Assembly (NCBI GenBank): GCA_012033205.1
Contig: JAAUSO010000021.1
Location: 1 to 60,253, forward strand
Length of the DNA stretch: 60,253 nucleotides
Source of the DNA: Richelia sp. SL_2_1
Lineage (GTDB): Bacteria > Cyanobacteriota > Cyanobacteriia > Cyanobacteriales > Nostocaceae
Direction of reading: 5' to 3'
This document shows, piece after piece, positions 1 through 60,253 of the stretch. The translations under genes were made by a program, and so were the position numbers. The notes under the pieces are model-generated. The model searched no databases and was not told the DNA's origin. It saw only the letters and a list, made by a program, of their open reading frames with translations. Each line of letters begins with the position of its first letter. Within the stretch, counting starts at the first letter, position 1.

Positions 1-183
1 TAAATTTATTTTATTTTAAATTATCGATTCTTCAGTACATAGTATAGCTAAAATAAAAATTAAAACTTGAAACTCTTACTGTGATGAACCGAAATTAGCT
101 TTATTAATCGGTTTTAAGAATAAATACTATTTTTTATTCCCTCTTCCCTCTTCCCTTTTTTTACTATTTTTTTAGCATACTAA

Positions 184-873
184 CTACTGATGAGCCAAAT
201 TATCCGGTGCTTTAAAACTATAACCCATACCGTAAACAGTTTTAATCCAATCCGCTACACCAACTAACTGTAAGCGATTTCGCAATTTGCGTACCAGTAC
301 AGTTAATGCATTACTTTCGGGTTCTGTACCCCACTCCCACAGCGCTTCTTCAATTTGTTCGCGAGTTAAAACTTGATTGCGATGACGCATGAAATACTCT
401 AACAATTGAGTTTCCCGTGGAGATAATTCTACACTTATCCCATTACATTCAACAGTTAAATTATTTAAATGTAGTTGTAAATCTGCAACAGTTAAAACAT
501 CTCCAATCCATTGAGGAGAACGTCTTCCTAAAGCACGTACCCGCGCTAAGAGTTCCACTAAATCCGCAGGTTTGACAAGATAGTCATCTGCTCCTGCATC
601 TAAACCAGCAACTTTATCCTGTGTAGTATCCTTCGCACTTAGCATTAGCACTGGTGCAGATTTACCAATAAGTCGATATTGATGACAAAGACTTAAACCG
701 CTGATTGTAGGTAACATCCAGTCTAAAATTAATAAGTCATACTCTTTTTTAGATAATAACCATTGGGCAATTTCTCCGTCATCAACTCCATCGACGATAT
801 ATCCAGCTTCCGATAGCACACCTTGTAATGGTTCTAATTGTTCCGGATCGTCTTCTACTAGTAATATTCGCAT
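184..873 (-). CDS. OmpR/PhoB-family two-component response regulator (RppA-like)
   Basis: Cytoplasmic DNA-binding response regulator of about 229 residues. The receiver domain begins MRILLVEDD, which supplies the acidic pocket. The phosphoacceptor Asp sits in the LLILDWMLP strand (about residue 51) and the conserved Lys in DYLVKPAD. The second half is a winged-helix trans_reg_C domain (ELSPRETQLLEYF ... TVYGMGYSF). An upstream in-frame Met would add eight residues, but the family starts at MRILLV, so I place the start at 873. No histidine kinase lies upstream within the window; a partner could lie beyond the left edge. The resemblance to cyanobacterial RppA is a recollection of the family; the target genes are unknown. 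Confidence 0.93.
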   Translation of the reverse strand: MRILLVEDDPEQLEPLQGVLSEAGYIVDGVDDGEIAQWLLSKKEYDLLILDWMLPTISGLSLCHQYRLIGKSAPVLMLSAKDTTQDKVAGLDAGADDYLVKPADLVELLARVRALGRRSPQWIGDVLTVADLQLHLNNLTVECNGISVELSPRETQLLEYFMRHRNQVLTREQIEEALWEWGTEPESNALTVLVRKLRNRLQLVGVADWIKTVYGMGYSFKAPDNLAHQ

Positions 874-1078
874 ACAGTTTCTTTGCAACCGACACAATTA
901 GAATTGTTAGCCTCCTTGCTTATGATAAAGAATATAAACTAATTTATCTTCTTTCACTAGTAGTATTTGGATGTTCGGATTATTCACACAAAAGAAATAT
1001 GATTTTTCTACCAATAGGTAGTTTTTAATTTCCCATTTTTGTAAATTTAGATATAAAATTTGCTGAGAAAATCTCAGA

Positions 1079-1190
1079 GAAGTCGGGTTTTTACAAATTA
1101 TCGGTAATAACAAAAAACATTCATAAAAACCCGACTTCTTACCCCACCAATCAGAAGTCGGGTTTTTATGGATGTTAAAACCCGACTTCT
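1079..1190. repeat. Two adjacent AGAAGTCGGG-type inverted repeats
   Basis: Two hairpins of one family. Arms GAAGTCGGGTTTTT at 1079-1092 pair with AAAAACCCGACTTC at 1125-1138. A second pair spans 1153-1190. The second hairpin overlaps the stop codon of the glucosidase gene (1190-1192), so it may also act as its transcription terminator. The same arms recur at 5112, 7516, 7603, 7696, 9926, 10635 and 40082. Confidence 0.9.
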
Positions 1191-2371
1191 TACCCAATCG
1201 CAGCATCAGCTTTTTCTGGTTGTGGAAGAACTTGGCAAGAACGATAACTACTTCCACAGGAATAGATTAAACTTGCTACTAACCCAGTCCAACCTGTTTG
1301 ATGATTAGCTCCCAATCCAGCACCGTTATCGCCGTTAAAATACTCGTAAAACAAAATCAAATCACGCCAATGGGGATTACTTTGAAACAGAGAATTACCA
1401 CCGTGAACAGGACGATATCCGGCTTCTGAACGCAAAAAGATACTCATCAATCTATGAGATAATTCGGTTGCTATTTCCTTCAAAGTGATAAATTCACCAG
1501 AGTTAGTAGGATATTCAACTTTAAAATCATCTCCTAAATATTGATGGAATTTTTCCAAAGATTCAATAATTAAATAATTCATCGGGAACCAAATTGGACC
1601 ACGCCAATTAGAATTTCCTCCAAACATCCCACTAGTTGATTCTGCCGGTTCATAATTAACAGAATACTGTTGTCCATCAACTTCAAAAATGTAGGGATTT
1701 TCAGCATGAAATCTGGAAACAGAACGGATACCGCAAGGACTTAAAAACTCAGTTTCATCTAGCATTTTTTGCAGAATTAATTTGAGTTTTTCTGGGCTAA
1801 CAATGGCGAGTAATCGTTTAGCTTCATTTCCTGTAGTTTCTAAAGAAGCAATATTTTTTTGCAAATTAGGACGGTTTTTAATAAACCATTCAAAGCGTTT
1901 TCTAAATCCAGGAAAAGTTTCTAAAACATCTGCTTCTAATATTTCTACTGCAAATAAAGGAACTAAACCTACCATGGAACGAACTTTGAGATGGTGACGT
2001 TCATTGTGAGGTGAATGCAGTACATCATAGAAAAATTTATCAGTATCATCCCATAAGTGAATATTAGTTTCACCAATGTGATTCATGGCATCGGCAATAT
2101 ACAGAAAATGTTCAAAAAACTTACTAGCAATATCTTCATATACAGAATTAGTCTTAGCAAGTTCCAGAGCTATTACTAACATATTCAAACAATACATTCC
2201 CATCCAACTTGTAGCGTCAGATTGCTCTAAATAACCACCTGTAGCGTTACCATCATAACTATAATCTTCGCGCACCGTTCCCCATTGGCGATCGCTCAAG
2301 TAAGGTCCCCATCTCCGCCAATATGCTTGACGATTGCGGTCTTGTTCTAACCTTTTCTCTTCAGCAGTCAT
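1190..2371 (-). pseudogene. GH63/MGH1-like glucosidase with large internal deletion
   Basis: Residues 1-43 ([11 protein letters not shown] ... [14 protein letters not shown]) match the N-terminus of the roughly 880-890-residue cyanobacterial glucosidase family related to GH63. From residue 44 ([19 protein letters not shown]) the protein jumps directly to the C-terminal catalytic (alpha/alpha)6 part, ending [18 protein letters not shown]. About 500 residues of the family are missing and the reading frame is intact, so an in-frame deletion is centred near nt 2242. The start is supported by AGAGGAG just upstream of the ATG. The product of 393 residues is unlikely to be a complete enzyme. The family length is from memory; the fusion of two distant family blocks is what I infer from the sequence. 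Confidence 0.72.
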
Positions 2372-2639
2372 ATTTTAACTCCTCTGTGGATATGGGTTAT
2401 GTAAATACATTTATTGCAATCATTTTTCAAATTGACATTACATCACAGCTAACCTAAAACACATTTAATTTGCAATATTAATTTTTTTTCAAACTTATTC
2501 AAACTTATTAAAAATTATTATTGTGTAGAGTAAGCCGGACAATCCGAACAGTTAATGCACTTTCAACATGAAACACTTGATTACAACAGTGGTTTAAAAA
2601 TTAGTCCTAACTGACCGAAAATAATGGGATACAAGCCCT

Positions 2640-2799
2640 GTCCGGTCATGAGCGGCTTTGTGATAATATTGAAACATAGTCGCCATAGGGAATAGGTCCG
2701 ACTTTAAACGGAGATGGAGGGAAGATAAGACTAATTTTATTAGCGCATCTCAGTGAAGTGTCAAGAATCACCGAGGCTTCAGTCCGGTGAGTATGTCAA
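2640..2799 (+). mobile_element. Possible IS200/IS605-type right end (scar or non-autonomous copy)
   Basis: The segment ends with a hairpin TCACCG (2768-2773) / CGGTGA (2785-2790) followed by GTATGTCAA. This resembles the subterminal hairpin plus GTCAA end that closes tnpB-containing IS605-family elements in cyanobacteria. No tnpA or tnpB reading frame is present. It could be a relic or an omega-RNA-like remnant. The match is by eye and modest. Confidence 0.35.
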
Positions 2800-2833
2800 A
2801 TTGTATCTATTAGACATCACCGATATTTTATAA

Positions 2834-2854
2834 AGACGTAGCAATGCTACGTCT
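2834..2854. repeat. GACGTAGCA hairpin repeat
   Basis: Near-perfect palindrome AGACGTAGCA-a-TGCTACGTCT followed by CTAC. An almost identical unit lies at 39504-39524, and related GTAGAGACG...CGTCTCTAC hairpins lie at 19101-19130 and 58099-58126. It lies in the gap between the glucosidase and the FAS1 gene. Confidence 0.8.
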
Positions 2855-2891
2855 CTACAGTTTTCCGGAGATGTCTATTCGTTATTGGGCT

Positions 2892-3500
2892 TTACAAATT
2901 CAAGTTGGGTGGTAAAATTACTTGGTCAATAATATGGATAACACCGTTGCTAGCCTGAATATCTGGCTGAGTAACAGTGGCTTCATTAACTCGAACTTGG
3001 TTACTTGCTTGGTCAACTTGTACATTGACTGGATTATTTGCAAGAGTCTGTACCTCTCCCGACTGAAGTTGATTTGCTCTTAAGTTACCTTGAACCACAT
3101 GATAAGTCAGAACTTGTCTGAGAGTATCGCGGTTTTCTGGTTGAAGCAGTCGCTGCCGAGTCGCTTCGGGAATAGCTGCAAAGGCTTGATCTGAGGGTGC
3201 AAATAAGGTGTAAGGACCATCATCATCTAAGGTGTCTTCTAAATCAGCTTCATCAATCAAATTTGCCAGTGTCTTTAATGAAGGATTATCTTCTACAACG
3301 TCGGCAATGTCGTCATCCACAGTTGCACCAGGAGTTACTGGAGGGGTTGTGGGAGTAGTTGCCAGATCAGGTGTATTTACATCTGTTCCAGGAGGTGGAG
3401 TTATTGTAGTGTCTTGAGCAGTATCGTTTGGCGTACAGGCTGCAAAAATTGGTAGTAGTAGAATACCTGTAGCAAAGCTCGCAAACTTTTGAATTTTCAT
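2892..3500 (-). CDS. Fasciclin (FAS1) domain lipoprotein
   Basis: The N-terminus is a lipoprotein signal peptide with lipobox IFAAC, so the mature protein should be anchored by a lipidated Cys. A Pro/Thr-rich linker (TPPPGTDVNTPDLATTPTTPP) leads into one FAS1 domain: NPSLKTLANLIDEADL ... YTLFAPSDQAFAAIP ... LTYHVVQG ... NGVIHIIDQVILPP. FAS1 domains mediate adhesion at the cell surface or in the periplasm; the ligand is unknown. The length (202 residues) is normal for a single-domain cyanobacterial FAS1 protein. It is monocistronic or paired with the beta-barrel gene 60 bp upstream on the same strand. Confidence 0.92.
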   Translation of the reverse strand: MKIQKFASFATGILLLPIFAACTPNDTAQDTTITPPPGTDVNTPDLATTPTTPPVTPGATVDDDIADVVEDNPSLKTLANLIDEADLEDTLDDDGPYTLFAPSDQAFAAIPEATRQRLLQPENRDTLRQVLTYHVVQGNLRANQLQSGEVQTLANNPVNVQVDQASNQVRVNEATVTQPDIQASNGVIHIIDQVILPPNLNL

Positions 3501-3560
3501 CTTTTCATCCTGAGCTAAATTTCTATTTCAATCAAATAAGCAGCATAAAGCTTATTTAAT

Positions 3561-4277
3561 TTAAAAGTTGTAACCAATGCCTAACATTAGCCCGACTTCA
3601 GTGTCATCGATAAAACCAATATTGACACCGGCATTGGCGGTAAATTCAGGTGAGAGAGGAACATCCACACCACCACTAATCAGAAAACCAACAGTGCTAT
3701 CTTGACCAGTAGAAATTGCCGCACCCGCACCAATATATGGAGCAACGTTTATTTGTTGAACTCCTGTCTCTGTGACTGACTCCACTGGAAAATCAAGAGT
3801 TAAGGGAATCAGAAAAAGTGCATCATCACCTATTAAAGCACTCGGTCGTACAGAAAAGTTATTGGTCAAACCAATTTTACTGTTGACAGCAAAAGAACCT
3901 TCGCTCAATGTGGTATCTCCACCCAATCCAATATTGCCACCAACCCCTATGTAGCTAGAACCACCACGGGTTCGTCTACCTGGTGAGAGAGTTGGTGCTG
4001 GTGTCTCGATTTGTTCTGGGAATGGTTGAGGTGATTGCTGTGGTATTTGCTGAGGTATTTGTGTGGGATATGGTGTTTGTGCTTGTAAGTCAGTAGCATT
4101 CTCACTGATTTTAGTACCTGAAATAGGCACTGGTGTCACAGTTTTATTTTGCACTGTCGAGGTATCTTTGGAGATATTTTGGATCTCAGAGGCATTTGCT
4201 TCAAGGTTGCTAACACCAAGAATACCAGTTGCAATACTTAAGACAGAGATGATGTATTTGAGATGAGAACTGTTCAT
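3561..4277 (-). CDS. Outer-membrane beta-barrel-like secreted protein
   Basis: A 238-residue protein with an N-terminal signal peptide (about residues 1-29, ending near LEANA). A Pro/Gln-rich spacer (YPTQIPQQIPQQSPQPFPEQ) follows, then a C-terminal part made of alternating hydrophobic strands (SYIGVGGNIGLGG, FSVRPSALIG, FLISGGVDVPL, FTANAGVNIGFID). It ends in GIGYNF; a C-terminal Phe is typical of outer-membrane barrels. The specific role is unknown. It lies directly upstream of the FAS1 lipoprotein gene on the same strand, suggesting a cell-envelope pair. Confidence 0.7.
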   Translation of the reverse strand: MNSSHLKYIISVLSIATGILGVSNLEANASEIQNISKDTSTVQNKTVTPVPISGTKISENATDLQAQTPYPTQIPQQIPQQSPQPFPEQIETPAPTLSPGRRTRGGSSYIGVGGNIGLGGDTTLSEGSFAVNSKIGLTNNFSVRPSALIGDDALFLIPLTLDFPVESVTETGVQQINVAPYIGAGAAISTGQDSTVGFLISGGVDVPLSPEFTANAGVNIGFIDDTEVGLMLGIGYNF

Positions 4278-4893
4278 GAGTAATAATTATCAATGGTGGG
4301 TGAAAAACAGAAAGTCAGCAAAACTTTTGTTGAAGATATTTATAAATAATCTTTGATATACCTTCTAGCTCGATCAAATAACAAGGAAAATGATTCTACA
4401 AAACTGCTGATTAACTGTTTTTAATATTGAACAAGAAATGTGAATAAAAAGTGACAGTAAAAAGTGACAGTAATTTGTTACCAGTGTTTTGAACCAAAAT
4501 TTCATGAGAAAATATCAGCTTTTATTTGTTTCAACTAATCTAATATAGTCTTTTCATGTTTAAAAAACATCTTACAAATAGAATATATTTGGAAAACAAA
4601 AATCTAACTTAAGTACTATGCTAAAAGTTAGATTTTGCCAAACATAATCAGACTAAATATGATTTTTAATGTTATATTATTGGATTTTCATAAGTTAAAG
4701 TAACTATCTATGTTGTAATTAAATACAAATTTTAATAAAAACTATTTCAATTAAAGGAATATTATTCAAACCTCAGACAGATGTAAAAAAAACTAAATAT
4801 ATGTGAATGTGAGTATGAACTCAACTTTTTTGAGTTAGTTCAGAATATTAATACAATGCTAAATACATAGAATAATTTTTGAGGAAATATACA
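4278..4893. other. AT-rich gap between divergent genes
   Basis: About 600 bp with no credible gene. A short direct repeat AAAAGTGACAGTA occurs twice near 4446-4471. The gap must hold the promoters of the divergent beta-barrel and lipoprotein genes, but I see no clear operator. Confidence 0.6.
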
Positions 4894-5097
4894 ATGCGTT
4901 ACCTACTAATTTTTGCAATGTTAATTTGTGTCATACTATCCGGTTGTGAGTATTTTACTCCTCAGACTAGCGATGCACTTTCCCAGACACAGCAATTGAA
5001 AGAACTTGAAAAGCAAACCCAGCAAATTGAAAAACAAACAGAGGCACTCGAAAGGTTAGCAAAATCAACCGAAAAAATTGCCAATCCTCAAAAATAA
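4894..5097 (+). CDS. Small coiled-coil lipoprotein
   Basis: 67-residue protein starting MRYLLIFAMLICVILSGCEY, with an Sec-type lipobox LSGC. The rest is one amphipathic Gln/Lys/Glu-rich helix (QLKELEKQTQQIEKQTEAL), predicted to be coiled-coil. I place the start at ATG 4894 because GAGGA lies nine bases upstream; an upstream TTG is in frame but poorly placed. Its shape recalls small murein-lipoprotein-like proteins, but no homology is claimed. Confidence 0.75.
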   Translation: MRYLLIFAMLICVILSGCEYFTPQTSDALSQTQQLKELEKQTQQIEKQTEALERLAKSTEKIANPQK

Positions 5098-5111
5098 TTT
5101 GAACAGTTCAT

Positions 5112-5144
5112 AGAAGTTGGGTTTATTTAAGAAACCCGACTTCT
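5112..5144. terminator. Hairpin between convergent genes (repeat-derived)
   Basis: AGAAGTTGGGTTT (5112-5124) pairs with AAACCCGACTTCT (5132-5144). It lies between the convergent ends of the lipoprotein gene (5097) and the membrane protein gene (5144), so it probably serves as a bidirectional terminator. It is one more copy of the AGAAGTCGGG family, with one mismatch. Confidence 0.7.
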
Positions 5145-6558
5145 TAGTTTACAGAAATAATTTTACGAATCTGGTTAGCTTCTTCTACAATTTTTTCAAC
5201 TCCAGAATAATTAATTCCTTTAACATAATTAATTTTAATTTCTTCTAACATATCGATGAGTAAAGATTGAAATTCTTCAAGGTGATGCTTTTTCTGTAAC
5301 TCAATCTCTAAAACATCACCAAAACTGCTAATTATATTAGAAGTAAGGTTTGCTGCAACTGGATCTGACATTGATTTAATTAGGTTGTTAGAAGCCGATT
5401 GAGATAAGTCACGAGCCAAGTTTTCTACTAATTGATTAGGTAAGTTATTTAAACCGGGTATGTTTTGTATTTGTTGGTAAATCGGAGATTCGTTGAGAGT
5501 TTTTACGATACCATGATGCATCAAAGCTTCTATATCAGGTTGAATTTGAGGTAATACATCATAGATACTGACATCGGCTAAGCGAGTAACTATAGCTTTT
5601 ACCTCGTTTGTTTGATTTACTTGCACATAGGGTTTACGAGTTTCAGGATGAAACAACCAGCGTGCTAAATCACCTTGACGAATCGCATCTTGCATTTGGT
5701 CAATCATTTGAATACCTACCATCTCAGTGATTTCCTCAGCAAAGCTCACAGCAAAATCATGATTAAGTTGCGATCGCAAAGGCTCAAGATTAATTAAATT
5801 GCTTTGATAAAGACGAATCGTGACTGGAATGACTCGTAACCAACGAAATTGGGGAAGTAATAAAAGTAAATCATACCACCGTCTTAGCATCGCTTCTAAC
5901 CAGTTTAAGTCGGGATTCCGACGACCAATATAAAAAGTACGTGCTAAAAATTCTAGGGCAAAAATAATTACAAAAGGTAAATCAATCAGCCAGAAATGAT
6001 TGATGAACTTACCAAATCTATTAATATCACGATAGTAGTTACTATTAATTAAAGGTTTAACTTGAGAATTAAATAAATTGATTTCTGATTGCCAACCCAT
6101 TTCAGATAAATAAGTTTGACTCCAAAAAACATTAAAGGCATCTCTCGCAGATTGTTGATTTGTGTGCAAGCGGATTTCATTTTTAATTTTTGCTAAAGTA
6201 CCACTTTTATTAGCTACATCAAACGGATTCTCCTCAATCATACGATGGCTTAAAAAACGTAGTTCGCTAAGCCGGTTTTTTACTTGAGGTGAATTCAAAC
6301 TAGTCTGCAAAACCTGTTCTTCTAATTCTGTAACTTTGTAAAGATAATTTTGCGTTTCTGGGTGGGGTTCGATTCCCTTGATTGGGTCATATATTTGAGT
6401 GACATTTGGTAATACTTGAAAGTAGAAATCACGCCAATGTATATAAGTCAAATCAAAGAAGACTAAACATAAATTTATGACTGCTAAGATAGCAATCAAT
6501 CTTTCAAACCAGCGGTTATGATAAACGGAAGATTTTCTGATATTTTTTTTGATGTCAT
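5144..6558 (-). CDS. Conserved cyanobacterial membrane protein of unknown function (start frameshifted)
   Basis: The uninterrupted frame (5144-6499) has only a TTG start. The same frame is open further upstream and reads IRKSSVYHNRWFER before it. An ATG at 6558 (MTSKK...) falls into this frame if the A8 run (T8 at 6543-6550 on the plus strand) is really A9; the restored protein would be 471 residues. It has a transmembrane helix near the N-terminus (IAILAVINLCLVFFDLTYI), an intervening extracytoplasmic-looking region, a second helix (LIDLPFVIIFALEFLARTF) and a long helical cytoplasmic C-terminal part. I know no function. The gene follows a 51-residue membrane protein gene on the same strand. 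Confidence 0.7.
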
Positions 6559-6574
6559 GATTATATGAATAAAT

Positions 6575-6730
6575 TTATCTATAAATGTGACTAGAAACAG
6601 ATGAAATTCTACCTGGTGTAATTGGTTCTTCTGGAGCCGGACGGTATTGCAACCAAGCAAATAAACCAGCAGTACCCAGAAAAATTAAAGTGATAGTAGC
6701 TACTAATTGAAGCATGATACTGTAACGCAT
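6575..6730 (-). CDS. Small single-pass membrane protein (51 aa)
   Basis: Short frame from ATG 6730 to TAA 6575. It starts MRYSIMLQLVATITLIFL and has one hydrophobic helix (residues about 8-27), followed by a Pro-rich tail QYRPAPEEPITPGR. It ends 16 bp before the restored start of the following membrane protein gene, so the two are probably co-transcribed. The helix followed by a charged tail, plus operon spacing, argue that it is real; no function can be assigned. Confidence 0.55.
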   Translation of the reverse strand: MRYSIMLQLVATITLIFLGTAGLFAWLQYRPAPEEPITPGRISSVSSHIYR

Positions 6731-6838
6731 AACAATGTATTTAGTAATTTTATTTGAGTTGTAAAAATTTTATTTCTTGTTACCAAGTTCAACCTGGTAA
6801 CGATAGACATCAGCATTAATGTGGTGGAATATCCGTGA

Positions 6839-7447
6839 TTATGAATGTTTTACCCGAAAATTTGCCCACATTACAAAACCATAAATTTGGCAGTCTAAAG
6901 CTCTTAGCCACTCAACAATTTCATGATTGCTATTGTGTAAAAAAGTATAGTCTCGTTCATCTTTGACTAAAGTTAAACCTGTTTGGGAATTTTCGATTTT
7001 CGTGCTTATATTTCGACTAAAACGTTGATCTAATAATTGCAGCAATTGTGTTACTTTATTTCGCGCTACTACTAAACTTAATAAGGTGTAATTTTGTTGT
7101 TGAATTATCTGCTGAAGTTCAACGATATTACTAAATTTTTGCCGACCGAGAGTACCTTGAGTTGGTATAAATAGTGCAGTAGCGCCATTTTTCAAATCCT
7201 GCTGATTGAGTGCAAAATAATTCCAATCACCGTAAGCATACTGAATTAATTCACCGTTACCACTGGGTAAAACCAGTTCAGAATGCAAGCCGTAATCTGC
7301 TATATAGATAGTCAGCGCCTCAGCAGTATCAGCAGGAGGTACAATAGTTGCAGGAGATAAGATCCAGATAAATAAGATACAAACAATTACGAGAAAAGTA
7401 AGTTTAGCAATACGGTATAAACTCATAGATAATTTAAAGCGTTCCAA
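6839..7447 (-). CDS. DUF2459 family membrane-anchored protein
   Basis: 202 residues. A cytoplasmic start is followed by a transmembrane anchor (LTFLVIVCILFIWIL), then an extracytoplasmic domain with LTIYIADYGLHSELVLPSG, YAYGDWNYF and HNSNHEIVEWLRALDC. These are the conserved blocks I associate with DUF2459 (TIGR02117), a family with no established activity. An internal Met at residue 7 (MSLYRIAK) is an equally good start. Confidence 0.75.
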   Translation of the reverse strand: MERFKLSMSLYRIAKLTFLVIVCILFIWILSPATIVPPADTAEALTIYIADYGLHSELVLPSGNGELIQYAYGDWNYFALNQQDLKNGATALFIPTQGTLGRQKFSNIVELQQIIQQQNYTLLSLVVARNKVTQLLQLLDQRFSRNISTKIENSQTGLTLVKDERDYTFLHNSNHEIVEWLRALDCQIYGFVMWANFRVKHS

Positions 7448-7515
7448 TTTGTCTTTATGAGTAGGGGATAGGAAGTTTAATTAATTAATTAATGTGACTT
7501 TGATGTCCTAGGGTT

Positions 7516-7759
7516 AGAAGTCGGGTTTTTAGCAGAATTGTCTTTTACTAGAGATATTTATCTTAAAAACCGACTTCTGTGATCATCGATTTATTGGGGG
7601 TGAGAAGTCGGGTTTTTAGCAGAATTGTCTTTTACTAAAGATATTTATCATAAAAACCCGACTTCTGCGATATTAGCTGAAATTTTCGTGGGGTGAGAAG
7701 TCGGGTTTTTAACACTATTGTTTGTGAATACGGATATTTATCATAAAAACCCGACTTCT
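7516..7759. repeat. Three consecutive copies of a ~64-bp hairpin repeat
   Basis: Units at 7516-7578, 7603-7666 and 7696-7759. Each has outer arms AGAAGTCGGGTTTTT and (A/T)TAAAAAcCCGACTTCT around a 30-bp core. The cores of the first two units are nearly identical (AGCAGAATTGTCTTTTACTA), whereas the third has drifted. The units are separated by 24-29 bp, each beginning with TG(T/C)GAT. Tandem duplication of a MITE-like unit is the simplest reading. Confidence 0.9.
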
Positions 7760-7778
7760 GCGATCGCAAAGTAAAGCA

Positions 7779-7807
7779 ACTCCTAACTCCTAACTCCTAA
7801 CTCCTAA
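7779..7807. repeat. Short tandem heptamer repeat (CTAACTC)n
   Basis: Four head-to-tail copies of the heptamer CTAACTC, the class of short tandemly repeated repetitive sequences that is typical of heterocystous cyanobacteria. Confidence 0.9.
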
Positions 7808-7867
7808 GTGTTCCCTGTCTTAACTAAATCAATTAAACAAGGTTATAGTGTTCCATATGGATATGAG

Positions 7868-8377
7868 TCACAGGTACTTCCAAATCATGTAAAGCTCTTT
7901 ACCATGAGCTATACGCCAAGATTCGTAGGGAATATTCAACTTTTTGCGCCAAATGGAGGTAACAATAATTGCAATCAGCGCTAAAGTCGCGATTACAGCC
8001 ATTCTGGCTCGCCACGGAGCTTGAATAAAATTCAATAGTTGCAGTGTTTCTGGGTTATCGATAAATACAATGATTGGGTGAATCAAGATGAAAAAGAATG
8101 CAACTATTGAGGTGTAGCGGTGAAACTGAAGAATTAGGTCAACACCATATGAAGCTTCAACACGGTTGATACGAGCAGTTAAGGCAAATTGCATTGCCAT
8201 CATTGCTAAACCGATGAAACCCAAAGCAGCGGAAAATTCTAACCACACACTACGTACATCACTTGGTGTCGGTGGGTATAAAAGTAGTATTAACAAGGGT
8301 AACAAGATAATCACAAGATATGCACCTATCCAAGATGCTCCTATGATTACGGGATTTTTCATCAATAAACTTCTCAT
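7868..8377 (-). pseudogene. Truncated ferric-reductase-like transmembrane protein
   Basis: 169 residues with about five transmembrane helices. The segments SVWLEFSAALGFIGLAMMAMQF, LQFHRYTSIVAFFFILIHPI and IPYESWRIAHG match the haem-binding membrane domain of ferric reductase/NADPH-oxidase-like proteins; the conserved His of HR and the IHP His are present. The family normally continues through one more helix into FAD and NAD binding domains (roughly 440 residues in all). Here it stops 11 residues after WRIAHG and the repeat region follows. It is probably a C-terminally deleted gene. The superoxide dismutase gene ends 12 bp upstream, so the two were one operon. Confidence 0.65.
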
Positions 8378-8389
8378 CGACTATACCTC

Positions 8390-9229
8390 TTAACTTTGTT
8401 GCAATCCAGCTTGCAATCGTCTGTTAATTTCTGCCCAATTCACCACATTCCACCAGTTATTTAAATATTCAGCGCGGCGGTTTTGATATCTGAGATAATA
8501 TGCGTGTTCCCACACATCATTACCCATAATTGGATACAATCCTTCCAGAATTGGGCTATCTTGATTGGGTGTGTTAACAATCTGGAGTTGATTTTGAGGG
8601 TTACGTACTAACCAAACCCATCCACTACCAAATCTGTCTCCACCTGCTTCGTTAAATTGTTTTTTAAAATTATCAAAACTACCAAAGGTTTGATTTATTT
8701 GTTGAGCTATTTGTCCTATAGGTTCTCCTCCACCATTAGGACTCATAATTTGCCAGAAAATTGTATGATTAAGATGACCACCGCCGTTGTTGCGTACTGT
8801 TTGGCGGATATCTTCTGGGATATTATCTAAATCACGCAGCATTGATTCTACGCTTCTATTTTTCAGTTCCGGATGTTTTTGCAATGCTTCGTTGAGGTTG
8901 TTAACGTATGCAGCATGGTGTTTATCATGATGCAAATTCATTGTCGCTTCATCAATAGCTTTTTCTAATGCGTTGTAAGCATAAGGTAACTTTGGTAGCT
9001 CTGCGGGAGAAGCACTCAATTCTCGATCGGGATATGCTACAGCAAGAACCTGGGTAGTAGCAGTTTCATCGGTTGCGGGTGTTGCTGTTGAAATTGGTGA
9101 CTCAGTTATTGTCTCTCCTTGACAAGCAAATAGCAGAAAAATCAAACAAAATCCTGTGAGGAAAAAACCAAATTTTTGTCGCCAAAATTTTATGAGCATA
9201 GTTACGAGCATAATTTTTATCGAATTCAA
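8390..9229 (-). CDS. sodA: Lipoprotein Mn/Fe superoxide dismutase
   Basis: Dismutates superoxide to peroxide and oxygen. The N-terminus has a membrane/lipoprotein signal with lipobox LLFAC (Cys36), and a Thr/Ala-rich linker precedes the SOD domain (from about residue 78, [16 protein letters not shown]). The four metal ligands are visible: His100 (NLHHDKHH), His155 (LNHTIFW), Asp238 and His242 ([10 protein letters not shown]). The enzyme is therefore expected on the outer face of the cytoplasmic or thylakoid membrane rather than in the cytosol. Mn rather than Fe is assumed from family resemblance. In-frame Met codons at residues 7 and 11 are alternative starts. Confidence 0.93.
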
Positions 9230-9378
9230 AATTTTATACTTGATATTGATGAATAAAAATAGACGAATTACTATTTTTACTACTTCATTTTCCCATAAAC
9301 TATGCTTTTATAAGCAATTACTTATTGATCTGATTTTTCGTTACAAATGTGTATGTGTAAGTCGCATATTAACCAATA

Positions 9379-9729
9379 TTAAATTAATGGAGGTATCAGG
9401 AATGAGAGAATAGAATTAACAATTGCCAAAGCAATCGAACCAATTGTAGAACTCCAAAAACCATATCTTAAGCGAAAACCAGGGACTATAGCCGCTGATA
9501 TCCCAAAGATAATTGAATTGAGAACAAAAAAGAATAAACCCAAACTCAGAATAATGAATGGCAAAGTAAAAAAGGTTAAAAGGGGAAGCAAAAGCGCATT
9601 CAATATGCCAAAAACTGCCGCAGTCATCAACGCTTTACCAAAGCTGTCTATTTCTACTCCTATGGGTAGTTTAGAAATAATTATAAAGCTGATAGCGGTT
9701 ATTAACCAAGTCAGAATCAACCCAAGCAT
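9379..9729 (-). CDS. Phage-holin family 4 (YvlD-like) membrane protein
   Basis: 116-residue, very hydrophobic protein with four transmembrane helices. The blocks TAAVFGILNALLLPLL, TLPFIILSLGLFFFVLN and PGFRLRYGFWSSTIGSIAL are characteristic of PF04020, found widely in bacterial chromosomes with no phage attached. The function is unknown despite the holin name. No phage genes surround it. Confidence 0.88.
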   Translation of the reverse strand: MLGLILTWLITAISFIIISKLPIGVEIDSFGKALMTAAVFGILNALLLPLLTFFTLPFIILSLGLFFFVLNSIIFGISAAIVPGFRLRYGFWSSTIGSIALAIVNSILSFLIPPLI

Positions 9730-9925
9730 AATTAGGACTCCTTTTTACTCACGTTTCGATTTCGGTCGAGCAGGTCAATATTTTTAGTATTGATGATAAA
9801 TGTGAATCAAAAGTGACTGTACTAACATAAATACTTGGCGATCGCAATTCATGCCGATACCAACCTAGTTTTTGTAGATTCATTTGGTAGTCTAAGGTGA
9901 GTACTGCTTCGCAAAAGTTGGGGTA

Positions 9926-9989
9926 AGAAGTCGGGTTTTTTAAGGATTTTCTGATGTTATTCATAAACGTTCGTAAAAACCCGACTTCT
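9926..9989. repeat. AGAAGTCGGG-type inverted repeat
   Basis: Arms AGAAGTCGGGTTTTT at 9926 and AAAAACCCGACTTCT ending at 9989, 64 bp overall, the same length as the units at 7516-7759. The internal core differs. Confidence 0.9.
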
Positions 9990-10246
9990 ATGATTCAAAA
10001 TCAGGCTAAAATCTTTTCCTCACAACTTCCTCACATTTTGGCTCTACTTTATATATTGAACTTGCCAATAATCAAATTTCTAATTTGATTAATATACATA
10101 GTTTTATATTTATCAGGCATCACCTTGAACCTATAAATGTAAAACTATTTTTATTTTATGTTTATATTTATATTTATATTTATTTTTATTTTTTGATTAT
10201 TTAAAGTTATTTTTTGATAATTATAAATATTTGCAAAATATTTTAA

Positions 10247-10381
10247 AACAACAACACCCAAGCATCTACTCGCCCAGTGATTTCCTCTCGTTTGTTACTT
10301 TTACAGGGACGTATACTAGTTACGTTGCCCCCTGACTCTCATAACGAGGAATTATAAGCATTCGAGTTGGGTGTTGTTGTT
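10247..10381. other. 135-bp inverted-repeat element: structured RNA or MITE
   Basis: Perfect 15-bp terminal arms AACAACAACACCCAA (10247-10261) and TTGGGTGTTGTTGTT (10367-10381). Further complementary blocks lie inside: CTCG/CGAG, TTCCTC.TCGTT/AACGAGGAA, and CAGGG.ACGTA/TACGT.CCCTG. The whole folds into one long interrupted rod. It stands in a 960-bp region with no gene. It might be a small non-coding RNA of either strand or a MITE; I found no clear target duplication and no family name. Confidence 0.5.
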
Positions 10382-10634
10382 AGTTGACGAGACAGATTGT
10401 TAAACAGCTTTTTTACCTCTTCACTTCAATTTAACCTTTATTTACCAAGCTATTCTATCTGCCAGGGAAGCTTTTTATTAGCTTCATTTTTAATATAGCA
10501 TTGTTAATTATATGGCAGATAATTTTGAAACGAATCTTTACTTTTACAGAATTTATGTAGAACCCAATGAAAATAGCAGCAAAAAACACCAAAATAATTC
10601 ATGGATAGGTTTTTCAGAGCGGTTGATAGACTCT

Positions 10635-10667
10635 AGAAGTCGGGTTTCTTTTATAAACCCGACTTCT
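10635..10667. repeat. AGAAGTCGGG-type inverted repeat, short form
   Basis: AGAAGTCGGGTTT and AAACCCGACTTCT arms with a 7-bp loop. It lies just past the 3' end of the minus-strand FAD oxidoreductase gene (ends 10695) and could act as its terminator. Confidence 0.85.
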
Positions 10668-10694
10668 CTCCCCAACGAATACTCTCATTGTAGA

Positions 10695-11903
10695 TTATCC
10701 GATTAATTGAGCGACTCGGATTGCGGATGCGATCGCACCTTCATGTAAACCATCTCCTAAATAAGCACCTGTATGATAAGTATGGTTTTCTCCGTTGGTA
10801 TGAATAACTTCGTCTCGGTATCGGAAAGATCCCACAGTATATAGGGGTGTATCATGTTCCAAACGCTGAATAATTTGCTCTCGATTAATTAAAGATTCCA
10901 GATTAAAGGCTAAGTTATATTGCACATCGGATGAGACACCACACAACTGATTCAAGTAAGCATTGTATCCCCATCCTGTCGCCGTCTCAAAAAAATCAAA
11001 CTCCGAGGGCTGTTTAATACCGTATTGCTCGTACATCGAAGTATCTGTGTGAATCAGCGTGACTATTTGATTGTTCTCCCAAGCACTAAAACGTCTAATT
11101 TCTGCCACAGTAGGATCTAACAATAGCTTTAAAACTCTATCTGGGGGAGTTGCAAACACAACTTTATCAAACTTATAGGTTGCACCGTTAGAGAGTTCAA
11201 TTTTTACACTATCTGCCATTCGAGAGATGTCAGTAATATTGATATTTAGTAATATATTCCCTTTTAGACGCTCTAAAATCTTTTCAATATAAGAATACAC
11301 TCCACCCTTGATTCTAAACCAGTCGGTAAAAATGTAATCCCGTAGAGAGAGAATCTCTAATTCCGCCGGGAAATCATCAATCAGTTCAAAGTGCATTGAA
11401 TAACTATACATTGTCAGCAGTTTTATCCAAGTGTTTCTCATACATGGAGTCTTAAAATAGTCAGATAAAGATCGATTATGAAGTTCCTGCATTTGAGCAA
11501 AATGAGTTTTCAACCAAATACCAATCGAACCAGCATACAAACCGTCAAGCTTGAGATATTCGATTAATTTTTGCAACCCGGTAAAATTCTTGCGGATTGC
11601 TGATGCAGAATGTATATGATGACCATTTTTGAAACACAATGTAGATCCTAAATCCACAGGTTCTAAATCAACCTCTAATTCTTTCATCAAGTTGAGAAAG
11701 TTATTAAAATTACTGGGAAATTCCAGTACTCCACCTTCTAAAAAATCGTTACATTGATCGCATTTCACATTTTTATTCAGGGTGCGAATATGTCCCCCCA
11801 AAATAGGCTGTTTTTCAAAAACTGTGACATGATGATCTTGTTTATTGAGAAGATAAGCCGTGACTAAACCGCTGGCTCCCCCACCAATAATCGCTATTCT
11901 CAT
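10695..11903 (-). CDS. NAD(P)/FAD-dependent amine-oxidase-like oxidoreductase
   Basis: 402 residues. The N-terminal dinucleotide-binding motif IAIIGGGASGLVTAYLL is followed by VFEKQPILGGHIRT, the usual FAD ribose/phosphate contacts of the amine oxidase/protoporphyrinogen oxidase fold. VVFATPPDRVLKLL and the C-terminal YHTGAYLGDGLHEGAIASAI complete the FAD site. It resembles the COG2907 group of predicted FAD proteins; the substrate is not known. It lies 36 bp downstream of a carotenoid-isomerase-like gene on the same strand, which points to a shared pathway, perhaps in lipid or isoprenoid modification. Confidence 0.85.
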   Translation of the reverse strand: MRIAIIGGGASGLVTAYLLNKQDHHVTVFEKQPILGGHIRTLNKNVKCDQCNDFLEGGVLEFPSNFNNFLNLMKELEVDLEPVDLGSTLCFKNGHHIHSASAIRKNFTGLQKLIEYLKLDGLYAGSIGIWLKTHFAQMQELHNRSLSDYFKTPCMRNTWIKLLTMYSYSMHFELIDDFPAELEILSLRDYIFTDWFRIKGGVYSYIEKILERLKGNILLNINITDISRMADSVKIELSNGATYKFDKVVFATPPDRVLKLLLDPTVAEIRRFSAWENNQIVTLIHTDTSMYEQYGIKQPSEFDFFETATGWGYNAYLNQLCGVSSDVQYNLAFNLESLINREQIIQRLEHDTPLYTVGSFRYRDEVIHTNGENHTYHTGAYLGDGLHEGAIASAIRVAQLIG

Positions 11904-11939
11904 CTCTCACCTCCTATATTGATTACTTTTTGAAAACTG

Positions 11940-13484
11940 TTAAGTGCTTGCGGTTAAAATCTTGTCTCCGGATAATCTTTGATATAAAAGCGCTCCCGTC
12001 CAAAATGTCGGCGCAAATCCTGGATACCCCGATGAAGCATTACAAAAATAGAAATTATTCAAAGAGGTTTTGTGATTTAATCGACCAATTCCCATATTTT
12101 TCGGAGTAAGATTAGAACCGTAAGAATTTCCATAAGGACAATGACAAAACCGTTCGTTAGTTGTCGGACTACCAGTGATTTGAAAAACTAAATGTTGCCG
12201 AATATTTGGAACATAATTTTTCTCCACAACATCTAAAATAGAGTTAAAAATTTCCTGTTTTTTTTGTCGATAAGCTTTTTTATCTTGTAGTTGAAGTTCT
12301 TGAAAATAGCTGTAATTAGCAACAGTTAAAAACTCGATAATTTGACAGTCTTCCGGACAATCGCGCTCCTCAATAGTTAATAAGGTGGGAGTAGTAATCG
12401 CAAAACTAGGATTCGAGTAATCATGCTGTTCATACATTTGAGAAAATGCCTTATTCAAGTCTTGATGACCTGTATGAAAAGTATTCCATTTACCAAATCC
12501 ATAATCTCTAAGGTCAATATCTTTAACTACACAGTATGCCATGTAATTTGAGGGAGAATAGTCATAATTAAGTTTTTTGCGTACTGTCCGAGAAAACTTT
12601 TCATAGCCAATCATTTTGGCGGCTTTTTTGGGATCAATATTACAGATGATAGTATTGGCAGTAAACTGAGAAGTTTCATGAGTAATTAAATCCATCGCTT
12701 CAACACCCGTTACTGTCTTACCAGAAACTAGAAAATTGACGACTTCAGTATTAAGAATAATCTCACCGCCGTTGTCAATAATTACTTTTACTAAACCGTT
12801 AATTACAGCTTCAAAATGATGAGTAGGATAATAAGCACCTTCTTGATAACCTGAGAATAAAATTACCCAAGCGTAAAAAGAAAGTTGATTTGGTGGTAGT
12901 AAAAAATCTTGCCATTGCGATGCTAAAAGCGTTTGTGCAGCTTGAGGTAACTTGAATTTATCAAAAACATCTTGTAACGTACTATGAAGATACATCACCG
13001 TGCGGCTGACTTCACCGAAATGCGTAAATAATTCTCCAGGATTTATTGGAGGAGATAATATTTTTAATCCCTCTCTAGTCCTTTTAACCTCGATAATAAA
13101 TTGACGAATTTTTTCTGTATCGTCAGGAAATAAATTAGAAAGCCGTCGAATCAACTCCTGAGAATCTGAAGGAATATCCAAAGCATAATTTGGCATTCTC
13201 ATGTGGTCAAATCCGTTTGAATCGTACCGTTCAAAAGTAATATCTTGGTCTAAATTGAGTTTTTTTAGTACTTGATTCACAGTTTTACCTTCACCGCAAT
13301 CCCAAACGTAGTGGAGTTGGGCATTAAAGCGGTATTTTTTAGCCATAGTAAAAGTATGACCAAATCCACCAGCGTACTCATGGGCTTCTAACACTTGCAC
13401 TCTTCTACCAGATTTTGCCATCAATGCACCAAATACCAAACCCGATAGACCACTACCTAAAATCAGATAATCAGTTTTCATCAT
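11940..13484 (-). CDS. CrtH/phytoene-desaturase-like FAD oxidoreductase
   Basis: 514 residues. It starts MKTDYLILGSGLSGLVFGALMA, a GxGxxG Rossmann motif followed by VLEAHEYAGGFGHTF. The family-level layout is that of carotenoid cis-trans isomerase/retinol saturase-type proteins (COG1233), with the C-terminal FAD contact FYFCNASSGYPGFAPTFWTGALL. It differs enough from canonical CrtH that I would not assign the reaction. It is the first gene of a two-gene operon with the amine-oxidase-like protein. Confidence 0.82.
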   Translation of the reverse strand: MMKTDYLILGSGLSGLVFGALMAKSGRRVQVLEAHEYAGGFGHTFTMAKKYRFNAQLHYVWDCGEGKTVNQVLKKLNLDQDITFERYDSNGFDHMRMPNYALDIPSDSQELIRRLSNLFPDDTEKIRQFIIEVKRTREGLKILSPPINPGELFTHFGEVSRTVMYLHSTLQDVFDKFKLPQAAQTLLASQWQDFLLPPNQLSFYAWVILFSGYQEGAYYPTHHFEAVINGLVKVIIDNGGEIILNTEVVNFLVSGKTVTGVEAMDLITHETSQFTANTIICNIDPKKAAKMIGYEKFSRTVRKKLNYDYSPSNYMAYCVVKDIDLRDYGFGKWNTFHTGHQDLNKAFSQMYEQHDYSNPSFAITTPTLLTIEERDCPEDCQIIEFLTVANYSYFQELQLQDKKAYRQKKQEIFNSILDVVEKNYVPNIRQHLVFQITGSPTTNERFCHCPYGNSYGSNLTPKNMGIGRLNHKTSLNNFYFCNASSGYPGFAPTFWTGALLYQRLSGDKILTAST

Positions 13485-13969
13485 CAGTTTTATTCACAGG
13501 ACTATTGACAGGACTATATTTATGCTGAATGTGAGCATAAAATCTAGTTTCTAATTTAGAAAACAAATTTGAGGAACTTATGAGGAATCGGTTGATATTA
13601 TCGGTACAGTTTCGGTTGAATAATAAATAAAATTTCCATAAAATCTAAATAAAATCTAAAGTCTCAGCATAAATCATCGAAAAACTGATTTTTCTACCAA
13701 CAGCAAAGATTTCCTCACAACTTCTTCAAATTTAAGCTTTACGATCAAATAAAAGCTATAAATTTAGCGCAAAAATAGTTTACACAAGCAAGAAGCAAGA
13801 TAGACAAATGGAATAGTAATCGAGCAGGAAGATGTAAATATTTACATCAGTTCATAAAAAGAAAAGAACGGTTTTCCCCGCTCTGCAATCAACAAATATT
13901 TACTTATTTATCTGATTGAATATCACCTATGCTATCTACCTCCTGGCTTGTGTTTTCTAGGAGGTAATT
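13485..13969. other. Divergent intergenic region
   Basis: About 480 bp, AT-rich, with no gene. It ends in a strong Shine-Dalgarno AGGAGGT seven bases before the ATG of the DUF4360 gene at 13970. Promoters for both flanking genes must lie here; I see no clear operator. Confidence 0.6.
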
Positions 13970-14581
13970 ATGAATAGTAAAAATGGATCTAAAACATCAA
14001 TTAATTTTGTTACAACATTTTTGGCTACAGCAACAATAATGGCTGCTACCGTTGCTCCTGCCTTGGCTGCACCAAAAGTCAGAATTGTTGATAACGTTGG
14101 TTATGGTGGTAGCGGTTGTCCCGATAGGTCTGCAAGTGTTACTGTTAGTCCTGATGGTCAAGAGTTGAGTATTCTATTCGATCAGTTCATTGCAGATGCG
14201 AGTAAACGACAAGAAAGCCGTAAAAGCTGTAACTTATCGATTCCCATTGAAGTTCCTCAAGGCTTTCAAATCTCTCTTTACGATGCTGATTATCGCGGTT
14301 ATATAGCCCCTGCAACCACCGGAAGGCTTAGAGCAGAGTATTTCTTTGCTGGTCAACGCGGACCGATTTTCAACAGAAGTTTTAAAGGTGAAACCGAGTA
14401 TTTTGTTCGAGATCCTTTAGCAACTGTTGCTAATGTTTGGTCGCGCTGTGGTGACAGTTTAAATATGCGAGTTAATGCAGCAATGTCTGCTAATGGAAAG
14501 GGAATTGCCACGGTTGATTCTTTCGACCTCGCGCATCGTGGTTTGAAATATCACATTAAATACCGTTCGTGTAATCAGTGA
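13970..14581 (+). CDS. DUF4360 secreted protein
   Basis: 203 residues with a Sec signal peptide ending near APALAA (about residue 34). The mature part carries GYGGSGCPDRSASVTVSPDGQ, a conserved RKSCNLSIPIEVPQGFQ block and LYDADYRGY, matching DUF4360, a family of small secreted proteins found in fungi and bacteria with no established function. Cysteines in GSGC, SCNL, SRCG and RSCN could form two disulphides. The strong AGGAGGT ribosome site suggests efficient translation. Confidence 0.85.
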   Translation: MNSKNGSKTSINFVTTFLATATIMAATVAPALAAPKVRIVDNVGYGGSGCPDRSASVTVSPDGQELSILFDQFIADASKRQESRKSCNLSIPIEVPQGFQISLYDADYRGYIAPATTGRLRAEYFFAGQRGPIFNRSFKGETEYFVRDPLATVANVWSRCGDSLNMRVNAAMSANGKGIATVDSFDLAHRGLKYHIKYRSCNQ

Positions 14582-14719
14582 TAGACCTGAAAAATTAGAG
14601 TCGGTTTTTACATCTTAAATACTGACAATAAATAAAAAGTCTTCTAAGCGGTGTCGTCGAGATTTGACGACACTGCGACATATTTGGCTAATAAATAGTT
14701 TTTGAATGGAGAAAAGATT

Positions 14720-15642
14720 ATGTTTTCTCCAATTTATTATCTCCGCATAGGTTTAGCTATTAGTTTCGCACTGTCATTGCTACCGGAAATCAAATTCAGG
14801 TTTGGAAGGAAAAATTTGAAGATCCAAATGATTTCGTTCGATTTCTGACAATTGATTCTGAGGCTAAAATACTTATTAGTCAAACACATGGTGGTGTAAT
14901 TAAACTCCGGGAGCTAGGCAACGGTAAATTAATTAATAAAATTAAAAGTAAGGCAGCACAACGGTTTCCTATGGTTATTAGTCCAAAACAAGATTTTTTT
15001 ACTACTATGCACGATGATGGCACACTTAAATTTTGGGAAATTCCATCTGGTAAACAATTGAGTAGTTTGAAAGCTCATCCGAGTCACACACCTCTGGCAA
15101 TTAGTAGTAATGGTGAGACTTTATTAATTCAAAATGCTGGAGATGTAAAACGGTTTAGAAGAATCGCTACAGGTGCAGAATTTGGTAATATTGACAATTC
15201 ATACATTGAAAGTACTTTTGCCACGACTAGTAATGGCAAATATGTGTTGATTCAAAGTGGTAGAACTGTAAATCTACATGATATGATTACAGGCTCAAAA
15301 ATTCGATCTTTTACAGAAGTTTCTCCTGGTGTTTCCGAAATTTTTGTTAGCCCTGATCAAAAAACATTTCTTAGCGTTAATGAAGATGATTATAAATTAT
15401 GGAATTTAGAAACTGGTAAAGAATTGTTGACCTTAATCCAGGGAGATTCAAGAAGTAATAGTGTTTTCACTCCAGACAGTACAACACTAATTAGCCTTCC
15501 TTGGCATAATAATTATCTCAAAATATGGGATGTGAATACTGGTAAATTAACCCATAAGTTTTGTATTAATAGTCACGCAACAGAACCAAAAGATGCTCAG
15601 ATCAAGGGTATACGAGTTAAAAATCAGAGATCACTAATTTAA
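14720..15642 (+). pseudogene. WD40-repeat protein, short and 5'-frameshifted
   Basis: The clear reading frame contains WD40-like blades: GTLKFWEIPSGKQLSSLKAH, VNLHDMITGSKI, DYKLWNLETGKELLTL and LKIWDVNTGKLTHKF. The same frame is open back to 14764 (TVIATGNQIQVWKEKF), where it meets a stop. An ATG at 14720 (MFSPIYYLRIG) is in another frame that would join it if one base were missing near 14760. At about 300 residues it has roughly four or five degenerate blades, fewer than the seven of a closed propeller, so it is probably a fragment. Complete WD40 proteins scaffold complexes; no partner is suggested here. Confidence 0.6.
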
Positions 15643-16075
15643 CTACAAAAACCCAACGAGAGTCGTGGTAATTCATGAATTAATTTACTATTCGCATATT
15701 TAGAGAAATATTAAGTTACATCCTCACAAGAATCTCATATTTATTTGGTACTTACAATAACATTGCGATCGCAGTTTTTTAATTTAAAATAATTAAACAT
15801 AATCCAAGAATATTTGGAGCTTTATTTATTAATGGTATAAGCCCCTCGGTTTATCCATAGAATTAATTCATTAACGCACTGTTTCCTACAGACAAAATCC
15901 ATAATTAAAAGACGTGTCTCTAGGAAATAATCCAAAATCTAAAATTTGTTAAAAGTGAATAATCAAGGTTTTGTCTTAAAATTAAATAAAGGGTTTTAAA
16001 GGATTGATTTTAGTTGCAGGTTGTAACTGGAAATTTGTGTAAATTTGTAAACAATCAACGATACATCTAATACCC
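15643..16075. other. Intergenic region without recognised features
   Basis: About 430 bp, AT-rich. It contains one HIP1-like TGCGATCGCA near 15763. Nothing else is recognisable. It holds the promoter of the GH65 fusion gene. Confidence 0.6.
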
Positions 16076-18964
16076 ATGAATGAAACTATTTTTGACCCCC
16101 ATTTACATTACGACCATTGGATTCTCACCGAAAATTATTTTGACCCCGAACAACTCAATTATAAAGAAACGGTGTTCGTGATTGGTAATGGTTATCTGGG
16201 TACAAGGGGAAGTTTTGCCGAAGGATACCCCGGTGCAGTAGCTGCTACTTTAATTAATGGTGTCTATGATGATGTGCCGATTTATTATACTGAACTCGCT
16301 AATTGCCCTGATTGGCTGCCTTTATACATTATCATTGATAACGAAGAATTTCGTTTAGATAAAGGAGAAATCTTCAGTTACCAGCGTCAATTAGACTTAA
16401 AGCGGGGTATACTCAGTCGTAAAATTAGCTGGCGTAGTCCGAAGGGTAAAACCATCGACCTCAATTTTGAACGTTTTGTCAGTCAAGCAGACCAAAATGT
16501 TTTAGGATTACGTGTTCAACTGACACCGATTGATTTTGATGGCACAATTCGGATTCGGGGAAGTATTGATGGTAATCCAGAAGATAACGATGGTTTCAAC
16601 TCTTGGTTAATTCTTGATCAAGGTTATGGTGAAGCTAGTACTTGGTTACAAGTTCGCACTAGAACTTCTCGGATTAAATTAGCAATGGCGTTCAAGTTGA
16701 TTATATCCGGAACAACAGCCAGATTTCGCGATATTAGCGTTCCCGGTTTTCCCACAGTGGAAGCCAAGTTTGATGCTGTTGCGGGGAAAACTATTACTGT
16801 AGATAAATTAGTTACAGTTTTTACGTCACGGGAGGTAGAAACTCCTGCTCAAGCTGCTTGTGATAAATTGCAGGAATTACCCAGTTATGAGGATTTGCGA
16901 AAAAATCACGAACAAGCTTGGGAGGACATATGGTACCACAGCGACATCGCCATTGAAGGAAGCGCCCAAGCTCAATTGGTGATCAGATACAATTTATTTC
17001 AATTATTAATCAGCGCTCCTCGTCATGATGACCGAGTTAGTATTCCTGCCAAAACTTTATCTGGCTTCGGATATCGCGGACATATTTTTTGGGATACCGA
17101 ATTTTTTATACTGCCATTCTTTATCTTTACTCAACCCGATATTGCTCGCAACTTATTGACCTACCGCTACCATACTATAGAAGGAGCGCGACGCAAAGCC
17201 AAATATTACGGCTATCGAGGTGCAATGTATGCTTGGGAAAGTGCAGCAACTGGTGACGAAGTAACTCCCAGATGGGCTCCAGCCAAGCATTTATATGAAG
17301 AGGATATTCGCATTTGGTGTCGCGATCATGAAATTCACATTAGTGCTGATATTAGTATTGCGGCTTGGTTGTACTGGCAAGTTACCAATGATTACGAATG
17401 GATGCGCGATTGTGGAGCAGAGATTATTCTTGATACTGCTTTATTTTGGAGTAGTCGTGTAGAGTTGAATGTTTTACGGGAATGTTATGATATTCGTGAT
17501 TGTATAGGTCCAGATGAATATCACGAAAATATAGATAATAATGCTTTCACTAATCAAATGGTGCAATGGCATTTAGAAAAAGCCCTTGAAGTTTACGATT
17601 GGTTGAGTGAAACTTTTCCCGAAAAAGCGAGGGAATTAGAAGAAAAATTACAAATAACTGGGAAACGTCGCTATCGTTGGCGAGATATTGCCGATAATTT
17701 ATTTATTCCTTACGATGCACAAACGGGACTGATCGAACAGTTTGAGGGCTTTTTTCAATTAGAAGACCTTAACCTTAACGATTACGAACCGCGTACCGAT
17801 TCAATGTTAGCAATTTTGGGCATCAAGGAAGTTAACAAGCGGCAAATTATTAAACAACCAGACGTGTTGATGCTATTGTATTTAATGGAAAGAACTAGCA
17901 CAACCGATTATGGTAAAGAAGTTCTGCAAAAAAACTGGGATTATTACGCACCTCGTACCGATATTACTTATGGTTCATCTTTAGGTCCAGCTATTCATGG
18001 ACTTGTAGCAGCATCTTTAGGTAAAACCGGGGAAGCTTATGAAAATTTTAGATTAGCAGCATTAGTCGATTTAGAAAATACACGGGGAAATGCTGCTGAG
18101 GGAATTCATGCGGCATCTTGCGGTAGTATTTGGCAAGCAATCATTTTTGGGGTTGCCGGTATCCAATTTACCACAAATGGTCCGGTGGCGAAACCTCATT
18201 TACCTCCGACTTGGAAACGCTTACAGTTTAAACTATACTGGCATGGAGAATGGCGAGAATTCGACCTCAAACCAGAAATTAAGAGTTTAAAATCAGAGAT
18301 CAAAGGGATTATCTTTGATTTGGACGGCGTACTTACCGATACAGCAGAACTTCATTATCAAGCTTGGCAGAAATTAGCAGACGAAGAAGGTATTCCGTTT
18401 AACCGTGAAGCTAACGAAGAATTACGGGGTATTTCCCGTCGTGATTCACTGATGAAGATAATAGGAGATAGAAATTATTCCGAGTCACAAATTCAAGAGA
18501 TGATGGAGCGTAAGAATAACTATTATGTGGAATTTATCCAAGGAATAACACCAGAACAATTGCTACCGGGGGCTGCTAATTTAATCGATGAATTGCGCTC
18601 CAAAAAAATTAAAATTGCCATTGGCTCAGCAAGTAAGAATGCTCGTAGTGTAATAGAAAGACTGGGAATAGCTGATAAATTAGATGCTATTGCCGATGGT
18701 AACAGCGTCACCCGTTCTAAACCAGCACCCGACTTGTTTTTATATGCAGCCAGTCAGTTAGGATTAGAACCAGCCGATTGCGTTGTAGTAGAAGATGCAG
18801 CTTCCGGAGTTGAAGCAGCCCTTGGTGGGGGAATGAGAACCATAGGAATCGGTTCAAGTGAAAGAGTCGGTGCAGCGCATATTATTTTACCGAATTTAGA
18901 AGCTGTTACCCTCAAAGATATTGAGCATAAATTTAGTTTTTGTTTAGGTGGTTCTATGCCTTAA
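16076..18964 (+). CDS. GH65 disaccharide phosphorylase fused to beta-phosphoglucomutase
   Basis: 962-residue two-domain enzyme. Residues 1 to about 735 form a glycoside hydrolase 65 phosphorylase (FVIGNGYLGTRGSF near the N-terminus; GHIFWDTEFF; catalytic acid Glu481 in GPDEYHE; HAASCGSIWQ). Residues about 740-962 form a HAD-family beta-phosphoglucomutase (IFDLDGVLTDTAELH with nucleophile Asp748 and acid/base Asp750; SASKNA; KPAPDLF; VVEDAASGVEAA). The first domain would split an alpha-glucosyl disaccharide (maltose, trehalose or kojibiose type) with phosphate to beta-glucose-1-phosphate. The second would convert this to glucose-6-phosphate. The exact disaccharide cannot be told from sequence. 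Confidence 0.92.
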   Translation: MNETIFDPHLHYDHWILTENYFDPEQLNYKETVFVIGNGYLGTRGSFAEGYPGAVAATLINGVYDDVPIYYTELANCPDWLPLYIIIDNEEFRLDKGEIFSYQRQLDLKRGILSRKISWRSPKGKTIDLNFERFVSQADQNVLGLRVQLTPIDFDGTIRIRGSIDGNPEDNDGFNSWLILDQGYGEASTWLQVRTRTSRIKLAMAFKLIISGTTARFRDISVPGFPTVEAKFDAVAGKTITVDKLVTVFTSREVETPAQAACDKLQELPSYEDLRKNHEQAWEDIWYHSDIAIEGSAQAQLVIRYNLFQLLISAPRHDDRVSIPAKTLSGFGYRGHIFWDTEFFILPFFIFTQPDIARNLLTYRYHTIEGARRKAKYYGYRGAMYAWESAATGDEVTPRWAPAKHLYEEDIRIWCRDHEIHISADISIAAWLYWQVTNDYEWMRDCGAEIILDTALFWSSRVELNVLRECYDIRDCIGPDEYHENIDNNAFTNQMVQWHLEKALEVYDWLSETFPEKARELEEKLQITGKRRYRWRDIADNLFIPYDAQTGLIEQFEGFFQLEDLNLNDYEPRTDSMLAILGIKEVNKRQIIKQPDVLMLLYLMERTSTTDYGKEVLQKNWDYYAPRTDITYGSSLGPAIHGLVAASLGKTGEAYENFRLAALVDLENTRGNAAEGIHAASCGSIWQAIIFGVAGIQFTTNGPVAKPHLPPTWKRLQFKLYWHGEWREFDLKPEIKSLKSEIKGIIFDLDGVLTDTAELHYQAWQKLADEEGIPFNREANEELRGISRRDSLMKIIGDRNYSESQIQEMMERKNNYYVEFIQGITPEQLLPGAANLIDELRSKKIKIAIGSASKNARSVIERLGIADKLDAIADGNSVTRSKPAPDLFLYAASQLGLEPADCVVVEDAASGVEAALGGGMRTIGIGSSERVGAAHIILPNLEAVTLKDIEHKFSFCLGGSMP

Positions 18965-19100
18965 GTTTTGATGGGTTTGTAGTTGTAATTTATCGCTGTA
19001 AATTAAGGGCGCGCATCCCAACTACAAGCCATCATGATTAATCTGGTTTAGAGTAGTCTATTTCATAAGTTTTGGGGGGTTTGTTTATTGCCGAAACCAT

Positions 19101-19130
19101 GTAGAGACGCGAAACTATGAGCGTCTCTAC
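19101..19130. repeat. GTAGAGACGC hairpin repeat
   Basis: Arms GTAGAGACGC and GCGTCTCTAC around a 10-bp loop, between the convergent ends of the GH65 fusion and a methyltransferase. It belongs to the same broad family as 58099-58126. Confidence 0.85.
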
Positions 19131-19181
19131 AGCTGGGAAAGAGGAACAAAAACCTGTTTAATTTTCCCCATCTCCCATATC

Positions 19182-19808
19182 CTATTCTTTAATTGCCTGA
19201 ATCACCTGTAAACTTCCTCCGGCATATAATAACGGTTGATCAACTTTAAATCCCGTTGCTCTCAATAACTCTGGTAAATCTGTTTTAAGCAATTCCCATG
19301 CTGTTTCTGTCTCAAATAACCAAAAGAATACCCATAACCCCGGTAGGAAAATCGGTAAAGTAGGTTTATGAAAATCTACTAAGGTAAATATTCCCCCAGG
19401 TTGCAATACGCGGTATACTTCTTTGAGAATAAGACGCAATTGCTGGGATTCCATTTCGTGTAAAGCAACGCTGGTATGCACTATATCAAAATGATTATCG
19501 GTAAAGGGCATATTCTCGGCGAAAGCTTCTACATATTCGGCTTGGGATACATTTTTTTGCGCTCGTTTGATCGATAAAGGAGAAGCATCTAATCCCGTAA
19601 CATGATCTGATAATTTAACTAAAAATTGCGTTGTTTGACCGCTACCACAACATAAATCTAAAACTTGAGAATCTGAGGAAATTGTTAACTCTTGCAAAGC
19701 TAATTGACGAAATCGCGATTCACCACCAACGCTGAAAGCGGCTAAACGTGAGATTCCGTCGTAAAACCATTGATAACGATAGCTTAAGTCTCGAAGAATT
19801 GTAGCCAC
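19182..19808 (-). CDS. Class I SAM-dependent methyltransferase (UbiE/MenG-like)
   Basis: 208 residues. Motif I is [15 protein letters not shown], the acidic end of strand 2 is VTGLDAS, motif II is [13 protein letters not shown], and motif III is [15 protein letters not shown]. The best resemblance is to small UbiE-type enzymes that methylate quinones or isoprenoid-like lipids, but the substrate is not determined. The gene is transcribed divergently from hemH. Confidence 0.85.
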
Positions 19809-19900
19809 AATATATTTCCCTGGGATTAACTTATGTATTTAATAAAGATATATTGTTAACATTAGTAAAAAAGTTAAAAAAATTGGGGACTAATACTGCT

Positions 19901-21064
19901 ATGGGTCGTGTAGGCGTTTTATTACTTAATCTTGGTGGACCGGATAAGCTTGAGGATGTCCAACCTTTTCTTTTCAATTTGTTTTCCGACCCAGAAATAA
20001 TTCGCCTACCTTTTCGTTGGCTGCAAAAACCTTTAGCTTGGTTTATTTCTACACGAAGAACCCAAACGTCTCAAGAAAACTACCGTAAAATCGGTGGTGG
20101 CTCTCCGTTACGACAAATCACTGAAGCTCAGGGAGAAGCTTTAAAAGCGCAGTTAGCTGAAATTGGAGAAGATGCCAGTATTTATGTGGGAATGCGTTAT
20201 TGGCATCCTTACACAGAGGAAGCTATTGCCCAGATTGTTGCGGATAAAATTGAAAAGTTAGTAGTTTTACCACTTTATCCCCAATTTTCGATTAGCACCA
20301 GTGGTTCAAGTTATCGACTTTTAGAACAACTTTGGCGAGAAAATCCGAAATTACAACAGATTGAATATTCTGTAATTGCTTCATGGTACAAGCAACCTGG
20401 TTATCTGCAAGCTATGGCAGAATTAATTAGGCAGGAGATAGACCAATTACCCAATCCAGATCAAGCTCATATCTTTTTCAGCGCACATGGAGTTCCTAAA
20501 AGCTATGTGGAAGAAGCTGGTGATCCTTATCAGCAGGAAATTGAGGAATGTACTCATTTAATCATGCAAACTCTCAATCGACCATTACCCCATACTTTAG
20601 CTTATCAAAGTCGTGTCGGTCCGGTGGAGTGGCTACAACCATATACAGAACACGCTATTGAGGATTTAGCACATCAAGGCGTTAAAAATTTAGTAGTTGT
20701 ACCTGTAAGTTTCGTTTCTGAGCATATTGAAACATTAGAAGAAATTGATATTGAGTATCGCGAAGTTGCTGAAGAAGCCGGAATTGAGAACTTTCGACGG
20801 GTACCAGCATTGAATGTACATCCAGTATTTATTAAAGCTTTAGCTGATTTGACTGTGGATGCATTAAATTCTCCGAGTATTTCACTTTCTCAAGTCAATC
20901 AGATGAAGAAAAAAGTTAAAATGTATCCTCAAGAACGATGGGAATGGGGTATTACAACTTCTGCTGAAGTTTGGAATGGAAGGGTAGCCATGCTTGGTTT
21001 TATTGCTTTGATGATTGAAATACTCACCGGACATGGTTTATTACACGCTGTCGGACTTTTGTAA
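19901..21064 (+). CDS. hemH: Ferrochelatase with C-terminal chlorophyll-binding helix
   Basis: Inserts ferrous iron into protoporphyrin IX, the last step of haem synthesis. I start at ATG 19901 ([15 protein letters not shown]), giving 387 residues, since that is the family N-terminus; an in-frame TTG upstream adds an unconserved 16-residue tail. Active-site His lies in IFFSAHGVP and the conserved Glu in [11 protein letters not shown]. The C-terminus [20 protein letters not shown] is the HLIP/CAB transmembrane helix found on cyanobacterial and plastid ferrochelatases, implying a thylakoid location and chlorophyll contact. Confidence 0.96.
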
Positions 21065-21167
21065 TCAGTTATCAGTTATCAGTTATCAGTGAACAATTCC
21101 TAACTCCTAACTCCTAATTCCTAACTCTTAATTCCTAACTCATAACTCATAACTCCTAACTCCGGTG
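21065..21167. repeat. Mixed heptamer tandem repeats
   Basis: CAGTTAT repeated three times, followed by many variants of CTAACTC/CTAATTC/ATAACTC. It fills the gap between the convergent hemH and purB genes. Confidence 0.9.
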
Positions 21168-21171
21168 GTAC

Positions 21172-22467
21172 TTAAATCCCCAAGCGCTGATAAATTTGGT
21201 CTAGATGCTGTAAATGATTTTGCGGATCGAATATTGTTGTGATTTCTTGGGGAGATAATTTTTCTGTGACACGATTATCTTTACAAATTAAATCGTGGAA
21301 ATTGCCGTCTTTTTTATTCCATGCTGTATGAGCGCTTTCTTGAACTATTTTGTAAGCTGCTTCGCGGTTGATTCCTTTGTCAATTAAAGCTAATAGAACT
21401 TTCTGAGAGAATACTACACCACCGTAACAGTTCATATTCTCCGCCATATTTTCGGGATACACTAATAAATTTTTAATTAAATTGATGGCTTCACTTAACA
21501 TAAAATGGGTCAAAATACAAGAGTCGGGTAAAATTACTCGTTCTACCGAACTGTGAGAAATATCTCTTTCGTGCCATAATGCTACATTTTCTAAGGCTGC
21601 AACGGCATTTCCACGAACGATTCTAGCCATTCCCGTTAATCTTTCCGAACGGATGGGATTGCGTTTGTGGGGCATTGCGGAGGAACCTTTTTGTCCTTTG
21701 GAGAAGAATTCTTCAACTTCGAGGACATCTGTTCTTTGTAAATTACGAATTTCTACCGCGAAACGTTCCAGGGAAGCTGTAACTAAAGCTAATTGTTGGA
21801 GAAAATCAGCATGGCGATCGCGAGAAATAACTTGAGTGGATGCGGTATCTGGTTGGAGTCCGAGTTTTTCACAAGCGAGTGCTTCTACTTTCGGTTCAAT
21901 ATTGGCGTAAGTTCCCACAGCACCGGATATTTTACCAACGGCTATAGTTTGACGTAAGGTATGTAAACGTTGTTGATTGCGTAAAACTTCGGCTAACCAT
22001 CCAGCGAGTTTAAAACCAAAAGTGATTGGTTCGGCATGAATTCCGTGGGAGCGTCCAATCATCACGGTGTAACGATGTTCGCGGGCTTTTTCACGAATGA
22101 CTGTAATTAATTCTTCTTGTTTTTGGACGATTAAATCCAAACTCGCCACCATTTGCAATGCTAAAGCGGTATCTAAGACATCAGAACTTGTCATTCCCAA
22201 GTGGATGTAGCGTCCAGAATCACCGACATATTCATTGACATTAGTTAAAAAAGCAATGACATCGTGACGAACTTCGGCTTCAATTTCCAGAACTCGATTA
22301 ACATCAAAATTTGCCTTAGCCTTAATTTCCCGTACAGCTTCGGCGGGGATATAACCTAAATCGGCTTGTGCTTCGCAAACTGCAATCTCAACTTGCAACC
22401 AGGTTTGGAACTTGTAAGTATCAGTCCAAATATTACCCATTTCAGGTAGAGTATAACGCTCAATCAC
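21172..22467 (-). CDS. purB: Adenylosuccinate lyase
   Basis: Cleaves SAICAR to AICAR and adenylosuccinate to AMP in purine synthesis. The signature GSSAMPHKRNPIRSE (fumarase/aspartase superfamily) is present, along with HLGMTSSDVLDTA and IGRSHGIHAEP, which carry the catalytic His. I start at GTG 22467 (VIERYTLPEMGNIW), which gives 431 residues, the usual length; the frame extends 41 codons upstream without conservation. Confidence 0.95.
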   Translation of the reverse strand: MIERYTLPEMGNIWTDTYKFQTWLQVEIAVCEAQADLGYIPAEAVREIKAKANFDVNRVLEIEAEVRHDVIAFLTNVNEYVGDSGRYIHLGMTSSDVLDTALALQMVASLDLIVQKQEELITVIREKAREHRYTVMIGRSHGIHAEPITFGFKLAGWLAEVLRNQQRLHTLRQTIAVGKISGAVGTYANIEPKVEALACEKLGLQPDTASTQVISRDRHADFLQQLALVTASLERFAVEIRNLQRTDVLEVEEFFSKGQKGSSAMPHKRNPIRSERLTGMARIVRGNAVAALENVALWHERDISHSSVERVILPDSCILTHFMLSEAINLIKNLLVYPENMAENMNCYGGVVFSQKVLLALIDKGINREAAYKIVQESAHTAWNKKDGNFHDLICKDNRVTEKLSPQEITTIFDPQNHLQHLDQIYQRLGI

Positions 22468-22672
22468 ATCCGCCACCGAATACAACTGTTTTATTGTACA
22501 GGTAGGTGTTGTCTTTTTGGAAATTATAGTAGTCAGTTGTGAGATTGATTTTTTTCTGACTCTATTCCTTATAAGTAAGTAGCCAAGCAAAATTATTTAT
22601 ATATTTACTGCTCAACTATACCTATCTAAACCTAGAAATATTTAATTAAATGTTGGCACAAGTACTTAACGA

Positions 22673-23278
22673 CTAACAAGAGCTAACCATTGCAATTAAA
22701 TAATTGAAAACTGGTTCGATTGGCGGTAAGGGGTATTCTGTTAAATCGATGGTCACGGTATTGTCTTCCAATTTTAAAAAGCGCCAAAAGGTTCCGGTGG
22801 TAACGGTACCGTAAATGGTGTTGATGGAGTTTTTTGCTTGTTGATTAAATTTTTGCGCCGCGATCATTTCTGCGATACATTGTCCTAAACCGATTTTGAG
22901 GTTCTCTTTTTTTGCTTCTACTATTACTGCTACGGGTGCTTTGACAAATAATTGCTCCTTGGAACAGCTAAGAATAAAATCGCATATCCCCGTTAACCCT
23001 GTTTCAGGTTCAACGTTGAATTCCTCCCCAGAAAACAAGCTGATTTCGTTATTTAAAGCTTCTTTGACTGCCAATAGCAGCGGACAGATAATCAATTCTG
23101 ACCTGGCTTTTTCTGTATTCAGCGCGATCGCAAGTTGTAGATTTTTATTCAAAAATTCCCCAAGGTAAGGACTCGGCTTTACTGTATGTTCAGGTTTTGA
23201 TAAGAATGAAACTCCTTCTATAAGATTCAAGTTAAAGTCTTGGATTACTTTAGGAAGCGTAAATTGACTGTAAGGCAT
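22673..23278 (-). CDS. Hypothetical protein with PD-(D/E)XK nuclease-like core
   Basis: 201 residues. The run GLTGICDFILS (Asp100), then VAVIVEAKKENL (Glu121, Lys123) and GLGQCIAEMIAAQ, is the D...ExK plus following helix of PD-(D/E)XK nuclease folds, as in type I restriction R-subunit N-domains and many orphan cyanobacterial proteins. Nuclease activity is an inference from this motif only. There are no restriction or modification neighbours. Confidence 0.65.
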   Translation of the reverse strand: MPYSQFTLPKVIQDFNLNLIEGVSFLSKPEHTVKPSPYLGEFLNKNLQLAIALNTEKARSELIICPLLLAVKEALNNEISLFSGEEFNVEPETGLTGICDFILSCSKEQLFVKAPVAVIVEAKKENLKIGLGQCIAEMIAAQKFNQQAKNSINTIYGTVTTGTFWRFLKLEDNTVTIDLTEYPLPPIEPVFNYLIAMVSSC

Positions 23279-24121
23279 AAAAACATTGTGAGTTAGTTAA
23301 AACCAGCTTTCTTGATTTTCGCAGTAAAACCAGTTTATCCAAACATCAATATATATAAGTCCGTACAACAAACCGATCAAATACAAAATTCACAACCGTG
23401 ATTCGCTTAGTGCAAACTCGTTGCTATGGCAATCAATATTATCTATTTTCATACATTCATACATAAACCTCTAATCGTCTCATCATAAACACCTGCTTTT
23501 TCTGCAAAAAATCTTAAATTATCCTTTGATAAATAAAACTTTCTCAAATCTCAGAATTCATTTAACTTCTGTATTCATACTCCGTTACAAATCCGTTACC
23601 GAAGTTTACACAAAATTTTTTATTGACAGAATTCTCAATTATTCTACGAGATTACAAGAGGTGTGTCTGTAATATGGTATTGTTATGCTTAGGGAAGCAG
23701 TTTATTTAATTTTCAAATTTTTTCCGTTTTTTTCCTAAATAGCTAGTTAATAAGCAGCAATCAACTTGATGTTTAGATGATTTTCGTACTACAACACGAG
23801 ATAAAGGTTGAAGAAAGCTGCGAGTAAATGTGAAGGGATGTAAATCTTGTTGTGATTTAAAGTACTATTTTGTGGGAATAAAATACGGATATTGACAATC
23901 AATTGATTTTATGGGTTATGTATTAAAAATATTTTAGAGGGGAAGCGGAAGAATTTTAAACTAAAGATTATATTTTTCAGCCTCGGAGTGCAGAGGTTAG
24001 CACAAAGGAATGGAAAATATTTGGACTTAGATTTTGATTTTTTAAAGTCCTTTTCAGAGGACTGAAGCTATTAGACCGGGAATTAAATTCCCGGTCAGTT
24101 GGCGATAATAACCCCGTAAAA
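23279..24121. other. Long intergenic region with one hairpin
   Basis: About 840 bp with no credible gene. A hairpin GACCGGGAATT/AATTCCCGGTC lies at 24074-24096 at the 3' side of the methyltransferase gene and may be its terminator. A degraded GCAGAGGTTAGCACAAAGG sequence near 23990 resembles one near 32078. Confidence 0.6.
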
Positions 24122-24769
24122 TTAATGTGGTGGAGTACTACTTATGTTTATTCTTGATTTAAAAGAGTATTCAATTCTGAGACGTTTGGGAAGTCGATTA
24201 TTTTTTTCAGTGAAAGCATCGCGGCGAATTTCTTGTAATCCCAATTTTGGAAAATAGTCGATTTCTTCTAAGGATAAGGGATAAGGTGGACCGCTGGGTT
24301 CTTCTGGAGTATCGCGGATAGCTGTGATAACTAATAATGTTCCGTTATGAGCGACTAATTGAGCAATAGCTGTCATTACTTGCTGACGTACTGTTAAAGG
24401 TAAAGATTGAATAGTTCTCGATTCAAAGACGAAATCAAAATTTTGCTGCCATTCTTGATTTAGATCGAATAAATCGGCGATGACGTAGTTAACAGAAGAA
24501 TTAGGAAATCGAGAAATACACCAATTGATTGCTGTAGGGGAAATATCAAAAGCGGTAACATCAAATCCCTGTTTGGCTAAAGCTTCGGCATCGTCTCCTA
24601 ATCCACATCCAACTACTAAGGCTTTTAAACCGTTTAAATTTTTCTCAAGTTGTGGATTTTGATTTAACCAATCTTTGAGATAGGCATTTACAGTCATATT
24701 TGCCCAAGGAACTTGATTAGAATCACCTTGAGCTTTAGCGTATAGATTTTCAAACCAGTTTTGAGTCAT
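24122..24769 (-). CDS. Class I SAM methyltransferase (thiopurine-methyltransferase-like)
   Basis: 215 residues from ATG 24769 (MTQNWFENLYAKAQG). Motif I is ALVVGCGLGDDAEALAKQGF followed by VTAFDIS, with WCISRFPNSSVNYVIADLFDL and FDFVFESRTIQSLP downstream; SGPPYPLSLEEIDYF is also seen in TPMT-like proteins. The substrate is unknown. Its start overlaps the stop of the upstream helicase-like gene as ATGA (24766-24769), so translation of the two is coupled. Confidence 0.85.
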   Translation of the reverse strand: MTQNWFENLYAKAQGDSNQVPWANMTVNAYLKDWLNQNPQLEKNLNGLKALVVGCGLGDDAEALAKQGFDVTAFDISPTAINWCISRFPNSSVNYVIADLFDLNQEWQQNFDFVFESRTIQSLPLTVRQQVMTAIAQLVAHNGTLLVITAIRDTPEEPSGPPYPLSLEEIDYFPKLGLQEIRRDAFTEKNNRLPKRLRIEYSFKSRINISSTPPH

Positions 24770-26965
24770 AATTTTGTATTTATTAATTGTGATTCGATTC
24801 CCACACAAGCATTCACTAAGGGTAACAATGAACCAAGTTGCTCTTGTCCGTTTACTGCTAACTCGCTGTGACATAGATAAATTTTATCGGATACGCGAGC
24901 AAGTAAATCCGCTATAATCCTTTGCAATCGTTGGTCTTCGGCTGATTTTTCATCTTCAGCAGTCCAAGGTTGAGCAAATCTATCTTGTAAAAAGAACATG
25001 GAACCAAATAAGGTTGCTGCTCCTCCTTTTGTCCATAATGGTGAACCTGCATCTAACCAAAAATGCCAGGGATGAGAATGACGTAAGGAACGATATTGAA
25101 ATATTGTTGCTAATGTAACGGCATTCTCTAGGCTTCCGATGCGACGTATGGGATAAGGACTTGCAGTAATGGTTCCCTGTCGTAATAACTCGATAAATTC
25201 CGCGATGGTTGTGGTTTTACTTTTATCTGGTTTTTCTACTGCTTCTGTTACCTGCTCATCTTGTAAAGATTTCCTAGTAGAAGAATATTGATTTAATCTA
25301 GTATCAATTTCCCAGTAATGTTGAGCGGTTTCTAGTAATTGCCGCAAAATCGCCAGTTGTTCGTAATTGGAATAACCAACGTCAGATATAAAGTATTCTA
25401 TGGCGCTATATAAAAAGGAAACGGGAGTCGGAATTAAACGCTTTTCGTAATTCGAGCGCTGTTGCTCTAACCAGTTTAATATTTTTCTATAAGCGGTTGT
25501 CGCAGCATAACCTAATCTATCCCACCTTTCAAAGGAATCGATATTTAGTAAATTGGGGTTGTCTGGATGGGGTTCAAAACAGTAGTCTGCGATTAATCCA
25601 GCTCTTACCGGATCAATAAATTGATGGTTATTCGGTTTGCGACTGAGTACTACTAACATGGACGCGATGGCATCTCTATCAACCAAACGTCCTAAACCCG
25701 GATAAACTAAGGTTAATAAAGTTAGTAAAGCCCGAATCAAAGGTGAACTAATTAAAGGACGTTGATCTTGCAGCGAATTCACCGCAATTCCGGCTTTGCT
25801 AAACTTTTCGATCAAAGAATAACGTGCAATTGCGTCTAAACCGGGAGCAATGATGGCGATTTCTTTTGGTTGTACTATGCCGGATTGGACTGTTTTGATG
25901 ATTGTTTCTGCGGTTTCTTGTAATAATGAAGCGCGGGAAGTTGTTTGAATTGACTGTACCGATAAAGGTAAACTCAAAAGCGTCATTGGTTCTGTGATCA
26001 ATTGCGTCATTGAATTCAAGAGCAAATCGGATAAGGATAACATCGGTGGTTGAGTTAAAATTTCTCTGTGACAATGTTCTGCTAACCCAGACATATAATT
26101 TGGATCTGCTCCTAATCCCAAACGCACTATACCATCGGGATTATAACTAAAGGCTCCCACACCATCAGCAATAATCAACTCGAATAAACGACGCATCAAA
26201 GCGGGATAATCCTGTACGTCATCCGCTAAAACTGCTTGATAGCGTTTTTTGAGTCGGGAAAGATAATTATGATCCGCTAATAAATTTTGAGCGTAAAGTT
26301 CCGTAATAATTCCGTAAGTTAAAAAGCCCTTATCCAAACACCACTTACGCCAATCTAATAATAAAGAACCAATCATATCTGGTTCTAACTTAGTAAAATT
26401 ATCTTGTGTTGATATTACTGTTGTTAAAATGTGCGGAATATTTTCAATGGTGTTCCACTTAAGGCTGCTAATTGCATTAAGTCAAGAATACGGCGTACTA
26501 AACGAGACTCATTCATCCCAATACTACGCAAAATTTCTTCATTGAGTCGAGAATGCCATAACTTAGTTGCTAGTTCCTGTTCAGTTTCTGGACGTAATCT
26601 TACCGGAAATTGGGCTTTTAATTTTAAAGATTCGATCAAAAGAGGCCAAAACAAAATCACTTCATCTTGAAAAAACCTAAAGGTGTTTTCGCTATCACCG
26701 GGTACTTTCCCCAAGTAGCAGTCACAATTTTATCTGCTAGCTCTCGACGATTATCTCCATTTGCAGCAAAGACTAAAACTCCCAGTTCGTTATGCAGGTA
26801 AAGGCTTTTTGGTATGCTAGAACTATTTTTTTTGATTGAGTTACTAGTATAAAATAGTTGCTTGTTCTGATCGTGATGGTTTACCCAAATACAAAATTGC
26901 TCTACCAAACGTTCAGTCTTACCACTACGACTAGAACCTTCAATCCAAAGAGAATGATTTAACAC
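24766..26965 (-). pseudogene. Recombination helicase/AddB-like protein broken by two frameshifts
   Basis: Three consecutive frames make one protein of about 733 residues if two bases are restored. Part 1 (26965-26657) starts MLNHSLWIEGSSRSGKTERLVEQF with a Walker A GSSRSGKT. It breaks at the run A6 at 26670-26675, where one more base joins TPLGFF to QDEVILFWPLL. Part 2 runs to about 26450. Part 3 (IENIPHIL ... NTKL) contains IAIIAPGLDAIARYSLIEKF and a long helical body. The family is a cyanobacterial UvrD/AddB-like superfamily I ATPase often labelled recombinase. It may be functional in reality if the breaks are sequencing undercalls. Confidence 0.7.
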
Positions 26966-27053
26966 AAACCGTCTCCCGATGATTTTGTTAAGATATCGAA
27001 CAGCGTTAATGTAAGTTTAAAAACTACTAAAAAGATAGAGATGACTATTTAAA

Positions 27054-28400
27054 ATGAAAAACTTTTCCGTTAGTCAAAAAATTTATTCGTATTTAGTAAA
27101 AGCTTACCAGTGGTACTTACGAACCCAGGAACGCTCTTTAGATGAAGCTTATAAAGCAGCATTACAAATTAAGGTTATAGAAGATGAACATTTTAATGGT
27201 CAAAAAATAGATATTAATTCTGTTACCTATAGTACCAGTGTAATGGATTATTTTGAATCTGACCTCAAACAACTTTTAAGAATTGTGCGGATGAGGTTGA
27301 CGGAGTTTAAAGCGAGTCATTATTTACTGAATGAATCAAATTTAAAGGCTGCAAATAAATTTAATGTTGAACATCCTAATTCTGAATTGGTTTTAGAAAA
27401 GTTAAGATTGATCGATCAAATAGTTGCTAAATATACGACACCAATTTTACAACAAACTTTTACTCAAGATGCAGTAATTCCATCTTCTACTCAATATGAC
27501 ACAATTATACCAAAAATTGAATCAGAAATAGTTCAAACCAGAAAAGTAGATTTAGCAAAAAATCAATCAAACAATCAACCCAAAGGTAAAGTTAACACCA
27601 CAGGGGTATTACCGCGTTCAATTTTCAATACATTTAATCGTTTACAAGTTGAATTAGATCCAAATGCCGAACAGGATGTTGTGGAAAAATTCCGCACTTC
27701 TCAAAGAAGAACAATTATCTCGGTGAGATTTTTATTATTATTAATTATTATCCCCATTTTAACCCATCAAATATCAAAAGCAATTTTAGTTAGTCCAATT
27801 ATCAATCATTTTAGAAGTAGCGAACAATCTCAATTATTTATTAATTATGAAATGGAAGAAGAAGCACTATTGGAATTAGAAAGATTTGAAGAAAAAATTA
27901 AATTTCAAACTTTAATTAATAGTACACCTCTACTTTCTCCCCAAGAGATGGAAGAAAAGATAGAAGAACAAGTAAAAGACAAAGCATTGGAGATTGCCGA
28001 AAAATATCAGGTGATAAGTGGTAATGCAATTAAAAATGTTTTTGCGGATATTATTTCTGTTTGTGCATTCATCTGGTTTTTGATGATTAGTAAGCGAGAA
28101 ATAGCCGTTTTAAAAGATTTTTTTGATTATATCGTATATGGTTTAAGCGACAGCGCTAAAGCATTTATTATTATTCTATTTACAGATATCTTTGTCGGAT
28201 TTCACTCACCTCACGGTTGGGAAGTGATTCTAGAAGGTATATCCCGTCATTGGGGTTTACCTGCTAATCACGAATTTATTTTCCTATTTATTGCGACTTT
28301 TCCAGTAATTCTAGATACTATCTTTAAATACTGGATTTTCCGTTATCTCAATCGCATTTCTCCTTCTGCGGTTGCCACTTATCGTAATATGAATGAATAG
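27054..28400 (+). CDS. pxcA: Proton extrusion protein PxcA (CemA/CotA family)
   Basis: 448-residue inner-membrane protein. The soluble N-terminal part carries AYQWYLRTQERSLDEAYKAA and SVMDYFESDLKQLLRIVRMRL. The membrane domain has ISVRFLLLLIIIPILTHQ, then SVCAFIWFLMISKREIAVLKDFFDYIVYGL, FIIILFTDIFVGFHSPHGWE and the C-terminal ATFPVILDTIFKYWIFRYLNRISPS of the CemA family. In cyanobacteria PxcA is needed for light-induced proton extrusion and pH adaptation. The gene is complete. Confidence 0.93.
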   Translation: MKNFSVSQKIYSYLVKAYQWYLRTQERSLDEAYKAALQIKVIEDEHFNGQKIDINSVTYSTSVMDYFESDLKQLLRIVRMRLTEFKASHYLLNESNLKAANKFNVEHPNSELVLEKLRLIDQIVAKYTTPILQQTFTQDAVIPSSTQYDTIIPKIESEIVQTRKVDLAKNQSNNQPKGKVNTTGVLPRSIFNTFNRLQVELDPNAEQDVVEKFRTSQRRTIISVRFLLLLIIIPILTHQISKAILVSPIINHFRSSEQSQLFINYEMEEEALLELERFEEKIKFQTLINSTPLLSPQEMEEKIEEQVKDKALEIAEKYQVISGNAIKNVFADIISVCAFIWFLMISKREIAVLKDFFDYIVYGLSDSAKAFIIILFTDIFVGFHSPHGWEVILEGISRHWGLPANHEFIFLFIATFPVILDTIFKYWIFRYLNRISPSAVATYRNMNE

Positions 28401-28403
28401 AGA

Positions 28404-28446
28404 ATGGGTAATTGGTAATGGGTAATGGGTAATTGGTGATGGGTGA
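28404..28446. repeat. Heptamer repeat (GGGTAAT/TGGTAAT)n
   Basis: Alternating GGGTAAT and TGGTAAT units directly after pxcA. A different run of GTGAAATC-type repeats follows at about 28455-28485. The same GGGTAAT unit recurs near 39898-39925. Confidence 0.9.
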
Positions 28447-28722
28447 TAAAATCTGTGAAATCAGTGAAATCCGTTGAATCCGTGGTAAGTGATGGGGTAT
28501 AAGTATTAAATAATGTAACAATAAATTTTAGTAGTCGCATAAAAAGTTATTTTTTAATCGTATTTATATATAAGTTGTCAACTATAGAATCAAAAAGGAA
28601 TTAAGTATCTAAAAACCAGTGCTGATAGCAATTTGCCTGTTGATCGGATATATTCTTGTGGGATGGACTTAAACAACCATGCTGACAAAATATTAGAAAA
28701 GTCGCATCATTGATAATTGCGA

Positions 28723-30000
28723 ATGAAAAAGTTAGGAACCATAATTGCGATCGCGTTACCTGTAGCTGTGTTATTAATTACTTTACAGCCTTTAGGTCGT
28801 CTACTACTTAGTCCAGTACAGTGTCAATTAAAAAGATGGCAATTACCAGTATTTCCTCCTGTAAAGCTAGATAAATCGACTTCAACAGCAACAACAAAAG
28901 TACCACCACTAATTGCAATCAAAAAAGCACCTTTTCCTTGTTGTGAAGGTGATACTTCTTGTTTTGATGAGCAAATATGGGGAGAAAATGGTCAAAGTTT
29001 AGATAAAAAAGTTCTTTTAAATTCCCTAGATAATAGTTTAAGGTATTTAAAAACTTCTGCGGCTGAAAATGCTTATCAAAAATATCCCATACCTGGAATT
29101 AGTAGAGAACGAGTTATCAAAAGTTTAATTCGGTTTCGTCAATTAGTGTTAAAATCTAAATCCGCAGCCGAATTAAATCAAGCTGTTGCCAAAGAGTTTG
29201 TTTTTTATCAATCAGTAGGAAAAGATCAAAAAGGAACAGTATTATTTACTGCTTATTTTGAACCGCTTTATGTCGCAAGTAGAAAACAAACAGCAGAGTA
29301 CCGCTATCCCATTTATGCTTTACCTCCAGATTTAAAAGATTGGGGAAAACCACATCCTACACGTGTGGATTTAGAAGGGGCTGATGGTTTACAAGGTGAA
29401 AAAGGAAAATTAAAAGGATTGGAGTTATTTTGGTTTAAATCCCGTCTCGAAGCTTACATGATTCATATCCAAGGTTCTGCTAAATTGCGATTGCTCGATG
29501 GTACTCAAACAACTGTCGGTTATGCCGGAAATGTCGCTCATAATTACAAAAGCATCGGAACTGCTTTAATCGACGATGGCGAATTACCATCAAGCGGTGT
29601 TACCATGCCGACAATCTTAGAATACTTTGAAAAGTACCCCAAAAAGTTAGATGTTTACCTTCCTCGCGATCCCAGTTTTGTGTTTTTCCAAGAAAATAAA
29701 GGTGAACCAGCACAAGGTTCTATCTCAGTAAACTTAAGTGCGGAACGCTCAATTGCTACAGATAAATCTTTAATGCCTCCCGGAGCATTAGCCTTGATAC
29801 GCGGTCATTTCCCCTTTACGACAGACAACAAGCAACTACAACACCGAACCGTTAGCCGTTATGTTTTAGACCAAGATGCCGGAGGTGCCATCAAAGGTGC
29901 AGGTCGAGTCGATTACTTTTTAGGCACTGGCAAAATTGCTGGCGATCGCGCTGGAGTTACAGTTAGTAATGGACAACTATTCTACCTGCTAATCAAATAA
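28723..30000 (+). CDS. mltA: MltA-family lytic murein transglycosylase
   Basis: 425 residues from ATG 28723. An N-terminal membrane anchor (LGTIIAIALPVAVLLITL) places it in the periplasm. The MltA domain includes VLFTAYFEPLYVASRK and FWFKSRLEAYMIHIQGSAKLRLLDG. The C-terminal 3D domain carries SLMPPGALALIRG and RYVLDQDAGGAIKGAGRVDYFLGTG, with the catalytic Asp in the last block. It cleaves peptidoglycan glycan strands with formation of 1,6-anhydromuramyl ends. The spacing from pxcA suggests its own promoter. Confidence 0.93.
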   Translation: MKKLGTIIAIALPVAVLLITLQPLGRLLLSPVQCQLKRWQLPVFPPVKLDKSTSTATTKVPPLIAIKKAPFPCCEGDTSCFDEQIWGENGQSLDKKVLLNSLDNSLRYLKTSAAENAYQKYPIPGISRERVIKSLIRFRQLVLKSKSAAELNQAVAKEFVFYQSVGKDQKGTVLFTAYFEPLYVASRKQTAEYRYPIYALPPDLKDWGKPHPTRVDLEGADGLQGEKGKLKGLELFWFKSRLEAYMIHIQGSAKLRLLDGTQTTVGYAGNVAHNYKSIGTALIDDGELPSSGVTMPTILEYFEKYPKKLDVYLPRDPSFVFFQENKGEPAQGSISVNLSAERSIATDKSLMPPGALALIRGHFPFTTDNKQLQHRTVSRYVLDQDAGGAIKGAGRVDYFLGTGKIAGDRAGVTVSNGQLFYLLIK

Positions 30001-30409
30001 AAACCATCTACCTTTTGATAGATATTATTAAATTAATTTAGGTGAATTAGTGATGACTTGTATGCCAAATATTAAGTTTAATTTAATATTTGTGATGCAA
30101 ATTCCCTGGTTTTTAAAAATCTTAGAGGGTAAATATCCGGAATAGTTTCTGAATAAATTGCTTAAAAAATATGGAACTACTAATTTTATTTTTCGTCTGA
30201 TATGAAAGAGTTTACAAGCTAAAAAACTTGTCAATAGTTTTATCTTAAAACTTACTTTTTTTACGAAAAATATTTTTTTGATAAATATTTGGTACAAATC
30301 TGAAATAGAACTTATGCAATTTGTATATGAAGTTATTCATGTCAAGAATGAGAGACTAAATAAGAATCTCATTAACTGTAAGAGATAACCTTAATCAGGG
30401 AGATTAAAA
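30001..30409. other. AT-rich intergenic region
   Basis: About 400 bp. A minus-strand frame of 89 codons exists but is Lys/Ile/Phe-rich in the way random AT-rich DNA is, with no ribosome site, so I do not call it. GGGAGATT lies just before the GTG start of the PIN protein. Confidence 0.55.
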
Positions 30410-30856
30410 GTGATTCGGATTTTAGTTGATGCTGACCTAATTTTGGAAGCTTTAATGAACCGTAATACCGTGACAGATGTGAGAGAATTATTAGATAAAG
30501 TAAATCCTTTGATTCAGATGTATATCACAGATGTTGGATGGGAGAAAATATATACTTATTTGAGTCATTTACAAAACAAAAAAGTTGCGGAAATGGTAAT
30601 CAATTGGTTGCAAGAAAAAATTCAAATTTGCTCTGTAAACCAAAATATTTTACAACAAGCACGTTCCTCACCGATTAAAGATTTTGAATCCGCTGTGGAA
30701 ATTATCTGTGCTAGTTATCAAAAACTAGATGCAATTTTAACTCATAAATATGATGATTTTGCGGAAGTATCAGATAATTTTTGGATTTGGTCGATGAAAG
30801 AATTGTGGATACGTGCTAATCTAGAAAGTCAACTACAAATAGAGCAGTTAATTTAG
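30410..30856 (+). CDS. PIN-domain protein (VapC-like, orphan)
   Basis: 148 residues from GTG 30410, preceded by GGGAGA. The N-terminus IRILVDADLILEALMNR supplies the first catalytic Asp of the PIN nuclease fold, and SSPIKDFESAVEIICASYQKLDAILTHKYDDF supplies the middle and C-terminal acidic residues. PIN domains are metal-dependent ribonucleases, often toxins. No antitoxin gene is adjacent, and similar stand-alone PIN proteins in cyanobacteria are not proven toxins. Confidence 0.8.
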   Translation: MIRILVDADLILEALMNRNTVTDVRELLDKVNPLIQMYITDVGWEKIYTYLSHLQNKKVAEMVINWLQEKIQICSVNQNILQQARSSPIKDFESAVEIICASYQKLDAILTHKYDDFAEVSDNFWIWSMKELWIRANLESQLQIEQLI

Positions 30857-30857
30857 T

Positions 30858-31385
30858 TTATTGCTGATTATTTGTAGAAGTATCAGACGATTTCTGTAAA
30901 CGTTCTAAACCTATAGAAGCTTCTTCAATTTGAAGATGTAATAATGTTAAATTTCCCTCCATGATTTTCTTTTGAGTTTCTAGAACTTTCGTTTTTTTTC
31001 GCAAACGAGACATTCTCAGTTTATGATCTTCCGTTCGTCCAGGTTGAAAAATAAACCCAAGATAAACCGTGACATTGGAAGCATCTAAAGTATTCACCCC
31101 AGCAGACAAATTAAAACCGAAGTCGTTTTCTGTATTGACATGAGCATTAGGAACGTAATTAAGAGGGTAAATATTAGGATAATTAAAATTATTTGAGTTG
31201 TTATTTGTATTAGTAACAGGTAATTGTGGATTAGATTGTAGTATCTGATTAAAACTAGCATCATTTCCCACATTACTTGTTTGGTTGCTAGTTGCGGTTT
31301 GTGAATATCCAGGTTGGATATTTAAGACTTGTAACCCAACTACAATTAAACCAAAACAAATTAACGGTAACAATCCTTTGCTCAT
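30858..31385 (-). CDS. Secreted protein with C-terminal coiled coil
   Basis: 175 residues. The signal peptide ends near PGYSQ (about residue 29). An Asn/Thr-rich middle (TNTNNNSNNFNYPNIYPL) precedes a hydrophobic beta-like block FGFNLSAGVNTLDASNVTVYLGFIFQPG. The last 60 residues form a basic helix and coiled coil (RMSRLRKKTKVLETQKKIMEG). No family is recognised. It is the promoter-distal member of a run of nine minus-strand secreted-protein genes. Confidence 0.6.
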   Translation of the reverse strand: MSKGLLPLICFGLIVVGLQVLNIQPGYSQTATSNQTSNVGNDASFNQILQSNPQLPVTNTNNNSNNFNYPNIYPLNYVPNAHVNTENDFGFNLSAGVNTLDASNVTVYLGFIFQPGRTEDHKLRMSRLRKKTKVLETQKKIMEGNLTLLHLQIEEASIGLERLQKSSDTSTNNQQ

Positions 31386-31442
31386 CTTCTTAAAACTGAT
31401 TATGTAATCATTCAGGGTTGTTACACAGTTTACCCTATATAG

Positions 31443-31931
31443 CTATCGCACGGAAATATCTAATTGGTAATTTAAAATACCATTGCCGCTAGTTTGCTGA
31501 GTCACATTACTATTAGGAGCATTGAGTTCGACTGTTATGGGAGACATACCAGGAGAGTAATTTGCAGAAATTTCTACTTTATGTTCTCCAACTGACAAAT
31601 AACGCGATAAATCAATCTCTGTGGTTTTATTGTTGAGATTTTTAACCACTTTTCCATTTACAATTATTTTGCCATTTAATTTAGTTGCTGAAGTCTCAAT
31701 CTTGAGAATATGTGGTTGTGATAGATTCGCACCATTTAAACTAAGTGTACCACGTTGATATCCCGAAGAATTACTGGTAAACGTCGTAGAACTACTTGTA
31801 TTGTCTTGCATATTATTGATATCCGATTGTGCAACAGTACTTTGGTGATTATTCAGAAAATTATCTAGAAAAACTGCGGAAACAGTCATTAATACAGCCG
31901 TGCTGCATATCAAGAATAGTAAATTTTTCAT
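31443..31931 (-). CDS. Secreted protein of unknown function
   Basis: 162 residues from ATG 31931 (MKNLLFLICSTAVLMTVSAVFL, signal or anchor). A Ser/Thr/Asn-rich stretch is followed by a compact beta-rich domain: GTLSLNGANLSQPHILKIETSATKLNGKIIVNGKVVKNLNNKTTEIDLSRYLSVGEHKVEISANYSPG, split here only by repeats of the N-G-K turn. It could be a small Ig-like or PEGA-like surface domain. No family is named with confidence. Confidence 0.6.
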   Translation of the reverse strand: MKNLLFLICSTAVLMTVSAVFLDNFLNNHQSTVAQSDINNMQDNTSSSTTFTSNSSGYQRGTLSLNGANLSQPHILKIETSATKLNGKIIVNGKVVKNLNNKTTEIDLSRYLSVGEHKVEISANYSPGMSPITVELNAPNSNVTQQTSGNGILNYQLDISVR

Positions 31932-32244
31932 GATCAATTCTCACTTGTTATTAAATACAGACTTATATTATTTTTTTATTATGAATGATTCAATAACTGC
32001 TGAGGTTATATTCAGCCGTTATTTATCACAAAAATTTACTTATAAAAGGATTATTATATATTTTTTAACACAAAGGGGCGCGGAGGTTAGCGCAAAGGGA
32101 CGCAGAGTTTTTACTAATATGTAATGGAAATACCTACTCCCAATTCCCAATTCCCAATTCCCTTTATTAATTACAACTATTAGCCTGAGAATAAAATCCC
32201 CAGGCATTTAAGAGCTTTAATTAAACTAAACTTCCCAGAAAATA
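31932..32244. other. Intergenic region with repeat traces
   Basis: About 310 bp. It contains GGCGCGGAGGTTAGCGCAAA near 32075 (a related sequence lies near 23990), a CCCAATT heptamer run near 32139-32161, and a GCCTGAG...CCCAGGC-type imperfect hairpin near 32180-32203. No gene seen. Confidence 0.5.
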
Positions 32245-32643
32245 TTAGCGTGAAAAAGCAGGAAGATTAGGTTTTTTTGGCTTTTTTACGTGTACCGGAA
32301 CATCGACTTTAATGCCAATATTGTTAGTATTAACACCAGTACGACGATTAGGATCTCCATCTAGTCGTTGTCGGCTGGTACGTGCTTGTTCGCACTTAGA
32401 AGAATTACAAACTTGAGTTGATGTAGTAACAGCAGTAGTACCGACGCTACCTTTACAATTCTCGCCGAATTCTTGAGTTACATCGTTTCTTTGTCGTCCT
32501 TTTGGTGAATCATCAATTGAAACTTGGACGTTAACATCAATTGCGTTACATCCCGCAAATGCTTTATTCTGTAAAGAAGGAATAAATACTGAAGATACAG
32601 TAGTTAACGAGAATAAGCCAAAAGAGATTAATTTTAGCTTCAT
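32245..32643 (-). CDS. Small secreted cysteine-containing protein
   Basis: 132 residues from ATG 32643, preceded by AAGGA. The signal peptide ends near KAFAG. The mature chain starts with CNAIDVNVQVSIDDSPKGR and contains further Cys (GENCKGS, QVCNSSKCEQ), then a Lys/Pro-rich tail VHVKKPKKPNLPAF. Four Cys could form two disulphides. No family is recognised. It lies 17 bp after the next gene upstream, an operon-like spacing. Confidence 0.65.
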   Translation of the reverse strand: MKLKLISFGLFSLTTVSSVFIPSLQNKAFAGCNAIDVNVQVSIDDSPKGRQRNDVTQEFGENCKGSVGTTAVTTSTQVCNSSKCEQARTSRQRLDGDPNRRTGVNTNNIGIKVDVPVHVKKPKKPNLPAFSR

Positions 32644-32660
32644 AGTTGCATCCTTATAGA

Positions 32661-33002
32661 TTATTGACAAGTTGTTGTTCTAGTTTGAACATGAGAACTA
32701 TTGCCTTCAGAACCACTTTTATAAGTGCTGTTGTAGGTTGTGCAATTGCCTAATTTCTTCATATTCCTGATATTGTGGGGGTAGATGCGACGTGTTGGAA
32801 CGCGGATTGCAGAACCACGATAAATACGGGGACGGTAGAATCTTCTTCTACGAGCGTTTTGTATTTGGATATCACCGTTGCGGTTGATTCTGACGCTGGT
32901 GTCACCGTTTTGAACTTGAATTTTATCAGCACTAGCAATTCCTGCTGGTAATGCTATTAGTACTGATAATGCAAGGATGGAAATCGTTTGTTTTGTAGTC
33001 AT
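32661..33002 (-). CDS. Small secreted basic protein
   Basis: 113 residues from ATG 33002 (MTTKQTISILALSVLIALPAG, signal peptide ending near IASA), with AGAGG seven bases upstream; the frame continues further upstream without conservation. The mature part is KIQVQNGDTSVRINRNGDIQIQNA, then an Arg-rich segment RRRRFYRPRIYRG and a C-terminal CTTYNSTYKSG ... TTTCQ with two Cys. The QVQNGD/INRNGD/QIQN rhythm resembles the Q/N repeats of the neighbouring paralogues. Function unknown. Confidence 0.7.
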   Translation of the reverse strand: MTTKQTISILALSVLIALPAGIASADKIQVQNGDTSVRINRNGDIQIQNARRRRFYRPRIYRGSAIRVPTRRIYPHNIRNMKKLGNCTTYNSTYKSGSEGNSSHVQTRTTTCQ

Positions 33003-33209
33003 GGGAACCTCTTTTAATAGAAAAAACCGATTTTTATAGTGATGAACCACAGATAAAACGATTAAGAAAATCGGTAAAACCAGAATTAATACCAATTTGA
33101 AAAATAATCTGAAAAATGGATATTTATCAAAAATTTTGAGTTTTTGATTTGTATTTTTGATCATCCAAAATCCAAAATGGTATAACCGCAGATTTTCATC
33201 CCATGCAAT

Positions 33210-33551
33210 TTAGTAACAATAGCGAGAACCCAAAATCAGTTGACGCTGAATATTTACTTGGTCAGCATTTTGGTTGACAACCCCACCATCAATAGCAACA
33301 GCATTTTGGTCAATTCTTTGATTTGATTGCTGTGACTGGGAACCTGCATTACATCTGCGGTTCCCTGGACCTAATTTTTCTTGACGCTGGATGCTTACTT
33401 GTCTACCATTTTGAATAACTCGACTACCAGAACCAATTACAGTAGCTTCTTGATTTGCCTTTTGGGTTGTACCTTGTTCTGCAAATGCTGCATTTGGTAC
33501 GATAAGAAAAGCGGCAGCTAACAAACCGAGGGTGGAAATTTTCTTAATCAT
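33210..33551 (-). CDS. Q/N-repeat secreted protein, divergent paralogue 1
   Basis: 113 residues with signal peptide ending NAAFA. Two related halves follow: one ending RQVSIQRQEKLGPGNRRC and one, SQSQQSNQRIDQNAVAIDGG...ADQVNIQRQLILGSRYC. Each half is a Q/N-rich repeat of about 34 residues that ends in a Cys. It shares this layout with the four closer paralogues at 33712-35540. Function unknown. Confidence 0.75.
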   Translation of the reverse strand: MIKKISTLGLLAAAFLIVPNAAFAEQGTTQKANQEATVIGSGSRVIQNGRQVSIQRQEKLGPGNRRCNAGSQSQQSNQRIDQNAVAIDGGVVNQNADQVNIQRQLILGSRYCY

Positions 33552-33711
33552 TTTTAATATACCTGATTAGTTTTGTGTGTTGTCTGTTGTGTGTTGTAAT
33601 TTTTGAAAAAGTAGGCGACTATCTTGGTGATTATCTCCAAGATGCAACGCCGGAAAAATTCTTGTCCGCAAGATGCGGACACTACTTATTTCTCTGCAAT
33701 GACTGTAAATA

Positions 33712-34086
33712 TTAGCGGTAACAACCAGTGCTAGTTACTACAACTTGCTTTTGTTCGCTAACACTACTATTCCCTTGGGCATTGTCAGAATAATCTATCG
33801 CAGCAGAATTTTGAGTAGATGCCTGAGTAGAAGTTTGTGACTGAGTGCTGTAGCTTCCAGGACAGTAACTACGTAAACGGTAACTACCACCTTGCTGACG
33901 TACTCTAATTTGATTTTGAATATTTAAACCTTCTGAACTCTGAGTGTTTACACTACGATTAATTGCTGCACCTCCCTGAGTTGTAATTTGTACGCTCTCT
34001 TGTCTTTGAGAATTAGCAAAAGCTGCGCCGGGTGCAACCATTAAACCAGCAGCCAATAAGCCGAAAGCCAAAGATTTATTTAACAT
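33712..34086 (-). CDS. Q/N-repeat secreted protein, paralogue 2
   Basis: 124 residues. The signal sequence FGLLAAGLMVAPGAAFA is shared with the next three paralogues. Repeat one (SQRQESVQITTQGGAAINRS...) and repeat two (STQSQTSTQASTQNSAAIDYS...) bracket a short Tyr/Arg-rich hinge with Cys. It is the most divergent of the four-member tandem set. Upstream and downstream spacers are about 90-160 bp. Confidence 0.78.
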   Translation of the reverse strand: MLNKSLAFGLLAAGLMVAPGAAFANSQRQESVQITTQGGAAINRSVNTQSSEGLNIQNQIRVRQQGGSYRLRSYCPGSYSTQSQTSTQASTQNSAAIDYSDNAQGNSSVSEQKQVVVTSTGCYR

Positions 34087-34174
34087 TTTTAGACCTCAAA
34101 ATTATGTATCGATTAGAACTGGCGTTGCCGAATTGTATTTATCGACACCGCCCTCAGAAGTTAAATAAGGAAAT

Positions 34175-34561
34175 TTACCGACAAGCGCGGCTGTTATTGG
34201 CAACTTGCTTCTGGTCATTAACGCTGCTGCTAGATTGAGCGTTATCGGAACCGTCTAGAGCCGCACCGCTTTGATTTGTTCCCTGAGAAGAATTCTGTGA
34301 TTGTCCGCTATAGCTACCACCGCAGTAAGCAGGACGACCGTAACGACGACCGTGACCACCAACGCGATCGCGAGTTTTCTGAATTTGCTCTTGGATGTTG
34401 AGAGATTCGGAACTTTGAGCGTTTACACTACCGTTGATTGCAGTACCATTTTGAGTGGTATTTTGATTGCTATTCTGAGATTGAGAATCAGCCAAAGCTG
34501 CACCAGGTGCAACCATTAAACCAGCAGCCAATAAACCGAAAGCCAAAGATTTGTTAAACAT
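34175..34561 (-). CDS. Q/N-repeat secreted protein, paralogue 3
   Basis: 128 residues. It has a signal peptide (to about residue 24, GAALA) and two repeats: QNSNQNTTQNGTAINGSVN and QSQNSSQGTNQSGAALDGSD, each continuing with AQSS.S.N.Q.Q. A Gly/Arg-rich hinge (RVGGHGRRYGRPAYCGGSYSG) lies between, and there is a C-terminal ACR. The two Cys could form a disulphide closing the second repeat. Close relative of paralogues 4 and 5. Confidence 0.8.
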   Translation of the reverse strand: MFNKSLAFGLLAAGLMVAPGAALADSQSQNSNQNTTQNGTAINGSVNAQSSESLNIQEQIQKTRDRVGGHGRRYGRPAYCGGSYSGQSQNSSQGTNQSGAALDGSDNAQSSSSVNDQKQVANNSRACR

Positions 34562-34669
34562 TGTCAGAACCTCTTGTAATTAGTTGTGTTGTGTGTTGTG
34601 TTGTGGAATTGAAATGGCTTTGATGGATATATGCAAAGCCATATTTATCTGTTAACTGATAACTGATTT

Positions 34670-35053
34670 TTATCTGCAAGCCTTGGTGTTATTGGCAACT
34701 TGCTTCTGGTCATTAACGCTGCTGCTAGATTGTGCATTGTCAGAACCATTTACAGCCGCACCGCTTTGAGATGTTCCTTGTGAAGAGTTCTGTGACTGTC
34801 CGCTATAGCTAGGAGCGCAGTAAACAGGACGACCGTAAGGACGACCTCTACCAATACCGTCGCGACGATTTTGAATTTGCTCTTGGATGTTCAAAGATTC
34901 GGAACTTTGAGCATTGGTGCTACCGTTGATTGCAGTACCATTTTGGACAGTATTTTGATTGCTATTCTGAGATTGAGAATTAGCAAAAGCCGCACCAGGT
35001 GCAATCATTAAACCAGCAGCCAATAAACCGAAAGCCAAAGATTTGTTAAACAT
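34670..35053 (-). CDS. Q/N-repeat secreted protein, paralogue 4
   Basis: 127 residues, nearly identical in layout to the flanking paralogues: signal peptide, repeat QNSNQNTVQNGTAINGSTN, hinge GIGRGRPYGRPVYC, repeat QSQNSSQGTSQSGAAVNGSD, C-terminal KACR. The 3' non-coding DNA (GTTAACTGATAACTGATTTTTATCTGCA) is shared with paralogue 5, split here as a repeated spacer of more than 40 bp, so the duplication unit includes the intergenic region. Confidence 0.8.
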   Translation of the reverse strand: MFNKSLAFGLLAAGLMIAPGAAFANSQSQNSNQNTVQNGTAINGSTNAQSSESLNIQEQIQNRRDGIGRGRPYGRPVYCAPSYSGQSQNSSQGTSQSGAAVNGSDNAQSSSSVNDQKQVANNTKACR

Positions 35054-35156
35054 TGTCAGAACCTCGTGTAATTAGTTGTGTTGTGTGTTGTGGAATTGAG
35101 ATGGCTTTGATAGATATATGCAAAGCCATATTTATCTGTTAACTGATAACTGATTT

Positions 35157-35540
35157 TTATCTGCAAGCGCGGGTGTTATTAGCAACTTGCTTCTGATCAT
35201 TAACGCTGCTGCTAGATTGACCGTTAACTGAACCATCTACAGCCGCACCGTTTTGAGATGTTCCTTGTGAAGAGTTCTGTGACTGTCCGCTATAGCTAGG
35301 AGCGCAGTAACCAGGACGACCATAATGACGACCTCTACCAATACCGTCGCGACGGTTTTGAATTTGCTCTTGGACGTTCAAAGATTCAGAGCTTTGAGCA
35401 TTGGTGCTACCGTTGATTGCAGTACCATTTTGGACAGTATTTTGATTGCTATTCTGAGATTGAGAATCAGCGAAAGCTGCACCGGGTGCAACCATCAAAC
35501 CAGCAGCCAATAAACCGAAAGCAGCATACTTCTTCAACAT
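35157..35540 (-). CDS. Q/N-repeat secreted protein, paralogue 5 (first of the tandem set)
   Basis: 127 residues starting MLKKYAAFGLLAAGLMVAPG. It has the same two Q/N-rich repeats and hinge as paralogue 4, from which it differs at a minority of positions. It is the promoter-proximal member, since all are on the minus strand. The roughly 430-bp region upstream probably carries the promoter. Spaced Q, N, G and A residues (QxGxAxNxS) recall curlin-type amyloid repeats, but this is only a resemblance. Confidence 0.8.
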   Translation of the reverse strand: MLKKYAAFGLLAAGLMVAPGAAFADSQSQNSNQNTVQNGTAINGSTNAQSSESLNVQEQIQNRRDGIGRGRHYGRPGYCAPSYSGQSQNSSQGTSQNGAAVDGSVNGQSSSSVNDQKQVANNTRACR

Positions 35541-35972
35541 TTTATAAACCTCGTGTAATAGTATTGTGTGTTTTGTTGTATCTTGTGTGTTGTTGCCCAG
35601 AAGATCAACTTTCTTTAAAATTTCAACAGGTATTTATTAACAACCTTTGATGATTTTTTAAAGTTTTTATTTTTCTCTTGTGGGATATACGGGGATACAG
35701 AATTTAGTTTGCTTATTCCGGATTTACCCGAATTTTTTTGGGAAATAAATGTTCGTGCTTTTAATCAGCCACCATTTCTGGCGAATTAGCATTACTGATC
35801 ATTCATGCTTTGATTATCCACCGCGAACAACTAACATTTAAAGTTGAACCTCTATACTTAATTACTTTACCCAAAGAACTTGGGGGTGTCAAGTCTTTGG
35901 TTAAAAAAGTTGGGCGCAATATTTTTTTGATGTTAGGATGTACCGCTATAGACGTGCTTAAGTTGTGTAACT
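35541..35972. other. Divergent intergenic region
   Basis: About 430 bp between the tandem paralogues (minus) and the XRE regulator (plus). A frame across it on the minus strand has no coding character. It should hold both promoters; no operator is recognised. Confidence 0.5.
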
Positions 35973-36293
35973 GTGAAACGTAAACCAAAACCAAGGATAG
36001 CTTTTCTTCGTGAAAAGGCGGGTTTAACCCAGCTTGAGTTGTCTCGTCTCGTAGGCGTGACAGAAAGCACCATCCAAAACTGGGAAAGTGGTAGAACAGG
36101 GATAGACCACATTCAGAGAATCGTAAAATTTTGTAAAGCTCTCGATTGTCAAGTAGAAGATTTGATCGAATCAGAAAAAGACTTCCCAGAAGAAGCATCA
36201 ACAAAACCAGCTTCTTTGCAAGAAATCCATAATTTACTAGGTACCGAGGAGGAAGAAGTAGAAAAAGCAGAGGAAGCCGGAAAGACAAAGTAG
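35973..36293 (+). CDS. XRE-family helix-turn-helix regulator
   Basis: 106 residues from GTG 35973. The HTH_3 domain spans residues about 8-62 (IAFLREKAGLTQLELSRLVGV, then TESTIQNWESGRTGID). The C-terminal 40 residues are Glu/Lys-rich and likely disordered. No adjacent toxin or phage genes. The divergent position relative to the secreted-protein cluster makes that cluster a candidate target, which is inference only. Confidence 0.85.
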   Translation: MKRKPKPRIAFLREKAGLTQLELSRLVGVTESTIQNWESGRTGIDHIQRIVKFCKALDCQVEDLIESEKDFPEEASTKPASLQEIHNLLGTEEEEVEKAEEAGKTK

Positions 36294-36320
36294 AAAATTT
36301 GATTTTTTAACCTTTGACCT

Positions 36321-37001
36321 TTAACCTATAACCTGATTTTCCTGCCATAAAGTATCTATAGTGACAAAAGAATATCCTTCTTTTAATAATTGAGGGATGA
36401 TTATTTCTGCTATTTCTGCGACATCTTGACCGCCATAAAAGCCGTCATGTAATACGATTAAAGAAGCATTTTCTAAGTTGTTCATGACTCTGTTGACAAC
36501 TTTAGTTATTCCTGGAAGTACCCAATCTTCCGGTACAATGCTCCACATCACGGGGCGGTAATCCCACTGATGAAAAAGTTGTAAAGTTTGAGGCAAAAAT
36601 AAACCATTAGGGGGTCGGATATCGCGTACTTTTTCCGGTGGTAAATTACAAGCATTGTAAATAGCTGCTTGGGTTTTTTCTAAACTTTGTTTGAGTTCCG
36701 TTGGCGAGAGAAAAGGGAAATTGTGATGATAATAGCCGTGTAACCCGATCCAATGTCCGCGAGAATGAACTTGTTGAGCTATGTGAGGGAAACGTTCGAC
36801 GCAAATACCCAGCCAAAAAAAACTTGCTTGAACTTGATAATAATCTAGAACTTGCAGTAATTGCTGCGTATATTGGGGATGGGGACCATCATCAAAAGTG
36901 AGAGCAATGATTTTGGAATTTGGATTACCCCTCCAAAGACATTTCGGAAAACTTGATTTCAGGATTGGGTACAAAAGCGGGAACAAAGGATAAAGCTGCA
37001 T
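36321..37001 (-). CDS. Polysaccharide deacetylase (NodB/CE4 family)
   Basis: 226 residues. Motif 1 is ALTFDDGPHP with catalytic base and metal Asp. The metal-His region is GLHGYYHHNFPF, motif 3 is RPPNGLF, and LIVLHDGFYGG carries motif 5. CE4 enzymes remove acetyl groups from N-acetylglucosamine polymers such as peptidoglycan or exopolysaccharide. No clear signal peptide; the N-terminus YPLFPLLYPILKS is weakly hydrophobic and may be a membrane anchor. Substrate not determined. Confidence 0.9.
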   Translation of the reverse strand: MQLYPLFPLLYPILKSSFPKCLWRGNPNSKIIALTFDDGPHPQYTQQLLQVLDYYQVQASFFWLGICVERFPHIAQQVHSRGHWIGLHGYYHHNFPFLSPTELKQSLEKTQAAIYNACNLPPEKVRDIRPPNGLFLPQTLQLFHQWDYRPVMWSIVPEDWVLPGITKVVNRVMNNLENASLIVLHDGFYGGQDVAEIAEIIIPQLLKEGYSFVTIDTLWQENQVIG

Positions 37002-37004
37002 TTT

Positions 37005-37038
37005 AGGTTAAAGGTTAAAGGTTAAAGGTTATAGGTTA
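37005..37038. repeat. Heptamer repeat (AGGTTAA)n
   Basis: Four to five head-to-tail AGGTTAA/AGGTTAT units upstream of the deacetylase gene. The reverse complement (TTTAACC)n lies at 40153-40190 and the same unit closes the window at 60153-60253. Confidence 0.9.
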
Positions 37039-37166
37039 TGGGTCAAAACCAGTAACTTTACACTTTTGATATGCTTTCGTAACAATTTCTGTAACCATCT
37101 AATCAATTTTTGAGTTTCTCGTTTAGATTGGGATAAATTTAGGAGTAATCCCGGAATAAACGGGTG

Positions 37167-37985
37167 ATGTTGTTTAAAGATATACGAGACTACCAAATAC
37201 TCTATCTTGCTCTATTCCTTATTTTAGGGTTAGGTACGAGAGATTGGACACTAAAACCGACGATGATTTTAGTCACAATTGCGACAAGTTTAGCGACACA
37301 ATTGCTTTTGACATTAATCGTTAATTATTGGTCATTTGCGGACGATAAAGAACATAAAACAAACATTCGCAGTCCTTTAATTACATCATTGGGAATTAGT
37401 TTGCTTTTACGAGCAGATTATCCGACAACGATGATTTTTGCTGCTGCAATGGCGATCGCCAGTAAATTTGTGTTTAAGTTTGGAGATAAGCATTTTTTTA
37501 ATCCTGCCAATTTCGGAATTATTTCTGCACTAGTATTAACCCCTGACGCTTGGGTTTCTCCAGGACAGTGGGGGGAAGACTGGTGGTATGGGGTGCTATT
37601 TATCGTTACAGGTGGGATGATTTTGCAGCGTATCGGACGTTGGGATACTACGGCAGCTTTTTTGGGGTTTTATGCGCTGCTAGAGGCTATACGCAATTTA
37701 TGGCTGAATTGGACTTGGGATGTTTACTGGCATCGTTTAATGAGTGGTTCTTTACTATTATTTGCCTTATTTATGGTAACAGACCCTCGTTCTATTCCTA
37801 ATTCCCACATCGGAAGAGTAATATGGGCAGCCTGTATAGCTCTTGTTACCTTTATTTTGCGAAACAACTTTTATGTTTCCACAGCAGTCTTTTGGGCATT
37901 ATTTGCCCTCGCACCGCTCAGTGTACTTTTTGATCGGGTTTGGAAGGCATCACGTTTTAAATGGGGTGAATCAGTGAATCAGTGA
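37167..37985 (+). CDS. NqrB/RnfD-like membrane protein
   Basis: 272 residues from ATG 37167 (a GTG directly precedes it) with about eight transmembrane helices. The blocks NIRSPLITSLGISLLLRADYP, GDKHFFNPANFGIISALVLTPDAW and LFMVTDPRSIPNSHIGRVIW match PF03116, the NqrB/RnfD subunit family that binds FMN in sodium-pumping complexes. No other Nqr or Rnf subunit is present, so this is an orphan relative whose activity is unknown. It is followed by DUF2330, an arrangement I believe recurs in cyanobacteria. Confidence 0.85.
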   Translation: MLFKDIRDYQILYLALFLILGLGTRDWTLKPTMILVTIATSLATQLLLTLIVNYWSFADDKEHKTNIRSPLITSLGISLLLRADYPTTMIFAAAMAIASKFVFKFGDKHFFNPANFGIISALVLTPDAWVSPGQWGEDWWYGVLFIVTGGMILQRIGRWDTTAAFLGFYALLEAIRNLWLNWTWDVYWHRLMSGSLLLFALFMVTDPRSIPNSHIGRVIWAACIALVTFILRNNFYVSTAVFWALFALAPLSVLFDRVWKASRFKWGESVNQ

Positions 37986-38042
37986 ACAGTTAGCAGTTAT
38001 CTGTTTGTCTTCCGATCTCTCCATCCCCTATTGAGGTATTTT

Positions 38043-39410
38043 ATGAAATTCCGGCGTTTGTTAATTTCAGTATTGTTAGCGTTTGTAATTGTTATTTGTT
38101 TCACTCCTTCTGCTTTGGCTTTTTGTGGTTTTTATGTTGCAAAAGCAGATTCAAAGCTGTATAACAAGGCTTCTCAAGTGGTTATTGCTCGTAAAGATAA
38201 TCGCACAGTGTTGACTATGGCAAATGATTATCAGGGTGATGTGAAAGATTTTGCAATGGTGGTACCCGTGCCAACGGTGTTAAAAGAAGAACAAGTAACG
38301 GTTGCCAAACCCAAGATAATTGAACGTTTGGATGCTTTTAGCGCACCGCGATTGGTTGAGTATTTTGATGAAGATCCTTGCGCTCCTGCTTATGAACGAG
38401 AAATGCAAAACAATGCACCGATGTCTGCTCCAGCACCAACCGCTGAAGCAAGTAAAAGAAGCGATCGCAATTTGGGTGTGACAGTAGAAGCGCAATTTAA
38501 TGTCGGTGAATACGATATTGTGATCTTGAGCGCGAAGGAATCTAGGGGTTTAGAAAGGTGGCTGCACGGCAACGGTTATAAGATTCCTAGAGGTGCAAAA
38601 CAGTTGTTGAATCCTTATATTCGTCAGAATATGAAGTTCTTTGTTGCTAAAGTCAATTTAGAAAAGTTTGACGAAAACGGTTATCAGAATCTTCGTCCTT
38701 TACAAATTGCCTACGAATCTTCTAAATTTATGTTACCGATTCGTTTGGGAATGGTTAATTCAACATCGGAACAGGATTTAATTGCTTATATTCTTTCATC
38801 CCAAGGACAAACAGAACTTACTAACTACCGCACGGTAAAAGTTCCCTCAGATGTGAATATTCCGGTGTATGTTAAAGAAGAATTTGGTGATTTTTATAAA
38901 TCAATGTTTCAAACTTCCTATACAAAGGAAGATAAAAAAGTTGCATTTTTAGAATATGCTTGGGACATGGGTAATTGCGACCCTTGTTCTGCCGAACCGT
39001 TAAATAGAGAAGAGCTTATTGATGCGGGTGTATTTTGGTTGGATGATTATTCAAGTGGAATTGTACCTCCCGGATTTCGCGGTGGTTTTCCGAGTAGTAA
39101 CATTTTTGTAACTCGTTTACACGTCCGTTATACCCGCGATAAGTTTCCCGAAGATTTGATGTTTCAGGAAACTTCTAACCGCGACAATTTCCAAGGACGT
39201 TATGTTTTACAGCATCCTTTTACTAGTGAAACAAATTGTTCTGCTGGTAGAGAATATAAAAGGTCTTTACGAAATCGTTTTGAAAAAGAAGCGCAAACTC
39301 TTGCGAAATTAACTAATTGGAATATTCAAGATATTCGCACAAAAATGAAGCTTGAAGGACAAGTTAGTATTTCATTGTGGCAAACTTTTCTTTCTTGGTT
39401 GGGAATGTAA
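38043..39410 (+). CDS. DUF2330 secreted protein
   Basis: 455 residues from ATG 38043 (MKFRRLLISVLLAFVIVICF), with a signal peptide ending near SALAFC. The DUF2330 core includes FCGFYVAKADSKLYNKASQVVIARKD, DFAMVVPVP, YDIVILSAKESRGLERWL and MLPIRLGMVNS, followed by FVTRLHVRYTRDKFPEDLMF. Conserved Cys in GNCDPC and ETNC suggest disulphides. The family has no assigned activity. Probably co-transcribed with the NqrB/RnfD-like gene 57 bp upstream. Confidence 0.88.
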   Translation: MKFRRLLISVLLAFVIVICFTPSALAFCGFYVAKADSKLYNKASQVVIARKDNRTVLTMANDYQGDVKDFAMVVPVPTVLKEEQVTVAKPKIIERLDAFSAPRLVEYFDEDPCAPAYEREMQNNAPMSAPAPTAEASKRSDRNLGVTVEAQFNVGEYDIVILSAKESRGLERWLHGNGYKIPRGAKQLLNPYIRQNMKFFVAKVNLEKFDENGYQNLRPLQIAYESSKFMLPIRLGMVNSTSEQDLIAYILSSQGQTELTNYRTVKVPSDVNIPVYVKEEFGDFYKSMFQTSYTKEDKKVAFLEYAWDMGNCDPCSAEPLNREELIDAGVFWLDDYSSGIVPPGFRGGFPSSNIFVTRLHVRYTRDKFPEDLMFQETSNRDNFQGRYVLQHPFTSETNCSAGREYKRSLRNRFEKEAQTLAKLTNWNIQDIRTKMKLEGQVSISLWQTFLSWLGM

Positions 39411-39503
39411 ACTCAACTATCAATTATCAATGGTAATTGGTAATTGATTAATAAAGCGCTATATTCAAGAAACTCCTAACTCTTTATTCCGGTGATTCAG
39501 TGA

Positions 39504-39524
39504 AGACGTAGCAGTGCTACGTCT
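39504..39524. repeat. GACGTAGCA hairpin repeat, second copy
   Basis: AGACGTAGCA-g-TGCTACGTCT, differing from the unit at 2834-2854 only in the loop base. It lies between DUF2330 and the next small gene. Confidence 0.85.
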
Positions 39525-39559
39525 CTACAAAACTAACTCCTAACTTTTAATTGCCGATT

Positions 39560-39852
39560 ATGAAAGCCAAAATTGAAAATGATGTAATATACATCAACCA
39601 CGAAGATGTTCCGGAGTACAAAAAAGGCGGTTCTGTGGTGAGAAATAGTTTTTTTGGGCATTGCGATCGATTGCTGGTAAATCTAAACGTTACAGCGATT
39701 GGGAGTATGAAAGTGAGGTTTGGTTTGCTTTATCGAGAATGTTAATGTCTTTTACCGAGTCGGGATATTTAGGGCTTACGGAAACGATTTTAGAATTTCC
39801 TCAATCTACAGATATTCCTCCAGTATTTCGAGATGTGGCAACTTGGGAATAG
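39560..39852 (+). CDS. Small hypothetical protein, one frameshift
   Basis: Frame one starts at ATG 39560 (MKAKIENDVIYINHEDVPEYKK) and is good to SFFG. From there a second frame continues LRSIAGKSKRYSDWEYESEVW ... to VATWE, ending at 39852. One additional base in the T7GGG run at 39649-39658 joins them into a 97-residue protein. The charged, Tyr/Trp-rich second half looks like genuine coding sequence. No function known. A sequencing undercall is as likely as a mutation. Confidence 0.55.
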
Positions 39853-40081
39853 AAAATAATATCAGGTCTTGATTAGTTATTATTCGCTGTTGATTGGTAA
39901 TGGGTAATGGGTAATTGGTAATTGTTGACTGTTCCCGAACCAACTTTATTACAAGTGTTTAACCGGACATGAAATAACTGAGGCAAAAGGAAATAATTAG
40001 ATATTAGAATTAAAAAAAACAATAAAAAACGGGCGGTTGAACCCGTTCCACAAGAAATATATTTGAATTTTTCATCGGTTA

Positions 40082-40146
40082 AGAAGTCGGGTTTTTACGA
40101 TAAATATCGTTAATACCAGAAAATCATCATCAAAAACCCGACTTCT
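40082..40146. repeat. AGAAGTCGGG-type inverted repeat
   Basis: AGAAGTCGGGTTTTT ... AAAAACCCGACTTCT arms, 65 bp overall, with a core unlike the other copies. Inner palindrome ACGATAAATATCGT adds to the stem. Confidence 0.9.
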
Positions 40147-40152
40147 GAGACA

Positions 40153-40190
40153 ACTTTAACCTTTAACCTTTAACCTTTAACCTTTAACCT
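40153..40190. repeat. Heptamer repeat (CTTTAAC)n
   Basis: Five head-to-tail copies just past the 3' end of typA. Confidence 0.92.
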
Positions 40191-40193
40191 AAA

Positions 40194-41984
40194 TTACCGC
40201 TTCGCGAATTTCTTCGACATCTTCCGTAAACGAATTGATTCAGGTGTAACTTCTACCAATTCGTCAGGTCCAATATATTCTAAAGCTCTTTCCAGACTCA
40301 TATCTGTGGGTGCTTGTAATTGAACCAATTCATCACCACCAGCAGCACGATGGTTTGTCAACTGCTTGGTTTTACAAACGTTTAATTCCAAGTCTTGAGG
40401 ACGATTATTTTCTCCAATAATCATCCCTTTATAAACTTTGGTACCGGGAGTAATAAAGTAAGAACCTCTATCTTCCGCATTTTTCAAAGCGTAGAAAGTC
40501 GCAACACCTTCATCAAAAGATATCAATACACCGTTACGACGAGCAGAAATTTCGCCAATAATCGGACGGTAATCGAGGAAACTGTGGTTCATGATGCCGT
40601 CACCGCGAGTTAAACGCATAAATTCACCACGGAAACCAATCAAACCACGAGCCGGAATGATGAATTCTAATTGCGATCGCCCTGCACCACCCATTTGCAT
40701 ATCCTGCATTTCACCTTTGCGCTGTCCGAGTCGTTCGATACAGCCACCAACGCCTTCTTCGGGAACGTCTAAAACTAAAAGTTCGTAAGGTTCACAAGGT
40801 TGTCCGTTGACTTCGCGGTAAATTACCTGTGGCTGGGATACCTGAAATTCATATCCTTCACGACGCATGGTTTCAATTAAGATACCTAGGTGAAGTTCCC
40901 CACGTCCAGAAACTCCAAATCTATCAGGAGAATCGGTTTCTTCAACCCGCAAAGCTACGTTAGTTTGCAACTCCCGCATCAAACGGTCTCTAATCTGCCG
41001 AGAAGTCACGAAATCCCCTTCCTGACCACAGAATGGTGAATCATTCACAGAAAAGGTCATTTGTAAAGTAGGTTCGTCCACTTTAATAAGTGGCAAGGCT
41101 TGAGGTTCGTTAGGACAGGTGATGGTTTCTCCAATATTGGCATCGGCAAAACCAGCGACTGCAACAAGATTACCAGCAGATGATTGTTCTAATTCCACCC
41201 GCGCTAAACCTTCAAAACCAAGTAACTTACTAATCTTGGACTTGACAATTTTGCCATCTTCCTTGACTAAAGCCGCTTGTTGTCCAGCATGGATGGTACC
41301 GTTATGAATTCTACCAATCACAATTCGTCCTAGATAGTCAGAATAATCTAGAGTTGTGACTTGTAATTGTAACGGCTTTTCTGGGTCACCTACTGGGGGT
41401 GGAACGTGACGTAAAATTGCCTCAAACAAAGGCTTCATATCACTAGATTCGTCTTCGAGTTCTTTTTTAGCGAAACCCGCTAAACCCGAAGCAAACAAGT
41501 AAGGAAAATCGCATTGGTCATCATCTGCCCCTAATTCCAAGAACAAATCCAATACTTTATCAACTGCCACGTGGGGATCAGCTCGCGGACGGTCGATTTT
41601 GTTGACTACGACAATCGGACGTAATCCTTTTTCCAAAGCTTTCTTCAACACAAAGCGTGTTTGGGGCATGGGACCTTCATTTGCATCCACGATCAGGACA
41701 CAACCGTCCACCATACCTAATACCCGTTCCACCTCTCCACCGAAGTCAGCGTGTCCGGGAGTATCAACAATATTAATTAAAGTTTCTTTGTAGCGAACGG
41801 CGGTATTTTTGGAAAGAATCGTAATTCCTCGTTCTCTTTCCAAATCGTTGGAATCCATGACGCAATCCGGAACGTCTTCCCCTTCACGGAAAATGCCAGA
41901 TTGTTTGAGCAGGGAATCAACGAGAGTTGTTTTGCCGTGGTCTACGTGAGCGATAATAGCGACGTTGCGGATTGGGAGCGTCAT
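40194..41984 (-). CDS. typA: Ribosome-associated GTPase TypA/BipA
   Basis: 596 residues of the translational GTPase superfamily. G1 is [12 protein letters not shown], the switch block is RERGITI, G3 is [15 protein letters not shown], and G4 is NKIDR. The EF-G-like domains III and V follow and the C-terminal BipA-specific domain carries [19 protein letters not shown] and [13 protein letters not shown]. It binds the 70S ribosome and aids growth and subunit assembly under stress. Complete and of normal length. Confidence 0.97.
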
Positions 41985-42176
41985 AAGTGCGTCCGATGAA
42001 CTGCGAATTTTATATTTTAAACTTGTGAAGGTTGTATTAACAGAATTTGGATAAAAATGGCAATTCTGTAAACATCCCTTAATAATTGTATCTTACTCTT
42101 TCCGTTTGAAGCGAGTTTTGGTAATGAATTGTAGGGAGTTAGGAGTTATAAAAATAATATCCCATGTTCTATATTC

Positions 42177-42803
42177 CTAAGCTTTCATCCCTCCAGCAGT
42201 AAATTTAACAAGACGTGCGATCGCAATTTCTACTTCTTCTGAAGAATTTCCCGTTATCAGCTTTCCGGATTGACCAACTTGATTTAAGGTACGGATTAGT
42301 ACTGCGATCGCCATATCTAATTTCCACTGTAATTCTGTGCGTGTTTGATTAGGAAGCGCTCGTTGCAGAATATCTAAAAAGCGTTGAGTACTTTCGTCAA
42401 ATTCTTGATTGGCAAGTTGCTGTATCGGTAAAGGTTCTCCACGACAACGCCCCATAAATTGAGCGCGAACGATTCCCGCTTCTTCCATCTGGGAAATAAC
42501 TCGCAAAGGAGGAGCGAAGAAGGCTTCTAAAATATCTTCTACTAATGGCGGCTCATGTTGATTTTCATGTTTCGCCAGTTGCTGAAGTTGAGCTTCAATA
42601 CATTGTCTCGCTACTCTTTGTAAAACGGCAATAAATAATTCTTCTTTGGAGCCAAAATGATAGTGAACAGCAGCAATATTTACTCCTGCTTCTCGAATTA
42701 CATTGCGTAAAGTAGTCCCAGCAAAGCCTTTTTCTGCAAATAGCCCCTCGGCAACGTTGAGTATTTGTTCTTTTGTATCGGTGTTTGTTACAACATTTTT
42801 CAT
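42177..42803 (-). CDS. TetR/AcrR-family repressor of the adjacent RND pump
   Basis: 208 residues. The N-terminal DNA-binding domain (KEQILNVAEGLFAEKGFAGTTLRNVIREAGVNIAAVHYHFGSKEELF) is classical TetR and the C-terminal part contains a CerR/UbiC-like ligand-binding region (FDESTQRFLDILQRALP). It is divergent from an RND adaptor/pump pair and the gap holds three related palindromes, so it very likely represses the pump and itself. Inducer unknown. Confidence 0.92.
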   Translation of the reverse strand: MKNVVTNTDTKEQILNVAEGLFAEKGFAGTTLRNVIREAGVNIAAVHYHFGSKEELFIAVLQRVARQCIEAQLQQLAKHENQHEPPLVEDILEAFFAPPLRVISQMEEAGIVRAQFMGRCRGEPLPIQQLANQEFDESTQRFLDILQRALPNQTRTELQWKLDMAIAVLIRTLNQVGQSGKLITGNSSEEVEIAIARLVKFTAGGMKA

Positions 42804-42813
42804 TTATTTTTAA

Positions 42814-42825
42814 TCAAACGTTTGA
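42814..42825. promoter_or_regulatory. TetR operator candidate 1
   Basis: Perfect 12-bp palindrome TCAAACGTTTGA, 11 bp upstream of the tetR start codon. Shares the CAAACGT half-site with the two other palindromes in this gap. Confidence 0.7.
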
Positions 42826-42946
42826 ATATTTTCCTTACAATTAGCTTGTTTACCAAAGTCGCGTTCCGATTCGATGAAACAGTTCTTTTATGGCACAAAA
42901 TCCAATTATAGCTATAAACTAAATTAATAAAACAAGTCCATCTATA

Positions 42947-42958
42947 TCAAACGTATGA
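42947..42958. promoter_or_regulatory. TetR operator candidate 2
   Basis: TCAAACGTATGA, one base pair off the palindrome of site 1. Confidence 0.55.
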
Positions 42959-42966
42959 TTGACTAA

Positions 42967-42988
42967 AATTCAAACGTGTGTTTGAATT
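42967..42988. promoter_or_regulatory. TetR operator candidate 3
   Basis: AATTCAAAC, four bases (GTGT), then GTTTGAATT: a 9-bp perfect inverted repeat about 50 bp upstream of the RND adaptor start. The longest of the three sites. Confidence 0.7.
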
Positions 42989-43039
42989 GTAACCATGAGA
43001 AAACTTTTTATTACATAAGTCCCACTGGAGATAAACCCC

Positions 43040-44431
43040 ATGAACCCAGAATTGACTCCGCACTCGCAGATATCAGGCGATGAAATTGATCAGGGGGAAT
43101 ATTCCCAAGAGTTAGAGAATCAGCATAAAGATGATTCCAAGTTACTTCGCTATGGGATGTTGGGTGTGCTTGGGTTAATGCTGGTAGTAGGGACAGTATT
43201 TGGTGCGAACAATTTAACCAAGACAGAATCTCAGACAAAAGAAGTTGCTGTCGCTCGTCCAATACCCGTAACTACTTTACGAGTAGAACCTGTCAAATCT
43301 TACCAAGTAATGCGGACTTATACAGGTGAAATTGCGGCAATTAGGACTAGCGAATTGGGATTTGAACGGGGTGGGAAGCTAGTGGATGTTTTTGTCAAAG
43401 AAGGAGATAAAGTTACATCGGGACAACCCATTGCCAAGTTGGATGTGAGTAATTTGCAGATGCAGAAGTTGCAGTTAGAAGCTCAACTCACTCAAGCACA
43501 AGCTAGATTGGATGAATTTATTGCAGGTCCCCGTCAGCAAGATATTGCAGCGGCTCGCGCAGCAGTTGATGATATCAAACAGCAATTGCAATTACAGAAA
43601 ACTAAACTTAAAAGAAGAGAATATCTTTATGGAGAAGGAGCGATCGCACGAGAACAACTTGATGAAATAGCTTTTGGGGAAAATTCCTTAAATGCTCGTT
43701 TGCAACAAGCCCAGAGCAATTTAGATGAACTTTTAGCAGGAACTCGTATCGAGCAGTTAGCAGCGCAACGAGCCGTAGTCAAACAATTAGAAGCGAGTAT
43801 ATCAGACTTACAGATTACAATTGCTAAAAGTACAATCAAAGCACCATTTGCGAGTATTGTTTCATCTCGGCAAATCGATGAAGGAACCGTAGTTAATCCA
43901 GGTCAAGCTGTAGTGCGTTTGGTCGAAAATACCAGCCCAGAAGCCAGAATTGGAATGCCTACTACAGTTGTAAATAAATTGCGAGTTGGTAGTTCTCAAA
44001 CGGTAGAGATTAATAACCAGAACTATTCAGCAAGAGTAGCTGCGATTTTGCCAGTAGTTAATCCCAATACTCGTACTCAAGTAGTTGTATTAAAACTAGA
44101 ATCTTCAACAATATCTCAAATAAATCCTGGTCAAACAGTTAGATTAAAACTTACAGATACAATTCCCACACAAGGGTTTTGGTTGCCCAATAAAGCTTTA
44201 ACTCAAGGATTACGGGGACTTTGGACAAGTTATGTTTTAACAAAACCAAAAACCGAAAATGCTAATACTACCAAAGATGCATTTGTACTTGAACAGCGCA
44301 GCGTAGAGATATTGCATCAAGAAAGCGACAGAGTTTTAGTACGCGGTACTTTGCAATCTGGAGACAGAATTGTTGCTGACGGTGTTCATCGTTTAGTTCC
44401 TGGTCAAATAGTGCGCCCGATTGGGGAATGA
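43040..44431 (+). CDS. RND efflux periplasmic adaptor (membrane fusion protein)
   Basis: 463 residues. A single membrane anchor (GMLGVLGLMLVVGTVF) is followed by a lipoyl-like half (GFERGGKLVDVFVKEGDKV ... GQPIAKLD), an alpha-helical hairpin with two heptad blocks (residues about 150-250), the second lipoyl half (TIKAPFASIVSSRQIDEGTVVNPGQ) and a C-terminal membrane-proximal domain. It links the inner-membrane pump to an outer-membrane channel, which is not encoded here. It precedes the RND pump gene by 143 bp. Confidence 0.93.
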   Translation: MNPELTPHSQISGDEIDQGEYSQELENQHKDDSKLLRYGMLGVLGLMLVVGTVFGANNLTKTESQTKEVAVARPIPVTTLRVEPVKSYQVMRTYTGEIAAIRTSELGFERGGKLVDVFVKEGDKVTSGQPIAKLDVSNLQMQKLQLEAQLTQAQARLDEFIAGPRQQDIAAARAAVDDIKQQLQLQKTKLKRREYLYGEGAIAREQLDEIAFGENSLNARLQQAQSNLDELLAGTRIEQLAAQRAVVKQLEASISDLQITIAKSTIKAPFASIVSSRQIDEGTVVNPGQAVVRLVENTSPEARIGMPTTVVNKLRVGSSQTVEINNQNYSARVAAILPVVNPNTRTQVVVLKLESSTISQINPGQTVRLKLTDTIPTQGFWLPNKALTQGLRGLWTSYVLTKPKTENANTTKDAFVLEQRSVEILHQESDRVLVRGTLQSGDRIVADGVHRLVPGQIVRPIGE

Positions 44432-44523
44432 GAGGGAGATTGGAAGGGGACAAGGATAAATATTTATTTTCAACTTTTAGGTTCTAACTTTTAACCTCAA
44501 ATCCAAAATTTATTAACTTTTGA

Positions 44524-44574
44524 TTCCTAATTATTAATTCATAACTCATAACTCTTAACTCCTAACTTTTAATT
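44524..44574. repeat. Heptamer repeats up to the RND pump start codon
   Basis: Variants of CCTAACT/ATAACTC/CTTAACT run directly up to ATG 44575. No Shine-Dalgarno is visible. Confidence 0.85.
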
Positions 44575-47500
44575 ATGGTTCTCCCATTTTTTCGTAACAT
44601 CCGCCTACTAATTCTAAGTATGGTATTAATACTTGTGTGGGGTTTCTCAGCGTATCAATCCTTACCACGTCAGGAAGATCCAACACAAGTAGCACGCACT
44701 GCTGTAATTACAACTATATTTCCTGGAGCTAGCGCAGAACGTGTAGAAGCCTTGGTAACAGAAGTTATCGAATCAGAAATATCTGAAATCGAAGAAATTA
44801 CAACTGTCAGTTCTGATTCAAGAGTTGGTTTATCTACAATTTCGGTTGAACTAAAAGATACTGTAATTGATGCCGAACCAATTTGGACGCGGGTGCGGGA
44901 TAGATTAGCAGATGCAACCGTGCAATTCCCACCAGGTGTGTTGTCACCAGATTTAGAGCGAGCAGAAACACGAGCCTATCCTGTAATTGCATCTTTGGTT
45001 TGGCAAGGAGAAAGCGAACCTAATTATGCCATTTTACGCCGCTTTGCATTAGAACTTGATGTGCAAATTCGAGGAGTCGGGGGAACCGAGAAAGTAGATA
45101 AATTTGGCTTTCCTGCGGAGGAAATAACTGTGGAAATCAATCCATCCAATTTAGCCGCAGTGGGATTAAACGCTCAACAATTATCGCAACAGATACAGCA
45201 AAGTGATGCCAAAAACAGCGCCGGACAACTTCGTAGCCCAAATAATACTTTAGCGATTGAAGTGGAAGGCGAACTTGATTCAATGGAACGAATTCGTAAA
45301 ATTCCGATTTCTTCGACTACAAACGCACAGTTTACCCGTTTGGGAGACATTGCGCGAGTTACTCGCGGTATCACACAACCAGTTACAGATTTGGCTTTGA
45401 TTGGTGGTAAGCCAGGGGTAGCCTTGGGAGTATTGATGGAATCGGGGAATCGGATCGATTTATGGGCAGAAAAAATTCATTCTTTATTAGATGATTTTCG
45501 GACGCGGTTGCCAAATGGAATTAAATTAGAAGTGATTTTTGACCAAAGTAGCTACGTGGAAACACGTTTGGATGACCTAATATCTAACTTAATATTTAGT
45601 GGCATCCTTGTAGTTGCTGTAACTTTTGTGGGCATGGGTTGGCGCTCTTCTCTGATTGTTGGTGCTGCACTACCATTAACAGTATTTGCAGTATTTGGAG
45701 AATTACAAGTATTTAATATTCCCATTCACCAAATGTCAGTTTCGGGGTTAATTATTGCTTTGGGATTGTTAATTGATAACGCAATTATAGTTGTAGATGA
45801 GATTCAAGTTGAATTGAAAGCAGGTTTAACACCTAAAGATGCTGTGGTAAAAACAGTTAATTATTTAACAGTTCCTCTGATAGCATCAAGTTTGACAACA
45901 ATGATTACCTTCTTACCAATTGGTTTATTGCCGGGAGGAGCGGGTGAATTTGTTGGCTCTATTGCTTGGAGCGTAATTATGTCGCTGGTTTCTTCTTTCG
46001 CGATATCTTTAACAGTAATTGCTGCACTTGCGGGGCGTTTTCTGAGTCAAAGTCGAATCAAAAAACACGGTTCTCATAGTAGCCGCAAATCGCGTAAATC
46101 TCTATTATCAAAACTGAAAAATCCCGATGCTTGGTGGAATGGTGGTTTTTCTTCAGCTTTTTTAGGTGGAATTTACCGCAAAACTTTAAGTTGGACTATA
46201 GCGCAACCTGTAATTGCGATTGTCTTAACATTTGTACTGCCCGTAGTAGGTTTTATGAATGCGGGTTCCCTACCAGAACAGTTTTTTCCTTCCCTCGATC
46301 GCGATCAGTTTCAAATTGAAGTGGAGTTTCCCGCTCAAACTTCCATTGCTCAAAGCCGTGAAGATGTACTCCGCGCTCGTCAGTTGATTCGCAAGTATCC
46401 GCAAGTAGAAGAAGTTCACTGGTTTGTGGGGGAAAATGCCCCCAAGTTTTACTATAACTTTACTGGGGGGATCAAAAATGCTGCTTACTATGCTCAAGCA
46501 ATGGTGCAGCTAAATTCAGATCAAGGAGTTACCCAATTAATTCGTAGTTTACAGGAAGAATTAGATGTTTCATTTCCCCAAGCACGGGTTTTAGTAAAAC
46601 AACTGGAGCAAGGGCCACCATTTAATGCTCCCGTAGAAATGCGAATTTATGGTCCTGATATCCAACAATTGCGAATATTAGGCGCTCAAGTCAGGGAAAT
46701 TTTAACACAGATACCCAATGTTACTCATGTACGGGATGATTTGACCGAAGTTCTGCCCAAATTGGGATTGACTGTAGATGAAGAACAAGCAAGATTAGTA
46801 GGACTCGATAATACAGCAATCGCGCAACAGTTACAAAGTTATTTAGAAGGTGCCGTTGGGGGTTCGATTCTTGAAGCTACAGAAAATTTACCAGTACGAG
46901 TTCGCATTGCCAATGCTAACCGAGGGGACTTATCTCAAATTGCTTCTCTTAATTTACAGCCGAATCAACAAAGTGGTGCAACAGAACCAAATTTGCGTCC
47001 TTTATCAGCGTTGGGGGATTTTAACTTAGTGCCTCAATTAGCTCGAATTTCCCGACGTAACGAACAACGAGTCAACACTGTTCAAGCTTTTATTACTGCT
47101 GGAGTTTTACCGTCAACGGTTTTGCAAGAATTACAGAAACGTCTGGAAACAAAAAAATTTGAATCCGAACTTCCTCCAGGGTATAAATACGAGTTTGGCG
47201 GTGAGCAAGCGGAACGCAGCGATGCAGTAGGTGGTCTTGTGTCAACCGTAGGATTGTTATTATTGGTGATGATAATTACACTAGTATTATCTCTAGGTTC
47301 ATTTCGACAAACAGGTATTGTTTTTGCTGTTGGTGTTGGCTCTGTTGGTTACGCTTTATTCGCTTTATGGGCTTTTGGTTCGGTATTTGGATTTATGGCA
47401 ATTGTCGGCACAATGGGTTTAATTGGGATTGCTATCAACGGTGCGATTATTATCTTGTCAGCCTTCAATGAAAACGAAGCAGCGCGGAACGGTGATGTCA

Positions 47501-47760
47501 AAGCTGTGCGGGAAGTTGTAGTTAAAGCAACTCGTCACGTATTAACTACAACTATCACTACAATGGTTGGCTTTATCCCGCTAATTACTGATGGTGGTCC
47601 TTTTTGGCAACCTCTAGCAATTGCGATCGCGGGTGGGATTGGTGGTTCTCCGTTTCTGGCACTTTATTTTACCCCTGCTGCTTATTTGTTGGTGAAAAAA
47701 CGGAAGAAGAAGCAGAGTAAACTACGGAAACAGCTTTTGCTTCCTCCGGCGGTTTCTTGA
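44575..47760 (+). CDS. RND-family efflux permease
   Basis: 1,061-residue inner-membrane proton antiporter of the AcrB/HAE class. Twelve transmembrane segments in the 1+5+1+5 pattern, two large periplasmic loops, GLIIALGLLIDNAIIVVDEI in TM4 (the Asp pair region of the proton relay), and GTMGLIGIAINGAIIILSAF in TM10. It expels lipophilic compounds using the proton gradient together with the adaptor upstream. Substrate unknown. TetR control is inferred from the divergent regulator. Confidence 0.95.
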   Translation: MVLPFFRNIRLLILSMVLILVWGFSAYQSLPRQEDPTQVARTAVITTIFPGASAERVEALVTEVIESEISEIEEITTVSSDSRVGLSTISVELKDTVIDAEPIWTRVRDRLADATVQFPPGVLSPDLERAETRAYPVIASLVWQGESEPNYAILRRFALELDVQIRGVGGTEKVDKFGFPAEEITVEINPSNLAAVGLNAQQLSQQIQQSDAKNSAGQLRSPNNTLAIEVEGELDSMERIRKIPISSTTNAQFTRLGDIARVTRGITQPVTDLALIGGKPGVALGVLMESGNRIDLWAEKIHSLLDDFRTRLPNGIKLEVIFDQSSYVETRLDDLISNLIFSGILVVAVTFVGMGWRSSLIVGAALPLTVFAVFGELQVFNIPIHQMSVSGLIIALGLLIDNAIIVVDEIQVELKAGLTPKDAVVKTVNYLTVPLIASSLTTMITFLPIGLLPGGAGEFVGSIAWSVIMSLVSSFAISLTVIAALAGRFLSQSRIKKHGSHSSRKSRKSLLSKLKNPDAWWNGGFSSAFLGGIYRKTLSWTIAQPVIAIVLTFVLPVVGFMNAGSLPEQFFPSLDRDQFQIEVEFPAQTSIAQSREDVLRARQLIRKYPQVEEVHWFVGENAPKFYYNFTGGIKNAAYYAQAMVQLNSDQGVTQLIRSLQEELDVSFPQARVLVKQLEQGPPFNAPVEMRIYGPDIQQLRILGAQVREILTQIPNVTHVRDDLTEVLPKLGLTVDEEQARLVGLDNTAIAQQLQSYLEGAVGGSILEATENLPVRVRIANANRGDLSQIASLNLQPNQQSGATEPNLRPLSALGDFNLVPQLARISRRNEQRVNTVQAFITAGVLPSTVLQELQKRLETKKFESELPPGYKYEFGGEQAERSDAVGGLVSTVGLLLLVMIITLVLSLGSFRQTGIVFAVGVGSVGYALFALWAFGSVFGFMAIVGTMGLIGIAINGAIIILSAFNENEAARNGDVKAVREVVVKATRHVLTTTITTMVGFIPLITDGGPFWQPLAIAIAGGIGGSPFLALYFTPAAYLLVKKRKKKQSKLRKQLLLPPAVS

Positions 47761-47763
47761 TTT

Positions 47764-48071
47764 TTAATTAATTGGAATACTAATAATAAATTCTGTACCT
47801 TCTCCCAACACAGAATTCACTTCAATTATTCCGTCATGTTTTTCGACAACAATTTGTTTAGCACAGCTTTAGTAGTAAATAATAGAACAACCGCAGTTTT
47901 TCCAATTCCAGAAAACCCAGCAACTAAGATTAATTCGTTGTCCCCATTCGATACCTGTTCAAATGCTGCTAACAGTTGTTGAACTTCAGTTTCTCTACCG
48001 TATAATTTTTCCGGAATCAAGAATTTTTCGCTAATGTCTTTTATATTTGCTGGTTTAATATCTAGACGCAA
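47764..48071 (-). pseudogene. Remnant of a hybrid AAA-ATPase / histidine kinase (HstK type)
   Basis: One frame (48071-47826) carries ISEKFLIPEKLYGRETEVQQLLAAFEQVS and the Walker A VAGFSGIGKTAVV, the start of the AAA-like module of the cyanobacterial Ser/Thr-kinase/histidine-kinase hybrids. It is joined directly, in a shifted frame, to AKQIVVEKHDGIIEVNS and VLGEGTEFIISIPIN (stop 47764-47766), the C-terminal end of a HATPase_c domain. Everything in between (well over a thousand residues in a full kinase) is missing, as is the N-terminal kinase, so this is a double-ended relic. Confidence 0.8.
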
Positions 48072-48106
48072 TCACGCAACAAATATCTCAAGGGTATAGA
48101 TATTAC

Positions 48107-48406
48107 ATGATTTTTTATAACCAAGTTGAAACCGGATATTTTTCAGTTCAAGATAGAGGGGATAGATTATTTTTAAGTAAATTATACGTCCTCAAATCTT
48201 TTAGAGGAAAAGGTATTGGTAAGCAAGCAATTAAATTTATCAAAAATACTTTTAGCAATCCGATTATTCACCTGACGGTAAACAAAAATAATTCTGACAG
48301 CATTGCTTTTTATAAAAATGTTGGCTTCGATATAGTTGATGATGTGGTTACGGATATTGGTAATGGCTTTGTAATGGATGACTATGTGATGGAAATGCAC
48401 AATTGA
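48107..48406 (+). CDS. GNAT acetyltransferase, N-terminally truncated
   Basis: 99 residues from ATG 48107. The acetyl-CoA-binding motif A is LYVLKSFRGKGIGKQAIKF; NNSDSIAFYKNVGF is motif B. The frame is open upstream to 48059 and reads LDAITQQISQGYRYY, which continues the family sequence but lacks a start. About 50 N-terminal residues are therefore missing, cut at nearly the same point (48060-48074) as the divergent kinase relic. Probably not a functional full enzyme. Confidence 0.7.
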   Translation: MIFYNQVETGYFSVQDRGDRLFLSKLYVLKSFRGKGIGKQAIKFIKNTFSNPIIHLTVNKNNSDSIAFYKNVGFDIVDDVVTDIGNGFVMDDYVMEMHN

Positions 48407-48465
48407 TTGTTAGCAAATAATAAATCGCAGTTCTCTTTGATCAATACAATTAGCTGAAACTGCTT

Positions 48466-48595
48466 ATACCAATTCTGTATGAAGCTGCATAGAATTTTAC
48501 CCCACCCTAACCCTCCCCTTATCAAGGGGAGGGAACTATTTCCCCCCTTTACAAGGGGGGGATTAAGGGGGGTAATCTTCATTTTAAATTGGTAT
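48466..48595. repeat. ATACCAATT terminal-inverted-repeat element (MITE-like)
   Basis: 130 bp with 9-bp ends ATACCAATT (48466) and AATTGGTAT (48587). Inside are the palindromes CCTCCCCTT.TCAAGGGGAGG and CCCCCCTT/AAGGGGGG. A partial second copy lies at 49484-49575. Short palindromic mobile repeats of this kind are common in cyanobacteria. Confidence 0.75.
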
Positions 48596-48745
48596 TAGTA
48601 TTATCTGCTATTGGCTGTCCATCACTTGAAGGGTAGATGATATTCTCTAGCAATCGCAAAGTATTGCGATTGCTTTGCTGTCGCTCGCAACGACATAAAT
48701 ATTTTTGTCCTCCTACTTAATCTTAGAGCGGGATAGGAGTAGTTA

Positions 48746-49102
48746 TTATAACTTAGAATTGATTGGTACCAAGTTAGGATTAATCTTCAGAGCTTGGTTA
48801 AAATCCTCAGTTGCTCCTTTAATGTCTCCCGATGAAGCACGAGCATAACCTCGGCTATTGTAGGCTTCAGCATAGTTAGGATTAATCTTCAGGGCTTGGT
48901 TGTAATCCTCAATTCCTCCTTTAATGTCTCCCGAATTAGCACGAGCAGAACCTCGGTTGTAGTAAAACTCAGCATTCTCTTTAGCCTGTGCTAAAACGCT
49001 TGAACCCAAAGCATTAGCTGGTTTTGCTGATAGGAAGATCGCGTTGCTCGCAATTATAGATAAAGCAGAAATTGTCGCTAGATCTTTAAATAATTTCTTC
49101 AT
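48746..49102 (-). CDS. Secreted TPR protein
   Basis: 118 residues from ATG 49102, with GGAG nine bases upstream; a longer frame upstream is not conserved. The signal peptide ends near KPANA. Two 34-residue tetratricopeptide repeats follow: AEFYYNRGSARANSGDIKGG... and AEAYNSRGYARASSGDIKGA..., nearly identical to each other. TPRs mediate protein contacts; at only two repeats it may be a remnant of a longer array. Confidence 0.8.
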   Translation of the reverse strand: MKKLFKDLATISALSIIASNAIFLSAKPANALGSSVLAQAKENAEFYYNRGSARANSGDIKGGIEDYNQALKINPNYAEAYNSRGYARASSGDIKGATEDFNQALKINPNLVPINSKL

Positions 49103-49483
49103 GATATTCTCCGTATAAATCCTGGGTTTTGAGTTATCTATTTGCTTATCAACTAAGTAAAGGAGTTTTACGAGAAACTTCACCTACGAAACGACCTAAT
49201 GCTACAATTCTGCTACCTAACCAGAGTCACGCTCATTACACCCTTAAGCCATCTTTCCCTCTGTACAGTTATCATAATACTTCTCCATACTGAAGACACA
49301 AGTATCTATAATTACCTCTAGACAAAGGTTCTGTTGAGAGGTCTTTCCATTGCCTTGTTCTAGGCAGGACTGTATCTAAACAAATAAAATGTACGCGAAG
49401 AAAACTTAATCAACTGAAAACTTTACCTATCAATAGTTTCAGTAAGTGTCACTTGTGATTTACTGGCATTGACATTTACTCTA

Positions 49484-49575
49484 ATACCAATTATTTACGA
49501 GGCTGCATAGAATTTTACCCCACCCTAGCCCTCCCCTTGTAAAGGGGAGGGAACTATTTCGCCCTAATACATCGG
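49484..49575. repeat. Partial copy of the ATACCAATT element
   Basis: Starts ATACCAATT and shares GCTGCATAGAATTTTACCCC and the AAGGGGAGGGAACTATTTC block with 48466-48595, then diverges before the right terminal repeat. It lies in a 620-bp gene-free gap (49103-49722) that otherwise holds a TTTTCCGGAGATGTCTA sequence (49615-49632) also found at 2870-2876 onward. Confidence 0.7.
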
Positions 49576-49722
49576 GGGCTTCACGGTTTCCGTGTAATTT
49601 GAAACCATAGAAATGTTTTCCGGAGATGTCTAATTCATAATTTACATCTTATTTGCATTCCGAACCAAAAAAACCCGATTCCAAACAGAAACCGGGTGAA
49701 ATTAAATAAAAAATATAAATAT

Positions 49723-51312
49723 TTAAGCTATTTTTAACAGTCTACGTAAAACTAACTGGTCTTCGATCTTAACCTTAAGACGACCATTTTCTATATCCCT
49801 AATCCAACTTTGACTTTTACCCATCAGCTTTGCTAGTTCCCTTTGAGAAATACTTAAATTTTTTCTGGCTAAACGAATCTGTTCTCCAAGTAAACTACCT
49901 GCTGTTTTAATTTTTCTACTTTTTTTAGTGGTTTGCTGTTGTTTTTTCCTGGCTGTGAGATTTGGTTGATCCCATTGCGGTGACATTTCAAAGCATAAAA
50001 TTCGCGCATTCATCAACATTTTCCATTTTCCACGGGGACTCACATCAGTTAACCTTCTTCCTTGATCTCCATCGTTAATCCAAAATTCTATGGCTTCGTC
50101 TGGATCTTCGGGAATGTCTGCTAATTTAGCCCACAAGGGTTGAATTGCTGCTGGATAACTCACCGGATCGAAAATTGGTTTCATTCCATAATGTGATAGT
50201 GTTTCTAAATCACTCTCAAATGTTCGTAGCAACCGTTTGCGTTCTTCCCTTTGTCTACAAGCAATCGCCACTTTGCGATCGCCATAGGCAACGCGCATTA
50301 ATGTGGGTATTGTAATCCGTTGTTGTTTACCCATTTTTGTTTTGAACATCAACCACATCATCAACCGTGCTGCACCTTCATGCTGCTGCCAGATACTCAT
50401 CACTGTAGTCAGCAAAGATTTAGGCAAGTTACCATATTGATAAAAGGCTGTACGCTCTTTACAGGCTTGTTTATTTAAAAAATATTTCGCCCAAACACCA
50501 GCTTTGATTCTAAATGTCAAACCAATCAGATATTTACACCCCAGTTCGTCTTGTTGAAAATGATGCTGTATTCCTATCAAATCCCACAAGCAAGTTTTTT
50601 CAAATGAAATTGGCTCTAAACGTCCTTGTTGTGGTAAATCAATGGAAATAATTAAGGAACAAACTTGCTGGACTAATCTTTTCATCAAAGCCAATTTTGT
50701 CGTTTTGTTCAAATCTTTGCGTTTTTCTAATCCCAAATATTTCTCTATTTGCTTATCATCTACAACAAACTCTTCTTCCCAAGGTTTTTCTGAGAAAGTC
50801 GCGTAAGCTGCAAAAATCAGATGTACGCAAGCAGATCGAATATCAAGTTCTTCAACTGCTTCTAAGTCTGTTGCAAGTTCGTATGCTTCAGAAGAAGAGT
50901 TGATGTGAAAAGCAATTTTTCCTCGTCCCTGATTTATCTGTTTGCCGTAGCGCACTTTATCAGTTTCATCGATTTCCCAAGGTAAAGATGTCCTTTGAGA
51001 CAGCACGTTACAAGCTTCCCAAATGGGAATACCAGATGCAAATGGATTACTCTTACCATTGAAAAATAAATCTGAACTAGTCAATTCTCGATCATCAATT
51101 TTACACCTTCCTTTTTTTACCCGTAATGGAATTGGGGACTTACTCGGACAAGCTGATACACATTGGGGTTCGGAATAATAACCCTCACAGTTATTACATA
51201 AATGAGGATCGATCCAATATTCACCATTGTCGATTTTGATAGCACCTGTTGGACACTGAAAACGACATTTATCGCATCCAGCGCAACTGTTATTAGAAAT
51301 TGTATAAGGCAT
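49723..51312 (-). CDS. patB: PatB/CnfR nitrogen-fixation transcription regulator
   Basis: 529 residues from ATG 51312 (MPYTISNNSCAGCDKC). The N-terminus is a 2[4Fe-4S]-type ferredoxin domain with Cys10, 13, 16, 20 and Cys39, 42, 51, 55. A long central helical region follows and the C-terminus is an XRE-like helix-turn-helix (EQIRLARKNLSISQREL, MGKSQSWIRDIENG). This is the layout of PatB/CnfR, an oxygen-responsive activator of nitrogenase genes that is required in heterocysts. In Anabaena PCC 7120 patB also lies next to a cox gene cluster (recalled). Here it is divergent from fdxB across 1.1 kb. Confidence 0.93.
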   Translation of the reverse strand: MPYTISNNSCAGCDKCRFQCPTGAIKIDNGEYWIDPHLCNNCEGYYSEPQCVSACPSKSPIPLRVKKGRCKIDDRELTSSDLFFNGKSNPFASGIPIWEACNVLSQRTSLPWEIDETDKVRYGKQINQGRGKIAFHINSSSEAYELATDLEAVEELDIRSACVHLIFAAYATFSEKPWEEEFVVDDKQIEKYLGLEKRKDLNKTTKLALMKRLVQQVCSLIISIDLPQQGRLEPISFEKTCLWDLIGIQHHFQQDELGCKYLIGLTFRIKAGVWAKYFLNKQACKERTAFYQYGNLPKSLLTTVMSIWQQHEGAARLMMWLMFKTKMGKQQRITIPTLMRVAYGDRKVAIACRQREERKRLLRTFESDLETLSHYGMKPIFDPVSYPAAIQPLWAKLADIPEDPDEAIEFWINDGDQGRRLTDVSPRGKWKMLMNARILCFEMSPQWDQPNLTARKKQQQTTKKSRKIKTAGSLLGEQIRLARKNLSISQRELAKLMGKSQSWIRDIENGRLKVKIEDQLVLRRLLKIA

Positions 51313-52433
51313 AAGGCTATGTGCCACTTAACTTCTTGCGACGTTTGGCTCAAGTCTTATCTAGATGTGTTTTTTAGATATGCTCAATACCACACTTGAC
51401 GATAAAAATAAAGGCTTTTTATCGCACTGACTCACATCTATATATGTACTTCCAATTAAGAATAGGTCTCTTAATTAAAAGTATTAACCAGAGCCTATAT
51501 TTCAAACTTCCTTATTTATAGTTTTCATAAAGTTATTAAAAAGTTTTGTTCGCAATGAGCTATGAAGGTTTTTTTCTATTATTAATAAAAGATTCATTCA
51601 TACCTTTTATATTCAAATTTTCGTGGTTTTTAAACTGTTCTCTAAGAACAAACCAATTACTAATAATATCAAGGTTTTTTCAAAGCTATTTTCAAAAACA
51701 TTTTTGTCTATTCACTATCTTAACATACTCTTCACATAAATTTCATATTTTTTGTTTTTTTTTATTTTTTAGATAATAACTATTGACAAATATTTGTTGA
51801 TTAACAGTATTTTCTACAATTATTTGTGTAGCAAATTAAAATCCTAGTTTAGATAGTTAATCCCAAAAAATCATCATCAAACATTCAAGTTTAATTTGAA
51901 CTTGATTATATATACTTAATTGTAGTTATTATAACTAGTAAAAATAGCGATAAATATAATTTGACCACTTTTGTTGTAGTGATAAAAGTTCAAAAATATA
52001 TTTTGTGTATATATATACGATTTTTTTTAATTTATTTTGCTGGTTAATTGATAAGTAATCTCATTAATTAAACGATTTGTCAGATATTAAATTGCGTATA
52101 GTAAGTTTTTTAGGCTTCTGATTATTAATAGTAAATAAGATAGTTGCTTTAAAAAATCAATTTATATTTTGTAGCTATATAAAAATCGATAAATCCCTAA
52201 AAAGATTATCTAGTATTGCTTTTAGCCTCTTGATAGGCTCAGAGAACTTAGTAATTAGTTGCAATAAAAAAATAGCATAACATCAAAATTGATACTTAAT
52301 TTTTTTATATTAAAAGTAATATCTATGATTTAAATCATTTCCTTATCGCAATATGAAAATAGATAAATTTGGTTTAAAATTAAGAAGAAAGCTACAAGCA
52401 ATGTAAGCATATCTATTATTAACAGGTTCAATT
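51313..52433. other. 1.1-kb AT-rich divergent promoter region
   Basis: No gene can be supported; the frames present are Phe/Ile/Leu-rich chance frames. It should hold the promoters of patB and of fdxB. A stretch GTG-N8-TAC at 52005-52018 is one base off the NtcA consensus GTA-N8-TAC, too weak to call. Its length suggests a regulatory leader or small RNA. Confidence 0.55.
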
Positions 52434-52727
52434 ATGGCAGTACTAACAGGTTTGACAGCAGGTGGTAAAACATGGACACCCAAATTTGTGCAAGAAATTG
52501 ATAAAGACAAATGTATCGGCTGTGGTAGATGTTTTAAAGTCTGCGGACACAACGTATTGTCTTTAATGGCAATGAACGAAGAAGGTGAATTTGTCGAAGA
52601 CGAAGACGACGATGAAATTGAAAAGAAAGTAATGGTTGTTGCTCAAGCAGATAACTGTATTGGTTGCGAATCTTGTTCTAAAATTTGTCCAAAAAACTGC
52701 TATACCCACGTTGCAATAGACAATTAG
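52434..52727 (+). CDS. fdxB: Ferredoxin III, nif-specific (FdxB)
   Basis: 97 residues with two [4Fe-4S] clusters: Cys27, 30, 33, 37 ([11 protein letters not shown]) and Cys75, 78, 81, 85 ([11 protein letters not shown]). The N-terminus [19 protein letters not shown] is diagnostic for the nif-associated ferredoxin III group (TIGR02936), and an acidic loop separates the clusters. It is a candidate electron donor in nitrogen fixation. It lies between patB and coxB, as expected for a heterocyst gene block. Confidence 0.93.
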
Positions 52728-53155
52728 TTGTTGAAAATCAAGTTTTGCTAGCAGAGTAACTAGTAAATAAGTAAGCTGGCAAAAAAAATAGCGCTACATA
52801 AAGAAATGTAAATAAATCTTAAGCCCTCTTGCCTCTTGCCTTTTGCCTTATCTTAATGATAATTTTCCGTGCTGACTAGCAGTAAATAAATTAGTAGAGG
52901 GGAATCTCTTATATCCTACCGGCGAACAATAAGTTCGCAGAAGAACAAAATTGTAAATTTAAAATTGTCTAAATTGGACAAATTTAGATTGATGATTAAT
53001 ATAGCCTCATTAATATATTGGAGAATTTATAGTTATTCAATTGTCAAAAATCCTATAAGTATTGCAAAGTAAAATGAATGCAATAAGTAAACTGAAAATC
53101 CATACAACGGCATTCATTACTAGATTACACCATCCGTTTTATACAGCAGGTCACT
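52728..53155. other. Intergenic region upstream of coxB
   Basis: About 430 bp. It contains a CCTCTTG/CCTTTTG heptamer run (about 52826-52851). No gene and no clear operator; the coxBAC promoter is expected here. Confidence 0.6.
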
Positions 53156-54142
53156 ATGCAACAAATTCCTGTTTCGTTATTAACTTTAGTTGCTGGAGCT
53201 TTTGTCACAATTGTAGGTATCTGGGTTAGTCAAACTCATAATCTATTACCGATACAAGCATCCGAACAAGCACCTTTAGTTGATGGATTCTTTAATGTCA
53301 TGTTCGCGATCGCCATTGCTTTGTTTTTGGTGGTTGAAGGAACTATCTTGTTTTTTGCAATTAATTTTCGTCAGCGAAAAGGCGATAATACAGACGGACC
53401 ACCCATTGAAGGTAACGTACCTTTAGAGATATTTTGGACTGCAATTCCGACGATAATAGTTTTTGCTTTGGGTATCTATAGCGTCGATGTCTACAAGCAA
53501 ATGGGAGGATTCCCGTCAGCGAATCCTGCAATAATTGAGACTCAGAATAATTCTGATTCTGGAAGTGCAATTGCAGCAACGATTAGTGAAGCTCCTACCA
53601 TATCCTCAGATACAGCACAGTCTGTCAATCAAAAGATTGGGATTAAAGGTTCACCCGCACAGCAGAATCAAGCAGCAGAAGTAACTGTAGATGTTACGGG
53701 AATGCAATTTGCATGGATTTTTAATTATCCCCAAGACAACATCACATCCGGTGAGTTACATATTCCAGTTGGTGCTGACGTACAGTTAAATATTGCAGCA
53801 ACAGACGTAATTCATTCATTTTGGGTACCGCAATTCCGTTTGAAGCAAGATGCAATCCCCGGCATGGCTACCGAACTGCGATTTGTCGCCACTAGACTAG
53901 GAACTTACCCTATAGTTTGTACAGAATTGTGCGGCGGTTATCATGGTTCGATGAGAAGCCAAGTAATCGTTGAGACTCCCGAAGAATATCAAAGTTGGTT
54001 GCAAGAAAACCGGATTGCACAACAAAACAATGACGAAATTGTTGCAATAAACTCCGTAGAATTACTACCATTCGAATACCTTGCTGCTTATAGTTCGGAT
54101 ATGGGTATTAATTCAGGAACTCTCGCTCAAATTCAGAAATAA
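53156..54142 (+). CDS. coxB: Cytochrome c oxidase subunit II
   Basis: 328 residues. Two N-terminal transmembrane helices (LLTLVAGAFVTIVGIWV; FNVMFAIAIALFLVVEGTILFF) hold a periplasmic cupredoxin domain. The Cu-A ligands are all present: His220 (VIHSFWVP), Cys255, Glu257, Cys259 (CTELC), His263 and Met266 (GGYHGSM). It takes electrons from cytochrome c6 or plastocyanin. First gene of the coxBAC cluster; the Gln/Ser-rich insert at about 130-170 is unusual in length. Confidence 0.95.
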   Translation: MQQIPVSLLTLVAGAFVTIVGIWVSQTHNLLPIQASEQAPLVDGFFNVMFAIAIALFLVVEGTILFFAINFRQRKGDNTDGPPIEGNVPLEIFWTAIPTIIVFALGIYSVDVYKQMGGFPSANPAIIETQNNSDSGSAIAATISEAPTISSDTAQSVNQKIGIKGSPAQQNQAAEVTVDVTGMQFAWIFNYPQDNITSGELHIPVGADVQLNIAATDVIHSFWVPQFRLKQDAIPGMATELRFVATRLGTYPIVCTELCGGYHGSMRSQVIVETPEEYQSWLQENRIAQQNNDEIVAINSVELLPFEYLAAYSSDMGINSGTLAQIQK

Positions 54143-54213
54143 ATTGTAAATAGTTAGGAGTTAGTGGTTAGTTGATAGTTGTTTCACTCCCAAACTCCGT
54201 CTCCTCGTTCTAG

Positions 54214-54238
54214 AATCTAAAATCTAAAATCTAAAATC
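54214..54238. repeat. Heptamer repeat (CTAAAAT)n abutting the coxA start
   Basis: Three CTAAAAT units end two bases before ATG 54241. No Shine-Dalgarno sequence is present. A similar run precedes coxC at 58192-58226. Confidence 0.88.
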
Positions 54239-54240
54239 GA

Positions 54241-55214
54241 ATGACGCAATTAGAACATCCACAAAATACAACTCAAGTGGCTGCTCATGCTCATCCCCAA
54301 GCATGGAAGTGGTATCACTATTTCACCTTTAATGTAGACCACAAGGTAATTGGTATCCAATACCTAGTAACATCGTTTATTTTTTATCTGATTGGTGGAT
54401 TGATGGCTGTAGCTATGCGTGCCGAATTGGCTACACCGGATGCAGATTTACTCGACCCCAATTTGTATAATGCTTTTCTGACCAATCATGGGACGATCAT
54501 GATTTTTTTATGGATTGTCCCCAGTGCAATTGGTGGCTTTGGTAACTATTTGATACCGCTGATGGTTGGTGCTAGAGATATGGCTTTCCCGAAGCTGAAT
54601 GCTGTAGCCTTTTGGTTAAATCCACCGGCTGGTGCTTTGGTTTTAGGTAGTTTCTTCTTTGGTGGTTCTCAATCAGGTTGGACAGCCTATCCACCCTTAA
54701 GTTTAGTAACGGCGAATACCGCTCAAAGTATGTGGATTCTCGCCATTGTATTGGTGGGAAGTTCTTCAATTTTGGGTTCCTTGAACTTCGTTGTTACCAT
54801 TGGAAAATGAAAGTTCCTTCGATGAAGTGGGATGAATTACCTTTATTTTGCTGGGCAATTTTAGCTACTTCATTATTGGCATTAGTTTCTACACCAGTAT
54901 TAGCTGCTGGTTTAGTCTTGTTGTTATTTGATATCAACTTTGGTACTTCTTTCTTTAAACCAGATGCAGGTGGTAACGTAGTTATTTATCAGCATTTATT
55001 TTGGTTTTACTCTCATCCAGCAGTTTACTTGATGATTCTGCCTATTTTTGGCATTCTTTCCGAAGTAATCCCAGTTCATGCACGTAAACCAATATTTGGA
55101 TATAAAGCAATTGCTTATTCTAGTTTAGCGATTTGCGTTGTAGGTTTATTCGTCTGGGTTCATCATATGTTTCTGATTGACTTAAATTCCTTAATAAGCA
55201 TAAATTATTATTGA
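54241..55214 (+). CDS. coxA: coxA 5' segment (cytochrome c oxidase subunit I, interrupted and frameshifted)
   Basis: Haem-copper oxidase catalytic subunit, N-terminal two thirds. Low-spin haem a ligand His83 (NHGTIMIFLW). The frame breaks after VVTI: GGA AAA TGA is read where homologues have WKMKVPSMKW, so one T is missing near 54801. The second frame continues VPSMKWDELPLFCWA with Cu-B His259 and the cross-linked Tyr263 (SHPAVY), then His308-His309 in VHHMF (55158-55172). Past that point the reading frame leaves coxA (LIDLNSLISINYY, stop 55214), because the element begins there. The 3' part is at 57055-57798. Restored and excised, the protein would be 553 residues. Confidence 0.93.
55158..55172 (+). 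repeat. Left direct repeat of the coxA element
   Basis: GTTCATCATATGTTT, encoding VHHMF in the coxA frame. Identical to the right copy at 57055-57069. Probable recombination core. Confidence 0.95.
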
Positions 55215-55216
55215 GT

Positions 55217-55243
55217 AAACATTGTAAGCAATAAACAATGTTT
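55217..55243 (+). promoter_or_regulatory. Inverted repeat upstream of the recombinase
   Basis: AAACATTGT (55217-55225) and ACAATGTTT (55235-55243) around a 9-bp spacer, 44 bp before the recombinase ATG. It could be an operator or an accessory recombinase site. Within the element, near the left repeat. Confidence 0.5.
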
Positions 55244-55286
55244 GCTTGAAACATATATTTAGGGAAGAATTAGGGAATCAAAGCAA

Positions 55287-56681
55287 ATGAAAGCAGACAT
55301 CTACCAAGAAGCATTTAAAGATTTCCAGTCATCAGCAACCACAGACGGTAGCTACTTAGGTATAAACAAAGCAGCCAAAGAACAAGAAGCACATATGAGA
55401 ATGAAAGTACAAGAAAAACTAAAAGAAGCTAATTTGCGACTTAAGGAAATGAAAGCAAAGGTTTCCTTAACAATGAAAGGTAATGCAATACAGTTACGCG
55501 CTACACTACCACTTAAACCAGGTGATACGAATATAAAAAGTAGACAAACAAAGCAATATCAAATATCCCTAAATATTCCAGCAAACCTAGACGGATTAAA
55601 AACAGCAGAAGAAGAAGCTTATGAATTAAGTAGATTAATATCAAGAAAGTGTTTTGAATGGAATGATAAATATTTAGGATGCAAAGCTTCTCAAAATATT
55701 GATATAAATTTTGGAGAAATATATGATAAGTTTGAGGATATATTTTTTCAAACAAGAAAAAGAGATATTAAAAGTGAACATACTTTTACTGAATATAAAA
55801 AAGTCTTTAAAAGAGAATTTAAATCTGATTTAATTGTGAATAAAAAAAATATAGAAATTTCATTGAGCAAAATTGATTCTAGCAGTAAAAGATTTCAAGG
55901 CATAAAAGTAGCTAGTATTATATGTAAATATTTAGAAATAGATATTGACTTTCAAAAGTTAAAACTTCCTATTATACCTCAAAAAAGAGACATTCCTCAA
56001 GATAAAGTAATTATAGATGGTTTTGATAAATTTGAAAAATATTACGAATTAAACAAACACAAAAAAAATCCTTATTGGAATAGTTATTTAATATATAGAT
56101 TGGCTTACGGTTTAATAGCTAATTACGGATTGCGCCCTAGAGAAGTATTCAACCAACCTGATATTGATTGGTTTATAAGTGAAGATAACAAAGATAATAC
56201 TTGGAAAGTTCATAATGACAATAAAACTGGAGCCAGAGAAGTATTACCCTTTATGCCAGAATGGATTGAACTATTCGATTTAAAAAATAAAACGGCACTG
56301 GAAATGCTTAAACAAAGAACTGATAAAATAAAATCTTTTTCACAATTGACTATTATAGTAGATAAAAATTCACAATGGTTTAAAAGAATTGGGCTAGAAT
56401 TTAAACCTTATGATTTACGCCATGCTTGTGCTATCAGAGCGCATTTACAAGGGATACCTCTTAAAGCAGCAGCAGATAATTTAGGGCATTCGATAGAAAT
56501 GCACACTAAAGTTTATCAAAGATGGTTTTCCTTAGAAAATCGTAAGAAAGCTATGAATACAGCTTTAAATGAAAAACAAGAAATGAAAATGCTTCGAGAA
56601 CAAAATATTTATTTACAGAAAAAAGTAGAATCTCTATCTTTAGAACTAGAAAAATATAAGTTAAATAAAATTCTTATATAA
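55287..56681 (+). CDS. XisA/XisC-like tyrosine site-specific recombinase
   Basis: 464 residues. The N-terminal part (TDGSYLGINKAAKEQEAHMR; LQLRATLPLKPGDT-like block; ISLNIPANLDGLKTAEEEAYEL; CFEWNDKYLG) closely follows XisA of the nifD element as I recall it. Catalytic residues: Arg283 (YGLRPRE), Tyr375 and Arg378 (KPYDLRHA), His401 (LGHS) and the nucleophile Tyr410 (KVYQRW). Tyr375 stands in the place of the usual His, a hallmark of the XisA/XisC group. A coiled coil (about 440-464) ends the protein. It would excise the element that carries it. A GGGAAGAATTAGGG stretch precedes the ATG. Confidence 0.93.
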   Translation: MKADIYQEAFKDFQSSATTDGSYLGINKAAKEQEAHMRMKVQEKLKEANLRLKEMKAKVSLTMKGNAIQLRATLPLKPGDTNIKSRQTKQYQISLNIPANLDGLKTAEEEAYELSRLISRKCFEWNDKYLGCKASQNIDINFGEIYDKFEDIFFQTRKRDIKSEHTFTEYKKVFKREFKSDLIVNKKNIEISLSKIDSSSKRFQGIKVASIICKYLEIDIDFQKLKLPIIPQKRDIPQDKVIIDGFDKFEKYYELNKHKKNPYWNSYLIYRLAYGLIANYGLRPREVFNQPDIDWFISEDNKDNTWKVHNDNKTGAREVLPFMPEWIELFDLKNKTALEMLKQRTDKIKSFSQLTIIVDKNSQWFKRIGLEFKPYDLRHACAIRAHLQGIPLKAAADNLGHSIEMHTKVYQRWFSLENRKKAMNTALNEKQEMKMLREQNIYLQKKVESLSLELEKYKLNKILI

Positions 56682-56837
56682 CTAACATCAAACTATTCCC
56701 TTCCCCTTCTAAAGTTTCCTCTCTCTGATCTTTTCTTTGCGCTCTCAGCGCGCCACTTGCTACAAGTCGAGGAACCATAGCCGAGCAGTGGCTTGTCTCT
56801 GCGGTTTTTAAATCCGTAATCTTCTAAAATATACTAT

Positions 56838-56875
56838 AAAAGGCTTGAAAATAAGAATATTTTTCAGGCTTTTTG
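56838..56875 (+). terminator. Rho-independent-type terminator after the recombinase
   Basis: AAAAGGCTTGAAAAT pairs, with two G-U wobbles, with ATTTTTCAGGCTTTT, followed by a T-rich tract. It lies about 160 bp past the recombinase stop and would end its transcript before the right repeat. Confidence 0.65.
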
Positions 56876-57054
56876 TTTATATTAATACAGAAGAAAAATC
56901 ATATCTATTTTTAAGGAATAAATAGTGAATCAAATTATTAATTAGTAACGTTATTTAACTGAGAACAGACAACATTGAAATATAAAATTAAGGAATATAT
57001 AGAGAATAGTTTTAAAAATAGATGTTGAACCTTTGCTAATTAAAGATTTTAACT

Positions 57055-57069
57055 GTTCATCATATGTTT
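57055..57069 (+). repeat. Right direct repeat of the coxA element
   Basis: GTTCATCATATGTTT, identical to 55158-55172. The coxA 3' segment continues ACCAGCGGTACTCCC (TSGTP) from here. Confidence 0.95.
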
Positions 57070-57798
57070 ACCAGCGGTACTCCCGGTTGGATGCGGATGT
57101 TTTTCACCATCTCTACCCTAATTGTGGCAGTTCCCACAGGAATTAAAATATTTAGTTGGGTAGCAACTCTTTGGCAAGGGAAAATCCGCTATACTAGCGC
57201 AATGCTGTTTGCCATTGGCTTATTAATGATGTTCGTTTTAGGTGGTATTGGCGGCGTGACTTTAGGAACCGCACCATTCGACGGACACGTTCACGATACT
57301 TATTACGTGGTTGCACACTTCCACTACGTCCTATTTGGCGGTTCTGTATTTGGTATTTATGCTGCGATTTACCATTGGTTCCCTAAAATGACGGGAAGGA
57401 TGATGAATGAAACTTTGGGTAAAATTCACTTTGTCCTCACCTTCATCGGCACCAACTTAACCTTCCTACCCATGCACGAATTGGGTTTACAAGGAATGCC
57501 CCGTCGAGTTGCCATGTACGATCCTCAATTTGAGGCTATCAATCAACTTTGTACCTATGGTGCTTATCTATTAGCAGTATCGGTAATTCCTTTCACTCTG
57601 AATATTCTTTGGAGTTGGAATGCTGGTGCAAAAGCCGGTGATAATCCTTGGAATGCTTTGACATTAGAATGGACAACCTCTTCCCCACCCGCTATTGAAA
57701 ATTGGGAAGAATTACCCATTGTCACCCATGGCCCTTATGATTACGGTACCGTTACTGAAGGTGAACCTTTGAAGCCTTCTACAGAAGTTACTGCTTAA
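57055..57798 (+). CDS. coxA: coxA 3' segment (subunit I, C-terminal third)
   Basis: Continues subunit I after the element: VHHMFTSGTPGWMRMFFTISTL, then FDGHVHDTYYVVAHFHYVLFGG with haem a3 ligand His394 and haem a ligand His396 in restored numbering, and the cyanobacterial C-terminus ENWEELPIVTHGPYDYG. By itself it has no start signal. The segment is intact, with no stop or further frameshift. It becomes part of a full enzyme only after loss of the element. Confidence 0.94.
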   Translation, partial: VHHMFTSGTPGWMRMFFTISTLIVAVPTGIKIFSWVATLWQGKIRYTSAMLFAIGLLMMFVLGGIGGVTLGTAPFDGHVHDTYYVVAHFHYVLFGGSVFGIYAAIYHWFPKMTGRMMNETLGKIHFVLTFIGTNLTFLPMHELGLQGMPRRVAMYDPQFEAINQLCTYGAYLLAVSVIPFTLNILWSWNAGAKAGDNPWNALTLEWTTSSPPAIENWEELPIVTHGPYDYGTVTEGEPLKPSTEVTA

Positions 57799-58226
57799 AG
57801 AGTTTAAAGGTTGAATTAATTCATTGTAGTGCGGTCTTCGTAGCGTGTCCGTAAGGACATACATCTTGCTCGCTAGATACATACAAAGAGTCAGATGTAT
57901 GTACTGACGGATACGCTATTCGTCTATTTCATTAAATTTAAATGTTTGTAGTTGGGCTTCAGCCCTTGATTTGAGGGATAAATCCCTCACTACGAACCCA
58001 TCAGAACTAATGCAATTGACTACTAGTAGTCCTTTTCATTAAATTTGATGGCTTAATTAATAGAACCTTACTAGTAGTCGGATTTTACCAGAAATCTTGT
58101 AGAGACGTTACATATAACGTCTCTACATTACGTCGGTAGACAAACAAAACCAATCAAAACTAATGCAATTGACTACTAGGAAGACGGTACAATCTAAAAT
58201 CCAAAATCTAAAATCCAAAATCTAAA
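57799..58226. other. Repeat-rich coxA-coxC gap
   Basis: Contains a hairpin GTAGAGACGTTA/TAACGTCTCTAC (58099-58126), a TGAGGGATAAATCCCTCA palindrome (about 57972-57989), a 22-bp direct repeat (58005-58026 and 58158-58179, key core TGCAATTGACTACTAG) and CTAAAAT/CCAAAAT heptamers (58192-58226) ending at the coxC ATG. The direct repeat flanks the hairpin as if an insertion had occurred. No gene. Confidence 0.75.
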
Positions 58227-58816
58227 ATGGCGATCGCAACAGAAAAACTCCAGTACACCATGAAGAACACGCAGATTTACGAGTTTTGGGATTAATAACT
58301 TTCCTAATTTCGGAATCCTTAATGTTTGGTGGATTTTTTGCTACTTACTTGTTCTATCGTGGAACGACTCAAACTTGGCCTCCCCAAGGAACCGAAGTAG
58401 AGTTATTGTTACCGACTATTAACACCATCATTCTAGTATCCAGCAGTTTCGTGATTCATTTCGGAGATTCTGCAATTAAAAAGAATGATGTCCAAGGAAT
58501 GCGAAAATGGTACACAATTACTGCATTCATGGGAATAATTTTCTTACTTGGTCAGGTTTATGAGTATCTGACTTTAGGATATGGATTGAGTACCAATTTA
58601 TTCTCCAACTGTTTTTACCTGATGACAGGATTCCACGGCTTACACGTGTTCATCGGAGTCCTATTAATTTTAGGTGTATTATGGCGTTCTCGTCGTCCCG
58701 GACATTATAACGAACACAAACACACCGGAATCGAAATGGCAGAAATCTACTGGCACTTTGTAGATATCATTTGGATTATACTCTTCACGCTGCTTTATAT
58801 TCTTACCAAATTTTAA
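58227..58816 (+). CDS. coxC: Cytochrome c oxidase subunit III, one frameshift near the start
   Basis: The body (GLITFLISESLMFGGFFATYLFY ... FHGLHVFIGVLLILG ... AEIYWHFVDIIWIILFTLLY) is clear subunit III with five transmembrane helices. The ATG at 58227 (MAIATE) reads out of frame to a stop, while the correct frame (PVHHEEHADLRVLG) lacks a start. One more base in the A5 run at 58243-58247 makes a 196-residue protein beginning MAIATE and continuing into PVHHEEH. Without that base only the internal TTG at 58286 could start. Likely a sequencing undercall. Confidence 0.88.
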
Positions 58817-58818
58817 AT

Positions 58819-58862
58819 AGGGAATTGGGAATTGGGAATTGGGAATTGGGAATTGGGAATTG
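58819..58862. repeat. Heptamer repeat (GGGAATT)n
   Basis: Six GGGAATT units after coxC. A second run of TTACCTA/TTACCCA units lies at about 58920-58951, ahead of the next gene. Confidence 0.92.
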
Positions 58863-58963
58863 AAATTGAAGCGCTTAGCGTGTCCGTCAAAACTCCCTAA
58901 TTATTAATTATTTCGCCCATTACCTATTACCCATTACCTATTACCTATTACGACTAAAAAACC

Positions 58964-59443
58964 ATGCAAAACAAAGAATTCTCCTGGTACCAGGTACCTG
59001 AAGATGTCAAACAACTATTGATATTAGCCGCAGACAATTGGGAAAATACCTCCGAATCCGAAAAATATATTAATCAAGCTTTAGCTAAAACGGAAAATAA
59101 TCTAGATGTTTTAATATCAGCTTATAGATATTTTTATTACAAACAAAAATATGAAATGGCACTACAAACAGCAGAAAAGGTTATCGAAACAGTTAAGAAA
59201 ACCGAAAAATTATCTGATGATTGGAATAAATTAAAATCAGTATTAATTAAACGCAAAGAAGAACAAATTATCCGCTTATATTTAAATTCATATGCTGCAA
59301 CAGGATTAATTTTAGCTATATTAGGAAAAGCAGAAGCAGCTAAAGAAATCTGTACTAAAGTAAAAGAAATAGATGATAAAAACGACTTCGGTACCGGAAT
59401 ATTGTTTGATATTTTAACACGTCCACCAGAAGAAGAGGAGTGA
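58964..59443 (+). CDS. Helical protein downstream of coxC (TPR-like)
   Basis: 159 residues, almost wholly alpha-helical, with TPR-like helical hairpins (LLILAADNWENTSESEKYINQALAKTENNLDVLISAYRYFYYKQKYEMALQTAEKV, split by short loops). No signal peptide. Homologues follow cox clusters in heterocystous cyanobacteria as far as I recall. Function unknown; an assembly or regulatory role in the oxidase is a guess. Confidence 0.7.
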   Translation: MQNKEFSWYQVPEDVKQLLILAADNWENTSESEKYINQALAKTENNLDVLISAYRYFYYKQKYEMALQTAEKVIETVKKTEKLSDDWNKLKSVLIKRKEEQIIRLYLNSYAATGLILAILGKAEAAKEICTKVKEIDDKNDFGTGILFDILTRPPEEEE

Positions 59444-59535
59444 GGAGTTAGGAGTGATGAGTTAGGAGTGATAAGTTAAAAATTAAGATGAATTTATATA
59501 TCGAATATTTTTCACTGATAACTGATAACTGATTT

Positions 59536-60147
59536 ATGCAAGGAAAAGACTGGCTTGTAACCGCAGATGGTGAATATCAAGCTTGTAGAACTGTAAGAAT
59601 ATGGGATTTAATTACTGAAAATTATCGTCTTTATCGGTTTCTTACTCAACTAGAAGATATTCTAATCAAAGAATCAGATGAAAGGGTTTATCTAGCAGGA
59701 ATTAGGCAACTAGTAAGACGATTGCTGGTTAATTCTTATTGGATAAAAACTCAACATCCCGAACCTGATTATCAGACCGGAACTTCTGTTAAACTTTTAT
59801 ATGATGAGTTAGGTTTTCCTTTTACAATTCAAACTGTCACGTTTACACCAGGAACACAATCCAACATTCACAATCATGGAATTTGGGGAATCGTCGCAGT
59901 ATTAAAAGGAAGCGAGAAAAATACGATTTGGAAGCGAAATCCTACCGCAGAATATCCAGATAAAATTGAATCTTCAGGAGAAATTATTTTAAATCCTGGC
60001 GATATTATTAGTTTCGCTCCCGGTGCAATTCATAGTGTAGAAGCAATCAGTGAGGAACCAACTGTAACTTTTAATTTATACGGTGAAACTAAATCAAAAG
60101 ACCGTTTTGCATTTGATATTGTTCATCATACTGCGAAGAATTTTTAA
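59536..60147 (+). CDS. Cupin-domain protein (cysteine-dioxygenase-like)
   Basis: 203 residues. The cupin motif 1 is NIHNHGIWGIVAVLKGSEKN, with the metal-binding His-x-His; motif 2 is GDIISFAPGAIHSVEAISEE with a third His. The sequence resembles cysteine dioxygenase-type thiol dioxygenases, which oxidise cysteine-like thiols with Fe(II), but the substrate is not certain. Start ATG 59536 directly follows a GATAACT repeat run. Last gene of the cox block in this window. Confidence 0.82.
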   Translation: MQGKDWLVTADGEYQACRTVRIWDLITENYRLYRFLTQLEDILIKESDERVYLAGIRQLVRRLLVNSYWIKTQHPEPDYQTGTSVKLLYDELGFPFTIQTVTFTPGTQSNIHNHGIWGIVAVLKGSEKNTIWKRNPTAEYPDKIESSGEIILNPGDIISFAPGAIHSVEAISEEPTVTFNLYGETKSKDRFAFDIVHHTAKNF

Positions 60148-60152
60148 GGTCA

Positions 60153-60253
60153 AAAAAAGGTTAGAGGTTAGAGGTTAAAGGTTAGAGGTTAAAGGTTAGA
60201 GGTTAAAGGTTAGAGGTTAAAGGTTAGAGGTTAAAGGTTAGAGGTTAAAGGTT
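60153..60253. repeat. Long heptamer repeat (AGGTTAG/AGGTTAA)n to the window end
   Basis: Fourteen or so alternating AGGTTAG and AGGTTAA units, continuing past the edge of the window. Same unit as 37005-37038. Confidence 0.95.

Follow-up and report, generated by a model that had tools for sequence, protein, structure and literature searches.

The interrupted coxA2 gene and its neighbours

Within the window analysed here, a 60,253-nucleotide stretch of Richelia sp. SL_2_1 DNA, a 1,897-bp unit interrupts coxA2, a gene for cytochrome oxidase subunit I, and contains a single gene, xis, for a tyrosine recombinase. The features of the locus, in order of position, are the following.

49723..51327, minus strand: PatB/CnfR-like regulator with a 4Fe-4S N-terminus and a C-terminal HTH (HTH_31 and HTH_3 above cut-off; Fer4_9 and Fer4 below)
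52434..52727, plus strand: nif-specific ferredoxin III (TIGR02936, 144 bits; cut-off 80.55)
53156..54142, plus strand: coxB2, subunit II, with motif CTELCGGYHGSM (TIGR02866 CoxB, 165.2 bits; cut-off 147.7)
54241..55172, plus strand: coxA2 5′ piece, residues 1-311 (COX1 matches; alignment with four relatives)
55158..55172, plus strand: left 15-bp direct repeat GTTCATCATATGTTT, encoding VHHMF (exact repeat match)
55217..55243, plus strand: inverted repeat AAACATTGTAAGCAATAAACAATGTTT between the left repeat and xis (0 to 2 mismatches to its pattern in 5/5 elements)
55259..55278, plus strand: left arm-like direct repeat TTAGGGAAGAATTAGGGAAT (repeat/motif scan)
55287..56681, plus strand: xis, tyrosine recombinase, 464 aa (phrog_1 integrase, 5e-13; catalytic residues; fold matches)
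56911..56930, plus strand: right arm-like direct repeat 1 (repeat/motif scan)
56988..57007, plus strand: right arm-like direct repeat 2, 77 bp from right arm-like repeat 1
57055..57069, plus strand: right 15-bp direct repeat GTTCATCATATGTTT (exact repeat match)
57055..57798, plus strand: coxA2 3′ piece (COX1, 217.6 bits; 97% identity to LEGE 06105 over 244 residues)
58227..58816, plus strand: coxC2 (COX3 match; one-base deletion at 58243-58247 in the alignment with Rivularia T60_A2020_040)

We take the regulator to be PatB/CnfR-like from the architecture that we associate with this name, together with synteny with all2512 (patB), and the coxB2 motif to be the Cu-A site. Judged by synteny, with this gene, the nif ferredoxin and a cytochrome c oxidase-type CoxB as neighbours, the interrupted gene is coxA2. 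In Anabaena, patB is all2512 and cox2 is alr2514-2516, their adjacency being read from the locus numbers in an excerpt of PMC7065334; an excerpt of PMC6616624 describes Cox2 of Anabaena 7120 as restricted to heterocysts and indispensable for diazotrophic growth. By gene content, the genome of the window strain has an intact hetR frame and pieces of nifD.

The ends of the unit are marked by the two copies of GTTCATCATATGTTT, which, as the preliminary description had reported, are identical, and each is placed to read VHHMF. They are the only exact copies in the whole 7.55-Mb genome (a copy that differs at one base is found in a different coxA, on C53). This sequence is also the sole 15-mer repeated at least 200 bp apart in 54241-57800, and among 300 sequences simulated from that region with an order-1 Markov model, 4 had any such repeat. 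The xis gene starts 129 bp past the start of the left repeat and stops 374 bp short of the right one, on the same strand as coxA; a published rule places the recombinase gene at the element start when it lies in host-gene orientation (PMC4874684). It is the one long ORF between the repeats, and the unit's coding strand has no second ORF of gene size, which bears out the earlier statement that a recombinase gene stands there alone. No RNA family reached the gathering threshold in the window.

Read without excision, the coxA2 frame continues as VHHMF-LIDLNSLISINYY-stop and ends at 55214, at an element-coded stop 13 codons past the left repeat, and the second half of the gene is lost. This stop, and not the Cu-B histidines to which inactivity had been attributed, accounts for the loss, since the left copy still encodes VHH. 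In-silico removal of the 1,897 bp gives ...WVHHMFTSGTPGW... in frame at the junction. That part of the earlier proposal stands, but the window gene as a whole is still broken: where a perfect subunit I sequence had been claimed on either side, the 5′ piece carries a one-base deletion at ~54799-54801 relative to all four relatives aligned, and in the assembly, removal of the element would not by itself restore the frame. In Rivularia T60_A2020_040 and Plectonema LEGE 06105 the joined coxA2 gives an open frame of 555 aa; in L019 and L020 it is still broken after removal, at other interruption sites.

Of the 28 LEGE 06105 ORFs that have a counterpart in the window, coxA alone failed the coverage test, and coxC was broken near its start. 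In the reverse direction, 2/30 window ORFs were flagged in the comparison with LEGE 06105 (35806-36198, two frames; 24769-26376, partly), as was 1/90 ORFs of the window genome, and in the forward test with T60 a second ORF matched partly. Two further single-base deletions lie outside the cox2 operon, one of them in a ThiF-family gene that is otherwise 98-100% identical. All four frame breaks are one-base deletions, which fits assembly error, and we consider sequencing or assembly error likelier than real decay.

The recombinase and the candidate arm repeats

Residues R283, K313, Y375, R378, H401 and Y410 of xis are invariant in 51/51 rows (one row duplicates the window's own). Going by motif positions as we know them, R283, K313, R378 and H401 are presumably the catalytic R, K, R and H, and Y410 the nucleophile tyrosine; Y375 occupies the place of the usual H. 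When the predicted model (mean pLDDT 69) was searched with Foldseek, ranks 1 to 18 were all tyrosine recombinases or integrases, with E < 0.001 at rank 1 only, and the best matches include lambda Int and Tn1549 Int. On the side of the recombinase, two observations count against the reading that we favour below, excision by xis in heterocysts: the PF00589 score of 23.1 bits is under the curated cut-off of 27.1, and no NtcA-type GTAN8TAC was found upstream of xis (55173-55300). The same consensus was not found in the stretches upstream of coxB or fdx.

A phage origin, or a prophage remnant, was considered and rejected: the coding strand of the unit offers no gene-sized ORF besides xis, nothing among 50,697 phage records matched xis, and of the 205 stretches in IMG/VR that matched one or other of two peptide patterns, none was confirmed. 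Three plasmid records matched at ~27-28% identity. Among the genomes sampled, the xis clade is confined to one genus; its frame is open in 5/5 carrier genomes, with a dN/dS of 0.10-0.30 (10 pairs).

The pair of direct repeats downstream of xis resembles the arm sites of lambda integrase, and we refer to them as candidate arm repeats. As the motif was derived from these elements and then searched for in the same ones, its presence is not independent evidence; a fairer test is the spacing scan of 49 recombinase loci with Markov controls, where a direct-repeat pair 76-80 bp apart was found downstream of the recombinase at 13 loci, from about four related groups. The other 36 are without such a pair, among them the site-3 recombinase in L097, where repeats 79 bp apart fall inside the recombinase gene.

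The element in relatives and selection on coxA2

The same element, with 15/15-bp identical repeats and at the same codon, is present in 5/8 genomes of the genus, at sizes of 1.84-1.99 kb; the cultured Plectonema cf. radiosum LEGE 06105 has it in the 1,897-bp form. Its uninterrupted counterpart, a coxA with an intact VHHMF, had been named as a thing to look for, and occurs in two other genomes of the genus, G293 (556-aa frame) and G291. No excised junction or circle with the exact repeat was seen in the eight assemblies, where the five carriers have exactly two copies each, an absence that is uninformative on excision. The element-coded tail of the left coxA2 half differs among genomes.

For the 5′ piece of coxA2, dN/dS was 0.000-0.035, and for the 3′ piece 0.011-0.034 (21 pairs each); with other piece limits, three genomes gave 0.020-0.067 for the 3′ piece and 0.025-0.098 for the 5′ piece, the element-coded tail included. 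Between the window and LEGE 06105, the 5′ piece has 37 synonymous and 0 non-synonymous changes. By these measures both pieces are under strong purifying selection despite the element's stop, which makes it very likely that excision occurs in living cells. Among three strains, dS is 0.07-0.09 for xis versus 0.16-0.53 in 7/8 flanking gene pieces; a 97-codon ferredoxin gene, unlike the others, is as low as xis. The low xis dS and the precise empty site in G293 make it probable that germ-line gain or loss of the element can occur as well.

A loss of hetR in LEGE 06105 (G292), which would have made this strain a carrier without heterocysts, was considered and rejected. Neither PF18460 nor full HetR matched anything in that genome, but the DNA search placed the hetR-flanking sequence at two contig ends whose breaks carry short repeats, and the gene's absence is explained by a gap in the assembly.

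In three relatives coxA2 is split at other sites. Elements are also stacked, a feature beyond the view of the preliminary description, which had this sequence alone: the Richelia UBA3308 assembly has three in coxA2, and Rivularia MS3 has two in coxA2 plus one in coxB2. At interruption site 1 there was no clear direct repeat, with shared strings of 6-9 bp only. Tentatively, and with slightly less than even confidence, we propose that the cox2 operon may be a hot spot for independent excision elements in the genus, several of them single-gene, with up to three excisions per enzyme. A group of the tyrosine-type elements would share a lambda-like att layout (one left arm; two right arms at a spacing of 76-80 bp), with a motif and core specific to each element, which would restrict every recombinase to its own element, and the elements would move between strains.

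Probable excision in heterocysts, its alternatives and known systems

We think it probable that the unit is a minimal interruption element in coxA2, excised by xis in heterocysts with restoration of the frame. In vegetative cells, coxA2 would be split, and translation would stop at the element-coded codon. In differentiating heterocysts, xis would be expressed and Xis would join the 15-bp core repeats to each other, the three arm-like repeats probably assisting, such that the element leaves precisely, presumably as a circle; one continuous coxA2 frame would then supply Cox2 where it would be needed to consume O2. Because heterocysts are terminal, the element would survive in the vegetative line. 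As far as sequence can tell, precise excision probably takes place on heterocyst formation. A heterocyst oxidase gated by excision had been proposed before, and coxA2 synteny, hetR and nifD, and selection on both pieces support it, although the frameshift had been overlooked. Against it stand, besides the Pfam score and the lack of an NtcA-type site, the missing excised junction, uninformative as it is, and the one-base deletions in coxA2 and coxC2 of this genome.

The element could be excised at other times, in hormogonia or akinetes or at a random low rate, heterocysts being one place of use. Non-heterocyst triggers are treated in section 7 of Hilton et al. (PMC4874684), and the low xis dS and the empty site in G293 are in keeping with them, yet coxA2 expression is reported as heterocyst-only in Anabaena 7120 (excerpt of PMC6616624) and the coxA2 neighbours are nif-type genes; we regard such timing as improbable. 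Decay of the cox2 operon that began recently in the window strain alone, with an element that works in relatives, is unlikely but deserves to be taken seriously. The coverage failure of coxA and the break in coxC fall in the same operon, as decay would have it, but two more deletions lie outside, all four are of the one-base kind that fits assembly error, and the 5′ piece is without non-synonymous drift against LEGE 06105.

That a selfish element became fixed in a dispensable coxA2 and is never rejoined appears very improbable: dN/dS stays at or below 0.035 for both pieces in 42 comparisons, the 37 changes in the 5′ piece against LEGE 06105 are all synonymous, and the xis frame is kept open, even though the genome has two further, uninterrupted coxA genes and one-base deletions are found in both coxA2 and coxC2 of the window. 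Barely credible, finally, is a split gene whose two CoxA halves would be translated apart and come together as protein with the element still in place. An ATG inside the repeat could start the 3′ piece, but the left half ends in the variable element-coded tail, joining yields an unbroken frame in relatives, and three relatives have coxA2 split elsewhere.

Set beside the Anabaena 7120 elements in nifD (xisA), hupL (xisC) and fdxN (xisF), of which xisA and xisC are of the tyrosine type, excision of the coxA2 element in heterocysts would follow the same logic. The genes differ, and those elements are larger, 11 to 55 kb (excerpt of PMC3542288), the likeness being one by description. Hilton et al. 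(2016) catalogued 101 interruption elements, some in coxA2 and coxA3, with the tyrosine type known for 52/100 xis genes, a mean size of 41.5 kb and a smallest element of 1.3 kb (PMC4874684); three of the catalogued variants are in coxA. The coxA2 element shares with these an internal recombinase gene, direct repeats at the ends and a conserved heterocyst gene restored in frame, and differs in its size of 1.84-1.99 kb and in an xis clade found, among the genomes sampled, in one genus only. With the att systems of lambda and Tn1549 integrases it shares the predicted fold and arm-like repeats away from the core, whereas no relative of xis was found in the phage records and none confirmed in the two-pattern scan of IMG/VR, and its arms are candidates only.

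The excision-switch kind is already known, and the coxA2 case adds another compact instance to it, one whose relatives are informative. In the available excerpts of the literature, we did not find this recombinase lineage and site, the stacking or the 76-80 bp repeat pair described, although the site may be one of the three published coxA variants; cox and fdx terms are absent from PMC8510180. Programmed excision would here concern a gene of O2 protection, not nitrogenase, and be common to five of eight genomes of the genus. Relatives with 0, 1, 2 or 3 elements in coxA2 make regulation versus tolerated parasites testable. As a 1.9-kb one-gene element near the smallest published (1.3 kb, PMC4874684), with a defined core and candidate arms, it could have its specificity and direction dissected in E. 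coli.

A further likeness is to an element at nifD codon ~69 in the same genus, possibly the nifD 227 variant of Hilton et al. It is likewise a single-gene unit, of 1.72-1.76 kb (CGATTAA spacing, six genomes), with a recombinase 53-55% identical to xis that adjoins the nifD break. It differs in host gene and core repeat, and its arm motif is related but distinct. Three arm-like repeats are present in the copy of the window genome and a 78-80 bp pair in all six; for two copies (L058, L062), the pair was absent from the repeat-search listing, though found by the spacing scan.

An interrupted coxA2 in an assembly with single-base losses

In the window, which is contig C303 of the Richelia sp. SL_2_1 assembly (G000; 7.55 Mb, 359 contigs), the cox operon has a split subunit I gene. 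The break is flanked by two exact copies of GTTCATCATATGTTT, the sole 15-mer repeated at least 200 bp apart within 54241-57800; a third exact copy is absent from the 7.55-Mb genome, and any such distant 15-mer repeat occurred in 4 of 300 Markov sequences.

Features of the coxA region
Upstream of coxA, divergent: gene for an Fe-S and HTH protein of the PatB/CnfR type
Upstream of coxA: gene for nif-specific ferredoxin III (TIGR02936, 144 bits)
Upstream of coxA: coxB, carrying CTELCGGYHGSM
55158-55172: first copy of GTTCATCATATGTTT
55259: arm-like repeat, shortly before xis
55287-56681, coding strand: xis, 464 aa, tyrosine recombinase
56911 and 56988: arm-like repeats near the right end
57055-57069: second copy of GTTCATCATATGTTT

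Each repeat encodes VHHMF in the coxA frame, and xis is the only long coding-strand ORF between them, in agreement with the preliminary description, which had placed identical repeats at 55158 and 57055 around a lone recombinase gene. Without excision, the coxA frame runs on as VHHMFLIDLNSLISINYY to a stop and ends at 55214. The gap between coxA and coxC (57841-58190) contains several inverted repeats (e.g., 57841-57918, 84% over 31 nt) and a 32-nt repeat in two copies, each ending CAATTGACTACTAG.

The motif in coxB is of the Cu-A type. In Anabaena 7120, patB is all2512 and cox2BAC is alr2514-2516 (PMC7065334). This matching gene order, with the coxB, ferredoxin III and PatB-type neighbors, identifies the interrupted gene as coxA2 and so as a heterocyst gene, as had been proposed for this oxidase. 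The strain has heterocyst and nitrogenase genes: G000 contains an intact hetR frame and nifD (in several pieces). Two more coxA genes in G000 are both uninterrupted.

The claim of a perfect subunit I sequence on either side of the element did not hold. The coxA 5′ piece is one base shorter than in all four relatives (about 54799-54801), and coxC is one base shorter than in Rivularia T60_A2020_040 (T60; 58243-58247). Because of a one-base deletion, the joined window flanks give no full frame. In a wider census, relatives' ORFs were compared with about 187 kb of G000, and four of the 96 comparisons were flagged: two for coxA, one with each relative, and one each for a CHASE2 gene and a ThiF-family (HesA/MoeB-like) gene, both on contig C270. 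The coverage test did not catch coxC, and the reverse census flagged 1 of 90. All four genes lack a single base, which suggests an assembly prone to deletions and makes assembly error more likely than decay, although two of the four belong to the cox operon. As a separate observation, the Plectonema cf. radiosum LEGE 06105 assembly lacks hetR: two of its contigs (G292:C254 and C207; cf. L137 on G000:C243) break off at short repeats just where the gene would lie between them.

Relatives, selection and transfer

A recombinase scan of genome contigs returned nine loci. Four of these, at 83-95% identity, interrupt coxA at the codon seen in the window and have exactly its 15-bp repeats at their ends.

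Length of the element unit in relatives
Rivularia T60_A2020_040: 1,852 bp
Plectonema cf. radiosum LEGE 06105: 1,897 bp
Richelia UBA3308: 1,994 bp
Rivularia MS3: 1,838 bp

Within the genus comparison, the repeat is present in five of eight genomes, in exactly two copies per carrier. The uninterrupted site that the preliminary description proposed to look for exists in G293 (coxA2 in a 556-aa frame) and G291 (intact VHHMF site); coxA2 was not found in G297, an assembly 84% complete. Outside the genus, the top recombinase among 291 genomes drawn from the order, a draw that lies apart from the other four carriers, is 49% identical, and among named contigs one from Mastigocoleus reaches 54% and falls in the nifD-type clade.

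Both pieces of coxA2 show strong purifying selection in pairs from seven genomes, with dN/dS of 0.000-0.035 for the 5′ piece and 0.011-0.034 (21 pairs) for the 3′ piece, which lies behind the stop codon (first six codons dropped, two window codons masked, and only 85 codons in the 3′ piece of locus L019). When the pieces were delimited differently, in three genomes, values were 0.020-0.067 for the 3′ piece with its C-terminal tail and 0.025-0.098 for the 5′ piece with the element-coded tail. Uninterrupted G293 and G291 gave values similar to those of carriers, and the 5′ pieces of the window and LEGE 06105 differ by 37 synonymous and 0 non-synonymous changes. Such low values are the pattern of a protein in use and the strongest evidence for excision.

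The xis product scores below the cut-off for Pfam Phage_integrase (23.1 versus 27.1 bits), and its sole NCBIfam match (13 bits) is far under threshold; PHROGs assigns it to integrase phrog_1 (5e-13), and a Xer-like tyrosine recombinase is its top match among PDB sequences (E 0.0039). All 51 aligned rows, one of them a duplicate of the window protein, share R283, K313, Y375, R378, H401 and Y410. A tyrosine occupies the position of the histidine found in most families, a feature of XisA and XisC on which our literature search found no paper. The AlphaFold2 model (mean pLDDT 69, pTM 0.48) has a three-stranded sheet and a helix near the N-terminus (residues 59-129), and every Foldseek hit down to rank 18 is a tyrosine recombinase or an integrase, including lambda Int and Tn1549 Int, with E < 0.001 for rank 1 only. 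The five carrier recombinases form one long-stemmed clade (100/100 support; tree of 51 rows), with dN/dS of 0.10-0.30 (10 pairs).

Among the window, T60 and LEGE 06105, dS of xis is 0.07-0.09, compared with 0.16-0.53 for both coxA pieces, coxB, coxC, patB, TPR and cupin (the 16-codon T60 cupin left out), which suggests that the element was transferred among these strains after their split. A 97-codon ferredoxin gene is similarly low (0.06-0.07). In comparisons with UBA3308 and MS3, dS of xis is near that of coxA. Codon constraint on xis could also produce the low values.

Stacked elements and arm-like repeats

Hilton et al. 2016 (PMC4874684) catalog 101 elements from 22 ortholog groups; coxA accounts for three of the elements, as three variants. 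They count 52 tyrosine xis genes and name two heterocyst copies, coxA2 and coxA3, as carriers of elements. A literature search that had most subscription journals outside its scope found no further survey of elements in coxA. An excision element in coxA is already known in kind; the fresh points are the stacking and the att layout.

A coxA2 site at NHGTIM|IFLW is interrupted in G291, UBA3308 and MS3, in each case beside a serine recombinase gene; the MS3 protein matches Pfam Resolvase (77.5 bits), and those of G291 and UBA3308 share 91 and 60% identity with it, respectively. A search for a direct repeat at this site gave no clear one. In a family search of 109 genomes, apart from full-length copies, at least eight have a coxA2-like match without the N-terminus, beginning, among the matches listed, at 76-88 in seven and at 40 in G291. 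A further site, DSYYVV|AHFHY, is interrupted in UBA3308 with a 16-bp repeat, AGTTATTATGTCGTCG, and with the pieces on two contigs; the tyrosine-type recombinase there, a second one, reaches 21.3 bits with PF00589, which is under the cut-off. Altogether, coxA2 holds three elements in UBA3308 (L096, L097 and L098 on G294:C321 and C30; first insertion about 19 kb) and two in MS3 (L099, G296:C15, 8272-12700), where a tyrosine-type element bordered by a 23-bp repeat, GCAGTTTGCTTGGATTTTTAGTT, also splits coxB2. All three coxA sites lie at or next to histidines, presumably metal ligands; the simplest reason is high conservation of these stretches, not aiming at histidines.

The 20-bp motif TTAAGGAANAWATAGNGAAT (up to 3 mismatches) occurs as three direct copies in all five coxA2 elements, against a mean of 0 to 0.05 hits after base shuffling. 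The nifD codon-69 element of G000 and the coxB2 element of MS3 share this one-plus-two arrangement but have different motifs; the repeat search did not list it in two more nifD copies (L058, L062). Of 49 loci (a 50th was too short), 13 have their best 20-bp repeat 3′ of xis at a spacing of 76-80 bp, versus 0-3 in 20 Markov control sets. These comprise four coxA elements, seven of the nifD-type clade (one of them, from Mastigocoleus, by clade membership), coxB2 and one other, and by kinship are not independent; the fifth coxA element (L097) ties between 22 and 76. The obvious reading of this group is a candidate arm-and-core att site as in lambda. That cox2 is a hot spot of stacked excision elements with a lambda-like att layout and movement from strain to strain is, as a joint reading, a tentative one to which we give somewhat less than an even chance, lowered slightly because 36 of the 49 loci are without the repeat spacing.

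Elsewhere in G000, a 1,754-bp single-gene element splits nifD at about codon 69 (L105, C118, 3938-5698); its recombinase is the closest G000 paralogue of xis (53%), and CGATTAA is shared at the ends. At L102 (C161, 8000-27999), three xis-type recombinases lie within 5.4 kb near the last nifD piece, suggesting neighboring or nested elements.
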